Of a stretch of 64,000 nt of DNA, positions 1-64,000 are shown piece by piece. This stretch comes from Beijerinckiaceae bacterium (GTDB lineage: Bacteria > Pseudomonadota > Alphaproteobacteria > Rhizobiales > Beijerinckiaceae), in the NCBI GenBank assembly GCA_009773635.1, contig WSYC01000007.1:113897-177896 (forward strand), in the 5' to 3' direction. Under the pieces are notes generated by a model. It did not search any database. It saw nothing but the letters and a program-made list of their open reading frames with translations, and had not been told where the DNA came from. Numbering within the stretch: the stretch's first letter is position 1; the number at the start of each line of letters is the position of its first letter. The position numbers and the translations under genes were made by a program.

Positions 1-1571
1 GATCGCCCCTTCTTGCCGAGGCCGAATGGCAGCGAGAACCCGCCCCAGCCGGTTTTCTGCGTCTCCCACGGCATCGGTGCCGCCGCATGCTGTGCGGAAA
101 CCTGTTCCGGTGCCATGGCCGGATAGTCATAGCCAAACCCGGCGTCAGCATAGGCGGGGAGCGCTTGGCGCGCCATCAGCGCCTGCGTGGCGATCAGCGC
201 CGAGCACAGCACCAGCGTGCCGAGCGTCGCCAGCAGCACGATCGGGATTTTCTTCGGGAAGGTCGGGTCGCTCTGCGGGAAGGCGCGGGAAATGACGCGC
301 GCATCCGCCGGCTGGGCGCTCTCGTTGGAACGCGCGGCGGCATCGAGGAACTTGTTGCGATAGGAATTGAGCTGCTCGCGCAGGGCCGAGGCCTCGCGCT
401 CCAGTGCCTTGAGCTGCACTTCATCCTCGTTGGAAAGCTTGGCAGTCTTCTTCTGGCTGTCGAGCTCGGCCTGCATCGAGGTGACGCGCGCGGCGGCGGC
501 GCGGGCGTCGTTCTCGAACGCGCGGGCAGCACGCTCGGCGGCGCTGCGCACCTGGCTTTCGAGATCGGCAAGCTGCGATCCGAGTTCCTTCATGCGCGGG
601 TGTCCGGGCAGCAGGGTGCGCTCGTCGAAGGCGATCTGCGCCTTCAGTTGCGCGCGCTGTTCGAGCAGGCGGCGGACGAGATCATTGTTGATGACCTCCG
701 AGGTCTCGAAGACGCGGCCGTGCTTCAGCGCCTCACGAATGAGCTTCGAGCGTGCCTGAAGGTCCGCCTGCTGCGCGCGCGATTGCGAAAGCTGCGTGTT
801 CAGCTCGGAGAGCTGCTGGGTGGAGATCGTCGTGTTGTTCGCTCCCATGAACAGGCCCTTGGCGGCCCGGAAGGCCTCGACCTTGCCCTCGGCGGTGATC
901 ACTTTCTTCATCAGGGGATCGATGGCCTTGTCGAGCCAGTCGGAGGTAACCTTGCTGGTCTGATTCTTGGCGCCTTCCTCGCGCGTGAGATATTCCTCGG
1001 CGATCCGGTTGGCGACATTGGCGGCAACCTGTGGGTCCTCGGACTGGAATTCGATCGCGATCACGCGGCTCTTGCCGAGCGGATAGGCGAGCAGGCGCTT
1101 GAAATACATCTCCAGCACGCGCTCTTCCTGCGGGATGGTGCGCGGGTCCTTCATCAGTCCGAGGGCGATCAGCACGGAGCCGGAGATCCCGACCCCCTTC
1201 TGCGCCGGATCGTATTCCGCGCGCTTGGCGAGCCCCATTTCGTTGATGACCTTGGTCGCCAGATCCTTCGACATCACGTTCTGGACCTGGCTGGCCACGG
1301 CCTCCGGGTCGATCGAGAGACTCTGCCCGCCGGCATCCTTGTCGGCGCGCGAATAAACCGTTTCACGGTTTTCCAGCAGCACGCGGGCCTCGCCCGTATA
1401 GCGGGTGCCGAGCAGGTTCACGACCAGCATCGACAGGCAGAACGCCAGCACCGTCGGGATGATGATCCAGAATTTCTTCCGCCAGAGCGCGGCCGCGACG
1501 CCGCCAACGCTCTCATGCGTCGGGGGCACCGCGTGACGGGCCGGGTTTGTCGTGGCTTCCGCCGCATCCAT
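1..1571 (-). CDS. GumC/Wzz-family exopolysaccharide chain-length/transport protein (partial, runs off left edge)
   Basis: An open minus-strand frame runs from an ATG at 1571 to the left edge without a stop, so the ORF track omits it and shows only the opposite-strand shadow. About 523 residues are present. A cytoplasmic N-terminus is followed by a first membrane segment (about residues 33-55), a Wzz domain, a long charged periplasmic coiled coil rich in Gln, Glu, Arg and Ala, and a second membrane segment near residue 440. Proteins of this type span the inner membrane and control polymer length and export. Whether a C-terminal tyrosine-kinase domain follows cannot be seen. The neighbouring glycosyltransferases and export lipoprotein remnant support an exopolysaccharide role. 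Family assignment is firm; the polymer is unknown. Confidence 0.85.
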   Translation of the reverse strand, partial: MDAAEATTNPARHAVPPTHESVGGVAAALWRKKFWIIIPTVLAFCLSMLVVNLLGTRYTGEARVLLENRETVYSRADKDAGGQSLSIDPEAVASQVQNVMSKDLATKVINEMGLAKRAEYDPAQKGVGISGSVLIALGLMKDPRTIPQEERVLEMYFKRLLAYPLGKSRVIAIEFQSEDPQVAANVANRIAEEYLTREEGAKNQTSKVTSDWLDKAIDPLMKKVITAEGKVEAFRAAKGLFMGANNTTISTQQLSELNTQLSQSRAQQADLQARSKLIREALKHGRVFETSEVINNDLVRRLLEQRAQLKAQIAFDERTLLPGHPRMKELGSQLADLESQVRSAAERAARAFENDARAAAARVTSMQAELDSQKKTAKLSNEDEVQLKALEREASALREQLNSYRNKFLDAAARSNESAQPADARVISRAFPQSDPTFPKKIPIVLLATLGTLVLCSALIATQALMARQALPAYADAGFGYDYPAMAPEQVSAQHAAAPMPWETQKTGWGGFSLPFGLGKKGR

Positions 1572-1721
1572 GCGGAGTTCTCCTTCTATACTGGGAAGGG
1601 AATCTGAACGAACATGGTTTCTTTCAAGTTAAGGGCGCCGAAATTGAGCAATCCTTAACCATAATCACCCATGGTTCACGCGGGATCCTGACGTTTTTGA
1701 ATCCCGCGAATCCTTGAGTCC

Positions 1722-2065
1722 ATGCCCATGCGCCTGACAAATGCCCTGATTGCCACTTTCCTGACACTCGCGCTTTCCGCCTGCGCGCCGGCTATCTGCG
1801 TGAGCCGAAGGTTTCGGTTGAGGTCGAACAATACCGGCCGTTCTTCGTCCTCGGCGAGGTTACGACCTCCGGCCAGTTTCCTTACGTCAACAACATGACC
1901 GTCCAGACCGCGGTTGCGATCGCGGGCGGCTATGCCCCGCGCGCCAACCGGACCTACGCCGAGCTGACCCGCCTGACGCAAGATGGCATGGTGACGGCGG
2001 CGGTGCCGATCACCACCCCCGTGCGGCCGGGCGACACCATCGTGATCAAGGAACGTTTTTTCTGA
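1722..2065 (+). pseudogene. Polysaccharide export lipoprotein (GumB/Wza type), internally deleted and frameshifted
   Basis: Frame 3 begins at the ATG at 1722 (or 1728) with a lipoprotein signal ending in a lipobox of the form LSAC. Within about 25 codons a different frame takes over (starting near GYLREP) and reads to a TGA at 2063-2065. That second part matches the SLBB-like C-terminus of outer-membrane export proteins, including the stretch FFVLGEV and AVAIAGGY. Most of the Poly_export domain is missing, so the gene looks like signal peptide joined out of frame to C-terminus. An intact family member is roughly 190-400 residues. The gene sits divergently from the GumC-like gene, the expected partner, and ahead of a glycosyltransferase. 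Confidence 0.75.
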
Positions 2066-2160
2066 TCGACCGTCTTGCCGGGCCCCGCCCTGTCAGGGTC
2101 CCACTCGTACTACCCTCACCTGCCGCACGAGCCTGCGGTGCAATCAAACCGGAACCGCCC

Positions 2161-3318
2161 TTGACCTCCGCCGCTGATCGCCCGCTGCGCATCCTCTACG
2201 TCTTCCGCGCGCCGGTGGGCGGGCTGTTCCGCAATGTCTATGATGTCGTCAAGGCGATGGCGGAACGTGGCCATGCGGTCGGCATCCTGTGCGACAGCAC
2301 GACGGGTGGCGAACGCGGCGAGCGCCTGCTCAAGGAGCTTGAACCGCTCCTGACCCTCGGCATCCATCGCCTGCCGATGCGGCGTAACCCGCACCCGAGC
2401 GATATCACCGCCCTGCGCAAGGTCGCCGAGCTGGTTAAATTGCACGATGTCGACGTCGTGCACGGCCATGGCGCGAAGGGCGGGCTCTATGCCCGCGCCG
2501 CCGGTGTTCTTTCGCCCAACTCCGGCCCCATCCGGTGCTATACCCCGCATGGCGGCAGCCTGAATTTCTATCCGGGATCGCTCGCGCACAAGGGCTTCAT
2601 GCTGATCGAGCGTCTGCTCGAGCGCGGCACGGATCTTTTCCTGTTCGAGAGCCAGTTCATCACCGATCGCTACTACGAATTCGTCTGCGTCTCGAAACGC
2701 CCGACGCTGATCGCGCTCAACGGGCTTTATGAGCACGAGTTCGAGGCCGTCGTGCCGAACGCGGATGCGACCGATTTTCTCTATGTCGGCGAATTCCGCG
2801 AGGCGAAGGGCATCGACACGCTCGTCGAGGCGCTATTCCTGCTGGCGAATGAAGGATTTCATCCCTCGATCACGCTGGTCGGCTCCGGCCCGTCCGAGGA
2901 GCGCATCCGCGCGCTGACCGCTGAACGCGGGATCGACGGGCAATTCCGCTGGCGCGGCGTGACACCGGCCGTCGAGGCTTTCAAGCTCGGCCGGGTGATG
3001 GTGGTGTCCTCGCGCTTTGAATCCCTGCCCTACATCGTTCTCGAAGCCGTGGCCGGCAAGCTGCCGCTCATCACGACTGATGTCGGCGGCATTCCCGAGA
3101 TCGTCACCCGCGATTACCATTATCTGCTGCCGCCAAACGACCCGAGACGGCTCGCGATGGTGATGAAGGAAGTTTACCGGCGCCCCTTTGCGGATCTGAA
3201 AGCGGAAGCCGCCAGCCTCTCGGACCAGATCAAGATGCGGTTCACGGTGCCGCTCATGGTCGAGACTGTCCTTTCCGGCTACCGGATGGCGATGGCGCAG
3301 CGCCGTCCAGCCGCCTGA
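2161..3318 (+). CDS. Glycosyltransferase family 4
   Basis: A 385-residue GT-B glycosyltransferase. The N-terminal half begins with RILYVFRAPVGGLF, a typical acceptor-side Rossmann start, with VVHGHGAKGG near residue 100. The C-terminal half carries the GT4 (Glycos_transf_1) signature: FLYVGEFREAKG, then LVGSGP, then SSRFESLPYIVLEA with the conserved Glu residues that contact the nucleotide sugar. The start is taken as TTG at 2161 because no ATG lies suitably upstream in this open frame; it is uncertain by a few codons. It probably adds one sugar to a lipid-linked exopolysaccharide repeat unit in the cytoplasm, since the O-antigen-ligase-like gene follows about 100 bases downstream on the same strand. 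Sugar and acceptor cannot be read from sequence. Confidence 0.88.
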   Translation: MTSAADRPLRILYVFRAPVGGLFRNVYDVVKAMAERGHAVGILCDSTTGGERGERLLKELEPLLTLGIHRLPMRRNPHPSDITALRKVAELVKLHDVDVVHGHGAKGGLYARAAGVLSPNSGPIRCYTPHGGSLNFYPGSLAHKGFMLIERLLERGTDLFLFESQFITDRYYEFVCVSKRPTLIALNGLYEHEFEAVVPNADATDFLYVGEFREAKGIDTLVEALFLLANEGFHPSITLVGSGPSEERIRALTAERGIDGQFRWRGVTPAVEAFKLGRVMVVSSRFESLPYIVLEAVAGKLPLITTDVGGIPEIVTRDYHYLLPPNDPRRLAMVMKEVYRRPFADLKAEAASLSDQIKMRFTVPLMVETVLSGYRMAMAQRRPAA

Positions 3319-3423
3319 ACCGGGTTTGGCGGCTTCTTGCGGGCTTAACGGCTTCTTGAATGAGATCACCTAAATTCCCCTGACGTCCGGGCGTACCTCC
3401 GGTCGGCTGGAGTATCGTCGGCT

Positions 3424-4821
3424 GTGTTGCGTTCCCCGGACCATCAATCGCTCCCCCTGCGCCCGGCGCATCCACGCCCGGCCCAATTAAGCCCAACTTG
3501 GGCCGGGGTATCGCCGTTTCCGTCAGGATTGTTGGTCCCTCCGGCGCATGGCGCAGAGACCGTGCAGCTTGCGGTGCTGGCGCTGATGGTGTTCTCCGGC
3601 GCCTTCGTGGTCATCGATATCGCCTATAACGTCATGAGCTTGCTGGCGATCGGCCTCTTCGTGCTGCTCGGGCTCAGGGTCGACCGCGCCAACATGCCGC
3701 TGATCCTGTTCCTGTTCGTGTTCAATATCGCCGGCCTGATCGCGCTTCAGCCGCACCTCGACTACGACGAGAGCCGGGAATTCATGATCGGCACCTGCTT
3801 TGTCGCGACCACGGCGATCTTCTTTGCGCTGACGTTGAACCAGAACGCGCTCCAGCGCCTCAATGTGATGAAATGGGGGCTGATCGCCGGCGCCTTCGTT
3901 GCCTCGATCATCGGTATCATCGGCTGGCGCAATATCGGCGGGCTTGGCTCGCTCTTCACGATGCACGAGGGCCGCGTCTCCGGCACTTTCCGCGATCCGA
4001 ACGTGCTCGGCTCCTTTCTGGTGCTGCCGGCACTCTACCTGATGCACGATTTCCTGCGTTTTCCGCAGTTGCGCCTGCTGCGCGCCGCGCTTGCAGCACC
4101 GATCCTGCTCGCGCTGTTCCTCACGCTCTCGCGCGGCTCCTGGGCGGCGCTTGTCATCGGCATGCTGGTGCTGGTCAGCCTGATGTTCATCACCGCCCGG
4201 CAGGATGCGATGCGCGCGCGCATCACACTGCTCGCCATGCTGGCCTTCGTCGGACTTGTGCTCGCTTTCGCGGCGCTCCTGTCGATCGACTCGATTGCCA
4301 CTGTCTTCCAGGATCGTTTCGTTCTGCAGAAGGATTACGATTCCGGCCCCTCAGGCCGCTTCGGCAACCAGCTCCGCGCGCTGCCGAAGCTGCTTGAGCT
4401 GCCTTTCGGCTATGGCCCGAATCGTCACGGGTTGTTCTTTCCGGAAAATCCGCACAACACCTACCTGATGGCCTTCTCGTCCTACGGATGGCTTGGCGGC
4501 ATCACCTTCCTCGGTTTCATCGTCACGACCGTGGTGATCTCGTGGCGCACCGTTCTGCTGCGCACCCCGTTCCAGAACCACGCGGTGGTGATCTTCGCAG
4601 GGCTGATCCCGCATCTCGTGCAGAACTTCCAGATCGACACCGACCGCTGGCGGCATCTGTTCATGATCTACGGGTTGAGCTGGGGGCTGGCCGCTATTTC
4701 GGGCCGTTGGCTCGGCGAATACCGCGCCTACGCCCATCATGCCTACCGGCAGGCGCAGGTCTGGAGGAAACCCCAGGAAGCGTCCTCAGGCGGCGGCGTC
4801 GCCAGCCCGTCGCTCGGCTAG
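3424..4821 (+). CDS. O-antigen ligase/polymerase family membrane protein (Wzy_C)
   Basis: A 465-residue polytopic membrane protein with about ten hydrophobic segments. The central to C-terminal part has the Wzy_C hallmarks: GTFRDPNVLG in a periplasmic loop, TLSRGSW, a long periplasmic loop after a Gly-rich transmembrane helix, and PHNTYL with the conserved His and Asn. Such proteins polymerise or ligate exopolysaccharide repeat units on the periplasmic face of the inner membrane. The start used is GTG at 3424; a later start near residue 45 (before the first membrane helix) is possible because the first 40 residues are Pro-rich and atypical. The stop TAG at 4819-4821 abuts a dispersed palindromic repeat. 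Confidence 0.87.
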   Translation: MLRSPDHQSLPLRPAHPRPAQLSPTWAGVSPFPSGLLVPPAHGAETVQLAVLALMVFSGAFVVIDIAYNVMSLLAIGLFVLLGLRVDRANMPLILFLFVFNIAGLIALQPHLDYDESREFMIGTCFVATTAIFFALTLNQNALQRLNVMKWGLIAGAFVASIIGIIGWRNIGGLGSLFTMHEGRVSGTFRDPNVLGSFLVLPALYLMHDFLRFPQLRLLRAALAAPILLALFLTLSRGSWAALVIGMLVLVSLMFITARQDAMRARITLLAMLAFVGLVLAFAALLSIDSIATVFQDRFVLQKDYDSGPSGRFGNQLRALPKLLELPFGYGPNRHGLFFPENPHNTYLMAFSSYGWLGGITFLGFIVTTVVISWRTVLLRTPFQNHAVVIFAGLIPHLVQNFQIDTDRWRHLFMIYGLSWGLAAISGRWLGEYRAYAHHAYRQAQVWRKPQEASSGGGVASPSLG

Positions 4822-4867
4822 AGCATTTTCGAGCGAAGTGGATTCCGGTTCGCGTGAAGAAAATGCG
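4821..4867 (+). repeat. Dispersed palindromic repeat (GCATTTTC...GAAAATGC), copy 1
   Basis: A 44-base near-palindrome begins GCATTTTCGAGCGAAG and ends CGTGAAGAAAATGC, directly after the stop codon of the Wzy_C gene. A second copy, differing at two positions by eye, lies at 26766-26809 in the opposite orientation. The ends are inverted repeats of each other (GCATTTTC / GAAAATGC). From memory, repeats of this kind are common downstream of genes in Hyphomicrobiales chromosomes; no search was run. Confidence 0.8.
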
Positions 4868-4906
4868 ACAATGCAAGAAGGTAGAGCAAGTGAAGTGAAT
4901 GTGAAT

Positions 4907-6127
4907 TCACTGAAATTGCCCTAGCACGCTGCCGTAAACCGCCAGCAATCGTGTGCAGTGCCGTTCCAGCGTGAACGGGTCGGCCCAGTAGCGCGCATGC
5001 GCGGCGTTCGACATCTGCGTCACCAATGCATCGTCCTGCATCGTTCGGAGCTTGTCAGCGAGATCGGAGGCATCCGCCTGCCTGAACCAGAGGCCGGTTT
5101 CGCCATCGATGACGCTTTCGCGCCCTGCGCAGGCATCCGCAGCGATCACCGGCGTGCCGAGGGCCAGCGCTTCCAGCACGGTGAGCGGCTGGCCCTCATA
5201 CCAGAGCGACGGGAACACCAGCGCCCGCGCCGCGCGCAGGCGTTGGCGCACGCCGGCAGCATCATGCCAGCCGAGCACCTGCGCTTCCGGGTAGCGCTGC
5301 TGCAATTCCCCCGCGAGCGGACCATCGCCGACAAAAACCGGCGTGATCCCCGCGAGCCGCGCCGCTTCGGCAAAAACAAACACGCCCTTTTCCATGGAAA
5401 TCCGCCCGAGGAAGATGATCTCGCCGGAGGCTGGATCGGCTTTCGGACCGAGGTTTTCAACCTCGATCGGATTCGCGATCTCGTGCAGCCGCGTCCCCGG
5501 ATAGAGATGCGGCGCGATGATCGCGCGCTGGAACGGGTGGAAACAGATCACATCCCTCAGGGTTTCGGGCAGATGATGCACATATTTCATCACGCCAGTG
5601 CGGAGCACGCGCCAGGTCTTGCGCAGATAGTTGCGCGCATCGCAATGCGTGGCGATGCAGGCGGCGGACATCGGGGTCAGCGGGCAATGCTCGTGTTTCT
5701 GGTAGTTGTAGAAGCCGCCGTTCGGGCACAGCAGGAAATATTCGTGCATCGTGTAGACGCACGGCAGCCTTGATCGCGCGATCGGCCCGGCGATTGACGA
5801 CGACAGCGCCTTGGCCCAGGCGTGGACGTGGACAACGGTGTCGCCGCCGGTCTCTTGCGCCAGCAGCCGCTCCAGCGCCGCCGCTGCTTCGGCATTGTGG
5901 ATGCCGCGCCAGGCGGCCTTGAGCACGTTGCCATCGCTCACCAGCTCGCTCTGGTCGAGGCACTGCACGGAAATGCCGGCATCGAGCACCTCGCGCGCTA
6001 CCGGGCCAACGCCCGCGAAAATCACCGGATCATGCCCCATGGCCTTGAGCCCGAGCGCGGAATCGATGGCGACTTTCGCCTGCCCGCCGTTGACGAAGGC
6101 CGTATCGAGAATGAGGATAACGCGCAT
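4907..6127 (-). CDS. Glycosyltransferase family 4
   Basis: A second GT-B enzyme, 406 residues when started at the ATG at 6127 (RVILILDTAFVNGGQAKVAI), the natural beginning of the first Rossmann strand. The longer track ORF adds about 41 residues with no family character. The acceptor half contains VVHVHAWAKALSSSI and the unusual Cys-rich segment YTMHEYFLLCPNGGFYN. The donor half shows IIFLGRISMEKGVFVFAEAA, VFVGDGPL and LVFPSLWYEGQPLTVLEALA, the GT4 E-x7-E region. It is convergent with the Wzy_C gene and belongs to the same exopolysaccharide locus. Substrates are unknown. Confidence 0.88.
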   Translation of the reverse strand: MRVILILDTAFVNGGQAKVAIDSALGLKAMGHDPVIFAGVGPVAREVLDAGISVQCLDQSELVSDGNVLKAAWRGIHNAEAAAALERLLAQETGGDTVVHVHAWAKALSSSIAGPIARSRLPCVYTMHEYFLLCPNGGFYNYQKHEHCPLTPMSAACIATHCDARNYLRKTWRVLRTGVMKYVHHLPETLRDVICFHPFQRAIIAPHLYPGTRLHEIANPIEVENLGPKADPASGEIIFLGRISMEKGVFVFAEAARLAGITPVFVGDGPLAGELQQRYPEAQVLGWHDAAGVRQRLRAARALVFPSLWYEGQPLTVLEALALGTPVIAADACAGRESVIDGETGLWFRQADASDLADKLRTMQDDALVTQMSNAAHARYWADPFTLERHCTRLLAVYGSVLGQFQ

Positions 6128-6278
6128 GGGGTCCGCCACTGCTTTCACAGGTCTTTCGGCTGCGATACCGCAAAACCATGAAGAAACCGGCCCTCTCCGG
6201 TCAAATTGATGTTCAAGGCGGATAGGCCCGGAAAGGCGTTGCACACCCTTGCGCAAGCCCCTATAAGCCCTGCCATGT

Positions 6279-6356
6279 CGGAGTGTAGCGCAGTCTGGTT
6301 AGCGTACTAGTCTGGGAGACTAGGGGTCGTGGGTTCAAATCCCGCCACTCCGACCA
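6279..6356 (+). tRNA. tRNA-Pro(GGG)
   Basis: The acceptor stem CGGAGTG pairs with CACTCCG and is followed by A and an encoded CCA. The D-arm GCGC/GCGT, anticodon stem CTAGT/ACTAG with loop CTGGGAG (anticodon GGG), and T-arm GTGGG-TTCAAAT-CCCGC are all present. The anticodon and CGGAG acceptor identify proline. Encoded CCA is included at 6354-6356. Confidence 0.95.
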
Positions 6357-6723
6357 TCTTTCTTAGCCTCGGAAATTGCAAAACCGTGCGCCGGCATGCG
6401 CTGGCGGTAATTTCCGCGTGTGCATGGCGGGGTTCAGCAGCCCTGCCTCTGTGGCCTGAAAATCCGTGGTTACACCGTGGTTACTCTCACGCCCCTCAAC
6501 GCGGTTGCATGAGTTTGCGTGGAATCGCCCGATTTTCGATAGAAAAGCTGGATAGAACCACGGAGTTACGGCGTCCCGGAGGTCCCGGTTGAAGCTGGCT
6601 CGGTCCGGAACCCCCGCGAGGCTCACGGGCATGCGATCGTTCGTGCGCTGCCGGAGCCGAACCCTGAAAGCCATTTCGCGCATGCACACCGCATCATCGA
6701 ACGCGGCGGCCTGCCGCCCCCGC
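6357..6723. other. Intergenic stretch without a supported gene
   Basis: This 367-base gap lies between tRNA-Pro and the end of the phosphodiesterase gene. ORFs called here have no recognisable family sequence and are probably shadows or chance. A short direct repeat CGTGGTTAC occurs twice near 6470-6482. No integrase, no duplicated tRNA 3' end and no clear hairpin terminator were found by eye. Confidence 0.5.
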
Positions 6724-7533
6724 TCACGGCCCCGGGGGATAGGCCCCCTTGCCGACCAGCGGCGCATCGAGCATGTCGACCGCGATGCTGACAACACGAT
6801 CCTCAGCCAGGGTAATGACGCTGTAATTCGGACCGCCGGCGACCCAAAGGCAATCACGCGCCGTGGCGTCGAGCACCATGTGGTGCGTGCACCCACGCCC
6901 CGCGACGAAGGGCAACGTGCCGGCAAGAACGCCCGCCATCGGCAAATGGACATGGCCGATAAAGATCATCCGAACGCCGCCAGGATGCGCCTGCAACCGG
7001 GCGACCAGCGGCGCGGGCTCGTGCAGGTTGATGCATTCGAAATGCGCGACACCGGTATCGCCCGGTGGGTGATGCATGAACACCGTCACAGGAAGATCAG
7101 GTGCTTGAGACAGCATCCGATCGAGCCAGGCGAGGCGTTTCTCGCAATAGCTCCCCCCGCTCCACCCGGCTTCAAGCGTGTCAAGGAACAGCAATCGTCC
7201 AACGCGCCCCGGCGCCGCACGCATGGTCTGGACAAAACCGTTGTCATCGGTTTCCGCATCCGGAAATGCCGCGCGGAACCGTTCGCGGTGATCATGATTG
7301 CCAAGCAGCAGCTGCGCCGGCATCGGCAAGCGCTGGAGCGCGCCGCGCAGGATGTCATATGCCTCGGGTTCCCCGCGATCCGTCAGATCGCCGGTGAAAA
7401 CCGCAAGCTCGGCATCGGCATGGCGTGCAATCACATCGTCAATCACTGCGTTGAGACGGGCCGCGGGGTCGAGCCCGTGAATCGTCTGGCCGGGCGGCAG
7501 CAGATGGATATCGGTGATATGCACGAGTTTCAT
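6724..7533 (-). CDS. Class III cyclic/glycerophospho-diesterase (GpdQ/CpdA-like metallophosphoesterase)
   Basis: A 269-residue calcineurin-like metallophosphoesterase with the dinuclear metal motifs in order: D-I-H at residues 8-10 (TDIHLL), GDLTDRG near 48, GNHDHRERF near 78, MHHPP near 155 and GHVHLPMAG near 196. Length and motif spacing fit the GpdQ/CpdA group (about 270 residues), which hydrolyses glycerophosphodiesters or cAMP. No signal peptide, so cytoplasmic. It is the last gene of the ABC transporter operon, 75 bases after the binding-protein gene, which favours a catabolic glycerophosphodiesterase role over cAMP turnover. That assignment is inference from context. Confidence 0.85.
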   Translation of the reverse strand: MKLVHITDIHLLPPGQTIHGLDPAARLNAVIDDVIARHADAELAVFTGDLTDRGEPEAYDILRGALQRLPMPAQLLLGNHDHRERFRAAFPDAETDDNGFVQTMRAAPGRVGRLLFLDTLEAGWSGGSYCEKRLAWLDRMLSQAPDLPVTVFMHHPPGDTGVAHFECINLHEPAPLVARLQAHPGGVRMIFIGHVHLPMAGVLAGTLPFVAGRGCTHHMVLDATARDCLWVAGGPNYSVITLAEDRVVSIAVDMLDAPLVGKGAYPPGP

Positions 7534-7563
7534 GGTTCTGGTCCGTCAGGTGTTCAGGAATGA

Positions 7564-7589
7564 ACAGGCGCGGAAAAATCCGCGCCTGT
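7564..7589 (-). other. Intra-operon hairpin between binding-protein and phosphodiesterase genes
   Basis: A perfect 10-bp inverted repeat, ACAGGCGCGG / CCGCGCCTGT, with a six-base loop. It lies between the stop of the substrate-binding protein gene (7609) and the phosphodiesterase ATG (7533). No T-run follows on the minus strand, so it looks more like an mRNA-stabilising or attenuating hairpin than a full terminator. Confidence 0.7.
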
Positions 7590-7608
7590 CGATGGGTTCC
7601 AGGAGCGA

Positions 7609-8892
7609 TCAGGAGCCCTTCATCATGTCGCGGGTCGTCTTGACGATTTCCGCGAGGCCCTGCTCCGGCGTCTTCTCGCCGCGCATCACCTGGCCGATGA
7701 TGTCGCGCTGCGCGCGCCAGATGCGGACGGTGTTGCCACCGGGATAGGCTCCCCACGGACCAGCACGGTTGATCTGGAGGATCGGCGTCTTGTAGTTCGG
7801 GTTCTTCTCGTAGAACGGGCCGAGGAAATCCGGGCCGGACGCCTTGAGGTTGGTGGGCAGGTAGCCCGTCATCTCGACGACAACCTTCTGCGCTTCCGGG
7901 CCGGTCACGTATTTGATGAATTCCCAGGCCGCTTTCTGCTTCGCGGCATCCTGCGTCAGCATCACGACTGCGTTGCCACCGGTCGGGATCACGCCATTGG
8001 TCGTGTCATCAAGCGGGAAGGTCGAGGTCTTGAAGTCGAACTTGTTCCCCACGAGTCCGGTGACCTGCGTGAGATGCGCGGGCGTCGTGAAGATGATCCC
8101 GATCTTGCCGGCGCCGAACTGCTGGCGGCTCTGTTCCCAGTCGATGAGCTGCATGCCACCTTCGGTGACGAAGCGGCGGAAGGTCTTGAGTGCGTTGAGG
8201 CCAGATGGACCGTCAAACGCCACGTCATTGCCGTCAACCGTCAGCAGGCGACCGCCGGACTGGCTGATCGCCGCTTCGAACAGCCAGCTGTCGGGCCAGC
8301 CATGCACATCATAGGCCATGCCATTGATGCCGTTGGCCGGATCGTTGATCTTCTGCGCGAGTTTGATGATGCCGTCGAAGGTTTTCGGGAAGTTGGCCGG
8401 ATCGCCGCCCGCCTTCCGGACGAGATCGGCGTTGAAATACACGATCGGATTGGAGGCGTTGAACGCGATGCCGAACGTCTTCTTGTCGAAGGTCGCAAGC
8501 GACATCAGGCTTTGCGGGTAGTTCGCCTTGCGGAACTCCGCACCCTCGGCCGCGAGCATCGCGTCGAGCGGAACGATCTGGCTGCGCTTGTCGAGCGTGC
8601 GCACCAGCTCAGGCAGCAGGTGGAAGCCGGAATAGAACACGTCCGGCAGCTGGCGGGTCAATGCCGAGCGCAGCATCGTCTGATGGCCGTCATCATAGGT
8701 CGGCGCGGGGGCGCGGAACTGGATCTTGATGTTCGGGTGCTTCTTCACGAACGCGGCGGCAACCGGCTCATGAAAGCGGGCGAAGCTGGGGAAGCAGTAC
8801 AGCACGTCGAGCGTGACCTGCTGCGCAGTTGCTGGCAGCGCGGACGAAGCGGCGAGCGCCGCCGCGATCAGGGCTTTCTTCAAGAGTGACAT
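7609..8892 (-). CDS. ABC transporter extracellular substrate-binding protein (UgpB/MalE family 1)
   Basis: A 427-residue periplasmic binding protein. The first 23 residues form a Sec signal (KK, a hydrophobic Ala/Leu core, cleavage after PATAQ). The mature part has the family-1 fold signals: LPDVFYSGFHLLPELV, FNASNPIVYFNADLVRKAG, and GIIFTTPAHL, with a GGNAVVML region near residue 300. It delivers a substrate to the permeases encoded just upstream. Gene order and the downstream phosphodiesterase suggest glycerol-3-phosphate or glycerophosphodiesters, but sugar binding cannot be excluded. ATG at 8892 is well placed. Confidence 0.88.
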   Translation of the reverse strand: MSLLKKALIAAALAASSALPATAQQVTLDVLYCFPSFARFHEPVAAAFVKKHPNIKIQFRAPAPTYDDGHQTMLRSALTRQLPDVFYSGFHLLPELVRTLDKRSQIVPLDAMLAAEGAEFRKANYPQSLMSLATFDKKTFGIAFNASNPIVYFNADLVRKAGGDPANFPKTFDGIIKLAQKINDPANGINGMAYDVHGWPDSWLFEAAISQSGGRLLTVDGNDVAFDGPSGLNALKTFRRFVTEGGMQLIDWEQSRQQFGAGKIGIIFTTPAHLTQVTGLVGNKFDFKTSTFPLDDTTNGVIPTGGNAVVMLTQDAAKQKAAWEFIKYVTGPEAQKVVVEMTGYLPTNLKASGPDFLGPFYEKNPNYKTPILQINRAGPWGAYPGGNTVRIWRAQRDIIGQVMRGEKTPEQGLAEIVKTTRDMMKGS

Positions 8893-8940
8893 TGGATAGC
8901 CTCCGGTGACATCGTTTTCGGGCGCCTTGGATGTGATTGG

Positions 8941-8973
8941 CGTGGCTGCCGGTCCGCCCTCCCGGCCGCCACG
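8941..8973 (-). other. Intra-operon hairpin before the binding-protein gene
   Basis: An inverted repeat GTGGCTGCCGG / CCGGCCGCCAC with one mismatch, in the 97-base gap between the UgpE-like permease stop and the binding-protein ATG. Such hairpins commonly protect the abundant binding-protein message; that role is inferred. Confidence 0.6.
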
Positions 8974-8989
8974 AAGCTCGTTCGGCCGG

Positions 8990-9835
8990 TTACTTGATGC
9001 CGGTCATCGTGATGCCCTGCACAAAGCGACGCCGCGCGATCAGGAACACGATCACCAGCGGGGCGGTGATGATCGTGGCGCCGGCCATGAGGACGCCGTA
9101 GCTCGCACCGGATTCCGAACTCGTGAAGAACAGCATGCCCAAAGGCGGCGGTGCGTATTCGAGCCGCTGGATCACGATCATCGGCCAATAGAGGTCGTTC
9201 CAATGGGCAACGATTGAGAAGATCGAGAACGCGGCGATCGCCGGAAAAGCACTCGGCACCACGATGCGCCAGAGGATTTCGAATTCGCCGACACCATCCA
9301 CGCGCGCCGCGTGGATGATTTCATCCGGGAAGGTCTTGAATGTCTGCCGAAACAGGAAAATCGCAAAAACCGACAGGAAGAACGGCAGCATCATCGCAAA
9401 ATAGCTGTCGAGCAGGTTGAATTCGGCCAGCGCGAGATAAAGCGGCAGCGCCGGCACCTGGATCGGCACGCAGAGCCCGGCAATGACCAGCGCAAAGAGC
9501 AAGCCGCGCGCCCGAAAACGCAGCTTGGCAAGGGCGTAGGCGGCAGGGATCGCGACAATGAGCTGCACCACCAGAATTCCGGCACAGACTATCGCGCCGT
9601 TGAGCATGAAGTTGAGCAAAGGCGCCTGCGCCAACGCGCCCGAAAAATTCTCAACTGCATGAAACGAGCGCGGGATGGGGTTGAGGCCCCCGGTCAAGAT
9701 TTCATCCGGCGCGCGGATCGCGGTGAGCAGCATCCAGACGAAAGGCAGAAGCATGAAGCACGCGCCGGCCAGCAATGCGGCATGGGCAAGAATGAAGCCC
9801 GGCAGGCGGTGTGACGGAGGGAGCAGACGGTTCAC
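8990..9835 (-). CDS. ABC transporter permease, UgpE/MalG type
   Basis: An inner-membrane permease of about 281 residues with six hydrophobic segments. The cytoplasmic EAA loop that contacts the ATPase is visible as HAARVDGVGEFEILWRIV, about 80 residues from the C-terminus. The GTG at 9835 is preferred over the track start at 9868, because GGAGG lies six bases ahead of it and it falls just after the stop of the previous permease gene (9846). It pairs with the UgpA-like permease encoded immediately upstream. Substrate is inferred from context only. Confidence 0.88.
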   Translation of the reverse strand: MNRLLPPSHRLPGFILAHAALLAGACFMLLPFVWMLLTAIRAPDEILTGGLNPIPRSFHAVENFSGALAQAPLLNFMLNGAIVCAGILVVQLIVAIPAAYALAKLRFRARGLLFALVIAGLCVPIQVPALPLYLALAEFNLLDSYFAMMLPFFLSVFAIFLFRQTFKTFPDEIIHAARVDGVGEFEILWRIVVPSAFPAIAAFSIFSIVAHWNDLYWPMIVIQRLEYAPPPLGMLFFTSSESGASYGVLMAGATIITAPLVIVFLIARRRFVQGITMTGIK

Positions 9836-9845
9836 CGCACCCTCC

Positions 9846-10766
9846 TCAGTAGTGCACGCGGCGATCAAGCTGGAAGGCCTGAAAGACCGAAAAAACCAGC
9901 ATGAAAACGAGAAAAATGACCGTCAGCGCCGCGGAATACCCCATTTTGAAATACTGGAAGCCTTCGAGGTAGATGGCGTAGAGCAACACCTCCGATCCGT
10001 CGCGCCCACGGGTCAGCACCGCCACGGTGTCGAACACCTTGAACGAGGTGATCGACGTCGTGACCGCGACGAACATCGTCGTCGGCGCGAGTTGCGGCCA
10101 TGTCACGGTCAGGAACCGGTTGACCGGACCGCCTGCCCCGTCGATTTCGGCAGCATCGTAAAGGTCGCGCGGGATGGCGGCCAGCCCAGCCAGAAACAGG
10201 ACCATGTTGAAGCCGATCAGGTTCCAGAGCCCGATCGCAGCGAGCGTCGGGATCAGCAATTCCGGTTCGGAGATGAAGGCACGCTCGGCAAAACCGAGAG
10301 ATTTCAAGGCACTGTTGATCGGCCCAAGTTTCGGATGCAGCAGGAACTGCCACACCGCCGCCATGGCGATCAGCGTTGAGGTGACGGGCAGGAAGTAGGC
10401 GACCTCATAGAACCCGCGTGATCGCTTGCGCCCATGCACAAGCACCGCAACCAGCAAACCGAGGAATACGCCACCGGGCAGCACCAGCGCCACGTAAAGC
10501 AGGGTGTTGCCGATCGAGCGCCGGAACACCGGGTCGGACAGCGCTTTTTCGAAATTCCCGAGGCCCAGCCAACGGATCGAGACCGCGCCGATTTCATAGT
10601 CTGTCAGGCTGAGCGCCAGCAGGCAGACGAGTGGCGCGAGGATCAAAGCCGTGATGAGCAGGAGGGCGGGCACCGCAAACAGGGTGCCCAGCGCTTCTCC
10701 CGAAAGGCGGAATCCCTGTCGCTTCGCGGCGGGTGGAAACGGAGCGGACGCACTTGCAATCGTCAT
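9846..10766 (-). CDS. ABC transporter permease, UgpA/MalF type
   Basis: A 306-residue permease with six membrane segments and an EAA loop (YDAAEIDGAGGPVNRFLTV) near residue 200, consistent with the first permease of sugar/glycerol-phosphate importers. The start codon overlaps the stop of the ATPase gene (ATGA at 10763-10766), which indicates translational coupling in one operon. Confidence 0.88.
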   Translation of the reverse strand: MTIASASAPFPPAAKRQGFRLSGEALGTLFAVPALLLITALILAPLVCLLALSLTDYEIGAVSIRWLGLGNFEKALSDPVFRRSIGNTLLYVALVLPGGVFLGLLVAVLVHGRKRSRGFYEVAYFLPVTSTLIAMAAVWQFLLHPKLGPINSALKSLGFAERAFISEPELLIPTLAAIGLWNLIGFNMVLFLAGLAAIPRDLYDAAEIDGAGGPVNRFLTVTWPQLAPTTMFVAVTTSITSFKVFDTVAVLTRGRDGSEVLLYAIYLEGFQYFKMGYSAALTVIFLVFMLVFSVFQAFQLDRRVHY

Positions 10767-11938
10767 TGCGCGGCCGTCCGATAGCTGGTGCCATGCCCGA
10801 GCGCCTCGACCCGCAACCCTTCCGCATTGAAGAGATGCGCATGCTGCGGTTCGAATGCGAGGCCGATCGCCGTCTCGGAAGCGCCACCAAGCGCGGCATT
10901 TTCATCATGCGCCAGCCGAACGATCACGCTTCGCGCGCTGTCTCCGGCGAGATCGAAATGCAGGAGGCGCTCTGCCCCGTAATGTTCGTTGCGCCGCAGC
11001 CGGGCGAGCAGCTGCGGTGTTTCCCCCGGCCGCGCGAGACGCAGGTGTTCGGGCCGCACGCAAAGCGAGAGCGCCTGATCTGGCAGCGCGTGCACATGCA
11101 GGCCGCTCGCCCGCCCGGCGATCGCAACCGCACCGCGCGCATCGGAATGGGCCGCAAGCACATTGATCGCGGGAGAGCCGATGAAAGTCGCGACAGCGAG
11201 TGTCGCCGGTCGATCGTAAAGTTCGATCGGCGTGCCGAATTGCGCGAGCCGCCCCTGATCGAGCATGGCGACGCGGGACGACATGGTCATCGCCTCGATC
11301 TGATCATGCGTGACGTAGACGAAGGTCGCGCCCAGCCGTGCATGCAGGTCGGTCAGTTCGTCCCGCATGTGCACGCGCAATTGTGCATCGAGATTGGAGA
11401 GCGGCTCATCCATCAGGAAAAGGCTCGGCTGGCGCACCATCGCACGGGCAAGCGCCACTCGCTGACGCTGACCGCCGGAGAGTTGCCCCGGCTTGCGAGC
11501 AAGCAGTGCTTCGATCTTCAGCTGCCCTGCAACCGCTTCAACCTCATTGGCGATCTCACGCATGATCCGCGCACGACGTGGCGACAGATACTTCAGAAGC
11601 GGAAGTCGCTCCGGCAGGCTCAGCCGGCCAACACTCAATGGCAGGGCGATATTCTCGAAGGCGCTCATATGCGGGTAGAGCGCGTAATTCTGAAACACCA
11701 TCGCGATGTTGCGCTGGCGCGGGCTCAGCGCGTCGACGACGCGTGAACCGATCGACACAGTCCCATCATCCTGCCTCTCAAGGCCGGCGATGATCCGCAG
11801 CAAGGTGGATTTGCCGCAACCGGACGGCCCTACGAGCGAGACAAATTCACCGGGCTCGACCGTCAGTGAAACGCGATCGAGCACGCGTGTCGTGCCGAAT
11901 GCCTTCGATATTGCTCCGAGCGTCAATCCAAACAGCAT
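10763..11938 (-). CDS. ABC transporter ATP-binding protein, UgpC/MalK type
   Basis: First gene of the importer operon, 391 residues from the ATG at 11938, which has a GAGGGGAT ribosome-binding site just upstream; the track's longer start adds 21 unrelated residues. Walker A GPSGCGKST, Q-loop FQNYALYPHM, signature LSGGQRQRVALARA, Walker B LFLMDEP and the switch His THDQ are all present. After about residue 240 follows the MalK/UgpC-type TOBE regulatory domain. An insertion of about 17 residues between the Q-loop and the signature (RLPLLKYLSPRRA) is slightly longer than in standard MalK. Confidence 0.9.
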   Translation of the reverse strand: MLFGLTLGAISKAFGTTRVLDRVSLTVEPGEFVSLVGPSGCGKSTLLRIIAGLERQDDGTVSIGSRVVDALSPRQRNIAMVFQNYALYPHMSAFENIALPLSVGRLSLPERLPLLKYLSPRRARIMREIANEVEAVAGQLKIEALLARKPGQLSGGQRQRVALARAMVRQPSLFLMDEPLSNLDAQLRVHMRDELTDLHARLGATFVYVTHDQIEAMTMSSRVAMLDQGRLAQFGTPIELYDRPATLAVATFIGSPAINVLAAHSDARGAVAIAGRASGLHVHALPDQALSLCVRPEHLRLARPGETPQLLARLRRNEHYGAERLLHFDLAGDSARSVIVRLAHDENAALGGASETAIGLAFEPQHAHLFNAEGLRVEALGHGTSYRTAAQ

Positions 11939-12016
11939 CAGATCCCCTCGCCCAAAGCCTGAGGGGGCGTCTAGGCATCCGGCTTGACAAACTGATGACA
12001 AAGCGGCGCGCGCATC

Positions 12017-12170
12017 TGAATCGCCCCTAGATTTGTAGACGCCTTCTTCCCCAAGTTTGAGGCAAGGAGGCCAGGATGGGCAACGCCAGATTCAGCGACG
12101 ATTTCAAACGCGATGCGGTTATTCAGATTACCGAGCGAGACTATCCGGCGTGGAGATTGCAACGGCCCGC
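12017..12170 (+). mobile_element. IS3-type insertion-sequence remnant: left end and start of transposase orfA
   Basis: An ATG at 12076 with an AAGGAGG site begins MGNARFSDDFKRDAVIQITERDYP, which matches the N-terminus of IS3-group OrfA transposases (helix-turn-helix protein). The match is lost after about 24 codons. The sequence TGAATCGCCCCTAG starting at 12017, about 60 bases before the ATG, has the look of an IS3-type terminal inverted repeat. The right end is absent, so only a fragment survives, cut off just before the TRAP permease gene. The exact right boundary is estimated. Confidence 0.7.
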
Positions 12171-12207
12171 ATCCACAATGCCGGCGCATGGGCCCTCCCT
12201 CCGCCCG

Positions 12208-13494
12208 TTACATCAACGCGTTCGGCAGGAACAACACCACACCCGGCAGCAGGACCAGCAGCATGACAATGAAGCAGATCATCGCGAGGAACGGGAGTAC
12301 CTCTACGGTGTACTCCTCCATCGTGGTGTCGAGGATTGAGCAGCAGGCAAACATGCAGGGCCCAACCGGTGGTGTCATCGAGCCCAGCGTGACAACCGAC
12401 ATCATCACGATGCCGAAATGCACCGGGTCTACCCCGAGCTTGGTGATGATCGGCACGAAAATCGGGGTCAGCAGAAGCACCATCACGGTGCTCTCGAGGG
12501 CCGTCCCAAGGACAAGCAGGAAAAGCAGAATCAGCGCCACGATCACGGTCGGACTGCTGGAAAGACCCAGCATCCACTGCGCCATGACCTGCGGAGTCTG
12601 CTCGAAGATGATGGCATAGCCGAGCGGGCCCGACATCAGGATGACGAACATGATAATGCCGACATCCATAACACCTTCCGCCAAGGCCTCCTCAAAGCTC
12701 TTCCAGGTCAGCTCCCTGTGCAGGAATGCCCCGACAATAACGGCGTAGAACACGGCAAAGGCGCCGATTTCCGACGGGGTGAACACACCGCCACGGATGC
12801 CGACAAGAAGCGCGACCGGGAAAAGCAGAGCCCATTTCGCATCCACGACGGCCCGCCATACATCACGGCCTCTGGGCCGCTCCGACGCAGCGGGCTGGTA
12901 GCCGCGCTTGCGGGCGATGAACCAGACCACGCCCATCAACCCGACCATCATCATCAACCCGGGAATGACCCCCGCGAGAAAAAGCCGGCCGATAGAGACA
13001 TTGCCGATATACCCGTAAAGGATCAGCCCAAGGCTTGGCGGGATGGTGGCCGTGATCAACGAGCCCACCGCGATGACCGAGCAGGTAAACCCCTTGGAAT
13101 AGCCGCGCCGGATCATTTCCGGGCCGAGCATGCGGGCCTCCATCGCTGCATCGGCGACTGCCGAGCCGGAGATACCGCCCATCATCGCCGAGAGGAGGAT
13201 GCAGACCTGTGCCAGCCCGCCGACCATCCAGCTGACAAGCACATTGGAGCAGGCAATCAACCGATGGGTGATGCCCGTCTTGTTCATCATATGGCCGGCA
13301 AGAACGAAAAACGGCACGGCCAGGAGCGGGAAACTCTGGGATTGCGAGGCGATCTGCTGCACCGCAATGCTGATGGGGATGGTGTCGCTCAGAAGGTAAA
13401 AGCTGAACCCGGAAATGCCGATGGCCAGCGAGACCGGCATGCCCATGAACATCAGGACGAAGAACAGGATTGTGATGAGAATCATAAGGCTCAA
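12208..13494 (-). CDS. TRAP transporter large permease (DctM family)
   Basis: A 428-residue inner-membrane protein with about 12 hydrophobic segments, the usual size for the M subunit. The N-terminus (LFFVLMFMGMPVSLAIGISG) and the GSAVADAAM motif with PPSLGLILYG are family markers. The extreme C-terminus (PGVVLFLPNALM) is complete. Its ATG overlaps the stop of the Q-subunit gene by four bases (ATGA). It imports an organic acid by Na+/H+ symport with the Q and P subunits. Confidence 0.92.
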   Translation of the reverse strand: MSLMILITILFFVLMFMGMPVSLAIGISGFSFYLLSDTIPISIAVQQIASQSQSFPLLAVPFFVLAGHMMNKTGITHRLIACSNVLVSWMVGGLAQVCILLSAMMGGISGSAVADAAMEARMLGPEMIRRGYSKGFTCSVIAVGSLITATIPPSLGLILYGYIGNVSIGRLFLAGVIPGLMMMVGLMGVVWFIARKRGYQPAASERPRGRDVWRAVVDAKWALLFPVALLVGIRGGVFTPSEIGAFAVFYAVIVGAFLHRELTWKSFEEALAEGVMDVGIIMFVILMSGPLGYAIIFEQTPQVMAQWMLGLSSSPTVIVALILLFLLVLGTALESTVMVLLLTPIFVPIITKLGVDPVHFGIVMMSVVTLGSMTPPVGPCMFACCSILDTTMEEYTVEVLPFLAMICFIVMLLVLLPGVVLFLPNALM

Positions 13495-14003
13495 CCAAGC
13501 TGGCTATGGGCGCGCTCGAGGTCATTCGGCTTCTCGGGAAAGAAGACAAACGACCGATCGCGGAATGAACGGAAGGCGTGGATGATGATCTCGAGGCTCA
13601 TCAGGAAACTGCCGACCGGGATGGCGATGGTCACCCAGGCATACGAGATGCCGCTATCACCGTAGACGCGCTGCCAGTTGAGCATCGTGAGTTTGTAGCC
13701 CGAATAGGCGAGCGTGAGCAGGAAGCCGAGGATCAGTGCTGCATTGAACAGCTCGAGCATCCATCGCGGCGAACGCGGCAACCATTTGACCGCGTAGTCG
13801 ACAGCCATATGCGCCTTCTGGCGCATGGCGCGGGTGGCGCCGAATACACAGAGCCAGACGAAGAAAAGCTGCGCCATGTCATCCGACCAGAGGACCGGAT
13901 GACCGATGGTGCGGGAGACGGCGGCGATCAGGACAAGAACCGTGATTGCCGCCAACAGGAACTTGGAAAGGACGTCTTCCAGTTTCACATACCAACTTGG
14001 CAT
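13491..14003 (-). CDS. TRAP transporter small permease (DctQ family)
   Basis: A 170-residue protein with four hydrophobic helices and the Q-subunit core LFFVWLCVFGATRAMRQKAH in helix 2/3. The ATG at 14003 is chosen because AAAGGAGG precedes it by four bases; the track start is 12 codons longer. It bridges the large permease and the binding protein. It sits between dctP-like and dctM-like genes as usual. Confidence 0.9.
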   Translation of the reverse strand: MPSWYVKLEDVLSKFLLAAITVLVLIAAVSRTIGHPVLWSDDMAQLFFVWLCVFGATRAMRQKAHMAVDYAVKWLPRSPRWMLELFNAALILGFLLTLAYSGYKLTMLNWQRVYGDSGISYAWVTIAIPVGSFLMSLEIIIHAFRSFRDRSFVFFPEKPNDLERAHSQLG

Positions 14004-14059
14004 AAAGCCTCCTTTAGGAAAGGCCTCACTTTCCATCAATTGAAAGAGGTGAAGAAGCC

Positions 14060-14079
14060 GGGCGGCACATTGGCCGCCC
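14060..14079 (-). other. Intra-operon hairpin between TRAP P and Q genes
   Basis: A perfect 7-bp inverted repeat GGGCGGC / GCCGCCC with a six-base loop lies 16 bases after the binding-protein stop and ahead of the Q-subunit ATG. No T-run follows. It could limit read-through so the binding protein is made in excess, which is a common arrangement; this role is inferred. Confidence 0.55.
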
Positions 14080-14094
14080 CGGCAAGGCCTGCCC

Positions 14095-15090
14095 TTACTT
14101 CAGCAGTGCTTCCACCTGCTTGCGCAGATCGCCATAGCCAAGCTTGTCATAGACACCCTTCGTTGCCTCGACGAAGACTGACTTGTCGACCTCGGAAACG
14201 GTCATGCCTTTGGCCTTGAAGTCCTCCTCGAACTTGGCGAGAGAGGCTTCCGTCGCGCGGGAGGCGAAATCCCCCGCAGCCAGCGACTCCTCCTTCAGGA
14301 TCGTCTGCTGCTCGGGCGAGAGCTTGTCGAACCACGCCCCGCTGGTGACGATACCGGTGATGAGGTTGAAATGGCTGGTCTTGGTGAGATGTTTTGTCAC
14401 CTCATAGAGCCTTGAACCATGCGTCGCGGGGTGCTGCGCTTCCGCGGCGTCGATGACCTTCTGCTGCAGGGCGGGATAGACTTCGCTCCAGCCCATGGAT
14501 GTCGGCGTTGCCCCCATCGCGCGGATCGTTTCCATCCAGACCGGCGCGCCGGGCGTGCGCATGCGGACACCCGCGAGATCAGCCGGAACCTTGACCGGCT
14601 TGTTGGTCAGAAGATGCCGGTCGCCCTGCCACCAGTTGAACGACAGAATCTGATGCCCGGACGTCGCTTTCAGCTTCTTTTCCCATTCGGAAAACAGAGG
14701 CGACGTCACGACCTTGCGGATGCCGTCAAAGCCGTTTGCGAGATAAGGTGCACTCAGAATACCAAATTCCTTGACGAAAACGGCCAGACGCCCGCCATCG
14801 ACCACCACAGCGACATTGGCGCCGGCGCGCGCCTGCTCAAGCACGTCCTCATCCTTGCCGAGTTGCGAGCCAGGAAAAAGCCGAATGGTCAATGATCCCT
14901 TCGAGCGCTCGGCCACCTTGTCCCGCATCCGCTCGAGTCCCTTGTAGAGCGGGTCTTCGGTCGAAAGCGCGGTGTTGATGTTGAGCTGCTGCTGGGCCGC
15001 CGCAATGCCCGTCATGCCGGCCAGAACGAGCACCGAGGCGAGCGGAATGACAACGCGACGTGAAAAATTCGAATTTCTGGCCTTTGCCAT
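14095..15090 (-). CDS. TRAP transporter substrate-binding protein (DctP family)
   Basis: A 331-residue periplasmic protein. The ATG at 15090 (AKARNSNFSRRV) follows a GGGAAGGAAA site; the track start lies 80 codons upstream through the promoter region and is not credible. A signal peptide with a twin Arg followed by a hydrophobic stretch ends near AAAQQ. The DctP core includes RLFPGSQLGKDEDVLEQ, the conserved substrate Arg region GVRMRTPGAPVW, and MGWSEVYPALQQKVIDAAE. Ligand is unknown; the divergent FadR-type regulator suggests a sugar acid or related carboxylate. Confidence 0.92.
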   Translation of the reverse strand: MAKARNSNFSRRVVIPLASVLVLAGMTGIAAAQQQLNINTALSTEDPLYKGLERMRDKVAERSKGSLTIRLFPGSQLGKDEDVLEQARAGANVAVVVDGGRLAVFVKEFGILSAPYLANGFDGIRKVVTSPLFSEWEKKLKATSGHQILSFNWWQGDRHLLTNKPVKVPADLAGVRMRTPGAPVWMETIRAMGATPTSMGWSEVYPALQQKVIDAAEAQHPATHGSRLYEVTKHLTKTSHFNLITGIVTSGAWFDKLSPEQQTILKEESLAAGDFASRATEASLAKFEEDFKAKGMTVSEVDKSVFVEATKGVYDKLGYGDLRKQVEALLK

Positions 15091-15141
15091 GGTGATTTCC
15101 TTCCCTTTATCCGATGTCTCGACCTCGCGGTTTGCACTTGA

Positions 15142-15162
15142 GGTATGGCACCATACCGGTAT
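15142..15162. promoter_or_regulatory. Probable operator for the divergent GntR regulator
   Basis: Between the divergent TRAP and GntR genes lies the perfect inverted repeat GGTATGG-CA-CCATACC (15142-15157), and overlapping it ATACCGGTAT (15153-15162), a second perfect palindrome. FadR-subfamily GntR proteins bind short palindromes of TGGTATACCA type, so this is a good operator candidate for both promoters. Confidence 0.7.
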
Positions 15163-15244
15163 AGTGCATATTCGGATACGGTTCGCAAGGCGAAGTTTGG
15201 GCCCTCGTGGCCGCCGGGCGGGTGAAGCGGGATTGAAAGCGAGG

Positions 15245-15961
15245 ATGCACAAGATGATCGAGAATGCGTCTTTACGTCTTGCCGAGCCAATCGTTCCGCA
15301 GATCATCAACCGGTTGCGGCAGGCCATCATCGAGTTGAAGCTGAAGCCCGGCCAACCGCTCTCCGAAAAGGAAATCGCGTTTGTTCACGGTGTCAGTCGC
15401 CAGCCGGTGCGGGAAGCATTCATCAAGCTGGCCGAGGCAGGGCTTGTCCAGATCCTGCCGAGTCGGGGCACCTATGTGACCAAGATTTCGGTCAAGGAAG
15501 TGCTGAATGCCCGCTTCGTTCGGGAGGCAATCGAATGCGCCGTCGTCCGCGAGGCGGCCAGAAAGATCGATCCTCCTGCGCTTGACCGTCTGGCAGGTCT
15601 CATCGAGGCACAGGAGCGCGCGGCTGCGAGCTTCGACAACGTTGCCTTCACGGAACTTGATGAAGCCTTCCATCGCGCTATCGCTGATATCGTTGATTGC
15701 GATTATGCCGTCCGGGTGGTGGAAGCTGCGCGGACGCAAACGGATCGGGTACGGCATCTGAGCTTGCCGGAGGCCTCGCCATTCCTTGTGCTGATCGAGC
15801 AACATCGCGACATTGTCGCGGCGCTCCGGGCAGGAGACCCGCTTGCAGCAGAGAATGCGATGCGTCGCCATGTGCGCGAGATCCTTTCCGCTTTGCCGCG
15901 GCTCGCGGCAGCTTACCCGGCATTTTTCGAGGACCAGAAGAGTTTGCCAGAGCTCCAGTAA
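15245..15961 (+). CDS. GntR-family transcriptional regulator (FadR/FCD subfamily)
   Basis: About 238 residues. An N-terminal winged helix (PIVPQIINRLRQAIIELKLKPG followed by LSEKEIAFVHGVSRQPVREAF) is joined to an FCD ligand domain (RFVREAIECAVVREAA, ELDEAFHRAIA, EQHRDIVAALRAGD with metal/ligand His). ATG at 15245 or at 15254 are both possible; GAGG at 15241-15244 is better spaced for 15254. It is divergent from the TRAP operon with a palindromic operator between them, so it likely controls uptake of the TRAP substrate. Confidence 0.9.
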   Translation: MHKMIENASLRLAEPIVPQIINRLRQAIIELKLKPGQPLSEKEIAFVHGVSRQPVREAFIKLAEAGLVQILPSRGTYVTKISVKEVLNARFVREAIECAVVREAARKIDPPALDRLAGLIEAQERAAASFDNVAFTELDEAFHRAIADIVDCDYAVRVVEAARTQTDRVRHLSLPEASPFLVLIEQHRDIVAALRAGDPLAAENAMRRHVREILSALPRLAAAYPAFFEDQKSLPELQ

Positions 15962-16504
15962 GAGCCGTCATGTTCAGCGCCTGTTGAGCTCACAGCGGGC
16001 GTGACAGGGCTCGCGCAGATTTCAACCGACTAGCCCTGCGCGCGACGGTTCCCGTCTGAAAATCCTGTTCGATTGCAGGTATGCGTTGTGCATCCGCTCG
16101 CCCTTGCAACGATGGCAAACCGATTGCCGGAACACCCGGCACATCATTCTCATGATGGTTTGGGGGGTGTGCCATTCGGCTTGCGGCTCGGGTCCGCACC
16201 GCTTTCCGGAAGCGGAGGGATATGCAACCAGCAGAAAGGCCTTCCGGGGCCTGCGATGCGGCCATCAAAGCGCGTTGGAACATTCGGAAGAAACGTCCGT
16301 CGACCTGCCAATCCGAGATATCGAGGGCTGGGAGTCGGCTGGAGATCGATCTCCGCCACCCCGGCCGTTTTTCCGCCATCGGACATGGCAGAAACGTGCA
16401 ACGAAGACCCGAGCTTGCCAATCGCGGTCAGTGACGGCATTTTAGGCTTGGCAAGATCGCCCAGCGGGTTTCAGCTGGTGTATTCTCTGGTTGGGTAGCA
16501 AGAC
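15962..16504. other. Long intergenic stretch without a supported gene
   Basis: About 540 bases between the GntR gene and the L,D-transpeptidase homologue. Several 60-140 codon ORFs occur on both strands but overlap each other and resemble no family I know. One minus-strand ORF (16150-16440) starts plausibly but lacks support. Given the decayed genes nearby, this may be eroded coding DNA. Confidence 0.45.
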
Positions 16505-17233
16505 ATGCGTAACTCCGAAATCGCACTCACGAACAACGGGATTGCCGGCGCCGGCGAGAAGCACGAGGGCACGCGGCCTGTGCCTCGTTCGGAAGGGTTG
16601 AGCCGCCGCTCGTTTCTGCTCGGCTCTGCCGTCGGCTTTGGTGCTCTGGGGTTGGCCGGCTGCGTGACAAACGATGGCATGAGCCTTGCCGAGGCGGAGA
16701 AGCTCTACGGGCCGGTGGCCGACAAGAAATTCCCGATCCCCGCGGCCGATATCAGCCAGGTTGATCCGAAATATTTCCGGCGGACGGTGCGCTTCGAATC
16801 CAATGAAGCGCCGGGTACGATCGTCGTCGACCCCTCCAACTATTTCGTCTACCGCGTCGAAGGCGAGGGAAATGCCACCCGTTACGGCGCCAACGTCGGC
16901 CGTCAGGGGTTCCTGTGGAATGGGGACGCCTACGTGGGACGCAAGGGCGAATGGCCGACCTGGACCCCGCCAAGGGAAATGATCAAACGCCAGCCGGAGG
17001 TCGCCAAATATGCCGGCGGCATGCCGGGCGGGCCGGAAAATCCGCTCGGTGCCCGTACGCTCTATCTCTACCAGAAGGGCGTCTACACGCTCTACACGCT
17101 CTACAGCACCAGCGACCCCGAGACGATCGGGACCAACCTCACCAGCGGCTGCACCGGCCTGCTGACACAGGACATGATCGACCTCTACGACCGGACACCG
17201 GTCAACACGAAGGTGATTGTCCTGCCGGCATAG
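16505..17233 (+). CDS. L,D-transpeptidase (YkuD-domain) family lipoprotein with altered active-site motif
   Basis: 242 residues. Residues about 33-55 form a Tat signal (SRRSFLLGSAVGF) ending in the lipobox LAGC, so an exported lipoprotein is predicted. A YkuD domain follows (GTIVVDPSNYFVYRVEGEG onward). The catalytic block reads STSDPETIGTNLTSGCTGLL: the SGC containing the nucleophile Cys is kept, but the usual HGT is replaced by YST and the Arg after SGC-I is replaced by Gly. The enzyme may be an L,D-transpeptidase subfamily with different chemistry or a binding protein. It stands alone between a gene-poor stretch and decayed genes. Confidence 0.8.
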   Translation: MRNSEIALTNNGIAGAGEKHEGTRPVPRSEGLSRRSFLLGSAVGFGALGLAGCVTNDGMSLAEAEKLYGPVADKKFPIPAADISQVDPKYFRRTVRFESNEAPGTIVVDPSNYFVYRVEGEGNATRYGANVGRQGFLWNGDAYVGRKGEWPTWTPPREMIKRQPEVAKYAGGMPGGPENPLGARTLYLYQKGVYTLYTLYSTSDPETIGTNLTSGCTGLLTQDMIDLYDRTPVNTKVIVLPA

Positions 17234-17343
17234 GCAGCGGCCCGGTCCCCTGTTCGCCCGGCTTGCCCAAGGGAGGCTGACCGGGCGACTACCGTGGCTT
17301 GCGCACGACAGCCACGGGTCAAAACAGGTATGGCCAAGACAGG

Positions 17344-17830
17344 TTAGAGCCCGCAAGACAGGATGGAGCCCGGACGGCTCTGGGCCTGATGGATGAGAGC
17401 CCCCGAGGACCGCCGGATCACGAGCTCGACCTGAAGGAGGGTTTCCTGCTGGATCGCCTGGCTTCGCACAAGCGCCATCAACGTGGTCGCGGCAAGCTGC
17501 CCGATCTGGCCTGTCGGCACGTTGACCGTCGTGAGCGAGGGCGAGACATGCGCGGACATATCGAGCCCGTCAATCCAGACAACGGCAAGATCCTGCGGCA
17601 CGCGCATGCCGCGCGCATGGGCTTCCCCAAGACAACCAATCGCAAAAAGATCAATTCCGCCGATCAGGGCCCTCGGCTTTCTTTCGGGTTCGGGCAGCGC
17701 CGCGCAACCGGCAGATAGCCCAGACGTTGAGCGCTGGCTCTCGCCTTCGCGAGCGTTTCGGGCGAGAGCAGCTCAGGCCGGGCAATTGCGCGAAACCGCC
17801 GCCGGCGACACTCCGGCGTCCGGCCGCAAC
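17344..17830 (-). pseudogene. LacI-family transcriptional regulator, frameshifted and internally deleted
   Basis: Three pieces of a LacI regulator are readable on the minus strand. The helix-turn-helix piece AGVSPAAVSR stands in one frame, RAIARPELLSPETLAKARA through RLGYLP in the next, and the C-terminal ligand-domain part ALIGGIDLFAIGCLGEAHARG through VPQDLAVVWIDGLD and ELVIRRSSG in a third arrangement. Roughly 150 residues of the ligand-binding domain are gone. The very N-terminus is also lost at about 17825, where an SDR fragment on the other strand begins. Cannot encode a working repressor. Confidence 0.78.
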
Positions 17831-17836
17831 GGCATG

Positions 17837-17938
17837 TTGAGCGATCTCGACGGGGCAACCGTTTTCCTGACCTCCCCGGCTTCGGACTACGTCACGGGCC
17901 AGACCCTCGCCGTCGACGGCGGCTTTACCGCAAAATGA
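17837..17938 (+). pseudogene. 3' fragment of a short-chain dehydrogenase/reductase
   Basis: The last ~32 codons of an SDR survive: DLDGATVFLTSPASDYVTGQ followed by TLAVDGGFTAK and a TGA at 17936-17938, the characteristic C-terminus of gluconate 5-dehydrogenase-like SDRs. No Rossmann start or YxxxK motif exists upstream, where LacI fragments lie on the other strand. The next gene starts 11 bases later, so the two were once an operon. Confidence 0.75.
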
Positions 17939-17948
17939 GGATGGCCTG

Positions 17949-18598
17949 ATGAAGGCACTGGTCTATCTCGGCCCCAACACCCTTGAGTTGCGCGACGCGC
18001 CGGAGCCGGTTCCCGAAGCCGATGAGCTTCTTGTGCGGGTGGAGGCCGTCGGCATCTGCGGCTCCGACATGCACGCCTACCACGGTCATGACAGCCGTCG
18101 CCCGCCCCCCTGATCCTCGGACACGAGGCGGCCGGCCATTTCGCGGGCGGCCCGCGCAGGAGCAGCGCGTGACGATCAACCCGCTCGTCGTCGATCCTTG
18201 GCCTTGAAGACGGGCAATCGGCCTACGAACCCGGCATTGATGAGACCGATGAGAACAGCATCGACCTTGTCATCGATGCGGTCGGCGCCGGTGCGGCACG
18301 GGCTGCAGCATGCCGCATGGTTCGCCCGGGCGGTGTCATCGTGCATGTCGGCCTGTTGCCGGGCCATGACGGCATCGATATCCGCAAGATCACGCTTCAG
18401 GAGATCACCCTGGCCGGCGTCTACTGCTACACGCCGGTGGATTTTGCCCAGACGGTCGAGGCGCTGGCTGAAAGACGGCTCGGTGCTCTGGGCTGGTTCG
18501 AGGAACGGCATCTGGCGGAGGGTCCCGCCGCGTTCCATGCCATCGATGCCGGCACGACGCCTGCGGCCAAGATCATCCTGCGCCCTCCCGGGGGGTGA
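17949..18598 (+). pseudogene. Zinc-type alcohol/polyol dehydrogenase, frameshifted and internally deleted
   Basis: The ATG at 17949 begins a zinc-type MDR dehydrogenase (EAVGICGSDMHAYHGH with the catalytic-zinc Cys). In a run of C residues near 18105 the frame breaks to a TGA, while LILGHEAAG continues in the +2 frame. A second shift follows before RVTINPLVV. The structural-zinc Cys cluster and most of the nucleotide-binding domain are missing; the reading resumes at SIDLVIDAVGAG and runs to a stop at 18598. Relatives (idonate, xylitol or sorbitol dehydrogenases) are about 340 residues. Three lesions make it a clear pseudogene. Confidence 0.85.
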
Positions 18599-19769
18599 AC
18601 GGCTCAAGGCGCCCGGTGACGTCAGCCAGAACATCGCTGCCGACATTGGCGAAGGCGAGCCGCACATGCGTTTCCTGCCCCGGCCCGAAATAGGGGCCGG
18701 GCAGCCCGAGAATGCCGAAATCGGTTGCCATGCTCCGGGCAACGGTCTGCGCCAGTTCGGCGGGAAACGGATGCGCGGCATAGGCGAAATACGCCCCCAC
18801 CGAGTCAAGCCGCCAGCCGGGCAAGGGTGCGAATGCGGCCCGGCACGCCGCCGCCCGCCGTTGCAGGTCCGCCCGTTGCGCCTCGCGCCAGTCGCGCAAG
18901 GCCTCGATCGCCCAGGCGACCACGCGCTGCGCCGGACGCGCCGGGCAGATCTGGACGCTGTCGAGGATTTTCGCGATCTCGCCGATCACCTGCGGCTCGG
19001 CAACGATCGCGCCGAGCCGGTGGCCGGGGATCGCATGCGCTTTCGAGAAGGAATAGAGCTGGATCAGCGTTCCGCCCCACGCCCGGTCCGTGAACAGCGC
19101 GTGCGGGCGGCCGTGATCGAGGGGGAGGAAATCGCGGTAGGTTTCGTCCACCACCAGCGCGATGCCGCGCCGGCGCGCGAGCGCCGCGAAAGCCTCGATC
19201 GTCTCGGCAGGATAGATCGCTCCGGTCGGATTGTTCGGTGTGACGAGCACAATGGCGCGCACGGAAGAATCGATCAGCGCTTCGGCCTCCGCGACATCCG
19301 GCACGAAACCCGCTGCAGCGTGGCACGGCAGCGCGCGGGCTCCGATGCCGAGCATATCCAGCGTCATCTTGTGGTTGAAATACCATGGCGTCGGCAGGAT
19401 GACGGTATCGCCCACGCCCGCGAGCGCCATCATGGTGACGACGAAAGCCTCGTTGCAGCCGGCGGTGATGGCAATCGCGCTTTCGGGAACAGCCTCACCA
19501 TAGACGCGCGTCATTTCCGCCGAGTAGGCCTCACGCAGCATCGCATCGCCCAGAATCGGGCCGTAGCGCGTTGCATCTCCCTGCCCTGCGGCCTCGGCGA
19601 GCCGGTCGAGCATCGCCTGCGGTGGCGGCGTGCCGGGAACCGCCTGGCTGAGATCGATCATCGGGCCTAACCGCCCGTCATAGGCAGCCTTCCAGCCCTG
19701 CGCTTCGGGAATGGGCGGCGAATCCACCGCCAGAACGCGTGGATTGAGACGAAACGACAGCTTGGTCAC
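18573..19769 (-). CDS. PLP-dependent aminotransferase, class I/II
   Basis: About 398 residues from the GTG at 19769 (a longer track start at 19826 is possible). Fold-type I features: ITAGCNEAFVVTMMAL, PTPWYFNHKMTLDMLG, VTPNNPTGAIYP, VVDETYRDFL with the PLP-ring Asp, YSFSKAHAIPGHRLG with the Schiff-base Lys, and HVRLAFANVG with the carboxylate-binding Arg. Amino acid specificity cannot be told. It is tail-to-tail with, and slightly overlaps, the decayed dehydrogenase. Confidence 0.87.
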   Translation of the reverse strand: MTKLSFRLNPRVLAVDSPPIPEAQGWKAAYDGRLGPMIDLSQAVPGTPPPQAMLDRLAEAAGQGDATRYGPILGDAMLREAYSAEMTRVYGEAVPESAIAITAGCNEAFVVTMMALAGVGDTVILPTPWYFNHKMTLDMLGIGARALPCHAAAGFVPDVAEAEALIDSSVRAIVLVTPNNPTGAIYPAETIEAFAALARRRGIALVVDETYRDFLPLDHGRPHALFTDRAWGGTLIQLYSFSKAHAIPGHRLGAIVAEPQVIGEIAKILDSVQICPARPAQRVVAWAIEALRDWREAQRADLQRRAAACRAAFAPLPGWRLDSVGAYFAYAAHPFPAELAQTVARSMATDFGILGLPGPYFGPGQETHVRLAFANVGSDVLADVTGRLEPFTPREGAG

Positions 19770-19947
19770 GATGATCTTCAACCTCTGTTGGAACCTCGAT
19801 CTTAGGCATCGCATCCACCGAGGCAACCCGCGAATGGCGCAGCGCGGTCCGTGAGGTTAAACCTTCAATTTCATCGCTTTTTTAGCTTGCGTTGTTTCGG
19901 CCGACTTGCCTCTATGGCAAAAAATTCAACACCATGAGGAATCGCTG

Positions 19948-21087
<1,140 letters not shown>

Positions 21088-21165
21088 GCGGCCACGAAAA
21101 CGTGAGCGCTATAGCCGGTTGACGCAAGGCGCCGACGTGCGATCCTCCATTCGGGAGGATCGCCG

Positions 21166-21972
21166 ATGTTCCATCACCCCGGATTCCTGCGCCTCGCTGC
21201 CATCACGATGCTGGCTCTTGTTGCCAGCCCGGTCCTCGCCGATGCCTGCCTGCCGCCGCTCGCGCGTGCTCCGGTTCTCAGAGCACCGGACGGCACGCCG
21301 ATCGCCTTCGCAACGCTGCAATCGGGCGAGGTGAAGATCACCTATATCGGCCATTCGACCTTCACCATCGAGAGCCCCGGCGGCGTTGTCGCAGCGACCG
21401 ATTACAACGATTACGTCCGCCCGGTGGAACTGCCGGATATCGCGACGATGAACCACGCGCATTCGACGCATTTCACCCATCGCCCGGATCCTGCGATCCG
21501 CCACGTGCTGCGCGGCTGGTCGTATCAGGGCAAGCCGCCGGCCTTCGATGTGCAGGAGCGCGACATGCGCGTGCGCAATGTGACGACCAACATCCGCGAT
21601 GGCGGCGCGACCGAGTTTTCCGGCAATTCGATTTTCGTGTTCGAGGTTTCCGGGCTGTGCATCGCCCATCTCGGCCACCTCCACCACACGCTGACACCGG
21701 AGCACCTCAAGGCGCTCGGGCAGATCGATGTCGTGCTGGCGGCGGTCGATGGTTCCTTCACGCTCGATCACGAGGGGATCGTCGAGGTCATCGGTCAATT
21801 GCAGCCGAAAATCGTGATCCCCATGCATTATTTCGGCGAAAGCGCGCTCCGTCGCTTCCTTGCGCGTGTCGAGGCACGCTTCGACATTGAGCGTGTACCG
21901 AGCGACAACCTCGTTCTTTCACGTGCAAATTTGCCAACGAAACCGGCAATAAAGGTGCTCATTGGCCAGTGA
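21166..21972 (+). CDS. Exported metallo-beta-lactamase-fold hydrolase (UlaG-like)
   Basis: 268 residues. A Sec signal covers about residues 1-25 (cleavage near VLADA). The mature protein has a shortened MBL fold: YIGHSTFTIESPGGVVAATDYNDY, the His pair region MNHAHSTHFTHRPDP in place of canonical HxHxDH, LGHLHHTL, and IPMHYFGE near the C-terminus. Such proteins hydrolyse unknown ester-like substrates. It lies between frmA and ygiD-like genes on the same strand with about 80 bases ahead and 32 behind. Function is not assigned. Confidence 0.8.
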   Translation: MFHHPGFLRLAAITMLALVASPVLADACLPPLARAPVLRAPDGTPIAFATLQSGEVKITYIGHSTFTIESPGGVVAATDYNDYVRPVELPDIATMNHAHSTHFTHRPDPAIRHVLRGWSYQGKPPAFDVQERDMRVRNVTTNIRDGGATEFSGNSIFVFEVSGLCIAHLGHLHHTLTPEHLKALGQIDVVLAAVDGSFTLDHEGIVEVIGQLQPKIVIPMHYFGESALRRFLARVEARFDIERVPSDNLVLSRANLPTKPAIKVLIGQ

Positions 21973-22004
21973 TATTTGCGCCATCGCAAACTATATTGGA
22001 GGGC

Positions 22005-22808
22005 ATGACACAGTTTGATCTCAACGCCCTCGCCAATTCCCCCGCCATGCCCGTGCTGTTCATCGGCCATGGCAGCCCGATGCATGCGATCGAGGAGAGC
22101 GCCTTCAGTCGCGCCTGGGGCGAGATGGGCGCGGCCCTGCCGCAGCCGAACGCAATTCTGGTCGTCTCCGCGCATTGGATGACGCGCGGTGTGAGCCTCG
22201 TGCATGTCGGTGGCCGGCCGCGCACGATCCATGATTTCGGCGGCTTTCCCCGGGCGCTGCACGAGGCGCAATACCCCGCCCCCGGCGCGCCGGATTTCGC
22301 GGCCACGACCCTCGACCTTCTCCAGCACCACCATGCCGAACCCGATATGGAATGGGGCCTCGATCACGGTGCCTGGTGCGTGCTGCTGCGGATGTTTCCG
22401 AAGGCGGATGTGCCGGTCTACCAGCTCTCGCTCGATCTCTCACGCCCGCTGAAAGATCATATGGCGCTGGCGAAAGAGCTGCGCGCCCTACGCTCGAAGG
22501 GCGTACTGATCGTCGGTTCCGGTAACGCCGTGCATAACCTGCCCGCGATGCGCTACGGCAGTGATGCCTTCGACTGGGCGCGCGACTTTGATGACAGGAT
22601 CGCAACCGCGATCACCAACCGCGATTATTCAGCACTGGCGGAGATCGACCCGCGCGATCCGCTGACCCGGATGGCGCATCCGACGTTGGAACATTTCCTG
22701 CCGCTGCTCTATACCCTCGGCGCAGCGGGCGAGGCGGATACACCGACCTTCTTTGCGCAAGGATTCGACCTCGGCTCGATTTCCATGCGCAGTGTCCTGC
22801 TGGCCTGA
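22005..22808 (+). CDS. ygiD: 4,5-DOPA-extradiol-type dioxygenase (YgiD family, LigB fold)
   Basis: 267 residues from the ATG at 22005, preceded by GGAGGG; the track's start 12 codons earlier lacks a site. LigB-type extradiol dioxygenase with conserved residues FIGHGSPMHAI, VVSAHWMTRG, the WGLDHGAWC motif, and GSGNAVHNL, each carrying a metal or catalytic His. YgiD homologues act on DOPA-like catechols in vitro; the natural substrate is not known. Confidence 0.9.
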   Translation: MTQFDLNALANSPAMPVLFIGHGSPMHAIEESAFSRAWGEMGAALPQPNAILVVSAHWMTRGVSLVHVGGRPRTIHDFGGFPRALHEAQYPAPGAPDFAATTLDLLQHHHAEPDMEWGLDHGAWCVLLRMFPKADVPVYQLSLDLSRPLKDHMALAKELRALRSKGVLIVGSGNAVHNLPAMRYGSDAFDWARDFDDRIATAITNRDYSALAEIDPRDPLTRMAHPTLEHFLPLLYTLGAAGEADTPTFFAQGFDLGSISMRSVLLA

Positions 22809-22858
22809 GCAGCTGCAAATCCCAGATCGCTTGCCGGGGACGTTGCAGCCCGGCGGGA

Positions 22859-24811
22859 TCAGGCAGCAAGATCAAGCAATTCCTGGTTGAGTTTTGCGTC
22901 CAGCGCAATCCCGGCCTGCTGGTCCTTCATCCACACGATCGCCCCCTTCGTTGTGGCGCCATTCGACCATTCGATCTGGATCGCCTCTCCGACCCGCATG
23001 CCGTCCACGGCATCGATCCGGACGCCGGTCTCGGAGACATCCACCAGATGGGTATGGCTGCGGTGGCCGTTGGCGCGCATGACCACGGCCTGCCGGGATG
23101 CATGGCGAGTGACCTTGCGCCGCTCGGCCACGTCATCGGTCACATTGGTCAGGAAGGTTTCAACCGACTGCGACAATTGGCCAGCCACGTTCGAAAGCTC
23201 GGCCGCAGTCATGCGCAGGCGCTGGGATTCGATGCTCGTGCGATCGATCGCCGTTGTCACTTCCGCGACATTGCCGGCGGCGCGTTCCGAGCCGCTGGAC
23301 GCCAGCGCGATCGATTTCGAGATTTCATGCGTCGAGGCCTCCTGCTGCTCGACGGCCGCCGCAATCGCCATGGTGCGGCCCTCGATCTCGGACACTGTGC
23401 CCGTGATCGCCTGAATGGCCAGAACCGCCTGCTGGGTCGCCGACTGGATGGATGTGATCTGCGCCGAGATTTCTTCGGTGGCTTTGGCAGTCTGGCCGGC
23501 GAGGGTCTTGACCTCGGAGGCGACCACCGCGAACCCCTTGCCGGCTTCACCCGCGCGGGCGGCCTCGATGGTTGCGTTCAAGGCCAGCAGGTTGGTCTGC
23601 TCGGCGATGTTCGAGATGATGCCGACGATATCCCCGATGCGGTTCGCCAGTTCGGCGAGCCCGGAAACATCGTGATCCGTGTTGCGCGCCATCTCCATCG
23701 CCTGGGTCACGCAGGCGCCGGCCTTGTGGACCTGTTCGGAGATCTCCCGGCTGGCAGACGTCAACTCGCCGGCGGCCGAGGCAACGATCCCTACGTTCGA
23801 CGAGGAGTCGAGAGAGGCTTCCTTCGCCGCATTGGCGCCGTTCAGCGCGCGCTCGGCGATCTCGTTCAGGGTCGTGGAACTGCCCTGCATCGATGTCAGC
23901 TCGGTTTCCAGTGAGGCCCTGATGCCGCCGATCGCGCCCCGGAAGTGCTGAATGAGGTCCTCGATGCGCTTCTGGCGCTGGATTTCGCGGCTCCGTTCAT
24001 TACGGGCCTGCTCTTCAAGGCGGGCACGCTCCGCAGCATTCTCCCGGAAGATCTCGACGGCGCGGGCCATCGGGCCGATTTCGTCCTTGCGCCCGGCACC
24101 GTGAATGTCAACGCGCAGGTTGCCGGAGGCCAATGCCGCCATTGATGTGTGAAGCTGGCTGAAGGGGCGGGTGATGCCAAAGGTGATGACAAACATGGCC
24201 ATCGTCAGGCCGAAAGCGCAGCCAACCACTGTGACAATCAGGCTGCGCTCGATCAGCGCGGCCTCATCCTTGAGAATGCCATTCATCAGCTTGTTGTAAT
24301 GCGCGAGATTGCGGTCTTCGAGCGTGCGTAGCGAGTTACGGATCGTGACGACTTGCTGCGCGCCGGTGAAAGCCGTTCTCGTTGCCGCGTCGAGGTCCTT
24401 CGCACGCGCCTCCTTCAGGACAACCTGATGGACTTCGCGCTCGTAGCGGGCAATTTCGCTGCGCATCTGCACGACAATGAGCCTGCCCTCTTCGGCGAAC
24501 GGCTTGAATTTGTCGAGGCGCACCAGCAGGCGCTTCATTTCATCAACAGCCTGATCCTCGAAAACCTTGCGCTCGCTGTCCTTGAGTTCAAGCGGGAGAA
24601 ATTCGACATTCCGGACCCAGGAAAGCAGATTGGCACTGCCGCGGCCGAGATGCTGCAAGCGCTCAGCAGACTCCGCCATTTCCTGCGTTGCACCAGAAAT
24701 CCGGTTCAACGTCGCATACGTCATTGCAAAAAGGACAAGGGCAACGGAAATCGTGATCGCCATAACGGCCAGAAGCTTGGTTCTCAACCCTAAATTATTG
24801 AGGAAGGTCAT
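22859..24811 (-). CDS. Methyl-accepting chemotaxis protein with C-terminal PilZ domain
   Basis: About 650 residues from the ATG at 24811, which has GGTGA five bases upstream. Order: first membrane helix ([20 protein letters not shown]), a helical periplasmic sensor of about 150 residues, second helix ([19 protein letters not shown]), HAMP, then a MCP signalling hairpin with the invariant tip [18 protein letters not shown]. After about residue 565 follows a PilZ domain with RRKVTRH and DVSETG, the two c-di-GMP-binding motifs. No C-terminal CheR-tethering pentapeptide is visible. The combination couples chemotaxis input to c-di-GMP. It is monocistronic with an AT-rich upstream region. Confidence 0.92.
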
Positions 24812-24984
24812 TGTTGTCACCAGCTCCATCTTTACGAGACTGAGGGGCTCAACCAGGCGAGAGTTGCGAACCACTCATATTAAAACTTATGGTTGCAATT
24901 AACTGCATGAAATGGGTTTATCTTTCGTTAATTGCACCTTAAAGTTGCATTCCTGATTGAAGAAAACACGCCTCACCGAAGCGC

Positions 24985-25986
24985 CTACTTCCCGAAGCGC
25001 GAAAAAGTCATGTCCGGCGCAGACATATTATGGCGCGAAGGCGTGTAGCGCCCGGCCCAGAATTCGGTGGCCTCCCCGCCCTTGTAATCAAGAATATGCT
25101 CCTCGCCCCAACGGGTTTTGCCGTTCTCACGCCAGGCAACGCGGGAAGCATCATTGTTGATCTCGGTGACATACATCGACCTGAGCGCCGCGAAGGGCTT
25201 GTCTTTCGGCAGATCGCCCGAGAGCGTCACCTCAAGGCTGATATGATCCTTGTCGAGCTTGTCGAGTTTCAGGCTGCCCGCCCCGCCGGCGCGAAACGGG
25301 AAATGGAAGGTCATCGTCTCCGGGTCAAACCGGATTTCGCTGTAGGCGACCACCGGGCGGCCTTCCATTGTCACCGGTCCGACCATGAAGGACGAGCCAT
25401 AGGCGCTCCAGCCCATATGCGCCGGCGGCAGCGGGCGGGCGCGCCAGTAGCCATCCGGTGGATAGACCACCAGCATTTCCTCCATGCGCTGGCCGATACG
25501 CTGGTAGACCTGAATGAGGTGGATGCCGTGCTCCACCTTGTCGCCAACCTTCACCGGCACGTCCGCCGGCCGCCAGAACGAGGGGTAGACCTGCCCGACG
25601 ATGGAGATCCACGGCGTTTCATACAGCGTCACCTGCCGGGGCTTGCCGGGGTTGAACACGGGATCGCCGGACATGTCGCAATCGGTGAAATCCGGCAGCG
25701 CGAGGTCTTCCTTCAGCGTGCCGATATAGGCCGGATGGATCGCCTGCACGCGGAACGACCGGATGTCCGGGTTGAGAAAGCGGATATCGATATTGTCACG
25801 CTCGGCGCAAACCTCCGGCAAGGAGTGGTTCTCGACCCGCACGGCCTCGCTCGGCGGCTTCTTGTTGTGCGCTCCGAGAACGGTTCTATCCGGGGTATTC
25901 TGGGCAGCAGCGGTCGATATCAGCACCCCCATGAGGGCAAGCGCGACCAGACTGCGGGAACAGGCGTCAGGAGCCGAGAAACGCAT
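24985..25986 (-). CDS. Secreted protein of unknown function, downstream of opgH and FkbM methyltransferase
   Basis: 333 residues from the ATG at 25986, with GGGGGA ahead. A Sec signal (residues 1-28, ending AAAQN) is followed by a soluble, beta-rich-looking domain with several Trp/Tyr and Pro motifs (WISIVGQVYPSFWRPADVP, YWRARPLPPAHMGW). No transmembrane segment after the signal. I do not recognise the family. It overlaps the FkbM methyltransferase gene by 20 bases, so it is the last gene of the opgH operon, and probably acts in the periplasm on the same product. Confidence 0.75.
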   Translation of the reverse strand: MRFSAPDACSRSLVALALMGVLISTAAAQNTPDRTVLGAHNKKPPSEAVRVENHSLPEVCAERDNIDIRFLNPDIRSFRVQAIHPAYIGTLKEDLALPDFTDCDMSGDPVFNPGKPRQVTLYETPWISIVGQVYPSFWRPADVPVKVGDKVEHGIHLIQVYQRIGQRMEEMLVVYPPDGYWRARPLPPAHMGWSAYGSSFMVGPVTMEGRPVVAYSEIRFDPETMTFHFPFRAGGAGSLKLDKLDKDHISLEVTLSGDLPKDKPFAALRSMYVTEINNDASRVAWRENGKTRWGEEHILDYKGGEATEFWAGRYTPSRHNMSAPDMTFSRFGK

Positions 25987-26740
25987 AGACATCCCCCGAG
26001 TTCGCCGCGTGCGGCAAGGACAGGATATGGGCCGCCATATCACCCGCGGAAAGGGCTTGCGCGAAATCGAGCTTCTGGCTTTCGCCGAGCGCGAGATTGA
26101 AACGATACGGCCCGATAGCGGCGATCATCGCAAGGCATTTACAGGCAACATCGCGCTGGATCGTGGTGAATTCGAACGAGAGCGCAGGGATCGGCCGGTT
26201 GAGCCCTGCCAGCACATCGGCCTCGAAGCCCTCCACGTCAATTTTGACAAAATCCGGCACGCCATGTGCAGCGATCAGCGCATCGAGCGTTGTCACCGGC
26301 ACATCGATCGCCTTGTCCCAGACCTGCCCTTCCCAACCCGCAGCGCCATCCGCCGCCTTGACGAAATCAACGCTCGCGGTGGTGACGGTTGGGTTGTCGG
26401 AATTGACATGCAGCGTCAGTACGCCCGGTTTGGGCCCGCACGCCGCCTCGACAACGCTGACAGCCTTGTCGCCGCCATAGATCGCCTTGATCGCGGCGGC
26501 GCAATCCGGCTGCGGCTCCAGCGCCACCACCCGCGCGCCGATGCGGCGGAACGCGCCGATCCGGTCGCCCACGTGGCTGCCGATATCGAAGGCGAGCCCG
26601 CCCTTGGGGATGAAACGCGCGTAGAGCGCATCCATCGAGTCATCGCGCGCGGAATCGCCGTAATAGACCTCGAACGAGCGTTTCAGGCGCGGCCAGCGCG
26701 TGGCCAGTGCGGCGATTTCGGCTTCGGGAAGGCTCATCAA
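25967..26740 (-). CDS. FkbM-family SAM-dependent methyltransferase
   Basis: 257 residues. Motif I is LAFDIGSHVGDRIGAF with the acidic end of strand 2 in VVALEPQPDC. The FkbM signature VPVTTLDALIAAHGVPDFVKIDVEG is present near residue 170. This family O-methylates sugars or other small acceptors. The gene is 20 bases behind opgH and overlaps the downstream secreted protein gene, so a periplasmic-glucan decoration role is possible but not shown. Confidence 0.87.
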   Translation of the reverse strand: MMSLPEAEIAALATRWPRLKRSFEVYYGDSARDDSMDALYARFIPKGGLAFDIGSHVGDRIGAFRRIGARVVALEPQPDCAAAIKAIYGGDKAVSVVEAACGPKPGVLTLHVNSDNPTVTTASVDFVKAADGAAGWEGQVWDKAIDVPVTTLDALIAAHGVPDFVKIDVEGFEADVLAGLNRPIPALSFEFTTIQRDVACKCLAMIAAIGPYRFNLALGESQKLDFAQALSAGDMAAHILSLPHAANSGDVYAFLGS

Positions 26741-26761
26741 TGCGCTCCAATTCGTTGCTTA

Positions 26762-28600
26762 TCACGCATTTTCTTCACGCGAACCGGGCTCCACTTCGCT
26801 CGAAAATGCTTTTCCTTGCGCCTTCTGAACGATCTCCGGCTTCTCGATTTCCTCCGGGATAGCATAGAGCCCGCCCGCCACGAGCTTCTCACCGAGCACC
26901 GGGTCCGCCGACCACACCGCGAAGGGAATGGCGACGAGGAAGCCGAACGTCAGCGGCAAGGACCACGCCGCAAAGCACCACGAGGTCGAGGCCATCAACC
27001 CGACGACGAGGACGCCGAACGCCGTCTGCGGCCAGAGGTTCTGCGTCGCCACATCCCACGGCACACCATGCGCATCGCGCGCCTGCCCGCCCCAGATGAT
27101 CGACTTGCCGAAGATGAGGCCGGTGATGAACACCGTGGTCTTGAAGGTATCCGCCGCGCCCAAAATCCACGCAAAACCGATCTCGGTGATCCCCGCTAAC
27201 AGGAACTTCGACGTGCCGCCATAGCGCGCCGTGCCGCCGGGCGTCAGCACGATATCGATCAACCCGGCGATTTTCGGCATCAGGTTCATGATCGTAAACA
27301 GGATGTAGAGCGTCAGCGCCGAGGAGGTCGAGAACCCGGCCAACGCCTCGCCATCGAAGGGCTTGAGCGCCGCGAGCGGCAGCATCAGCGTCCAGGCGGG
27401 AATGCCGAGGAACATCAGGATCGCCCAGATGAGCTGGAACCGGCTGACGGGATAAAGCCCCTTCGTGTTCAGGAGCTTGAAATATTGCAGGTTGCCCTGA
27501 CACCAGCGCGTGTTGCGCTTCATGAACTCAAGGATCGTCGGCGGGTTTTCCTCCCACGAGCCGCCCTCTTCGGGCATCACACGGACCTCATAGCCCGCGC
27601 GGCGCATGAAGGTCGCTTCCACCTGATCATGGCTGAGGATATGCCCGCCGAACGGCGCTTCGCCCGGCAGGACGGGTAACTCGCAATGATCGCGGAACGG
27701 CGCGATGCGTGCCAGCGCGTTGTGGCCCCAGAACGGGCCGCATTCCCCCACCCACCACGCCTGCCCCATGGTGTAGGTGCGCATGCCCTGCCGCATGCCG
27801 AACTGAAAGATGCGCGCAAACGCCGAGCGCGATGGCATGCCGACGACGAGGCTCTGCAGGATGCCGAGTTTCGGGTTGGCCTGCATGATCCGGACGTGAT
27901 GCAGGATCGTCTTCGCATCCATCAGGCTGTCGGCGTCGAGCGGCAGCATGAGATCAAACTCATGGCCCCAGCGGTTCAGGAAATCACGGACATTACCGGC
28001 CTTGAAGCCCTCGTTATCCGTGCGGCGGCGATAGGTGATCGCGGCATCCTCACCCGCTTCCGCCTTCCATCTGGCGACGCCGGCCTCTTCCTCGGCGGCG
28101 ACATCATCCTTGTTGGTGTCGGAGAGCAGGAACCAGCCGAAGTGCTCACCCTCGCCGGTCGCATCGACCTCGGCCTTCATCAACTTCATGCGGTGGAGCG
28201 CACGGGAGGGGTCCTCGTTGCGCAGGGTCATGAAAACAGCGGTTTTCAGCGTGATCGGCGCTTCGGGGTTTTCGAGCGCGGCAAACGGCGCGACATCCGC
28301 CATGGCATCGCGGCCACCAAATTTCCTGCTCCCATGCAGCAGCCAGAGGCCGATGATCGCATTCCAGAACCCGAGCACCGCCCAGGGCGTGCCGAGGAGA
28401 AAGCAGATCATGAGCAGGATATCGACCACACTCCAGCCGCCTGCGCCGAGCAGGCTCGCGGCCCAATACGCCAAAGCGCCATAGAGCAGGATGTTGAGGC
28501 CCGCGACAATCGCGCGGCGCAAGCTCAGCACCTCGGCACTCTGGGTGCCGGTCGGGGTCAACGCGATGCGGGGGGAAACCGATGGTGTGTCCGAAGACAT
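26762..28600 (-). CDS. opgH: Glucan biosynthesis glucosyltransferase OpgH (MdoH)
   Basis: 612 residues from the ATG at 28600; the track's start adds 52 unrelated residues. An inner-membrane GT2 enzyme that makes the osmoregulated periplasmic glucan backbone. Membrane helices near residues 30-95 precede the catalytic domain: DTNKDD, DADSLMD, the acceptor region GGHILSHDQVEATFMRR, and RNTRWCQGNLQY (the Q/RxxRW motif), followed by C-terminal helices. No OpgG is nearby. The last 15 or so residues (KAFSSEVEPGSREENA) are encoded by a dispersed palindromic repeat, see the repeat entry. Confidence 0.92.
   Translation of the reverse strand: MSSDTPSVSPRIALTPTGTQSAEVLSLRRAIVAGLNILLYGALAYWAASLLGAGGWSVVDILLMICFLLGTPWAVLGFWNAIIGLWLLHGSRKFGGRDAMADVAPFAALENPEAPITLKTAVFMTLRNEDPSRALHRMKLMKAEVDATGEGEHFGWFLLSDTNKDDVAAEEEAGVARWKAEAGEDAAITYRRRTDNEGFKAGNVRDFLNRWGHEFDLMLPLDADSLMDAKTILHHVRIMQANPKLGILQSLVVGMPSRSAFARIFQFGMRQGMRTYTMGQAWWVGECGPFWGHNALARIAPFRDHCELPVLPGEAPFGGHILSHDQVEATFMRRAGYEVRVMPEEGGSWEENPPTILEFMKRNTRWCQGNLQYFKLLNTKGLYPVSRFQLIWAILMFLGIPAWTLMLPLAALKPFDGEALAGFSTSSALTLYILFTIMNLMPKIAGLIDIVLTPGGTARYGGTSKFLLAGITEIGFAWILGAADTFKTTVFITGLIFGKSIIWGGQARDAHGVPWDVATQNLWPQTAFGVLVVGLMASTSWCFAAWSLPLTFGFLVAIPFAVWSADPVLGEKLVAGGLYAIPEEIEKPEIVQKAQGKAFSSEVEPGSREENA
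26763..26810 (-). repeat. Dispersed palindromic repeat, copy 2, read as the C-terminus of OpgH
   Basis: On the minus strand the sequence GCATTTTCGAGCGAAG...CGTGAAGAAAATGC is 42 of 44 identical by eye to copy 1 at 4823-4866. Here the repeat lies inside the opgH frame and supplies its last residues and its stop TGA. It probably inserted at the 3' end of the gene and replaced the original stop. Confidence 0.8.
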
Positions 28601-28758
28601 AAAAGGAGAACCTTCCTGAGTAGCCGGCGACCAATTTGACGTTCGACGTGCGATCTTCCGCTTGCGAAGCCTATCGCTGCGCGAGATAAGCCAGAAACAG
28701 CGTCGTGCGCCAAGCGGTATCGCGGATGGAAGCTGAACGAAAGCAAACAGGAGCATTC

Positions 28759-29781
28759 ATGGCGGAACAATCCTCGCTTTCCAGATCTGCCTCGCTTTCG
28801 ACAGCCAAGACGAAATCGGCCCGCGCCCTCTATTACACCGCCCCGATGCAGGCCGAGATCCGCACGGTGCCGCTCTCAGCCCTCAAGCCGGACGAAGCGC
28901 TGGTGCGTACTGAATTCACCGCCCTGTCGCGCGGCACCGAACGGCTGATCGCCTCCGGCCTCGTGCCATCAGGCGAGGAAGCGCGCATGCGCTGCCCGCT
29001 GCAGGACGGCGATTTCCCCTTCCCGGTGAAATACGGATATTGCGCCGTCGGCGTGGTCGAGGATGGCCCGGCAGAGTGGGTCGGCCACCGTGTCTTCGTG
29101 CTGCATCCGCATCAGGATCGTTTCGTCTGCAATGTCTCGTGGCTCAATCGCGTGCCGGATTTCGTTCCTCCCGCCCGCGCGGCGCTGGCCGCGAACATGG
29201 AGACGGCGCTCAACGCGATCTGGGATTCCGGCGTCAGCGCGGCAGACAAGGTGGTGGTGGTTGGCGGCGGCCTCGTCGGCCTGCTCGTCACCTGGCTTGC
29301 GGCGAAAATGCCGGGCACGGATGTGACACTGGTCGATATCAACCCGCTGCGGGCGGAAATCGCCGGGCATTTTGGCGCGCATTTCGCCATGCCCGCGCAT
29401 GCACCGGAAGGCGCGGATGTCGTCTTCCACACCTCCGCGAGCCAGCCGGGTCTTGCGACCGCGATCCGCGCCGCGGGCAAGGAAGCGAAGGTTGTCGAAC
29501 TCTCGTGGTATGGCAACCGCGAGATCACCGCGCCGCTCGGCGGGCTGTTTCATGCCGGGCGCGTCAGCCTTGTGTCCTCGCAGGTCGGCACGATCTCGCC
29601 CGGCCATGCCGCACGCGGCTGGACTTATTCATCCCGCCTTCAGGCAGCCTTGCGCTTACTGGCGGATGACAGCCTCGATCAGCTCATCACCGGAACGCTT
29701 GCCTTCGACGATCTCGCCCCGGCCATCCCTCGGCTTCTGGCAGCGGATGCCGCCGGGCTCGTGACCATTGTGACGTATTGA
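28759..29781 (+). CDS. MDR-superfamily dehydrogenase lacking the zinc-binding signature (BchC-like)
   Basis: 340 residues from the ATG at 28759 behind AGGAG. Belongs to the medium-chain dehydrogenase superfamily: EALVRTEFTALSRGTERLIASG, DGDFPFPVKYGYCAVGVVE, a coenzyme fold VVVVGGGLVGLLVTWLAAK with Asp at strand 2 (TLVDINPLRAE) fitting NAD(H). The canonical GHE zinc signature and the four-Cys structural zinc loop are absent. The N-terminal wording resembles BchC and related proteins. First gene of an operon with a pterin synthase homologue, glycosyltransferase and methyltransferase. The substrate is unknown. Confidence 0.82.
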   Translation: MAEQSSLSRSASLSTAKTKSARALYYTAPMQAEIRTVPLSALKPDEALVRTEFTALSRGTERLIASGLVPSGEEARMRCPLQDGDFPFPVKYGYCAVGVVEDGPAEWVGHRVFVLHPHQDRFVCNVSWLNRVPDFVPPARAALAANMETALNAIWDSGVSAADKVVVVGGGLVGLLVTWLAAKMPGTDVTLVDINPLRAEIAGHFGAHFAMPAHAPEGADVVFHTSASQPGLATAIRAAGKEAKVVELSWYGNREITAPLGGLFHAGRVSLVSSQVGTISPGHAARGWTYSSRLQAALRLLADDSLDQLITGTLAFDDLAPAIPRLLAADAAGLVTIVTY

Positions 29782-29815
29782 AATTATCGGCCTTGCCGGT
29801 CATGTGCAACTCCAG

Positions 29816-29900
29816 CGTCATGGTCGGGCTTGGCCCGACCATCCACGACTTCTCACTATCGGGAAGCCGTGGATACCCGCCCCAAAGGGCGGGCATGACG
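29816..29900. repeat. Cloverleaf-shaped palindromic element between operon genes
   Basis: Outer stem CGTCAT (29816-29821) pairs with ATGACG (29895-29900). Inside are three hairpins: GGTCGGGC/GCCCGACC (29822-29840), ATCCACG/CGTGGAT (29841-29874, with CTTC/GAAG continuing the stem), and CCCGCCC/GGGCGGG (29876-29893). The result is a four-way-junction fold in the 163-base gap between the dehydrogenase and pterin synthase homologue genes. It looks like a dispersed intergenic element of rhizobial type. Confidence 0.85.
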
Positions 29901-29944
29901 AAAAGACAGACGCTTCGCTTGAATGTTTCTAAAGGAAAAAACAG

Positions 29945-30346
29945 ATGTTCGCCGTAGAAGTCCGTGACCGCATCATGATCGGCCACTCCCTGCCCGACCC
30001 GTTCTTCGGCCCGGCGCAGAACATGCATGGCGCGACCTTCGTGGTCGATGTCGCCTTCTTCCGCGAAACAATGACCAAGCAGAACGTGGTGGTCGATATC
30101 GGCGCCGCGCTCGATACGCTGGCGGCGGTGCTCAAGCCGCTGAAATACCAGAACCTCGATACCATCCCGGCCTTCAAGGGCATTCTCACCACCACCGAAT
30201 TTCTCGCCAGGCATATCTTCGATGAAATGGCGAAGGCGGCAAAATCCGGCGCGCTCGGCGGGGATGGCAAGGGCCTGACGAAAATTCGCGTGACGCTGCA
30301 CGAGACCGATCTTGCGCGCGCCTGGTTCGAAGGCCCCCTCTCCTGA
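29945..30346 (+). CDS. 6-pyruvoyl-tetrahydropterin synthase / QueD family protein with altered metal site
   Basis: 133 residues, the usual size. The PTPS/QueD fold is recognisable: N-terminal beta strand then IMIGHSLPDPFFG, QNMHGATFVVDV, VVVDIGAALDTL (the DFG-type region), NLDTIPAF, TTTEFLARHIFD and VTLHETDLARAW with the catalytic Glu. Zinc ligands differ: the usual HGH becomes HGA and the catalytic Cys before it is replaced by an Ala/Gln/Asn stretch. The substrate may not be dihydroneopterin triphosphate. It is followed 8 bases later by a glycosyltransferase. Confidence 0.85.
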   Translation: MFAVEVRDRIMIGHSLPDPFFGPAQNMHGATFVVDVAFFRETMTKQNVVVDIGAALDTLAAVLKPLKYQNLDTIPAFKGILTTTEFLARHIFDEMAKAAKSGALGGDGKGLTKIRVTLHETDLARAWFEGPLS

Positions 30347-30354
30347 GCGCCGCG

Positions 30355-31434
30355 ATGCTCGCGAGGGCCCCGATGCACGATGTCGCCTTCCTGATCCCCG
30401 GCGATCTCACCCTGCCGACAGGCGGCTATGCCTACGACCGCGCGGTCATCCGGCTGTTGCCCTCGCAGGGGCTCAACGCCATGCACGTGGCGCTGCCGGG
30501 TGCGTTTCCGAACGCCAGCGACGCCGACCTCGCCGATTGCCTCGCGATCGTCCAGAGCCTGCCACCGGGCTGCACGCTGCTGATCGACGGCCTTGCCTAT
30601 GGCGCGATGCCGGCCGAGCTGATCCGCGCCTTCAACCGACCGGTGGTGGCGTTGTGCCACCATCCGCTGGCGCTGGAGAACGGCATTTCGGCCGACCGCG
30701 CACAGGCGCTGCACCTTTCGGAGGCCGCCGCGCTCCACCTTGCGAGCCATGTCATCGTCACCTCGCCGCTGACGGGCAAGATTTTGCAGGGCGATTTCTC
30801 GGTTCCCGCCGGAAAGATCACCGTCGCCGAGCCCGGCACGGCCCGCAAGCCGCGCGCCACCGGCTCGAACGCGGCGCAGCTCGAACTGCTGGCCATCGGC
30901 TCCATCGTCCCGCGCAAGGGCTATGGCGTGCTGATCGAGGCGCTCGCCGGACTGAAAAAGCGTAACTGGCGGCTGAAAATCGTCGGTGCTGCCCGCTCGC
31001 TCGATACCGTCAATACGCTTCAGACCCAGATCACGCAGGAAGGGCTGGGTGATCGCGTCCAGCTCCTCGGCGCGGTCCGGGACAAGGAGATCGACGAGCT
31101 CTATGACAAGGCCGATGTCTTTGTCATGGCCTCGCTCTTCGAGGGTTATGGCATGGTGCTCGGCGAGGCGATGCAGCGCGGACTGCCCATTGTCACCACC
31201 ACCGGCGGCGCGGCCAACGAGACCGTGCCTGAAGGCGCGGGGCTCAAGGTGCCACCGGGCGATCCCGATGCACTGCGTGCCGCACTGGAACGCGTGATGG
31301 CCGACCCTGCCTTGCGCGCAACCCTCGGCGAGGCCGCGTATCACGCCGGCCAGACCCTCCCGACCTGGGATGATACCGCCCGGATCATCGCGGGAAGCCT
31401 CGCGCAGTTTTCCCTTTCGAGAAAGGCTTCCTGA
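30355..31434 (+). CDS. Glycosyltransferase family 4
   Basis: 359 residues (start ATG 30355; 30373 is also possible). A GT-B enzyme: VAFLIPGDLTLPTGGYAYDR at the N-terminus, VVALCHHPLALENG and ASHVIVTSPLTG, then the GT4 half with LAIGSIVPRKGYGVLIEAL, VMASLFEGYGMVLGEAMQRG and its E-x7-E, and NETVPEGAG. It sits in an operon with pterin synthase and methyltransferase genes, 8 bases after the first and overlapping the second by one base (TGATG). A soluble small-molecule acceptor, such as a pterin, is an attractive but unproven idea. Confidence 0.88.
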   Translation: MLARAPMHDVAFLIPGDLTLPTGGYAYDRAVIRLLPSQGLNAMHVALPGAFPNASDADLADCLAIVQSLPPGCTLLIDGLAYGAMPAELIRAFNRPVVALCHHPLALENGISADRAQALHLSEAAALHLASHVIVTSPLTGKILQGDFSVPAGKITVAEPGTARKPRATGSNAAQLELLAIGSIVPRKGYGVLIEALAGLKKRNWRLKIVGAARSLDTVNTLQTQITQEGLGDRVQLLGAVRDKEIDELYDKADVFVMASLFEGYGMVLGEAMQRGLPIVTTTGGAANETVPEGAGLKVPPGDPDALRAALERVMADPALRATLGEAAYHAGQTLPTWDDTARIIAGSLAQFSLSRKAS

Positions 31435-32285
31435 TGACCGGCTTCTCCGCCTCCTGGCTTGCCTTGCGCGAAGGAGCCGATCACCGCGCGCGCAATGCCG
31501 CACTCGCACACCGGGTTGCTGGCCGCATGAGCGATACGCCGCTGCTGCGCGTGCTTGATCTTGGCTCGGGAACGGGCTCGAACCTGCGCGCGAGCGCGCC
31601 GCACCTTGGTCCCAATCAGGAATGGACGCTGGTCGACTACGACCCGGCGCTGCTCGAAGAGGCCGCGCGGGCGCTGACCCGCTGGGCCGATGATGCAAAA
31701 GCCATCGGCGACAGCCTCGTGCTGATCAAGGGCGGGCAGACGATCGGCGTCTCCTTCCGCATTGCTGATCTCAACACCGAGCTTGAGGCGGTGCTGGCGA
31801 AAAAGCCGGATCTTGTGACAGCCTCGGCGCTCTTCGACCTGATTTCGGCCCCGTGGATGGCGCGCTTCGCGAAAGCCGTGGCGGCCTCCGGTGCCGATTT
31901 CTACACCGTTCTGACCTATGATGGCCGCGATGAGTTCGCGCCTGCGCATCCGCTCGACCACGCCGTGATCGCGGCTTTTGCGACCCACCAGAGCCGCGAC
32001 AAAGGGTTCGGCCCTGCCGCTGGCCCCAAGGCTGCCTCCGCGCTCGCGGACGCTTTTCGCACGGCTGGCTATTCGGTTGAAACCGGGGATTCGCCCTGGG
32101 TGCTGGATGCGGGCGACAATGCGCTCGTGCAGGAGCTGCTGAGCGGAATCGCCGGGGCGGTCTCGGAGACAGGGCTCGTCACCCTCACCGCCCTCGCGGA
32201 ATGGCTCGCCTTCCGCAAGGCTGCCGCGTCAAAGCCCGGCGCAAAGCTCGTTACCGGTCACACCGATATCCTGGCGTTCCGGTAA
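31434..32285 (+). CDS. Class I SAM-dependent methyltransferase
   Basis: 283 residues. Motif I is VLDLGSGTGSNLRA with post-I WTLVDYDPALLEEA. Later strands: LVTASALFDLISAPW and FYTVLTYDGRDEF. The start ATG overlaps the glycosyltransferase stop. The domain structure resembles small-molecule rather than rRNA methyltransferases. Last gene of the dehydrogenase/PTPS/GT/MT operon; convergent with the cytochrome b561 gene 8 bases away. Confidence 0.86.
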   Translation: MTGFSASWLALREGADHRARNAALAHRVAGRMSDTPLLRVLDLGSGTGSNLRASAPHLGPNQEWTLVDYDPALLEEAARALTRWADDAKAIGDSLVLIKGGQTIGVSFRIADLNTELEAVLAKKPDLVTASALFDLISAPWMARFAKAVAASGADFYTVLTYDGRDEFAPAHPLDHAVIAAFATHQSRDKGFGPAAGPKAASALADAFRTAGYSVETGDSPWVLDAGDNALVQELLSGIAGAVSETGLVTLTALAEWLAFRKAAASKPGAKLVTGHTDILAFR

Positions 32286-32293
32286 TCGTCCCG

Positions 32294-32845
32294 TCAGGGC
32301 AGCATCCGCCGGAGCACGCCATCCTTGAGGACAACGCGGTGGAACAGCGCCGCACCGACATGCGCGCCGATCAGCAGCACCAGGAATATCGCGGCATAGC
32401 CGTGGTATTTCAGGATCGCCTCGCCAAGGAGCGTATCCTTGCCCAGCAGCGCCGGCAGCTGGAACCCGCCGAGCAGCCCGCGCGCGCCATAGGCCGAAAC
32501 GCCGAGCCAGCCGAGGAGCGGCACCGCCAGCAGCGCAAGATAGATCAGGCCGTGCACGGCTTCGGACACAATGACCTGAAAGCGGTTGAGCGTGGCCTCC
32601 GGCGCGGGCGAGCCGACACGAACCCGAACGATGATCCGCACCACCATCAGCGCGAGCACGATGATCCCGAAGGTCTTGTGCGCGGTGTAGAGTTCGTTGG
32701 TCATGGCATCGAAATTGGTCAGCGCACCGCGCTTCCTCATATAGAACCCGACCGGAACAAGCACGACAACCAGCAGTGCGACAACCCAGTGCAGCAGCTT
32801 CTGCGTGCCGGAATAGGCGGATGGGCGAACCGATTCTGACGACAT
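32294..32845 (-). CDS. Cytochrome b561 family di-haem membrane protein
   Basis: 183 residues from the ATG at 32845, four membrane helices with haem-ligand His residues: QKLLHWVVALL (helix 1), YTAHKTFGIIVL (helix 2), EAVHGLIYLALL (helix 3) and KYHGYAAIFLVLLIGAHVGAALFH (helix 4). Typical length 170-190. It passes electrons within the inner membrane. The gene starts four bases after the stop of the RibD-type reductase gene, so they are co-transcribed. The ligand set looks complete. Confidence 0.9.
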   Translation of the reverse strand: MSSESVRPSAYSGTQKLLHWVVALLVVVLVPVGFYMRKRGALTNFDAMTNELYTAHKTFGIIVLALMVVRIIVRVRVGSPAPEATLNRFQVIVSEAVHGLIYLALLAVPLLGWLGVSAYGARGLLGGFQLPALLGKDTLLGEAILKYHGYAAIFLVLLIGAHVGAALFHRVVLKDGVLRRMLP

Positions 32846-32849
32846 TGTG

Positions 32850-33575
32850 CTATTCTCCCCGCGCCTGACGGTCCACGAACTGTCCGAAGTCACAATCGAA
32901 TAGCACATCGCCCGCGCCAAGCGAAATCACGCTGACCTCGGGCCTGAGCGCATCCTTCAGGAGGTCGATCGGTCGAAGATCGAGCCCCGCCTGCCCGGAC
33001 CCGATGATAACAGCGGAAATCATCAGGTGGAGCCGGTCGACGATCCCGATATCGATCGCCCGACTGATGATGCGCGCTCCGCCCTCGATCAACACCTTGG
33101 AGAACCCGAGGCGCAGGAGTTCGCGCGCGACGGCCCGGAGATCGAAATGCCCGTTGGCATCAACCGGCATGCCGATAATCTCAACGCCTTCAGGCAGCGC
33201 ATCAAACGCCGAACCCGAAGGGCGGAACACGATCCGGCGCGCGCCATCGCGCCCATCGAGGCACTGCGCTTCAGCAGGCAGGGTTCCGCGTGCATCCAGA
33301 ATGACGCGCGCGGGGTTAACTCCCTGACAGCGCCGCACCGTCAGCTGCGGATCATCGGCCAGAACCGTGCCGATCCCGACGAGAACGGCATCCACATGGG
33401 CACGGATACGATGGAGATGAACAAGCGAAGGCTCCGCCCCGATATAGCGGCTGTCACCGGTGCACGTCGCAATGCGGCCATCGAGAGATTGCCCCAATTG
33501 GGCGACAATAAAGGGCCGATCCCGCGCAGAAGTGCGAAAATGGGCAAAAGACGCGCGGGGATCGCTGGGCATCAC
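32850..33575 (-). CDS. RibD C-terminal (pyrimidine reductase)-family protein without deaminase domain
   Basis: 241 residues, dihydrofolate-reductase-like fold only. Motifs: AQLGQSLDGRIATCTGDSRYIG, VDAVLVGIGTVLADDPQLTVR (the conserved Gly-Thr-Val-x-x-Asp-Asp-Pro turn), KVLIEGGARI with the NADPH-binding GG and a C-terminal GS/SG region. The N-terminal cytidine-deaminase-like domain of RibD is absent. Upstream of cytochrome b561 and divergent from ribA (173 bases). It may act in riboflavin or in a pterin-related pathway; the canonical ribD in this window seems damaged. Confidence 0.84.
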   Translation of the reverse strand: MMPSDPRASFAHFRTSARDRPFIVAQLGQSLDGRIATCTGDSRYIGAEPSLVHLHRIRAHVDAVLVGIGTVLADDPQLTVRRCQGVNPARVILDARGTLPAEAQCLDGRDGARRIVFRPSGSAFDALPEGVEIIGMPVDANGHFDLRAVARELLRLGFSKVLIEGGARIISRAIDIGIVDRLHLMISAVIIGSGQAGLDLRPIDLLKDALRPEVSVISLGAGDVLFDCDFGQFVDRQARGE

Positions 33576-33748
33576 AACCTTTTGACTCTGAGTTGGGCGC
33601 GCTATGACGCATCTCGATCAAGGGACCACATTAGACATCAGCCGTTCATCTTGGGTGGTCAAAGATCAGGATTATTAAGAAGGCACGGTGTCCATCCGGC
33701 GGAATACCCCGACCGACAAGACCGTAAACATGGACGAATGAGGCGTAA

Positions 33749-34870
33749 ATGGGTGATGTAAACCAGATTCTCGGGCTTTTCGATACCGCTGGCGAGCGCT
33801 CGGTCGATCGGGCCATTGCGGAGTACCGCGCCGGCCGTCCCGTCGCAATCCTTCAGAATGACGAGGTGCTCGTTGTCCTGAATGTCGAGGCGCTTGATGC
33901 GCAGATCGCACAGGCTTTTGACGCTCTGGCGCCGGGGCGCGCCCGGTTGATCCTTCCGGCTGCACGGCTGCGCCGCCTCGGGCTTGAGCGTGTGATGCCG
34001 GGCGTTGTCTCGTTCCCGACGCCCAATGCCGAGCGCGCCGAAATGCTCGGCCTCCAGATCGAGGGCCGGATTGACGCCCCCGTTGCTCCGGTTGTCGCGC
34101 TCGACGAAGCTGCGCTCGAACTTGCCCGCATCACGCTGGTGAGCCCGGCGATTTACGCCATTCCGGTTGCGAAATCGGTACTTTCGGTCGGGATCGTGCA
34201 GGTTGAGGCCGCAGAGATTGCTGCCTACCGCGCGAGCCAGGTCAAGGCGATCAAGATCGTCGGCCGGGCACCGGTCCCGCTGGAATTCGCGGCAGAAACC
34301 GAGTTTGTCGTATTCCGCGGCGGCGAAGGCCTCAAGGATCAGGTCGCGATCATCGTCGGCAAGCCGGATTTCTCGAAGCCGGTGGCCATTCGCATGCACT
34401 CGGCCTGCCTGACCGGTGATCTCTTCGGATCGCTCAAATGCGATTGCGGTGACCAGCTGCGCGGCACGGTCCAGAAGATGGCCGAAGGTGACGGCGGCAT
34501 CCTGCTCTATCTCGATCAGGAAGGGCGCGGCAACGGCATCGCCAACAAGATGCGCGCCTACAAGCTGCAAAGCCAGGGTTGGGACACCTATGACGCCGAT
34601 GAAGTCCTCGGTTTCGGGCTCGATCAGCGCCGTTTCGATTTTGCCGCCGTGATGCTCAAGCAGCTTGGCGTCAATACCGTCCGCGTGATGACGAACAACC
34701 CGGAAAAAATCGGCGCGCTCAATGCTGCCGGGCTTGAGGTTGTCTCGGATCAGCGTGCTTTCGGGCGTTCGACACCGGAAAATGTCCGCTATCTCGCCTC
34801 CAAGCGCGATCGTGCCGGGCATTTCATCGATTTCGACGCGATGGTCGCGCACGCACCCGTTACGGAATAA
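33749..34870 (+). CDS. ribA: GTP cyclohydrolase II with degenerate N-terminal RibB-like domain
   Basis: 373 residues. The C-terminal half is a complete GTP cyclohydrolase II: MHSACLTGDLFGSLKCDCGDQL supplies the three zinc Cys residues, LYLDQEGRGNGIANKMRAY is the catalytic Arg region, and YDADEVLGFGLDQRRFD is the family tail. The N-terminal ~180 residues are DHBP-synthase-like but lack the acidic DDEDREGE-type metal motif, reading QNDEVLVVLNVEALDA instead, so DHBP synthase activity is unlikely. It opens the imidazole ring of GTP, first step of riboflavin synthesis. It is divergent from the RibD-type reductase. Confidence 0.93.
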   Translation: MGDVNQILGLFDTAGERSVDRAIAEYRAGRPVAILQNDEVLVVLNVEALDAQIAQAFDALAPGRARLILPAARLRRLGLERVMPGVVSFPTPNAERAEMLGLQIEGRIDAPVAPVVALDEAALELARITLVSPAIYAIPVAKSVLSVGIVQVEAAEIAAYRASQVKAIKIVGRAPVPLEFAAETEFVVFRGGEGLKDQVAIIVGKPDFSKPVAIRMHSACLTGDLFGSLKCDCGDQLRGTVQKMAEGDGGILLYLDQEGRGNGIANKMRAYKLQSQGWDTYDADEVLGFGLDQRRFDFAAVMLKQLGVNTVRVMTNNPEKIGALNAAGLEVVSDQRAFGRSTPENVRYLASKRDRAGHFIDFDAMVAHAPVTE

Positions 34871-34942
34871 ATCAGGAAAGACTAATTAAGGATCGGGGCG
34901 CATCGTACGCCCCGTTTCCGTGCTGCCCGTCCGGGAGGAGCG

Positions 34943-37336
34943 ATGCTTCAGCGCAACCGACTGCAGGAGGGGGAGGTTCAGGCCCACCCCCGCAAGATCG
35001 ACTATCCGCAGCCGGCGCTCGAAATCGGGACCCGGCAGTGGATTGTTGTCGGTCTGCTGCTGCTTGCCTGCTCGCTGGCGCTGACCTGGCCGTGGCTTTC
35101 CGGCCGCGTAACCATTCCCTGGGATGCGAAAGCGCATTTCCACGCCCAGGTCGCCTTCCTTGCGCAGTCGATCCACTCCGGCCAGAGCCCGTTCTGGGCG
35201 CCCTATGTGTTCGGCGGCCACCCGCAGATCGCCGATCCGCAGGCGATGATTTTCTCGCCGCCCTACCTTCTTCTGGCGTTTCTGACGCCGAACCCGACCT
35301 TCGCCATGGTCGATGGCGTCGCCTTTGCGTCTCTTGTCTTCGGCGCGCTCGGCATTCTCGGCTTCGCGCGTGACCGGCGCTGGCACCCGGCGGCAGCGCT
35401 GGTTGCCGCACTGGCCTTCGCCTTCGGATCAAGTGCAGCCTGGCGTATCCAGCATATCGGCCAGATCGAGAGCCTCACCTTTTTTCCATGGGCGCTGTGG
35501 ATGCTGGAGCGCAGCCTGCGGCTCCATTCAGCGCGCTATGGCGCATTGTCCGGGCTGTTCGCCGGGCTGGTCGTGCTGGGGCCGGATCAGGTCGCCTTCC
35601 TGATCCTCGTCACGCTCGCCGCCTTCGTGATCGTGCACTGGCTGACCGGCGAGGCGCGCTGGCAGCGCATCCGCTCGACGGTGCGGCCACTGGCCGCCGG
35701 GGCGCTGGTCGGCTCCGCGATCATCGCGCTGCCGACCCTGATGGTCCTGAGTTTCGCCGATGGGTCCAACCGCGCCCACATCGATCTCGAGGAGGCCTAC
35801 CTCGGCTCGCTCCACCCTTCGAGCCTGATCACCTTCGTCGTCTCGAATATTTTCGGCACCATCGGCCCGCCGGATGACTACTGGGGCGCGCCCAGCAAGC
35901 ACTGGCCCTATATCGTCTACACCTATGTCGCGCGCAACATGGCGATTTTCTATACTGGCATCCTTCCGGTGATCGGGATCATTACCTGGCTGTGCAGACG
36001 CGAGGCCTATTCGCGCCGTCTTGTCGTGCTCTCCATCCTGTTCGCCCTGATGATCGCCTATGCGCTCGGGCGCTACACCCCGGTTTTTGCCGCGCTCTAC
36101 CACATCCTGCCGGGCGCTGACTTGTTCCGTCGGCCGGCGGATTCAGTGTTCATCGTCGGCGCACTCGGCGCGGTTCTGGCCGGCTTCGGCCTCAACGCAA
36201 TCCTCCAGCGCGGCGAGCAGCGTCTGCCGCTCCTCGCGGACCGGGCGTTGACCGGTGCTCTGGTCGTGCCGGTTCTGGCGGGCATCGGCATGGCGATCTG
36301 GCTGGGCAAACTCGGGCAGGCCACGCCCGAAATCATTGTCGCCATGATCACGATCAGCGTCTCGTTTGCTGCGCTGGCCTACGCGGTTCGCCACGCCCGC
36401 TCCCGCCCGATGCAGGCGACGCTCGTGCTCGCGCTGTGCCTGACCGGTGACTTCGCCTGGAACATCCGCCCCAATCATTCAACCGCGCTGCCACCCGAAG
36501 ATTACACCTTCATGCAGCCGGACAAGCCCAACGAGACGCTGGACTACCTCAAGAGCAACGTCGTGCAGGACGCGACGCGCCGCGACCGGGTGGAACTCGC
36601 CGGCCTTGGCTTCGATTGGCCGAATGTCTCGCTGATCCACAAGCTTGAGAATACCCTCGGTTACAACCCGCTGCGCGTGGCGCATTACGGCGCCGCCGTC
36701 GGCGCGCGCGATCATGTCGCCGGCTGGGACCAGCGCAAGTTCTCGGCGATGATGCCGGGCTACCGCTCGCCCTTCGCCAACCTTCTCGGACTGCGCTACA
36801 TCGCCACCAACGTGCCGATCGAGAGGATCGACCCCGCGCTGGTGCAAAACCCGCTGCCGCTCGTCGCGCGGACGAAGGACACCTATATCTACGAAAACCC
36901 CGATGCCCTGCCGCGCGTCATGATTGTGCCGGAGGCGCAGGCCGTCGATCAGGATGCGCTGGTCAAATCCGGCATCTGGCCGTCAACGGATTTCCGCCGC
37001 ACTGTGTTCGTCGAGCCGAGCGCGATCCCCCTGCCCCGCAGATCCCTGGGGGGGACGGCCAAAATCACCAATTATTCCAACACGACTGTCGAGATCGAGG
37101 TGAGTGCACAGCGCAGCGGCGTGCTCCTCCTCAACGATGTCTGGCATCCCTGGTGGTTTGCCGAGGTTGACGGCATGCCTGCCAAGATCCTGCGCGCCAA
37201 CGGCGTCTTCCGCGCAGTCGTGCTGCCGCAGGGCGCCAAGAAGGTCGTCTTCCGTTTCGAGCCAATCCGCGGTCTTGTCCGCCGCTATCTGCTGAAGCGC
37301 GGACTGATCCAGGGCGACGGCACGCCCCCGGCCTGA
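34943..37336 (+). CDS. Large polytopic membrane protein, YfhO/GT-C-like family
   Basis: 797 residues. About 12 membrane helices occupy residues 35-510; the first periplasmic loop begins WDAKAHFHAQVAFLAQSIHSGQSPFWAPYVFGGHP, a layout typical of YfhO and GT-C glycosyltransferases with an acidic/His loop. The C-terminal ~270 residues are soluble and periplasmic, with a beta-sandwich-like end (LLLNDVWHPWWFAEVDG). Such proteins transfer sugars from polyprenyl donors to cell-envelope glycans. The start ATG at 34943 follows GGGAGGAGCG. It is on its own; downstream lies the convergent merR-type gene. Confidence 0.84.
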   Translation: MLQRNRLQEGEVQAHPRKIDYPQPALEIGTRQWIVVGLLLLACSLALTWPWLSGRVTIPWDAKAHFHAQVAFLAQSIHSGQSPFWAPYVFGGHPQIADPQAMIFSPPYLLLAFLTPNPTFAMVDGVAFASLVFGALGILGFARDRRWHPAAALVAALAFAFGSSAAWRIQHIGQIESLTFFPWALWMLERSLRLHSARYGALSGLFAGLVVLGPDQVAFLILVTLAAFVIVHWLTGEARWQRIRSTVRPLAAGALVGSAIIALPTLMVLSFADGSNRAHIDLEEAYLGSLHPSSLITFVVSNIFGTIGPPDDYWGAPSKHWPYIVYTYVARNMAIFYTGILPVIGIITWLCRREAYSRRLVVLSILFALMIAYALGRYTPVFAALYHILPGADLFRRPADSVFIVGALGAVLAGFGLNAILQRGEQRLPLLADRALTGALVVPVLAGIGMAIWLGKLGQATPEIIVAMITISVSFAALAYAVRHARSRPMQATLVLALCLTGDFAWNIRPNHSTALPPEDYTFMQPDKPNETLDYLKSNVVQDATRRDRVELAGLGFDWPNVSLIHKLENTLGYNPLRVAHYGAAVGARDHVAGWDQRKFSAMMPGYRSPFANLLGLRYIATNVPIERIDPALVQNPLPLVARTKDTYIYENPDALPRVMIVPEAQAVDQDALVKSGIWPSTDFRRTVFVEPSAIPLPRRSLGGTAKITNYSNTTVEIEVSAQRSGVLLLNDVWHPWWFAEVDGMPAKILRANGVFRAVVLPQGAKKVVFRFEPIRGLVRRYLLKRGLIQGDGTPPA

Positions 37337-37353
37337 GCGCTACGCCCGGCCGC

Positions 37354-38166
37354 TCAGGACTGGCGGCGCGCAAGGATCTGGTCGATGGTCCGACGGCAAG
37401 CAACGAGCTCTTCGAGCGCGATCAGCAGAGCATCACGGCCGCCCGTCATCGGCACTTGGACGACTGAGGATGGGCTGCCTGAGGATGCCCCCTCGACCCG
37501 CTCGCGGATCTGTGCAGCAAATTCGCTCAGCGGCGCGGATTGCGCTTCGCTCTCGCGTTGGAGGCCGCCCCGAAACATCGATACCTGCCCTGCGGGCACA
37601 TGAGCCGCCGGCAGGTGCTCCCGGTCAGGTGGTGGGACAGGCGGATGGCTCGCCGGGGAAAACCCCTGCAGGGTTGCCGGCTCGACAACGGCAGGATGCA
37701 CCTCCAGCGGCGCGTCCTCGTCCGGATCGCCGGCCGGATTGTCCGACGGCCAGATCGCGGCGGATGGGGCGGCCACCGTTGGCGTCATACGCTCGGCAAA
37801 GGCCTGCGATACCGGCTCCGCTGGCGTTGAAACGTAGGCCTCCATGCGCGGCGCGGCAGGGGAAGGCGGCGGGGCCGGCTCGCTTGCAAGAGACTCGCGC
37901 ACAAAAGCCTGCACGGCTTTCACACCCTGTTCCTTCAGGATGCGCTGCACGCCCTTGATCGTGTAGCCTTCCTTGTAAAGGAGATGGCGGATGCCCTTGA
38001 GCAGCTCGACATCATCCGGGCGATAATAGCGCCGGCCACCGCCACGTTTGAGTGGCTTGATCTGCCCGAAGCGCGTCTCCCAGAAGCGCAGCACGTGCTG
38101 CGGAAGATCGAGATCCTCGGCAACCTCGCTGATTGTGCGGTAGGCATCGGGTGCCTTGTCCATCAC
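37354..38166 (-). CDS. MerR-family transcriptional regulator
   Basis: 270 residues. The first ~80 residues are a MerR winged helix ([29 protein letters not shown] with [23 protein letters not shown]). The remainder is Pro/Ala/Glu-rich and low in predicted structure, without metal-ligand Cys. It is last in the plsX-fabH-ihfA-merR order frequent in Hyphomicrobiales. Its target is unknown. Confidence 0.9.
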
Positions 38167-38252
38167 GGATTCATCTCCCGGCAGCGGCTAGATCGGGCTG
38201 CATTGCCCGATCTGGGCCCAAGACGACGCATGGCGCAACTGTCTGGGACCGT

Positions 38253-38564
38253 TTACGCCTCGTCGGCCATTTCCTGCCCGTTGATGCGGGCCTTCATGAC
38301 ATTGGACGGCTTGAACACCAGCACGCGGCGCGGCGTGATCGGCACCTCGACGCCCGTTTTCGGGTTGCGGCCGATGCGCTCGCCCTTCTGCCGCACGACG
38401 AAGGAGCCGAAAGACGACAGCTTCACGGTTTCACCCTTGGCCAGCGTATCACTGATCTCGCGCAAGACAGTCTCGACAAGATCAGATGATTCGGCCCGGC
38501 TCAATCCAAGCTTCTGATAAACGGCCTCGCAGAGATCCGCTCTGGTAATCGTTTGGCCTGCCAT
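38253..38564 (-). CDS. ihfA: Integration host factor subunit alpha
   Basis: 103 residues, the exact family size. [18 protein letters not shown] at the N-terminus; [20 protein letters not shown] is the DNA-bending arm with the Pro in [21 protein letters not shown]-family nucleoid protein bending DNA as a heterodimer with IHF-beta. Follows fabH with an 89-base gap that is AT-rich and may hold its own promoter. Confidence 0.96.
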
Positions 38565-38653
38565 CTTGCGCGTTCCTGTCTAATTTAAGATAAATTGAAT
38601 TGTATCTCTATGATATTGAACGGTATTCGGCGCATTGATCGGGGTCAAGCGAC

Positions 38654-39631
38654 TTACAGCCTGAAAAGCGCCGACCCCCAGGTGAAGCCACCGCCCATCG
38701 CCTCGATCAGAACGACCTGCCCCTTCCTGATGCGACCATCCCTGATCGCCGTATCGAGCGCAAGCGGGATCGAGGCCGCCGAGGTATTGCCATGATCCTG
38801 CACGGTCAGCACGACCTTTTCGGGCGCGATCCCCAGCTTGTCGGCGCTGGCGGTGATGATGCGGCGGTTGGCCTGATGCGGCACGAACCAGTCGATGGTC
38901 CCGGCGGAATAGCCCGTGGCGGCGAAGGCATCATGGATGACATCCGTGATCATGCCGACGGCATGCTTGAACACCTCGCGTCCCTCCATCCGCAGATGGC
39001 CGACGGTCCCGGTTGTCGACGGCCCGCCATCGACATAGAGCTTCTCGCGATGCCGCCCGTCCGAGCGCAGGTGCGTCGTCAGGATGCCCTGATCATCGGG
39101 CGTGCCGGCAGCGTCATAGGCTTCGAGCACCACCGCACCCGCGCCATCGCCGAAGAGCACGCAGGTTGTGCGATCCGTCCAGTCGAGGATGCGCGAGAAG
39201 GTCTCCGCGCCGATCACCAGCGCGCGCTTGTTCGCGCCCGAGGTCAGGAAGCGGTCAGCCGTCGCGAGCGCGAAAACGAAGCCGGAGCACACCGCCGCGA
39301 CATCAAAGGCGACGCCGTGCGTGATGCCGAGATTGGCCTGAACCTGCGTCGCCACCGCGGGAAAGGTGAAATCCGGCGTTGCAGTGCCCACGATGATCAG
39401 ATCGATATCCGAGGCCTTGAGCCCGGCGTGCTCCAGCGCGCGCGTCGCGGCCTTGGTCGCCAGCATGCTCGTGGTTTCGCCCGTCGCAGCGACATGGCGC
39501 GCCTTGATGCCGGTGCGCTGGGTGATCCACTCGTCCGAGGTATCGACCCGCTTGGCAAGGTCTTCGTTGGTGACGCGGTTCGCGGGCAGATAGCTCCCGA
39601 CACCCACAATTCTGGAGCGACGCATGCTCAC
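38654..39631 (-). CDS. fabH: 3-oxoacyl-ACP synthase III
   Basis: 325 residues. Initiates fatty acid synthesis by condensing acetyl-CoA with malonyl-ACP. Catalytic triad visible: Cys in [11 protein letters not shown] (near residue 114), His in VPHQANRRI (near 250), Asn in [11 protein letters not shown] (near 280). The start ATG overlaps the plsX stop (ATGA), so the pair is translationally coupled. Confidence 0.97.
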
Positions 39632-40749
39632 CTTTCCGTCCCGTTCACCAGCGCTTCGGGCGATTTTGCGGCCCCCGAGGCCTCAACCATCGAGGACGAT
39701 GCCCCCGGAAGCACCCATTCGCCACGCTCCGCGAGCGCCTTCGAAATCTTGGCCAAAAGCTCGTATTTCACCATGTCGTAGGCAACATCGATTGCATTGG
39801 CAAAGCCGAGCGCATCCGTACCGCCATGGCTCTTGACGACGATGCCGTCAAGCCCGAGGAACACGCCGCCATTCGAGCGGCGCGGGTCCATCTTGTGGCG
39901 CAGCGCCTTGAATGCGCCACGCGCAAAGACATAGCCGATCTTCGCCAGCAGCGACCGGCCGATCGCCTCGCGCAGGTATTCGCCGATCTGCTTGGCGGTG
40001 CCCTCGGCGGTCTTCAGCGCGATATTGCCGGAGAACCCTTCGGTCACCACGACGTCGGTGGTGCCCTTGCCGATGTCGTCGCCCTCGACAAAGCCCTTGT
40101 AGTCGAGGTTCGGCAGGTTGCTCTCGCGCAGGATGCGCCCGGCTTCCTTGACCTGCTCGACGCCCTTGATCTCCTCAACGCCAACATTGAGCAGGCCGAC
40201 GGTGGGGCGCTCGACATCAAAAATGATCCGCGCCATCGCCGATCCCATGATCGCCATGTCAACGAGGTTTTCCGCCTCGGCCCCGATGGAGGCCCCGAGA
40301 TCGAGCACCACGGATTCGCCCTTGGCCGTCGGCCACAGCCCCGCAAGCGCGGGCCGGTCCATGCCCTGCATCATCTTGAGGCAGAAGCGGGCCATGACCA
40401 TGAGGGCACCGGTATTTCCGGCCGAAACGCACACATCGGCCTCGCCCTTCTTGACCGCGTCGATCGCCATCCACATCGACGACTTGTAGCGGCCGGCGCG
40501 CAACGCCTGGCTCGGCTTGTCGTTCATCGAGATCGCGACGTCGGAATGGTGGACGGTGCATTTGTCCTTGAGCGCCGGGAATTTCTCCAGCTCGGCGTTG
40601 ATCTCCGCCTCGCGACCGAAAACCACGAACCGCGCATCGGGATGACGTTCAAGAGCGCGCGCGGCGCCGGGAATCACGACCGAGGGGCCATGATCGCCCC
40701 CCATCGCATCCAGCGAAATACGCACGAGGCCGGTTTTCGCTTCGTTCAT
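39628..40749 (-). CDS. plsX: Phosphate acyltransferase PlsX
   Basis: 373 residues. Converts acyl-ACP to acyl-phosphate for phospholipid synthesis. Family motifs: [19 protein letters not shown] near the N-terminus, [10 protein letters not shown] near residue 105, [17 protein letters not shown] and [17 protein letters not shown]. Coupled to fabH downstream; DUF177 precedes it by 184 bases. Confidence 0.96.
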
Positions 40750-40933
40750 GCCAGAAGTAAGCCTCCAGATACGATCGAAGCAGGCGCCTCATCGAGCGGC
40801 CCCCAACCCAAAAAAGGGGGTGTGACGGCATAGAATTTGTGCAGCGTTGACGCAAGCTGAAAACGGGGATCGAGGCAGAATTGCTGCCCTTCTCGCCCTA
40901 ATCCGTATCCCGCCTGCCGAAACGACACCCGGA

Positions 40934-41461
40934 TCAGCTGTCCTTGCGTTTGAGGGCGGCAAGCGCTGAGAAGGGCGAAACTTCCGGCTCGACGGGGTCG
41001 CCGCCCTTGAAGGCTGCACCCGGCTTTTTCGGGTAGGGATCAAGCTCCAGCGCCAGAAATTCGGTGACAATGGCACCAAGATCGATCGAGCCTTCGAGGA
41101 TCGGGTCCGGCGGTTCGAAATCGGCATCGCCGTTTTCTTCGGCCCGCTTCGTCATTTTCTCGATCAGGCCTTCCGGTGCCAGCTTCAGTGCCACCGGGGC
41201 CGAGATCGTCTGCTCGAAGGGCTCGAGGCTGACGACACAGATCGGAGAATAACGCGCGTCAAGTTGACCCTCGATCGTCACCAGACCGCTGGCGGCCTGC
41301 GTGACCTTGAGATGTGCATTGAGGCTCTCGATTCCATCGAGATCAAGCGCTGCAGCCATCCGCGCGCGCGCCTCGGCATCGGGCGCGAGCTTGAAATGCT
41401 GCTCGCCATGCAGCGTCGCAACGGGGGTCGGGAGGGAATAGGGCAAATCGGTCTTCTTCAT
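40934..41461 (-). CDS. DUF177 (YceD-family) protein
   Basis: 175 residues. YceD/DUF177 core: LNAHLKVTQAASGLVTIEGQLDARYSPICVVSLEPF with the conserved Cys of the family, and FEPPDPILEGSIDLGAIVTEFLALELDPYPKKPGA near the C-terminus. In many bacteria this gene precedes rpmF and plsX; here rpmF is not adjacent. Linked to large-subunit rRNA maturation in plants and bacteria in the literature; I did not verify orthology. Confidence 0.88.
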   Translation of the reverse strand: MKKTDLPYSLPTPVATLHGEQHFKLAPDAEARARMAAALDLDGIESLNAHLKVTQAASGLVTIEGQLDARYSPICVVSLEPFEQTISAPVALKLAPEGLIEKMTKRAEENGDADFEPPDPILEGSIDLGAIVTEFLALELDPYPKKPGAAFKGGDPVEPEVSPFSALAALKRKDS

Positions 41462-41518
41462 GGGTCGATCCCGGAAAAGCAGGGGATATTCGGCTGCGCA
41501 AGCATGTCGCCGTGAACG

Positions 41519-42049
41519 TTAATGAGCGAGCACGCCGCCCGCAAGCAGGTCTTCGAGCGAGGCGGCATCCAGCCGCGCCGTAATCCCGGCGATCTCGGAC
41601 AATAGTCCGCCGGCAACCGCCTCCGGCGCGATCCGGCCTGCAAAGAGATTGCGTGAGAGCGCGAGCCGCAAGGCAGGTTCATCCAAGGCAGGCTCATCCT
41701 TGAGGGCAGCCGTATAGGCTTCGGCGCGACCATAAAACCCTTGCGCCAGCTTCTTGATCTTCTTGCCGACCGAGAGATCACTGACCCCCATGAGCCGGAG
41801 CCCTTCATCGAGGCCGGCGAACACCCGGTCGACCAGTTCCTGAGCGATGCTCTCCGCCGGCGCCGGCAAGACCTTCAGCCGCTTCAGAACCAGTGTGGTA
41901 ACAAGCACAAGACGCTCGAAGCGGCCCTCGAAGTCATCGCTGACACCAAAATCGCGATAGGCGGCCGGCGCGCGCGCCGCTGCCACGATATCGCCGTAGA
42001 GCGCTGCGACAGGATCGGGTCTTGATTTGAAGAACGGCAGACGGATCAT
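41519..42049 (-). CDS. Ubiquinol-cytochrome c chaperone (CBP3 family)
   Basis: 176 residues. Begins IRLPFFKSRPDPVAALYGDIVAAAR, followed by FGVSDDFEGRFERLVLVTTLVLKRL and VGKKIKKLAQGFYGRAEAY, which match the CBP3 chaperone domain needed to assemble cytochrome bc1. No signal peptide; cytoplasmic or membrane-associated. Head-to-head with bamE, 233 bases apart, and upstream of DUF177 on the same strand with 57 bases between. Confidence 0.88.
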   Translation of the reverse strand: MIRLPFFKSRPDPVAALYGDIVAAARAPAAYRDFGVSDDFEGRFERLVLVTTLVLKRLKVLPAPAESIAQELVDRVFAGLDEGLRLMGVSDLSVGKKIKKLAQGFYGRAEAYTAALKDEPALDEPALRLALSRNLFAGRIAPEAVAGGLLSEIAGITARLDAASLEDLLAGGVLAH

Positions 42050-42282
42050 CGGGGGCGCGGTCCTGGAAGCTGATCGGCTTCAAACGGTGGGGTTTGCCTC
42101 CTCGCCTGCCGGAAACGGTAGATCGGGAGACAAATTTGAGGGATGAACGATTGTCTTTCCCACTCAATTTGGGCATCCATAGCGGCGTTCGGTCTTGCAC
42201 GCAAAGCGTTCGGGCCGTTTGCAACCGGAATTCTCGGCCTGGCCTGCCCGAAGCAGCCAGCCCAATCGTGGAGTAGAGAGCC

Positions 42283-42744
42283 TTGAAGCGCGTCCTGACC
42301 CGTTCCCGTGCAGCCACAATCCGTTTGGGCGGTGTCGCCCTCGCCGCGCTGCTGCTCGGCGGCTGCATGGCTGACCAGAGCCCCGGCACCCGCGGCTTCG
42401 TGCTCGATGAAAAGGCGCTTGACCAGATCAAGCCGGGCTCCTCGGCGGAGCAGGTCGTGCTTGTGCTCGGCACGCCTTCCACGACGTCCACGGTGGGCGG
42501 CAAGACCTATTATTACATCTCGCAGAAGGTGAGCCAGCGTTTCCAGTTCATGGACGAGAAGATCACCGATCAGCGCGTGATCGCGATCTATCTCACCGAC
42601 AAGAACAAGGTCGAGCGCGTCGCCAACTACGGGCTGAAAGACGGCGTGGTGTTCGATTTCATCTCGCGCACGACGCCGACGGGCGGCATCGAGAACAGCT
42701 TCGTCACCAGCCTGTTCCGCCGCATTGGCGCCAGCGCGGTGTGA
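42283..42744 (+). CDS. bamE: Outer membrane protein assembly factor BamE (SmpA/OmlA)
   Basis: 153 residues from a TTG at 42283, preceded by GGAGTAGAG. A lipoprotein signal ends in LLLGGC (Cys near residue 28). The SmpA/OmlA domain follows (LDQIKPGSSAEQVVLVLGTPSTTSTVG). Lipoprotein of the BAM complex at the inner leaflet of the outer membrane. A strong terminator lies 50 bases after the stop. Confidence 0.93.
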   Translation: MKRVLTRSRAATIRLGGVALAALLLGGCMADQSPGTRGFVLDEKALDQIKPGSSAEQVVLVLGTPSTTSTVGGKTYYYISQKVSQRFQFMDEKITDQRVIAIYLTDKNKVERVANYGLKDGVVFDFISRTTPTGGIENSFVTSLFRRIGASAV

Positions 42745-42796
42745 CACCCGCCGTCAAGGCTGTTGGCCCGCAAGGGCCCTTTCCTTTCTGACCAAC

Positions 42797-42831
42797 AAAA
42801 ACCCCGCGGTTTCCCGCGGGGTTTGTTTTTT
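42797..42831 (+). terminator. Rho-independent terminator after bamE (possibly bidirectional)
   Basis: Stem AAACCCCGCGG / CCGCGGGGTTT with a short T loop, followed by TTGTTTTTT on the plus strand and AAAAAC on the other side (a T-rich tail for minus-strand hppA transcripts). It lies between the convergent bamE and hppA genes and can serve both. Confidence 0.9.
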
Positions 42832-42848
42832 CGGGTCTGGACTGCCGC

Positions 42849-45002
<2,154 letters not shown>

Positions 45003-45170
45003 GAATGTTACTCGTTTTTTGCTGTGCTCGTCATGAATGGTCAGCCCAAGGCATCGGCCTCCCTGCCCTTGCCCGCTGATCGTCAGCGGTGTTAGCAAAG
45101 CTTTAACGTTTAATCCACGCTCCGTTTGTCGAATGTTGTGGCTTTTCCAGCGAAAAAGGCCGGGCTTTCG

Positions 45171-46376
45171 CTATTCTCCAGCGGTCATCGCCTGCTTTTT
45201 CTCGTGCCGGATGAGCCAGAGCACGAGGATCACTGCCGCGATTACGAACGGGAAGATCGTCACGTTCAGCGTGCCCCAGCCGAAATTCGCGAGGATCTTG
45301 CCCGCCGACAGCGAGGCGACGGAGGTCGTCACGAAGACGACGAGATCATTGATGCCCTGCACTTTTGTCCGTTCGCTCGGTTTGAGCCCCTCGACCACCA
45401 GCGTCGACGCCCCGACGAAAGCGAAATTCCAGCCGAGGCCCAGCAGGATCAGCGCCGCGAAAAAATGCTCGACCGAGAGACCCGACAGCGCCACCACCCC
45501 GCACAGCGCCAGCAACACGAGGCCGAAGATCATCACCGGATAGACCCCGAACCGCGTGATGAGGTTTCCGGTGAAAAAGCCCGGCAGGAACATGCCGACG
45601 ATGTGCCATTGAATGGCGAGCGTCGCATCGGTCGTCGAATGGAAGCAGCCGATCATCGCCAGTGGCGTCGCGGTCATGATGAGGTTCATCAGCGCCTGTG
45701 AAATGGCCCCGCACACGACCGCGACCCTGAGCCGCGGCGAGCGGAAAATCTCGCGCATCGGGCGGGCCTCCCCGGGCGTGCCGACACCCGAAGGCACGGG
45801 ATCGAACCGCAGGAACCCGAGCACCACGATCGCCAGCGCCGCGACCACCGCCTGCCCGATGTAACTCGGCAGGAAGGTGAAGGGCGGCATCAGATCCTTG
45901 GTGAAAATCACCAGTTGCGGCCCGACAATCGCGGAGGCGAGCCCGCCGACCACAACATAGGAAATCGCGCGCGGGCGAAACGCCGGGCTCGCGCTGTCCG
46001 CCGCGCCGAAGCGATAGGAGATCACGAAAGCCTGATAGGCCCCGCACAGCATGGTGGCGGCAAGAAAACTCCAGAACAGCGCTTCCTTCACCGACCACGC
46101 TGCGAGCAGACCGGCGACAACGCCGATACCGGCACCGATACGGTAGGCATCCTTTCGCCCCATCAGCCGCATCATCCAGGCCGCGGGCATCGTCGCGAGC
46201 GCGGTGCCGACAACGAACGCCGTGATCGGAGCCGTCGCCCAATCCGGCGAGGGTGCGAGCACGGAGCCGACCAGCGCGCCGGTCGCGATCACCACGGAGG
46301 CGTTGGCGCCGGCGAGCCCCATCGCCACGGCAAGGACAATCGCGTTCCGCCGCGCCTGGACATCGTTATGGGGCAT
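45171..46376 (-). CDS. MFS transporter
   Basis: 401 residues with 12 hydrophobic segments and the MFS loop 2-3 motif in MMRLMGRKDAYRIGAGIGVVAG. The N-terminal helix AIVLAVAMGLAGANASVVIATGALVG is typical of the family. It looks like the YhjE/drug-type subfamily with TM7 loop NLITRFGVYPVMIFG. Substrate unknown. It starts 11 bases after the thiL stop, and so may be in the same transcript. Confidence 0.87.
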   Translation of the reverse strand: MPHNDVQARRNAIVLAVAMGLAGANASVVIATGALVGSVLAPSPDWATAPITAFVVGTALATMPAAWMMRLMGRKDAYRIGAGIGVVAGLLAAWSVKEALFWSFLAATMLCGAYQAFVISYRFGAADSASPAFRPRAISYVVVGGLASAIVGPQLVIFTKDLMPPFTFLPSYIGQAVVAALAIVVLGFLRFDPVPSGVGTPGEARPMREIFRSPRLRVAVVCGAISQALMNLIMTATPLAMIGCFHSTTDATLAIQWHIVGMFLPGFFTGNLITRFGVYPVMIFGLVLLALCGVVALSGLSVEHFFAALILLGLGWNFAFVGASTLVVEGLKPSERTKVQGINDLVVFVTTSVASLSAGKILANFGWGTLNVTIFPFVIAAVILVLWLIRHEKKQAMTAGE

Positions 46377-46386
46377 TATGCAAATC

Positions 46387-47379
46387 CTAGAAATGGCGAT
46401 ACGAGCGACAAACGAAATCGCGGATCAAACCGTCCCGCGTGCGCCACTCCGCGCCAGAATCGATGGGCGAAAGAGCGCCAATCTTCGTAACAGGCACGCC
46501 GGAACGCAAGGCCCGTTCTTCAAAGGCTACGGCATTTTCGGGCGGGATGGCCGCGAGGATTTCGTAGTCATCCCCGCCTGTCAGTGCGACATCAAGCAGG
46601 CTCGGCTCCAGCGCGATCGCCGCGCGCACCGCCGGCGACAACGGAACGGCATCGACATCGAACCGCCGTCCAAGCCGGGCTGCGAGCTTGTCGCCATCGC
46701 CGACAAGCCCGTCCGAGATATCCATCGCACCGCGCGCATGAGCGAGCAGTGCCGGCGCGAGCGCCACGCGCGGCTGCGGGTGCAGGTAGCGATCGTCAAG
46801 GTATGCGCGATGCTCGGGTTGAAGACGCTTCACCCAATCCGCGGACGAATCGAGCCGGAGGCGCAACCCCAGTGCTCCATCGCCGATCGTGCCGGAAACA
46901 TAGAGAAAATCCCCAACCTCCCCGCCCTGCCGCATCACCATGCGGCCTGCGGCAACTTCGCCCAACGCGGTGATCGAGAAAAAAGCCTGCCCGGTTTTCA
47001 CGGTATCACCGCCGAGCAGCGGGACGGCATAGGCCCGGCTGTCCTCCGCAAGTCCTGCAGCAAAAGCGGCAAGCCAGGCATCATCCTGTCGCGCCCCGCG
47101 CCCGAGCGCGAGCAAGAACCCCTTCGGCACCGCGCCCTTGGCCGCAAGATCGGAGAGATTCACCCGGAGCGCTTTGCGCGCGATTGAGGCCGGCGGATCA
47201 TCGGGGAAGAAATGCACGCCCTCGACCAGCGCATCTTTGGTCAGCACGAGATCGGTGCCCGGCGAAGGCTTCAAGAGCGCCGCATCATCCAAAAGGCCGA
47301 GCGCACCCTCGCCCGCCATCGGCGCAAAGAGCTGTGCAATGAGATCGAATTCCGAGAGGGGCGCGGGTATTTTTCTCAT
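46387..47379 (-). CDS. thiL: Thiamine-phosphate kinase
   Basis: 330 residues. ThiL phosphorylates thiamine phosphate to thiamine pyrophosphate. Motifs: DDAALLKPSPGTDLVLTKDALVEGVHFFPDDPP with ATP/Mg Asp residues, NLSDLAAKGAVPKGFLLALG, MDISDGLVGD near residue 215, and GGDDYEILAAIP near 260. Downstream of nusB by 12 bases, a typical order. Confidence 0.95.
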   Translation of the reverse strand: MRKIPAPLSEFDLIAQLFAPMAGEGALGLLDDAALLKPSPGTDLVLTKDALVEGVHFFPDDPPASIARKALRVNLSDLAAKGAVPKGFLLALGRGARQDDAWLAAFAAGLAEDSRAYAVPLLGGDTVKTGQAFFSITALGEVAAGRMVMRQGGEVGDFLYVSGTIGDGALGLRLRLDSSADWVKRLQPEHRAYLDDRYLHPQPRVALAPALLAHARGAMDISDGLVGDGDKLAARLGRRFDVDAVPLSPAVRAAIALEPSLLDVALTGGDDYEILAAIPPENAVAFEERALRSGVPVTKIGALSPIDSGAEWRTRDGLIRDFVCRSYRHF

Positions 47380-47391
47380 GCGCCCCTCGTT

Positions 47392-47904
47392 TCAAGGCTG
47401 CCGCGCCGGACGCGCGAGCTCCTCGGCGCGCACTTCCTTGGCAAGCCGGTCGAGCACAGCATTGATCATGCCGACCTCATCGCGCTCCAGAAACGCGGAG
47501 GCGATATCGACGTATTCCGAAATCGCGACGCGCACCGGTGTATCGGCCTTGAACATCAGCTCGTAGGCGCCGGCGCGCAGCACCGCGCGCATGATCGCCT
47601 CGATGCGTTTGAGCGGCCAGCCATCCGCCAAGAGGTGATCGACCTTGCGGTCAATCTCGATCTGCTCATTGAGGACGCCTTCAACGATGGCGCGGAACAG
47701 CTTGCCCTCGGCAGGCTTGTACTGGTCGCCCTCGATCTCCCGCCCCATCCAGAAGCTCTCGAACTCGGCGAACACCTCGTTGAGGCCCTTCGCGGCGATT
47801 TCCATCTGGTAGAGCGCCTGTACGCCCGCAAGGCGCGCGTTGGAGCGCTTCTCGCCGCGCGAAGCGGGTGGCGTTTTCGGTTTCGGGCTGTCCATCTCGC
47901 TCAT
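47392..47904 (-). CDS. nusB: Transcription antitermination factor NusB
   Basis: 170 residues. ARLAGVQALYQMEIAAKG is the signature N-terminal helix; the tail has AILRAGAYELM-type motif (MRAVLRAGAYELMFKADTPVRVAISEYVDIA). NusB binds boxA RNA with S10 and drives antitermination at rRNA operons. The start overlaps the ribH stop by four bases, as in many alphaproteobacteria. Confidence 0.95.
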   Translation of the reverse strand: MSEMDSPKPKTPPASRGEKRSNARLAGVQALYQMEIAAKGLNEVFAEFESFWMGREIEGDQYKPAEGKLFRAIVEGVLNEQIEIDRKVDHLLADGWPLKRIEAIMRAVLRAGAYELMFKADTPVRVAISEYVDIASAFLERDEVGMINAVLDRLAKEVRAEELARPARQP

Positions 47905-48386
47905 CGGATGTCGCCTCGCTTGAGCGCGTAGAGCGCGAGTGCGGCGCGGGCGGCATCGCCACCCTTGTCGCCCTTGGCGGGATTGGCGCGCACTTCGGCC
48001 TGCTCGAGGTTCTCGACCGTAAGAATGCCATTGCCGAACGCCAGCCGACGGCGGGTCGCCAGCGCGATCAACTCGCGCGCGCTCTCGTTGGAGACGATTT
48101 CGTAATGCGTCGTCTCGCCACGGATGACGACCCCGAGCGCCACGAAGCCGTCGGCGCGGCGCGTGCCGTCCTCCGCCTGCTGGCGGATCATCTCGATCGC
48201 GATCGGAATTTCGAGCGCACCGGGCATGGTGACAACCTCGCTTGTCGCGCCTGACGCCGCAAACGCAGCCTCGGCACCCGCGATCAGCTGGTTGTTGAGA
48301 TCGTCGTAATACCGCCCTTCGACGATGACGAAATGCGCGCCCTTCGCATCGACAACGGGAAGGGCGCGGCGCGCGGCCTCGGCCAT
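47901..48386 (-). CDS. ribH: 6,7-dimethyl-8-ribityllumazine synthase
   Basis: 161 residues. Beta-barrel lumazine synthase core: IVEGRYYDDLNNQLIAGAEAAF, VTMPGALEIPIAIEM, GFVALGVVIRGETTHYEIV with the catalytic His, and GILTVENLEQAEVRA. Makes lumazine from the ribitylaminopyrimidine and DHBP. Sits between ribE (51 bases up) and nusB (overlap). Confidence 0.97.
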   Translation of the reverse strand: MAEAARRALPVVDAKGAHFVIVEGRYYDDLNNQLIAGAEAAFAASGATSEVVTMPGALEIPIAIEMIRQQAEDGTRRADGFVALGVVIRGETTHYEIVSNESARELIALATRRRLAFGNGILTVENLEQAEVRANPAKGDKGGDAARAALALYALKRGDIR

Positions 48387-48437
48387 GAAGCAGGTCTCCT
48401 GGAAGTCTTTCGTGATCTGGTAGCGGGAATAGAGCGC

Positions 48438-49082
48438 TCAGGCGGTTTCCGCAAGGCGTGCTGCGTAGCGCGCCATCAGATCGACCTCGAGATGCACGCT
48501 GTCGCCGGTTCTGCGCGCGCCCCAGGTCGTGACCTTCAGGGTATGCGGGATGAGGAGCACCGAGAAACGATCATCCACCACCGAATTGACCGTCAGGGAG
48601 ACGCCGTCGAGCGTCACCGAGCCCTTGGCGGCGATGAACCGGTGCAGCGGGCGTGGCGCACGGAGGATGAAACGGGCCGTTGCGCCCCAGTTGGCATCAT
48701 CGGGTACGATGTCCTCGCGCAGGATGATATCGGCACGGCCGTCGACATGCCCGGTGACGATATGCCCCCCGAGTTCGTCGCCGATCTTCATCGCGCGCTC
48801 GAGGTTGAGCTTCGTGCCGACATGCCATTGACCGGCATGGGTCAGGCGCAACGTTTCCGAGGCGGCCTCGACCTCGAACCAGGCGCCGGGGTGGCTGTCG
48901 GTGCGCCCGTGCCGCGCTTCGCCCAGATGCGTGACGGTAAGGCAGATGCCGGCGCAGGCAATCGACGCGCCGATTGCGATTGTCGCGGGATCATACTCGC
49001 TGGCGATGCGGAAGCGGCGCAGCGTATCCGTGCCTTCCGCGTGCACGATCTCGCCGATATCGCTGACAATGCCGGTAAACAT
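48438..49082 (-). CDS. ribE: Riboflavin synthase subunit alpha
   Basis: 214 residues, two lumazine-binding repeats. The N-terminal MFTGIV motif starts repeat 1, with IACAGICLTVTHLG; repeat 2 contains GHIVTGHVDGRADI and KGSVTLDGVSLTVNSV. Dismutates two lumazine molecules into riboflavin. Overlaps the ribD stop (TGATG), so translation is coupled. Confidence 0.97.
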   Translation of the reverse strand: MFTGIVSDIGEIVHAEGTDTLRRFRIASEYDPATIAIGASIACAGICLTVTHLGEARHGRTDSHPGAWFEVEAASETLRLTHAGQWHVGTKLNLERAMKIGDELGGHIVTGHVDGRADIILREDIVPDDANWGATARFILRAPRPLHRFIAAKGSVTLDGVSLTVNSVVDDRFSVLLIPHTLKVTTWGARRTGDSVHLEVDLMARYAARLAETA

Positions 49083-50112
49083 CAGGATCCTGCCACTTCA
49101 GGGTTGCGCATCGAAAAGACCTGCAGCCGGTCCGGCCCGATCATCCGTTCTTCGCCGATATTGGCGTTTTCGAGCTGATCGGCAAGGGCCGGGCCGATGG
49201 CCTTGAGCCCCGCGCCGGCCACGTTTGGCCCCGTGAGCAGCACGAGTTCGTCGCAGAGCCCGGCCTTCATCATGGCATCGGCGAGGGTCGGCCCAGCCTC
49301 AACCAGCACCCGCGTGATGCCGCGTGCCGCAAGCGCCCCCATCGCCGCCGCCAGATCGAGACGATCTCCGGCGCGGGGGATCGCCAACACCTCGACATCG
49401 GGCAGCCCGGCAAGGCGCGCCTGCACCGCGACCGGCTCCGCGGTCATGATGACAACGGGCACGCGCCCGGCATCGCGGACCAGTCGCGCGGCGGGATCGA
49501 TCCGACCTGCGGTATCCAGCACAACCCGCAGCGGCGACCAGTCCGCCATGCCCGGCAGGCGGACATCGAGCAGCGGATCATCCGCCAGCACCGTGCCGAT
49601 CCCCGTCACCAGCGCATCGGCATCCGCCCGGAGGCGATGGACGTAGGTGCGGGCTTCCTCGCCGGTAATGGCAATCGGGCGGCGATCCGGCGTCGCGGCA
49701 AACCCATCGGCGGTCTGCGCGAGCTTGACCCGCGTGAACGGCCGGTTGAGCCGTACGCGCTGGCAATGGCCGCGATTGAGTTCGGCTGCCTCCATGCCGA
49801 GAACGCCGTCCTCGACCGGAATTCCGGCGGCACGCAGCCGCGCCGAACCTTCCCCGGCCGCAAAGGGGGACGGGTCCGCCGCGCCGATCACGACGCGTGC
49901 GATGCCGGCCTCCAGGATGCGCTCCGTGCACGAAGGGCCGTAAACACGCTCCGAGCGCCGGGCGCAGGGCTCCAGCGTGACATACATCGTCGCACCGCGC
50001 GCGGCAGCGCCCCCAGCGCCGCGACGCTCGGCATCGGCGCCGTGCGCCCAAGTCCGCGACGCGCCAGCGCCAAGGCCGCCCGCATGAACGCCTGATCACG
50101 CGATTCCGGCAT
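49082..50112 (-). pseudogene. ribD: ribD (diaminohydroxyphosphoribosylaminopyrimidine deaminase/reductase), deaminase domain interrupted
   Basis: The gene starts at an ATG at 50112, overlapping the nrdR stop, with RDQAFMRAALALARRGLGRT. After APMPSVAALG the frame is lost, and the family sequence resumes in another frame at GAAARGATMYVTLEPC, about 30 residues further along by family comparison. The missing piece carries the zinc-binding His-Ala-Glu of the deaminase; the Cys motif remains but as EPCARRSERVYGPSC. The reductase domain (VKLAQTADG, VTGIGTVLADDPLLDVR, RVLVEAGPTLAD) is intact and open from an ATG at 49987. Only the reductase could be made. Confidence 0.7.
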
Positions 50113-50606
50113 CAATCGCGTGTCCCGCCGGCTTCGTCATTGCCGGCCTCGCGCTGATCGGCGCTCAACTCGTCGATCAGGACGCCGAATTCCTTGGCTT
50201 CGGTGAAATTGCGATACACCGAAGCGAAGCGCACATAGGCGATATCATCGAGGGTTTTCAGCGCTTCCATGACGAGCGAGCCGATATCCTCGCTGGTGAT
50301 CTCGCCCTCACCCTGGCTTTCGAGTTGGCGCACCACGCCGTTGATGAGGCGCTCGACCCGCTCCGGCTCTACCGGGCGCTTGCGCAGCGCCACCTCGATC
50401 GAGCGCGCGAGCTTGTCCCGGTCAAACGGCGCGCGCTTGCCGGAGCGCTTGAGCACCGTGATCTCGCGCAATTGCACGCGCTCGAAGGTCGTGAAGCGCC
50501 CGCCGCAATCCGGGCAGACTCGCCGGCGGCGGATCGCGGAATGATCCTCCGAGGGGCGACTGTCTTTCACCTGCGTATCGAGTGATCCGCAATAGGGGCA
50601 ACGCAT
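50112..50606 (-). CDS. nrdR: Transcriptional repressor NrdR
   Basis: 164 residues. Zinc ribbon CPYCG and [14 protein letters not shown] at the N-terminus (four Cys), followed by an ATP-cone ([20 protein letters not shown]) that senses ATP/dATP. Represses ribonucleotide reductase genes. First gene of the nrdR-ribD-ribE-ribH-nusB-thiL block, 48 bases after glyA. Confidence 0.97.
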
Positions 50607-50654
50607 GGCGTGAGTTCCTTTCCACCCCCCCTGTAGCGGGCTGAAGCCGGGTTC

Positions 50655-51944
50655 TCAATAGATCGGGAACCGCGCTGTCATCGCGTGAACACGCACCTTG
50701 ACCGCCTCCTCAACAGCGCCGTTGCCCGCTTCGCCGTTTTTCGCGAGCCCGTCGATCACGTCGCCAATCATCTCGGCGATGGCCTTGAACTCCGCGATGC
50801 CGAACCCGCGCGAGGTCGCCGCCGGGGTCCCCAGCCGGATGCCGGAGGTCACCATCGGCTTTTCCGGGTCGAACGGAATGCCGTTCTTGTTGCAGGTGAT
50901 ATGCGCGCGCCCGAGCGCCTTCTCGGCCAGCGTGCCGGTAACCTTCTTGGGGCGGAGATCGACCAGCATCAGGTGGTTGTCCGTACCATCCGCAACGATC
51001 GCGAAGCCGCGCGCCTTCAACCCCTCGGCGAGCGCCTGCGCATTCGCCACCACCTGATGCGCATAGGTCTTGAACTCCGGCCGGAGTGCCTCGTGGAACG
51101 CCACCGCCTTCGCGGCGATGACATGCATCAGCGGGCCGCCCTGCAGGCCGGGGAAGATCGCCGAATTCACCTTCTTGGCGATATCGGGGTCGTTGGTGAG
51201 AATCATGCCGCCGCGCGGGCCGCGCAGGGTCTTGTGCGTCGTGGTGGTCACGACATGCGCGTGCGGGAACGGCGAGGGATGCGCACCGCCCGCCACGAGA
51301 CCCGCGAAATGCGCGATATCGACCATGAAATACGCGCCGACAGCGTCGCAGATGCGGCGGAAACCTTCGAAATCCCAATGCTTCGAATAGGCCGAGCCGC
51401 CCGCGATGATGATCTTGGGCTTGTGCTCATGGGCGAGGCGCTCGACCTCTTCCATGTCGATGAGGTGCGTGTCCTTGTCGACATTGTAGGAGACGACGTT
51501 GAACCATTTGCCGCTCATGTTGACCGGCGCGCCATGCGTGAGATGCCCGCCAGCGGCAAGATTGAGACCCATGAAGGTCTCGCCCGGCTTCATCAGCGCC
51601 AGAAACACGCCCTGATTGGCCTGGCTGCCGGAATTCGGCTGCACATTCGCGAAATCACAGCCGAACAGCTGCTTGGCACGGGAGATCGCGAGGTCCTCGG
51701 CGATATCGACAAACTGGCAGCCGCCGTAATAGCGCTTGCCGGGATAACCCTCGGCGTATTTGTTCGTGAGCACCGAGCCCTGAGCTTCGAGCACCGCGCG
51801 GGAGACGATGTTTTCCGAGGCGATCAGCTCGATCTCGTCGCGCTGGCGCCCAAGCTCCAGTTGCACGGCCTTGGCGATCTCGGGATCGACATCAGCGAGG
51901 CCGGCGGAGAAAAACGAATTGGAGCGGACGGGGGCAGCGGTCAT
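50655..51944 (-). CDS. glyA: Serine hydroxymethyltransferase
   Basis: 429 residues from the ATG at 51944 (track start has 23 extra residues). Interconverts serine and glycine with tetrahydrofolate. Motifs: [63 protein letters not shown] with the PLP-binding Lys, and [16 protein letters not shown]. Immediately upstream of nrdR, a conserved link in alphaproteobacteria. Confidence 0.97.
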
Positions 51945-52040
51945 CGGAACACCTCGCGAGGGGATTGCGGCTCGGCAAGCGGGCTGTCTAGACGGAATGC
52001 CCCGATGCGGCAAGGGAGCACTGCTCTCGCGCCGTCCTCC

Positions 52041-52991
52041 TCACCCCACCCACTCGGCGGCCTTGGCGAGATCGATATTGCCCCCGCACAGGAGGATGCC
52101 GACCCGCTCGCCGGGCTGCGGCGTGTAAGCTCCCGAAAGCGCGGCCGCCAGCGCCGCCGCGCCGCCGGGCTCGGAGAGCAGTCGATAGTCCCGCCACAGC
52201 GTCGCGATGGCCTGCCGGATCGCGGCATCATCGACCAGCACGATATGATCGACGTGCCGCGCGGCGATTGAATGCACGAGCGGGCCGACATTGCGCGCGC
52301 CGAGCGAATCAGCGGCGATGGATTCGACCGCGACATCCACCGGGCCGCCGGCTTCCAGCGCTGCGTGGAGCGCGCGCGAGCCTTCCGGCTCGACGCCAAC
52401 CACCTTCACGCCGCGCGGCTGGAGAACGCGCGCGATGCCGGACACCAGCCCGCCGCCGCCCACCCCGATCAGCACCGTATCAAGCTCGGCCTGCTCGGCC
52501 CATTCGAGCCCGAGCGTGCCCTGCCCCTCGATCGTGGCTTCGGCGGCGAAGGGGTGGATCTTGAACGCGCCGCTCTGCGCGACATAGGCATCGCACGCCG
52601 CCTGCGCATCGTCATAGCGCGCGCCGCCGATCACGACATCCGCGCCGAAGCGCCGGATGGCCGCGATCTTCGAGGGGCTTGAAATCTCCGGCACGAAAAT
52701 CCGCGCCTTCTGCCCGAGCTGGCTGGCGGCATAGGCCACCGCCGCACCATGATTGCCGCCGGAGGCTGCCGCAACACCGGCCGGGCCGATCTCGTTCGAG
52801 AGCAGCGAGTTGAACGCGCCGCGCGTCTTGAAGGAGCCTGCGAACTGCGTCAGTTCCAGCTTGAAATTGGGAATAAATTCCCCACCCAATGCGCCCCGTG
52901 CCAGCTTGAGCACGGGGGTGACGCGGATATGCGGGAGGATGCGCGCATAAGCTGCACGCGACGAATCAGTTGCTGAAAATGTCTTCATCAT
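52041..52991 (-). CDS. Threonine/serine dehydratase-like PLP enzyme (fold type II)
   Basis: 316 residues. PLP Lys in QFAGSFKTRGAFN; SGGNHGAAVAYAA phosphate-binding region; GVGGGGLVSGIA glycine-rich loop; no C-terminal ACT domain, unlike the larger paralogue at 59589. It fits serine/threonine dehydratases of the short group. The substrate is not certain. Gene 51 bases upstream of glyA-related sequence end; the two are on the same strand with 96 bases between. Confidence 0.85.
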   Translation of the reverse strand: MMKTFSATDSSRAAYARILPHIRVTPVLKLARGALGGEFIPNFKLELTQFAGSFKTRGAFNSLLSNEIGPAGVAAASGGNHGAAVAYAASQLGQKARIFVPEISSPSKIAAIRRFGADVVIGGARYDDAQAACDAYVAQSGAFKIHPFAAEATIEGQGTLGLEWAEQAELDTVLIGVGGGGLVSGIARVLQPRGVKVVGVEPEGSRALHAALEAGGPVDVAVESIAADSLGARNVGPLVHSIAARHVDHIVLVDDAAIRQAIATLWRDYRLLSEPGGAAALAAALSGAYTPQPGERVGILLCGGNIDLAKAAEWVG

Positions 52992-53039
52992 GCTCCTCGC
53001 CTAGCACGATGGCTTGGCGGGGAACAAGTTTCCGGGCTT

Positions 53040-54350
53040 TTATTCCGGCCGGTCGTCGCCTTCGCGCAGCGCTTCCGTGACAGCACCGGGGCCGACGCCA
53101 TCGCGGCCGTAGATGTCATCGCGGAACTGGATCACGCCCTCCGGCGTGCCCCAGGCGGTGATGTAGACCCAGTAGACCGGGATCGGTTCGCGCGGGCGCG
53201 CATCCTGCCGCTGGCCGGAGCGCAGCGCGGCGTCGATCGCCTCGCGCGTCCACTGCGGGTTGTCCTGCAGGATCCAGTAGATGTAATCGCGCACGTTCTG
53301 CACGCGCACGCAGCCCGAGGAGACGAAGCGGTAATCGTCGCCGAAGATGCCCTTGGCGGGGGTGTCATGCATGTAGACGCCATGCGGATTGGCGATGTTG
53401 ATGCGCACGAAGCCGAGCGAATTGAACTCGCCGCCCGGGTCCTGCCGGAACATATATTGCGTCGCCTCTTCCGAGTTCCAGTTCACCTGCGCCGGCGCGA
53501 TTTCCTGACCCTGCCGGTTGATGATGCGGATTTTCTGCTCGGTGAGGTAATTGGGGTTCTTCCGCATCAGCGGAATGAGGTCTTTCTTGATGATCGAGGC
53601 CGGAACCGTCCAGGTCGGGTTGAAGTTCACATCAAGGATTTTCGCGGTCATGATCGGCGACTGGCGATCGATCTTGCCGACACCGGCGACATGCCGCGTC
53701 GCGACCTGCCCGTTATCGACGGTCTCGACATAAGCCGCCGGGATATTCGTCGTCACGTAGCGCGCGCCGAGGTTGCCCGAATACGAGCGCAGGCGGACGA
53801 GGTTCACTTCCAGCTGCTTGAGGCGGATCTGCGCCGAGGTATTGAGCGCGGCGTAGGTCTGCGCGCCGACAACGCCTGTTGGCGTCAGGCCGTGGCGGGC
53901 CTGATAGCGCTTGATGGCGGCATCGACGTAAGAGTCGAACACCTGCCCGCCCCCGACATTCGGCGAGAGATCGCCGAGTTCGATCAGCCGGTCGCGCAGC
54001 GGCTGCACGTTCGGATGGCGCGTGCCAAGCTTGAGGCGCTGTCCGGCGGGCAGCGGCAGATGCCCCCCCTTCGCGACGATATCCTGATAGAGGCGGATCG
54101 CGCCCTCGGTTGCCTGAATGGTCGCGCCGCTCAGAATCGGGTGCGGGGTGACGATGTTGCGGGTTTTCTGCCCGCCGACATCATAGCTCTGCGCCCATTC
54201 GGCCTGGCCACCGACCATACCGCCCTGCGCAATCGCCGGACCCGCCCAGAGGCCTCCAAGCACACCGGCGGTCCCCATCAGGAAACCACGGCGATCAACA
54301 CCGCCTGTCAGGTTTGCCGCACGATCATCCCGCTGCATCTTATGCCCCAT
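53040..54350 (-). CDS. L,D-transpeptidase with peptidoglycan-binding domain (LdtP-like)
   Basis: About 436 residues from the ATG at 54350. A Tat-like signal (VDRRGFLMGTAGVLGGLWAGPAIAQ) is followed by a peptidoglycan-binding domain (FDSYVDAAIKRYQARHGLTPTG near residue 160) and a YkuD domain: NPHGVYMHDTPAKGIFG supplies the catalytic His and SSGCVRVQNV the nucleophile Cys and Arg. It makes 3-3 cross-links in the periplasm. The next gene upstream is a LdtR-type MarR regulator, reported in rhizobia and Liberibacter to control such an enzyme. Confidence 0.9.
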   Translation of the reverse strand: MGHKMQRDDRAANLTGGVDRRGFLMGTAGVLGGLWAGPAIAQGGMVGGQAEWAQSYDVGGQKTRNIVTPHPILSGATIQATEGAIRLYQDIVAKGGHLPLPAGQRLKLGTRHPNVQPLRDRLIELGDLSPNVGGGQVFDSYVDAAIKRYQARHGLTPTGVVGAQTYAALNTSAQIRLKQLEVNLVRLRSYSGNLGARYVTTNIPAAYVETVDNGQVATRHVAGVGKIDRQSPIMTAKILDVNFNPTWTVPASIIKKDLIPLMRKNPNYLTEQKIRIINRQGQEIAPAQVNWNSEEATQYMFRQDPGGEFNSLGFVRINIANPHGVYMHDTPAKGIFGDDYRFVSSGCVRVQNVRDYIYWILQDNPQWTREAIDAALRSGQRQDARPREPIPVYWVYITAWGTPEGVIQFRDDIYGRDGVGPGAVTEALREGDDRPE

Positions 54351-54611
54351 TTTCTTCCCGCGCCGGCATGGCCGACCTCTAATCCATACGCATCCATGCT
54401 TAAGCAAGAATGATCAGGCGATGAACAGGCGGCGAGAGTCTTCTGCACGCAGCCCGCAATTCACAATTACTCTTGGCCATTGGAAAGCGCGCGCTCTCCG
54501 GCAAAAATGTGGCAAGGCGCGCGATGGTCATGCCATTTTTGCCCGCTCACGCGTTCGTTACTGCGGTGTGCGGGCGCTGCAGCCAACCGGCAACACCTGG
54601 CAAGCAACGAA

Positions 54612-54637
54612 AAAGCCCGCCGGTGAGGGCGGGCTTT
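54612..54637 (-). terminator. Rho-independent terminator for ldtR
   Basis: Stem AAAGCCCGCC / GGCGGGCTTT with a five-base loop. On the minus strand it is followed by TTTTTCG, and it lies 26 bases after the ldtR stop at 54663. It separates ldtR from the L,D-transpeptidase gene, so the two are not one simple transcript. Confidence 0.85.
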
Positions 54638-54662
54638 GCTCCAGGGCTGGCTCGGATATCGA

Positions 54663-55175
54663 TCAGAGGCGGTAGCGGATCTGGTCGGTCCAGAAACGAT
54701 CAAGGCGAAGAAGCGCCTGATTGAGGATGTCGAATTCCTGCGCCGAGATGCCGCCGATCTGCTCGACCGTGCGGACGTGCTTCTCGTAGATGCTGGCGAC
54801 GATCGCGTGCACTTCCTGCCCTTTCGGCGCGAGGCGGATGCGGACGGAGCGGCGGTCGACCCGGCTGCGCTGATGGCTGAGATAGCCGAGCTCGACGAGC
54901 TTCTTGACGTTGTAGGACACGTTCGAACCGAGATAGTAACCACGAGTGCGCAACTCGCTGGCGGTCACGTCGTTGTCGCCGATGTTATACAGCAGCAGCG
55001 CCTGCACGCTGTTGACATCGGCACGGCCACGACGATCGAATTCATCCTTGATCACATCAAGGAGACGACGGTGAAGACGCTCGACCAGAGCAAGCGATTC
55101 AAGATAAAGCGGGCGGACGGCAATATCGACTTCCGTCTTCTGCTCAATACTGCGCGCAACATTTGCGTTATTCAT
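54663..55175 (-). CDS. ldtR: MarR-family transcriptional regulator, LdtR type
   Basis: 170 residues. A MarR winged helix with helices at residues 20-60, recognition region VTASELRTRGYYLGSNVSYNVKKLVELGYL and wing SRVDRRSVRIRLAPKG. The tripartite pattern YNVKKLVELGYLSHQRSR is typical of the LdtR group described from Liberibacter and Sinorhizobium, where it activates an L,D-transpeptidase gene. The gene for such an enzyme follows at 53040. Upstream 260 bases are AT-rich and hold its promoter. Confidence 0.87.
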   Translation of the reverse strand: MNNANVARSIEQKTEVDIAVRPLYLESLALVERLHRRLLDVIKDEFDRRGRADVNSVQALLLYNIGDNDVTASELRTRGYYLGSNVSYNVKKLVELGYLSHQRSRVDRRSVRIRLAPKGQEVHAIVASIYEKHVRTVEQIGGISAQEFDILNQALLRLDRFWTDQIRYRL

Positions 55176-55436
55176 GACACCAAACCCCTGTTTTGTTTGA
55201 GGCGTGCTTGTGCCCGTCCTCGTCTTATGTGAGGGAATGTATCGTCGTCCGATGAAAATGAGTTTAAATTCCAGCGTAAATTTTAAGTTTATACATTGCA
55301 GTGAACGAAGAATTGCAATCAGAAACTCTTAGTATTTTTAAAAAGTAAATCTGAATCTACATTTACCGTGTTTCGATGGCTGGCGAAACCTTTTGGATAC
55401 CATCCCATTCCCGTCCATGAAAACTGGTCCAAGCGG
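55176..55436. other. AT-rich intergenic region upstream of ldtR
   Basis: About 260 bases notably AT-rich compared with the window, including GTTTAAATTCC and a run TTTTTAAAAAG near 55336. The two flanking genes run in the same (minus) direction, so the segment holds the ldtR promoter and any operator. No ORF is supported. Confidence 0.6.
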
Positions 55437-55949
55437 TCAGAAATCGCCGAGATGGCGCCGGCGAACGGCAAACGTCAGCACGAAGAAAAAGAACAGCGCC
55501 AGCGCCGCGCCCGAGGCCGAGGTGAACCCCACCGCCTTGCCGAACCCGGAGAGGCCGAGGGCAATTTCCACAACCACCACGAACACCCAGAGGCTCTTGC
55601 CCCAGGGGGAATTGAGCCAGAGCCCGACCGCAGCAGCGCAGTCCACCAGCGCAAAACCGATGATCAGCGCCTGCCGCAGCCGGCTTTCGTCATGGAGCGC
55701 AGTATCGCCAAGCCCCATCACCAGCGCCCAGAACCCGATACCCTTGAACAGCCAGACAACGGCGGTGAAGCGCAGGAAGAGCACATACATCATATCCCAG
55801 CGAATACCGGGATTGTGGATTTCCGCGCCGATGGGCGGATCGTCGCGGCTGCCCGGCTCGATCACCATGTCGCCCGGCGGCCGGCGTTCCCTGGGGCGCA
55901 AGCCACCCTTGCCGTCCTTGTCGTTCCTGCCGAACGGGAAGACTGCCAT
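55437..55949 (-). CDS. Small membrane protein, probably DUF6163 family
   Basis: 170 residues from the ATG at 55949; a soluble, charged N-terminus of about 45 residues is followed by three or four hydrophobic helices (FLRFTAVVWLFKGIGFWALVMG, ALIIGFALVDCAAAVGLWL, LWVFVVVVEIALGLSG, ALALFFFFVLTFAV). Function unknown. The family name is my recollection of a rhizobial family, not verified. It starts four bases after the stop of the 3-hydroxyisobutyryl-CoA hydrolase gene, so it is co-transcribed. Confidence 0.68.
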   Translation of the reverse strand: MAVFPFGRNDKDGKGGLRPRERRPPGDMVIEPGSRDDPPIGAEIHNPGIRWDMMYVLFLRFTAVVWLFKGIGFWALVMGLGDTALHDESRLRQALIIGFALVDCAAAVGLWLNSPWGKSLWVFVVVVEIALGLSGFGKAVGFTSASGAALALFFFFVLTFAVRRRHLGDF

Positions 55950-55953
55950 GCGC

Positions 55954-57006
55954 TCACTCCCTCCCGAGCACGAGATCGCGCGGCAGCGGCGCAAAATGCG
56001 CAGCGATGACGGCATCGTCGAGATCGGTGATCTGTGCCGGGTTCCAGCGCGGCGCATTGTCCTTGTCGATGATCAGCGCCCGCACGCCTTCGTAGAAATC
56101 GCTGCCATGCACGATCCGGCTGACGATGCGGAATTCCATGATCATGGCATCGGCAAACGTGAGGTCGCCCCCGCGTTGCATCTGCTCGAAGGCGAGCGCC
56201 ATGCTGGTCGGAGAGCGCGTCATCATGCCCTTGAGGGTTTCGGCAGCGAAGGTATCGTCCTCTGCGGCATCGCCCAGCGTCTCGATCACCGCCAACAGGC
56301 TGTGTTCGTTGAAATAGCGGTTGATCCGATCCTCGAACGCGGCCAGCGGCGCGGAACCGGCGTCTTCCGCGAAGCGGGCGGCGATCGTCTCGATACCCTC
56401 CCCTGTTGCCAGCGCGGCGATGATCTCGTCCTCCGCCCCGGAACGAATCGCGTGGGTCGCAAGCCCCAGCATCATCGCATCGGCGCGGCGGATGCGGGCA
56501 CCGGTCAGCGCGAGATACATCCCGTAAGCCCCCGCAAGACGCGGCAGCGCGTAGGTCGCGCCGACATCGGGGAAAAAGCCGATGCCCACTTCCGGCATCG
56601 CGAACAGAAAATTCGGCCCGGCGAGCCGATAGCGCCCGTGCAGGGAAACCCCGACACCGCCGCCCATCACGATGCCGTCGATCAGCGCGATATAGGGCTT
56701 CGGGTAGCTCTGGATGAAAGCGTTGAGGCGATATTCGCGGTGCCAGAAATCGAGCGCGACATCCTGTTTTCCGGCCTTGCCGAGATCGTGCATCAGGCGG
56801 ATATCGCCGCCGGCGGAAAAGGCCTTGCCGGTGCCGCAGATCAGCACCGAGGTCACGCCGTCATCGATCAGGAATGCGTCGAGCGCAGCCTGCAATCCGT
56901 CCACCATCGCATCATTGAGCGCGTTGAGGGCCTGCGGGCGGTTGAGCGTGACAAGGCCGAGACTGCCCCGCTTCTCGACAAGAATGTCGCCGCTTTCGAT
57001 CCGCAT
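55954..57006 (-). CDS. 3-hydroxyisobutyryl-CoA hydrolase (enoyl-CoA hydratase/isomerase family)
   Basis: 350 residues from the ATG at 57006. Crotonase fold: SLGLVTLNRPQALNALND, GTGKAFSAGGDIRLMHD (oxyanion hole), LIDGIVMGGGVGVSLHGRYRLAG, and PEVGIGFFPDVGATYALPRL, the length and FFPDVG wording of 3-hydroxyisobutyryl-CoA hydrolases in valine catabolism. Head-to-head with hemB. Other valine genes are not in the window. Confidence 0.9.
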   Translation of the reverse strand: MRIESGDILVEKRGSLGLVTLNRPQALNALNDAMVDGLQAALDAFLIDDGVTSVLICGTGKAFSAGGDIRLMHDLGKAGKQDVALDFWHREYRLNAFIQSYPKPYIALIDGIVMGGGVGVSLHGRYRLAGPNFLFAMPEVGIGFFPDVGATYALPRLAGAYGMYLALTGARIRRADAMMLGLATHAIRSGAEDEIIAALATGEGIETIAARFAEDAGSAPLAAFEDRINRYFNEHSLLAVIETLGDAAEDDTFAAETLKGMMTRSPTSMALAFEQMQRGGDLTFADAMIMEFRIVSRIVHGSDFYEGVRALIIDKDNAPRWNPAQITDLDDAVIAAHFAPLPRDLVLGRE

Positions 57007-57142
57007 CACGTTCTCCCTTGCTGACCCCTTCGCGGTAGCCTTGCGCGGGCACGGCGTCAATCGCGCCAATGCCGCCTGCCTACGCGAAAGGCTTTCCTTT
57101 GCGCCGCTGCCTTCTTATGAAAGAGAACCTGAACGGGAATGA

Positions 57143-58159
<1,017 letters not shown>

Positions 58160-58161
58160 CC

Positions 58162-59553
58162 ATGCCCCCCTCCGCCGCGCGCCGGGGGATATGGTTCGTC
58201 CTCGCGCCCGTCCTCGGGCTTGCGCTCATCATCGTGCCGCTGTTTCTGGTCGGGGCACCGAATGTCGACGCCGAACAGGCGCGCCTCTGCCGCATGGTGC
58301 TGCCCGCGCTTTACCCCGAGGATGACGGCATCGAGATCCTCTCCAGCGAGCCGGGGCAGCGCAGCGCGGTGCATGTCGCCTTCCGCACCAGCGCGGGCGG
58401 GCGCGAGCATCTGCTCACCTGCCGGTTCGGCGGGATCGGCTATTCCGCCGCGAAACGCGATCTTGTCGCGATCCTGGTCGATGGTGTCGGCTTGGGTGAA
58501 GCCGCGTTCTATTTCGCCAAGGAACGTTGGCTCGAAAGCCGGCACGCTGTGCTGGCGGACCCCGGCGCTCCCGGTCAGGGCCGGGGCTGGATCACGCTCC
58601 CACGCGGGGCGGCGGTTGTGCTCCAGCATGCCATCAACGGGTTGCCGCGCACCGGCATTCTCGCGCTGCTCGCGCTCGCGACGGCGCTGATCTATGGCCT
58701 CATCGGGCGGATCAACCTCGCGTTTGGCGAATTCGCGGCGCTGGGCGGCATTGCCGCCAGCATGGGCGTCGTGATCGCGGTTCTCGCGGGGATTACAACC
58801 CCGCTGCTGGCGGCCACTCTGGCACTCATCGCAGCACTGGCGCTGAGTGCTCTCTATGGTTTTGCCATGGGCAGGGCCATTCTCTGGCCGCTGGCGACGA
58901 CCGCCGCCCCCGGACGCAGCAGCGCTTCGGGTCAGCCGCTGCTGGTCGCCGGTGTCGGTATGCTCGTCGCCATTCAGGAAGGGCTACGGCTGGCGCAGGG
59001 TGCGGGAACGCTCTGGCTGCCGCCCGCGAGCGGCGAGGCCTGGCGCATCGCCAGCGCGCCGGGGTTCGACGTTGTCGCCCATCCGCGCCTCCTTGCGATG
59101 GTTGCGATCAACTGGCTTGCGATCGGGCTGACGCTCGCTGTCATGCACCGCACCGCGCTCGGGCGGGCGTGGCGGGCGAGCGCCGATGACCCTTTCGCCG
59201 CCAGCCTCTGCGGGATCGATCCCCGACGCCTGCTGATCACGATCAGCGCGCTTTCGACGATGCTTGCCGGCCTTGCCGGGGCAACAATCACGCTCAACTA
59301 TGGCGGCATGCATTTTTCCGGTGGCACCCTCATCGGGCTCACCGGGCTGATCGCGGCCATCCTCGGCGGCATCGGCTCGCTCGGCGGGGCGGTTCTCGGC
59401 GGCGTGGTGATTGCCGGGTTTCAGGTTGGCTGGTCCGCCCTGCGCGATATCGCGCAGTGGGAACTCGCCACCTTCACGCTGCTGACGCTGGCGCTGATCC
59501 TGAAGCCGGGCGGGTTTTTCGGTTTTGCCGATGGCGCTCAGCGCAAGGCCTGA
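58162..59553 (+). CDS. LivH-type branched-chain amino acid ABC permease with N-terminal extracytoplasmic extension
   Basis: 463 residues, much longer than ordinary LivH (~290-300). One hydrophobic segment near residues 9-32, then an apparent soluble stretch of about 125 residues (YPEDDGIEILSSEPGQRSAVHVAFRTSAGG onward) and then the permease with eight or so helices from about residue 160. The LivH-type segments IYGLIGRINLAFGEFAALGGI, ALGRAWRASADDPFAASLCGI and LGGIGSLGGAVLGGVV are present. No partner ATPase, LivM or binding protein lies nearby. It begins two bases after hemB. Confidence 0.85.
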   Translation: MPPSAARRGIWFVLAPVLGLALIIVPLFLVGAPNVDAEQARLCRMVLPALYPEDDGIEILSSEPGQRSAVHVAFRTSAGGREHLLTCRFGGIGYSAAKRDLVAILVDGVGLGEAAFYFAKERWLESRHAVLADPGAPGQGRGWITLPRGAAVVLQHAINGLPRTGILALLALATALIYGLIGRINLAFGEFAALGGIAASMGVVIAVLAGITTPLLAATLALIAALALSALYGFAMGRAILWPLATTAAPGRSSASGQPLLVAGVGMLVAIQEGLRLAQGAGTLWLPPASGEAWRIASAPGFDVVAHPRLLAMVAINWLAIGLTLAVMHRTALGRAWRASADDPFAASLCGIDPRRLLITISALSTMLAGLAGATITLNYGGMHFSGGTLIGLTGLIAAILGGIGSLGGAVLGGVVIAGFQVGWSALRDIAQWELATFTLLTLALILKPGGFFGFADGAQRKA

Positions 59554-59588
59554 CATAAACTGGATCTCTTTGCCGGAAGGACCGATTC

Positions 59589-60842
59589 ATGAGCGCTCCA
59601 CACGATGATTTTGCTGTCGATCTCGCAGCCGTTCAGGCCGCCGCGGCGCTTCTGAAGGGGCATGTCGTCCGCACGCCTTTCCTGCACGCACCGCGCCTCT
59701 CGACGCTCACGGGCGCGGAATGCTATGTGAAATTCGAGAACATGCAGGTGACCGGCTCGTTCAAGGAACGCGGTGCCTTTGTCAAAATGTCGAAACTCGA
59801 TCCGGCCGCCAGCAATGCCGGCGTCATCGCGATGTCCGCGGGCAACCACGCGCAGGCCGTGGCCTATCACGCGCAGAAGCTCGGCATTCCCGCCACCATC
59901 GTGATGCCGGTCGGCACCCCGCACGTGAAGGTGGAGAACACCACCCGCTTCGGTGCGCGCGTCATCCTCGAAGGCACGACGCTGGCGGAAAGCCAGGGCC
60001 TCGTCGAAAAGATGATCGCCGACGAGGGCCTCATCCTGATCCACCCCTACGACGATGCCGATGTGATGGCCGGACAGGGCACGGTCGCGCTCGAAATGCT
60101 CGAGGACAACCCCGATCTCGACATGATCGTGATCCCGATGGGCGGCGGCGGGCTGATTGCCGGCAATGCCATCGCGATCCACGCGCTGAGGCCGGACATC
60201 AAGGTGATCGGCGTCGAGGTCGAGAGCTACCCCTCGTTCCACAATGCCTTGACCGGGGATACCCTGCCGATCGGCGGGCCGACGCTGGCAGAAGGCATCG
60301 CCGTCAAATACGTCGGGGCGAAAACCCTGCCGATCGTGCGCGAGCTTGTGGCGGATCACGTCATCGTGCCGGAAAGCGCTGTTGAACGCGCGGTGGACGC
60401 CTTCGCCACCCACCAGCGCTCGATGGCGGAAGGCGCGGGCGCAGCGGGTCTCGCGGCGCTGTTGCACAAGCCTGAGATGTTCCGCGGCAAGCGCATCGGC
60501 CTCATCCTGTGCGGTGGTAACATCGATGCCCGCATCCTCGCCTCAATCATGGTGCGCGAGCTGGAGCGCCGCGAGCGGATCGTCTCGTTCCGCCTGACCG
60601 GCGAAGATCGGCCGGGCTTTCTCGGCAAGGTCGCGACGCGGTTGGGCGATCTTGGCGCGAACATTCTGGAGGTCACGCACCGGCGCACCTTCCTCTCGGT
60701 GCCGGCGAAGGGCGTCTCGCTCGATGTCACCGTCGAGACGCGTGACGCGGAGCACGCCGCCGCGATCGTCGCTAGGCTGGAGGCGGATGGCTATTCCGTG
60801 CGCCGGATCGACGCGAACGGCGTGATGCTCCCCGTTCGATAG
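59589..60842 (+). CDS. ilvA: Threonine ammonia-lyase (with ACT domain)
   Basis: 417 residues. PLP-dependent deamination of threonine to 2-oxobutyrate. MQVTGSFKERGAFVKM holds the PLP Lys; SAGNHAQAVAYHAQK binds the phosphate; IPMGGGGLIAGNAIA is the glycine loop; an ACT domain follows from about residue 335 (VSFRLTGEDRPGFLGKVATRLGDLGAN). It fits the ilvA/tdcB group. The start ATG at 59589 has GGAAGGACC upstream. Confidence 0.93.
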   Translation: MSAPHDDFAVDLAAVQAAAALLKGHVVRTPFLHAPRLSTLTGAECYVKFENMQVTGSFKERGAFVKMSKLDPAASNAGVIAMSAGNHAQAVAYHAQKLGIPATIVMPVGTPHVKVENTTRFGARVILEGTTLAESQGLVEKMIADEGLILIHPYDDADVMAGQGTVALEMLEDNPDLDMIVIPMGGGGLIAGNAIAIHALRPDIKVIGVEVESYPSFHNALTGDTLPIGGPTLAEGIAVKYVGAKTLPIVRELVADHVIVPESAVERAVDAFATHQRSMAEGAGAAGLAALLHKPEMFRGKRIGLILCGGNIDARILASIMVRELERRERIVSFRLTGEDRPGFLGKVATRLGDLGANILEVTHRRTFLSVPAKGVSLDVTVETRDAEHAAAIVARLEADGYSVRRIDANGVMLPVR

Positions 60843-60850
60843 GCTCGGCG

Positions 60851-60903
60851 ACCGGCTTGCCGTTCAAGGAACCGGCTTGTCGTTCAAGGAACCGGCTTGC
60901 CGA
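60851..60903. repeat. 20-bp tandem repeat, about 2.6 copies
   Basis: The unit ACCGGCTTGCCGTTCAAGGA (60851-60870) is repeated at 60871-60890 with one change (C to T), and a partial third copy runs to 60903. It lies between ilvA and bpt. It suggests recent local duplication by slippage or a small regulatory iteron. Confidence 0.85.
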
Positions 60904-60951
60904 ATCCGCGAAGGTGCGGAATGATCGCACCGGTTTGGGGCCAGCAGGATT

Positions 60952-61689
60952 ATGACAGAACATCCGCGCAATACGCCGCAATTCTTTCTGACCTCGCCTT
61001 CCACCTGTCCGTATCTCCCGGAACGGCAGGAACGGAAGGTGTTCACGCACCTTGTCGGCAAGCGCGCGCTCCAGCTCAACGAGATCCTGACGCAAGGCGG
61101 GTTCCGGCGCAGCCAGTCCATCGCCTATCGCCCGGCCTGTGACGGGTGCCGGGCCTGCGTGTCGGTGCGGGTGCTGGTGCGGGAATTCGAGCCCTCGCGC
61201 GGCTTTCGCCGGATCCTCGCGGCCAACGCCGATCTCGCAGCCCGCATGGTCTCCGCACAAGCGACAGCGGAACACTACAGCCTCTTCCGCCGCTATCTCG
61301 ATGCGCGCCATGCCGAAGGCGGCATGGTCGACATGTCGGTGCTCGATTACGCGTCGATGGTTGAAGACAGCCATGTCGAGACACGGCTCGTCGAGTATCG
61401 CCGCCCTCCGCAAGCCCCGGACGAGACCGCCGAGCTTGTCGGCGTGGCCCTGACGGATGTGCTCTCGGACGGGCTGTCGATGGTCTATTCGTTCTACGAT
61501 CCCGAGCTGGCCGAGCGCTCGCTCGGCACCTACATGATCCTCGATCACATCGCCAAGGCGAAGGCCTTCGGCCTGCCCTACCTCTATCTCGGGTATTGGG
61601 TCGAGGGTTCGCGCAAGATGGCCTACAAGGGCCGCTTCCTGCCGCAGGAGCGGCTCGGCATGCTCGCCTGGGACCGCGTCGAGGCGTGA
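60952..61689 (+). CDS. bpt: Aspartate/glutamate leucyltransferase (arginyl-tRNA-protein transferase family)
   Basis: 245 residues. Adds Leu to N-terminal Asp/Glu for ClpAP degradation. N-terminal Cys-containing motif [32 protein letters not shown], and the C-terminal [13 protein letters not shown] with [10 protein letters not shown] and [20 protein letters not shown] match the Bpt/ATE family. Convergent with the DsbA-family gene. Confidence 0.95.
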
Positions 61690-61827
61690 GACGTCGATTC
61701 AGCCGGTAAACCTAAGTCACTGCAGCGGAATCGTTTTTCCAACATGCGGTCCCGCTCATTTTCACGCGATGATTCAACGCGCTCGCCCTGAGGCTTTGCT
61801 TCAACATCCTGATGTTGAGAATCCGCT
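61690..61827. other. Short intergenic spacer with hairpin
   Basis: Between the convergent bpt and DsbA-family genes. A perfect inverted repeat TCAACATC-CT-GATGTTGA lies at 61801-61818, too tight a loop to be a classic terminator but able to act as one in both directions. Confidence 0.5.
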
Positions 61828-62508
61828 TCAGGCTGCCGGCACGCCGGCCAAAGCCGCCTCCAGCCGCTCGATCAACGCGGCTGCTTCCGAATAGCCTTTG
61901 CCCAGAAGGATGAGTTCATCCTTCCCCCCGGCATCCTGCCGGTGCAGCACGAGGGTCGGAAATCCGTCGATCCCGAAGCGCTGCGCCACCTGAAAATCGG
62001 CCAATGTCGCCTGCCGCATCTCCTCGCTGTCGAAGCTTGAGAGGAAGGCATCCCGCGCGATGCCGAAGGTCTCGGCATGGTCCGCCAGCACATCCGCCTT
62101 CGTGATGTCAGCCCCTGCGGAATAGAAGGCGCGCTGGATTGCCAGCATGAACGGATAGGCTTTCCCGGGGACCAGCGCGCGCACTGTGACAACAGCACGT
62201 GAAGCCGGCTCGGTATCGTAGATGAAGCCCGGCATCAGGCTGCGCGGACCGGTGAAATCCTGCCCGCTGAGATCGGCAATCCGGGCATACGTTTCGGCGA
62301 AAAAGCCGCGCATCTTGTCCGCAACCGGCTCTGTCGTGAAGGGGCGCAACCCGCCGGAGAACAGCAGCATCTCCACCCTGTCACCCAGTGCAGCCAGCAC
62401 CGCGTTCATCTCGGGTGCAAAACCATAGCACCACGAGCACATGGTATCGGCGAAATAGAGAAGGCGCGGGCGGGCCAGCACCTGTGCTGCCGGATGTTCC
62501 GAGGCCAT
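61828..62508 (-). CDS. DsbA-family protein (thioredoxin-fold, CSWC active site)
   Basis: 226 residues. The thioredoxin-like fold starts LLYFADTMCSWCYGFAPEM with the redox pair C-x-x-C near residue 25. The C-terminal cis-Pro is in FGIDGFPTLVLH. No signal peptide, so a cytoplasmic protein of the FrnE/HCCA-isomerase group is expected. Substrate unknown. Confidence 0.9.
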   Translation of the reverse strand: MASEHPAAQVLARPRLLYFADTMCSWCYGFAPEMNAVLAALGDRVEMLLFSGGLRPFTTEPVADKMRGFFAETYARIADLSGQDFTGPRSLMPGFIYDTEPASRAVVTVRALVPGKAYPFMLAIQRAFYSAGADITKADVLADHAETFGIARDAFLSSFDSEEMRQATLADFQVAQRFGIDGFPTLVLHRQDAGGKDELILLGKGYSEAAALIERLEAALAGVPAA

Positions 62509-62588
62509 GGGTTCTCCCGAGAAAAAGCAGGCGGGGCTTTCCCCGCCCGCAAGAAATCAGACCAGATTTGTGTCAGGCCAAGATTAAG

Positions 62589-63167
62589 TCAGGCCTCGAG
62601 TTTGGCCGCAAGCTTGGCAATGCGCTCGCCATGCAGGCGGGCAAATTCGCGATCACCTTCCGGCGGGGTTACGTCTGCGGCGGCATTGTCTGCCTGCGTG
62701 ACGACGCCCAGTGCCGAGCCGATGCGGTTCGGGACGTTGGCACCGGCATCCGAATTGCGGTTGATCTGCGCGTTCGGAACGCCCGGACCCGACCAGAGCA
62801 TGCCATGCTGCATCGAGAGCACGATCATCGAGGTCAGCGTATGGTCCTTGTTGCCACCAAACGTGGCGCCAACGGTGAAGCCGGCGGCCAGCTTGTCCTT
62901 CCAGCCTTGCGTGAACCAGACCTTGGAGGAAGCCTCGAAAAAGGCACGCAGCGGCACCGAGACGTCACCCATGTAGGTCGGCGAGCCGAAAATCACGGCA
63001 TCGGCGGCGCTGACGGCATCGAGAGCAGCGGTGAAATCCTGCGCAGCGCTTTCGAGCTTGATGATATTGGCGGTGGCCCCGCCGCGCTTGACGCCTTCGG
63101 CAACAGCCTTGGCGAGCGCTTCGGTGTGGCCGTAGCCGGAGTGATAGACAATTGCGACAGTCGTCAT
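62589..63167 (-). CDS. Flavodoxin-like NAD(P)H-dependent oxidoreductase (WrbA-like)
   Basis: 192 residues from the ATG at 63167; the track's start is 68 codons too long. FMN-binding N-terminus VAIVYHSGYGHTEALAKAV, GSPTYMGDVSVPLRAFF and TFGGNKDHTLTSMIV match the WrbA/NADPH-quinone family, but the length and the GGxxTT-type loop differ from standard WrbA. It reduces quinones with FMN. Upstream ~60 bases lie between it and the ParC gene. Confidence 0.88.
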   Translation of the reverse strand: MTTVAIVYHSGYGHTEALAKAVAEGVKRGGATANIIKLESAAQDFTAALDAVSAADAVIFGSPTYMGDVSVPLRAFFEASSKVWFTQGWKDKLAAGFTVGATFGGNKDHTLTSMIVLSMQHGMLWSGPGVPNAQINRNSDAGANVPNRIGSALGVVTQADNAAADVTPPEGDREFARLHGERIAKLAAKLEA

Positions 63168-63295
63168 GGAAATCCCCTGATGGAACGTGATGAGGGATAC
63201 ATGGGTTGCACGCATGCAAACGGCAACTGGAAATCCGGCCAATAAACTTTGCAATTTTGCAAGAACTGCCGCCGCGACAAGAACTGCCGCCGCGA

Positions 63296-64000
63296 TCAGC
63301 CCGTGAAGCGGTTCGAGCGCGGGAAGCCTTTCGGCGGCAGCCGGCCGGATTCGGCGCGATGGCCGAGCCATTCAGCGAGATCATTCCCCTTGAGGCTGAA
63401 GGTGCGGCCAGCACTGTCGAGCCAGGTCAGGCCGGCTTCGGAGGCAAAAGTCTTGATATCGGAGAGCCCGCCCTCCTTGTAGCGCTGGAGGCGCACGCCC
63501 TTGCCGCGCGGCAACTCCGGCACCTCGTTCAGCGGGAAGGCGAGCAGCTTGCGGTTCTCGCCGACGATTGCGACCATATCACCCTCGATCGGGTGCGCGA
63601 CCCAGAGCCGCGCATCGTCGACATTCATCACCTGCCGGCCCTTGCGGGTGTTGCCGATGAGATCATCCGCCGCCACCACAAAACCGCGCGCATCCTTCGA
63701 GGCAATGAGGCGCTTCTGCCCTGAGACATAGGGGAAGGCGGCCATGATTTCGGCCTCGGAATCAAGATCGACCATCAGCCGGATCGGCTCGCCGAAGCCG
63801 CGCCCGCCGGGCAACCTGGAGGCCTCCAGCGTGAAGGCCTTGCCATCGGTGGACATCAGGATGACCTTCGCGGTCGTCTCGGTGGCGAAGGAGAAGGCGA
63901 GGCCGTCATCGCCCTTGAACTGGAGGTTCGTCAGGTCCACGCCGTGGCCCTTGAGCGCGCGGATCCAGCCCTTCTGCGTCACCACCACCGTGATCGGCTC
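63296..64000 (-). CDS. parC: DNA topoisomerase IV subunit A, C-terminal part (runs off right edge)
   Basis: The 3' end of parC, about 235 codons, stopping at 63296. It covers the C-terminal beta-pinwheel: VVTQKGWIRALKGH (blade motif), KVILMSTDGKAFTL, QKRLIASKDARGFVV, GNTRKGRQVMNVDDA and the final RSNRFTG. The N-terminal breakage-reunion domain is beyond the window. Topo IV decatenates chromosomes. Gene is read leftward. Confidence 0.93.
   Translation of the reverse strand, partial: EPITVVVTQKGWIRALKGHGVDLTNLQFKGDDGLAFSFATETTAKVILMSTDGKAFTLEASRLPGGRGFGEPIRLMVDLDSEAEIMAAFPYVSGQKRLIASKDARGFVVAADDLIGNTRKGRQVMNVDDARLWVAHPIEGDMVAIVGENRKLLAFPLNEVPELPRGKGVRLQRYKEGGLSDIKTFASEAGLTWLDSAGRTFSLKGNDLAEWLGHRAESGRLPPKGFPRSNRFTG

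Follow-up and report, generated by a model that had tools for sequence, protein, structure and literature searches.

A PTPS-fold subfamily that lacks the zinc-thiol residues of QueD and lies in a conserved gene cluster, possibly a pathway fed by GTP cyclohydrolase II

Enzymes of the PTPS/QueD type hold their zinc with His residues that include both of an HGH motif, and a Cys just before this motif is catalytic. The window analyzed here, a 64,000-nucleotide stretch of a Beijerinckiaceae genome, encodes a 133-aa protein in which the motif reads HGA, and thus raises the question of what a member of this superfamily does once the groups that define its chemistry are gone. The gene is an ATG-started open reading frame of 133 codons that fills its interval exactly (Table 1). 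Its product scores 74.9 bits against the PF01242 profile (cut-off 22.4) and has the T-fold, with Foldseek matches to PTPS and QueD at a probability of 1.00, which bears out the homology proposed in an earlier note on this DNA. The motif region is GPAQNMHGAT, and the codons themselves give H28 (CAT, 30026-30028), G29 and A30 (GCG, 30032-30034), so that the HGA described in that note is a correct reading. Its statement that no catalytic Cys precedes the motif holds as well, position 24 being Ala where E. coli-type QueD has Cys. H14, H28, E85 and E120 are retained, among them the first His and the C-terminal Glu that the note had listed as kept. To these losses we add one that it did not mention: Lys67-Tyr68 replaces the Asp-His of the canonical PTPS/QueD triad.

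These replacements are common to all relatives, which rules out an isolated mutation or a sequencing error. In an alignment of 124 subfamily rows (a few loci entered twice) with 12 other alphaproteobacterial PF01242 proteins, position 30 is Ala in 124/124 subfamily rows and HGH in none, the Cys site is Ala in 123 and Gly in 1, and the triad His site is Tyr in 118, Phe in 5 and Leu in 1. FHGE or IHGE strings occur elsewhere in subfamily proteins; the motif column itself is always Ala. All 12 of the other proteins have HGH and the triad His. Six of these (L131, L134, L137, L139, L142 and L145) form a separate Cys-less group with Tyr or Ser at the Cys site. The HGA proteins, including the solved structure 3d7j, fall on one side of a branch with support 100/99, and the 133-aa protein belongs with them by full-length homology, by HGA/Ala24/Tyr68 and by its place in one clade with 3d7j. 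Judged from the alignment, HGA and the associated losses mark the subfamily as a whole and are no peculiarity of this protein. Since every relative is missing a zinc His, the Cys and the Asp-His pair, the canonical PTPS/QueD reaction cannot be the one carried out by this protein, in agreement with the expectation in the earlier note that its chemistry must differ.

H14, H28, D51, E85 and E120 are without variation in the 124 subfamily rows, and S15, T31 and D72 are likewise invariant. One might therefore imagine that the protein is still a metalloenzyme in which H14 and H28 hold a metal together with a non-His third ligand, or with one supplied by an adjacent subunit or by the substrate, since there is no other obvious reason to keep both His in 124/124 rows. 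We consider this quite unlikely, given that position 30 is always Ala, that H14 and H28 are the sole invariant His so that no substitute completes the site, that no Cys is invariant, and that the paper on 3d7j is said to report no zinc.

That structure, of Streptomyces coelicolor SCO6650 (2008), is the nearest solved protein, matched at 3e-36 with the single sequence and at 1.7e-59 with a profile; the subfamily profile scores it at 203 bits. An AlphaFold2 model of the 133-aa protein (pLDDT 95.5) superimposes on 3d7j in Foldseek with an rmsd of 1.0 A over 130 columns (TM 0.95), and on E. coli QueD with an rmsd of 2.6 A, so that the fold is indeed as clear as the note had claimed. In a search of viral folds (BFVD), the only matches at good scores were ordinary phage QueD-like proteins. 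The 2008 Acta Crystallographica F paper on SCO6650 (Spoonamore, Roberts, Heroux and Bandarian) reportedly found no zinc, no catalytic triad and no PTPS activity, along with a pocket suited to a pterin-like ligand. The residue losses are thus in essence already published for the Streptomyces relative, and it is the gene context of the subfamily that seems to be the undescribed part: a literature search on SCO6650, its neighbours and the cluster, with the 2008 structure paper outside its reach, found no description. Computation in the present analysis shows the residue losses, the subfamily membership and the fold, and also the linkage and co-occurrence of the genes.

NCBI labels relatives of the protein 6-carboxytetrahydropterin synthase, and there is a weak match to the QueD model. 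It might on these grounds be a decayed or misannotated QueD, a reading that we regard as highly improbable. The score against TIGR03367 is 32.6 bits, far under the cut-off of 89.25, and neither the QueD set (the Cys, the HGH zinc pair and Asp-His; here Ala24, HGA and Lys67-Tyr68) nor the Cys-Asp-His triad plus three zinc His of the PTPS of BH4 synthesis is present. Nor does a decaying enzyme fit with conservation across several bacterial classes on a separate, well-supported branch, or with four genomes that carry an HGA protein plus a separate PF01242 copy. In the 3.24-Mb genome of the window the 133-aa protein is the sole PF01242 protein. FolE is present, and a search of the genome for QueC (PF06508) returned only weak matches of 35.9 and 26 bits, in frames of 451 and 581 aa, which are taken to be other PP-loop proteins. 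With the QueD score below the cut-off, the residues missing and no convincing queC to supply a preQ0 context, we rejected a QueD function and conclude that this is not a queuosine enzyme.

The neighbouring genes are listed in Table 1.

Table 1. The PTPS-like gene and its neighbours in the window
Feature	Coordinates	Strand	Basis
FkbM-family methyltransferase, peripheral neighbour	25967..26740	-	PF05050
MdoH/OpgH-like membrane glucosyltransferase, divergent from cluster	26762..28756	-	Profile match
Zinc-less medium-chain dehydrogenase (MDR), BchC-like, SRGTE motif conserved	28705..29781	+	BchC model 45 bits, below its cut-off
PTPS-like protein, SCO6650 (HGA) subfamily, 133 aa	29945..30346	+	PF01242 profile, alignment, predicted fold
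GT4-family glycosyltransferase	30355..31434	+	PF00534 123 bits
Class I SAM-dependent methyltransferase (MT)	31434..32285	+	PF13649
Cytochrome b561 family membrane protein, overlaps RibD_C gene	32294..32920	-	PF01292
Stand-alone RibD_C reductase, no deaminase domain	32850..33575	-	Domain search and nearest-relative comparison
GTP cyclohydrolase II (RibA), zinc Cys motif and catalytic Tyr kept	33749..34870	+	NF006456 491 bits, over cut-off; alignment to E. coli 2bz0

The true start of the MDR is probably nearer 28810, because homology begins at about residue 37, and the GT4 stop codon and the methyltransferase start codon overlap in the sequence TGATG. A palindromic sequence, GGTCGGGCTTGGCCCGACC, lies between the MDR and PTPS-like genes (29820-29846) and is single-copy in the window. 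Beside the FkbM and OpgH-like genes lies a 352-aa protein without a Pfam match (24985-26043, minus strand), an arrangement seen in 23 of the best 80 named loci.

Across relatives, the order MDR-PTPS-GT4-MT is nearly fixed in Alpha- and Gammaproteobacteria and Actinomycetota, and the cluster is found in the window and in most relatives, including the Streptomyces loci L112 and L156. Neighbours were counted in the best 80 of at least 584 encoding loci from a scan of named genomes, and in a second set of 38 loci with short flanks; genes in GC-rich flanks were called by homology, antisense open reading frames being present there, including one of 589 aa over the PTPS-like gene. The best 80 named loci include 70 with the MDR close by, 73 with GT4 and 75 with the methyltransferase, and within about 1.5 kb at the short-flank loci the counts are 36/38, 37/38 and 35/38. 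Less constant in the same 80 are the OpgH-like gene (51), RibD_C (45), cytochrome b561 (44), RibA (34) and FkbM (31). In other lineages a CDP-alcohol phosphatidyltransferase takes the place of the OpgH-like gene (14 loci versus 39, one with both; Fisher p 6e-6 before kinship is considered).

The PTPS-like gene is an accessory trait, since its presence is patchy even inside the family to which the window belongs. It occurs in 36 of 289 alphaproteobacterial genomes, and plasmid copies exist in Streptomyces, Microbacterium, Arthrobacter and the gammaproteobacterium Thiodictyon. Exactly those 36 genomes, and none else of the 289, also have the MDR, and the methyltransferase is found in 33 of the 36 and in no other. 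The chance of such co-occurrence is about 1e-46 for the MDR and 3e-40 for the methyltransferase if genomes are treated as independent, and kinship makes the true figures less extreme. Two Streptomyces plasmid copies (L113 and L118) are not part of the cluster and have cupin, MBL-fold and BTAD regulator genes nearby.

Two of the less constant neighbours indicate where a substrate might come from. None of the six RibD proteins scanned has a deaminase domain in addition to the reductase domain, and the window RibD_C is nearest to the archaeal-type 2,5-diamino-6-ribosylamino-pyrimidinone 5'-phosphate reductases, which act before deamination. In the RibBA of the genome (L120, C20:106121-106564), the GCH II domain has lost both the Cys motif for zinc and the catalytic region. 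Riboflavin synthesis must therefore draw on the window RibA as well, which is probably the one GCH II still working in this genome, and finding it in the cluster says less about a dedicated pathway. Two Streptomyces clusters, of S. fungicidicus (L112, 13645-15138) and S. globisporus (L156), have a RibA with Met at the catalytic Tyr that adjoins a creatininase-family protein. The S. coelicolor Met-type enzyme SCO6655 stops at the formylated intermediate, and the pairing of a Tyr-to-Met RibA with a creatininase is fitting for a two-enzyme route through that compound. The creatininase-family protein BrbF is an experimentally shown formamidase for this intermediate, AFRPP (PMC9478397). The pairing rests on two related loci, because a third, L100, joins a creatininase to a Tyr-type RibA.

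Taken together, these observations lead us to favor, at a probability of about 0.5, a metal-free PTPS-fold protein that works in a conserved, GCH II-fed pathway and acts on a 2-amino-4-oxo pyrimidine or pterin. We infer the substrate, the order of steps and the product as follows. The subfamily would have discarded the zinc-thiol machinery and kept the pocket for a 2-amino-4-oxo pyrimidine or pterin ring (E120 and E85, with H14 and H28). RibA would make 2,5-diamino-6-ribosylamino-4(3H)-pyrimidinone 5'-phosphate from GTP, and in Streptomyces the Tyr-to-Met RibA together with the creatininase-type formamidase would arrive at the same compound. The stand-alone RibD_C would then reduce it without deamination, leaving the guanine-like 2-amino edge intact. 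It is this edge that may tie the pocket to the neighbours, since the edge recognised by the invariant PTPS Glu persists as long as the 2-amino group is not removed. Our guess is that the PTPS-like protein carries out a metal-free acid-base step on the RibD_C product or on a pteridine derived from it, after which the BchC-like MDR would adjust the oxidation state of a side-chain alcohol and the GT4 enzyme and methyltransferase would decorate the product. Against this pathway, RibA is missing near the cluster in over half of the best 80 named loci, some of them on short contigs, and L113 and L118 have the PTPS-like gene without the cluster.

The PTPS-like protein itself may act either as a catalyst without metal or as a binding partner. 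In the second case it would be non-catalytic, either carrying a pterin or serving as a subunit that stabilises the substrate or presents it to the MDR or the glycosyltransferase. This would befit a protein that, in all its relatives, has lost every catalytic group of the family while the fold, the pocket Glu and two His are frozen. The co-occurrence with the MDR in 36/36 genomes, usually in adjoining genes, is also what one would expect of a complex. Nevertheless, the invariance of H14 and H28, and of S15, T31, D51 and D72, suggests more than a scaffold, and the two Streptomyces plasmid copies stand apart from the MDR, so that we find a binder rather unlikely.

The remaining neighbours hint, but no more than that, that the product is used at the envelope. 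An alternative built on them is that the PTPS-like protein serves envelope glycan or lipid assembly, not pterin chemistry, and that its T-fold pocket now binds a sugar or a lipid headgroup. The OpgH/MdoH-like transferase, the CDP-alcohol phosphatidyltransferase, LPG-synthase-TM flippase-like and YfhO-like proteins are all found nearby, and the near mutual exclusion of the OpgH and CDP-alcohol enzymes fits the same idea. It is nonetheless unlikely in our view, because the cluster repeatedly includes RibA and RibD_C and the two Glu that recognise the ring never vary. Returning to the GCH II-fed pathway, its fullest version, which would be an undescribed one, can be proposed only tentatively. In many species, numbering in the hundreds, the GCH II product might be reduced without deamination and then converted, by a PTPS-fold enzyme that needs no metal and by the BchC-like dehydrogenase, into a glycosylated, methylated pteridine-type compound that is attached to the envelope or moved across it.

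The subfamily is routinely annotated as 6-carboxytetrahydropterin synthase though it is devoid of the residues for that reaction, which makes queuosine reconstructions built on HGA proteins unsafe. An orphan structure of 2008 becomes a member of a tight gene set found in the same genomes, and in the same order, in Actinomycetota and Pseudomonadota. The function of the subfamily thereby becomes testable, because the set offers concrete knock-outs and a predicted precursor.

How the protein relates to known systems can be seen by comparison with each in turn. A review of COG0720 lists PTPS-I to PTPS-IV, of which it discusses the first three (PMC5041015). With QueD/PTPS-I (E. coli QueD, 4ntk, 3qna) the window protein has in common the T-fold, the first zinc His, the ring-binding Glu and about 20% identity in the structural match, whereas it is without the Cys, HGH and Asp-His, falls outside the QueD model and is unlinked to queuosine genes. 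Eukaryotic PTPS (1b66, 3i2b, 2g64) resembles it in the T-fold, two of three zinc His, TTxE and the C-terminal Glu, but has the catalytic triad and the third zinc ligand that it lacks. PTPS-III types such as Plasmodium PTPS and other Cys-less PF01242 proteins likewise have no Cys at the usual site, although the Cys-less alphaproteobacterial ones keep HGH and the triad His, unlike the SCO6650 subfamily. The early riboflavin steps of the archaeal/BrbF type (GTP cyclohydrolase, ArfB/BrbF formamidase and archaeal-type reductase) are echoed in the GCH II product, the formamidase-like protein of some loci and the deaminase-free reductase, yet the subfamily loci carry PTPS-like, MDR, glycosyl- and methyltransferase genes, not lumazine synthase. 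The closest precedent is SCO6650, which is 50% identical along its full length, likewise has HGA, Ala at the Cys site and Tyr at the triad His site, and has the same fold; its close relative L112 (S. fungicidicus) sits in the same gene cluster as the window protein. The L112-type Streptomyces cluster differs in having the Tyr-to-Met RibA and the creatininase where the window has a Tyr-type RibA, and the window has an OpgH-like gene, not the CDP-alcohol phosphatidyltransferase.
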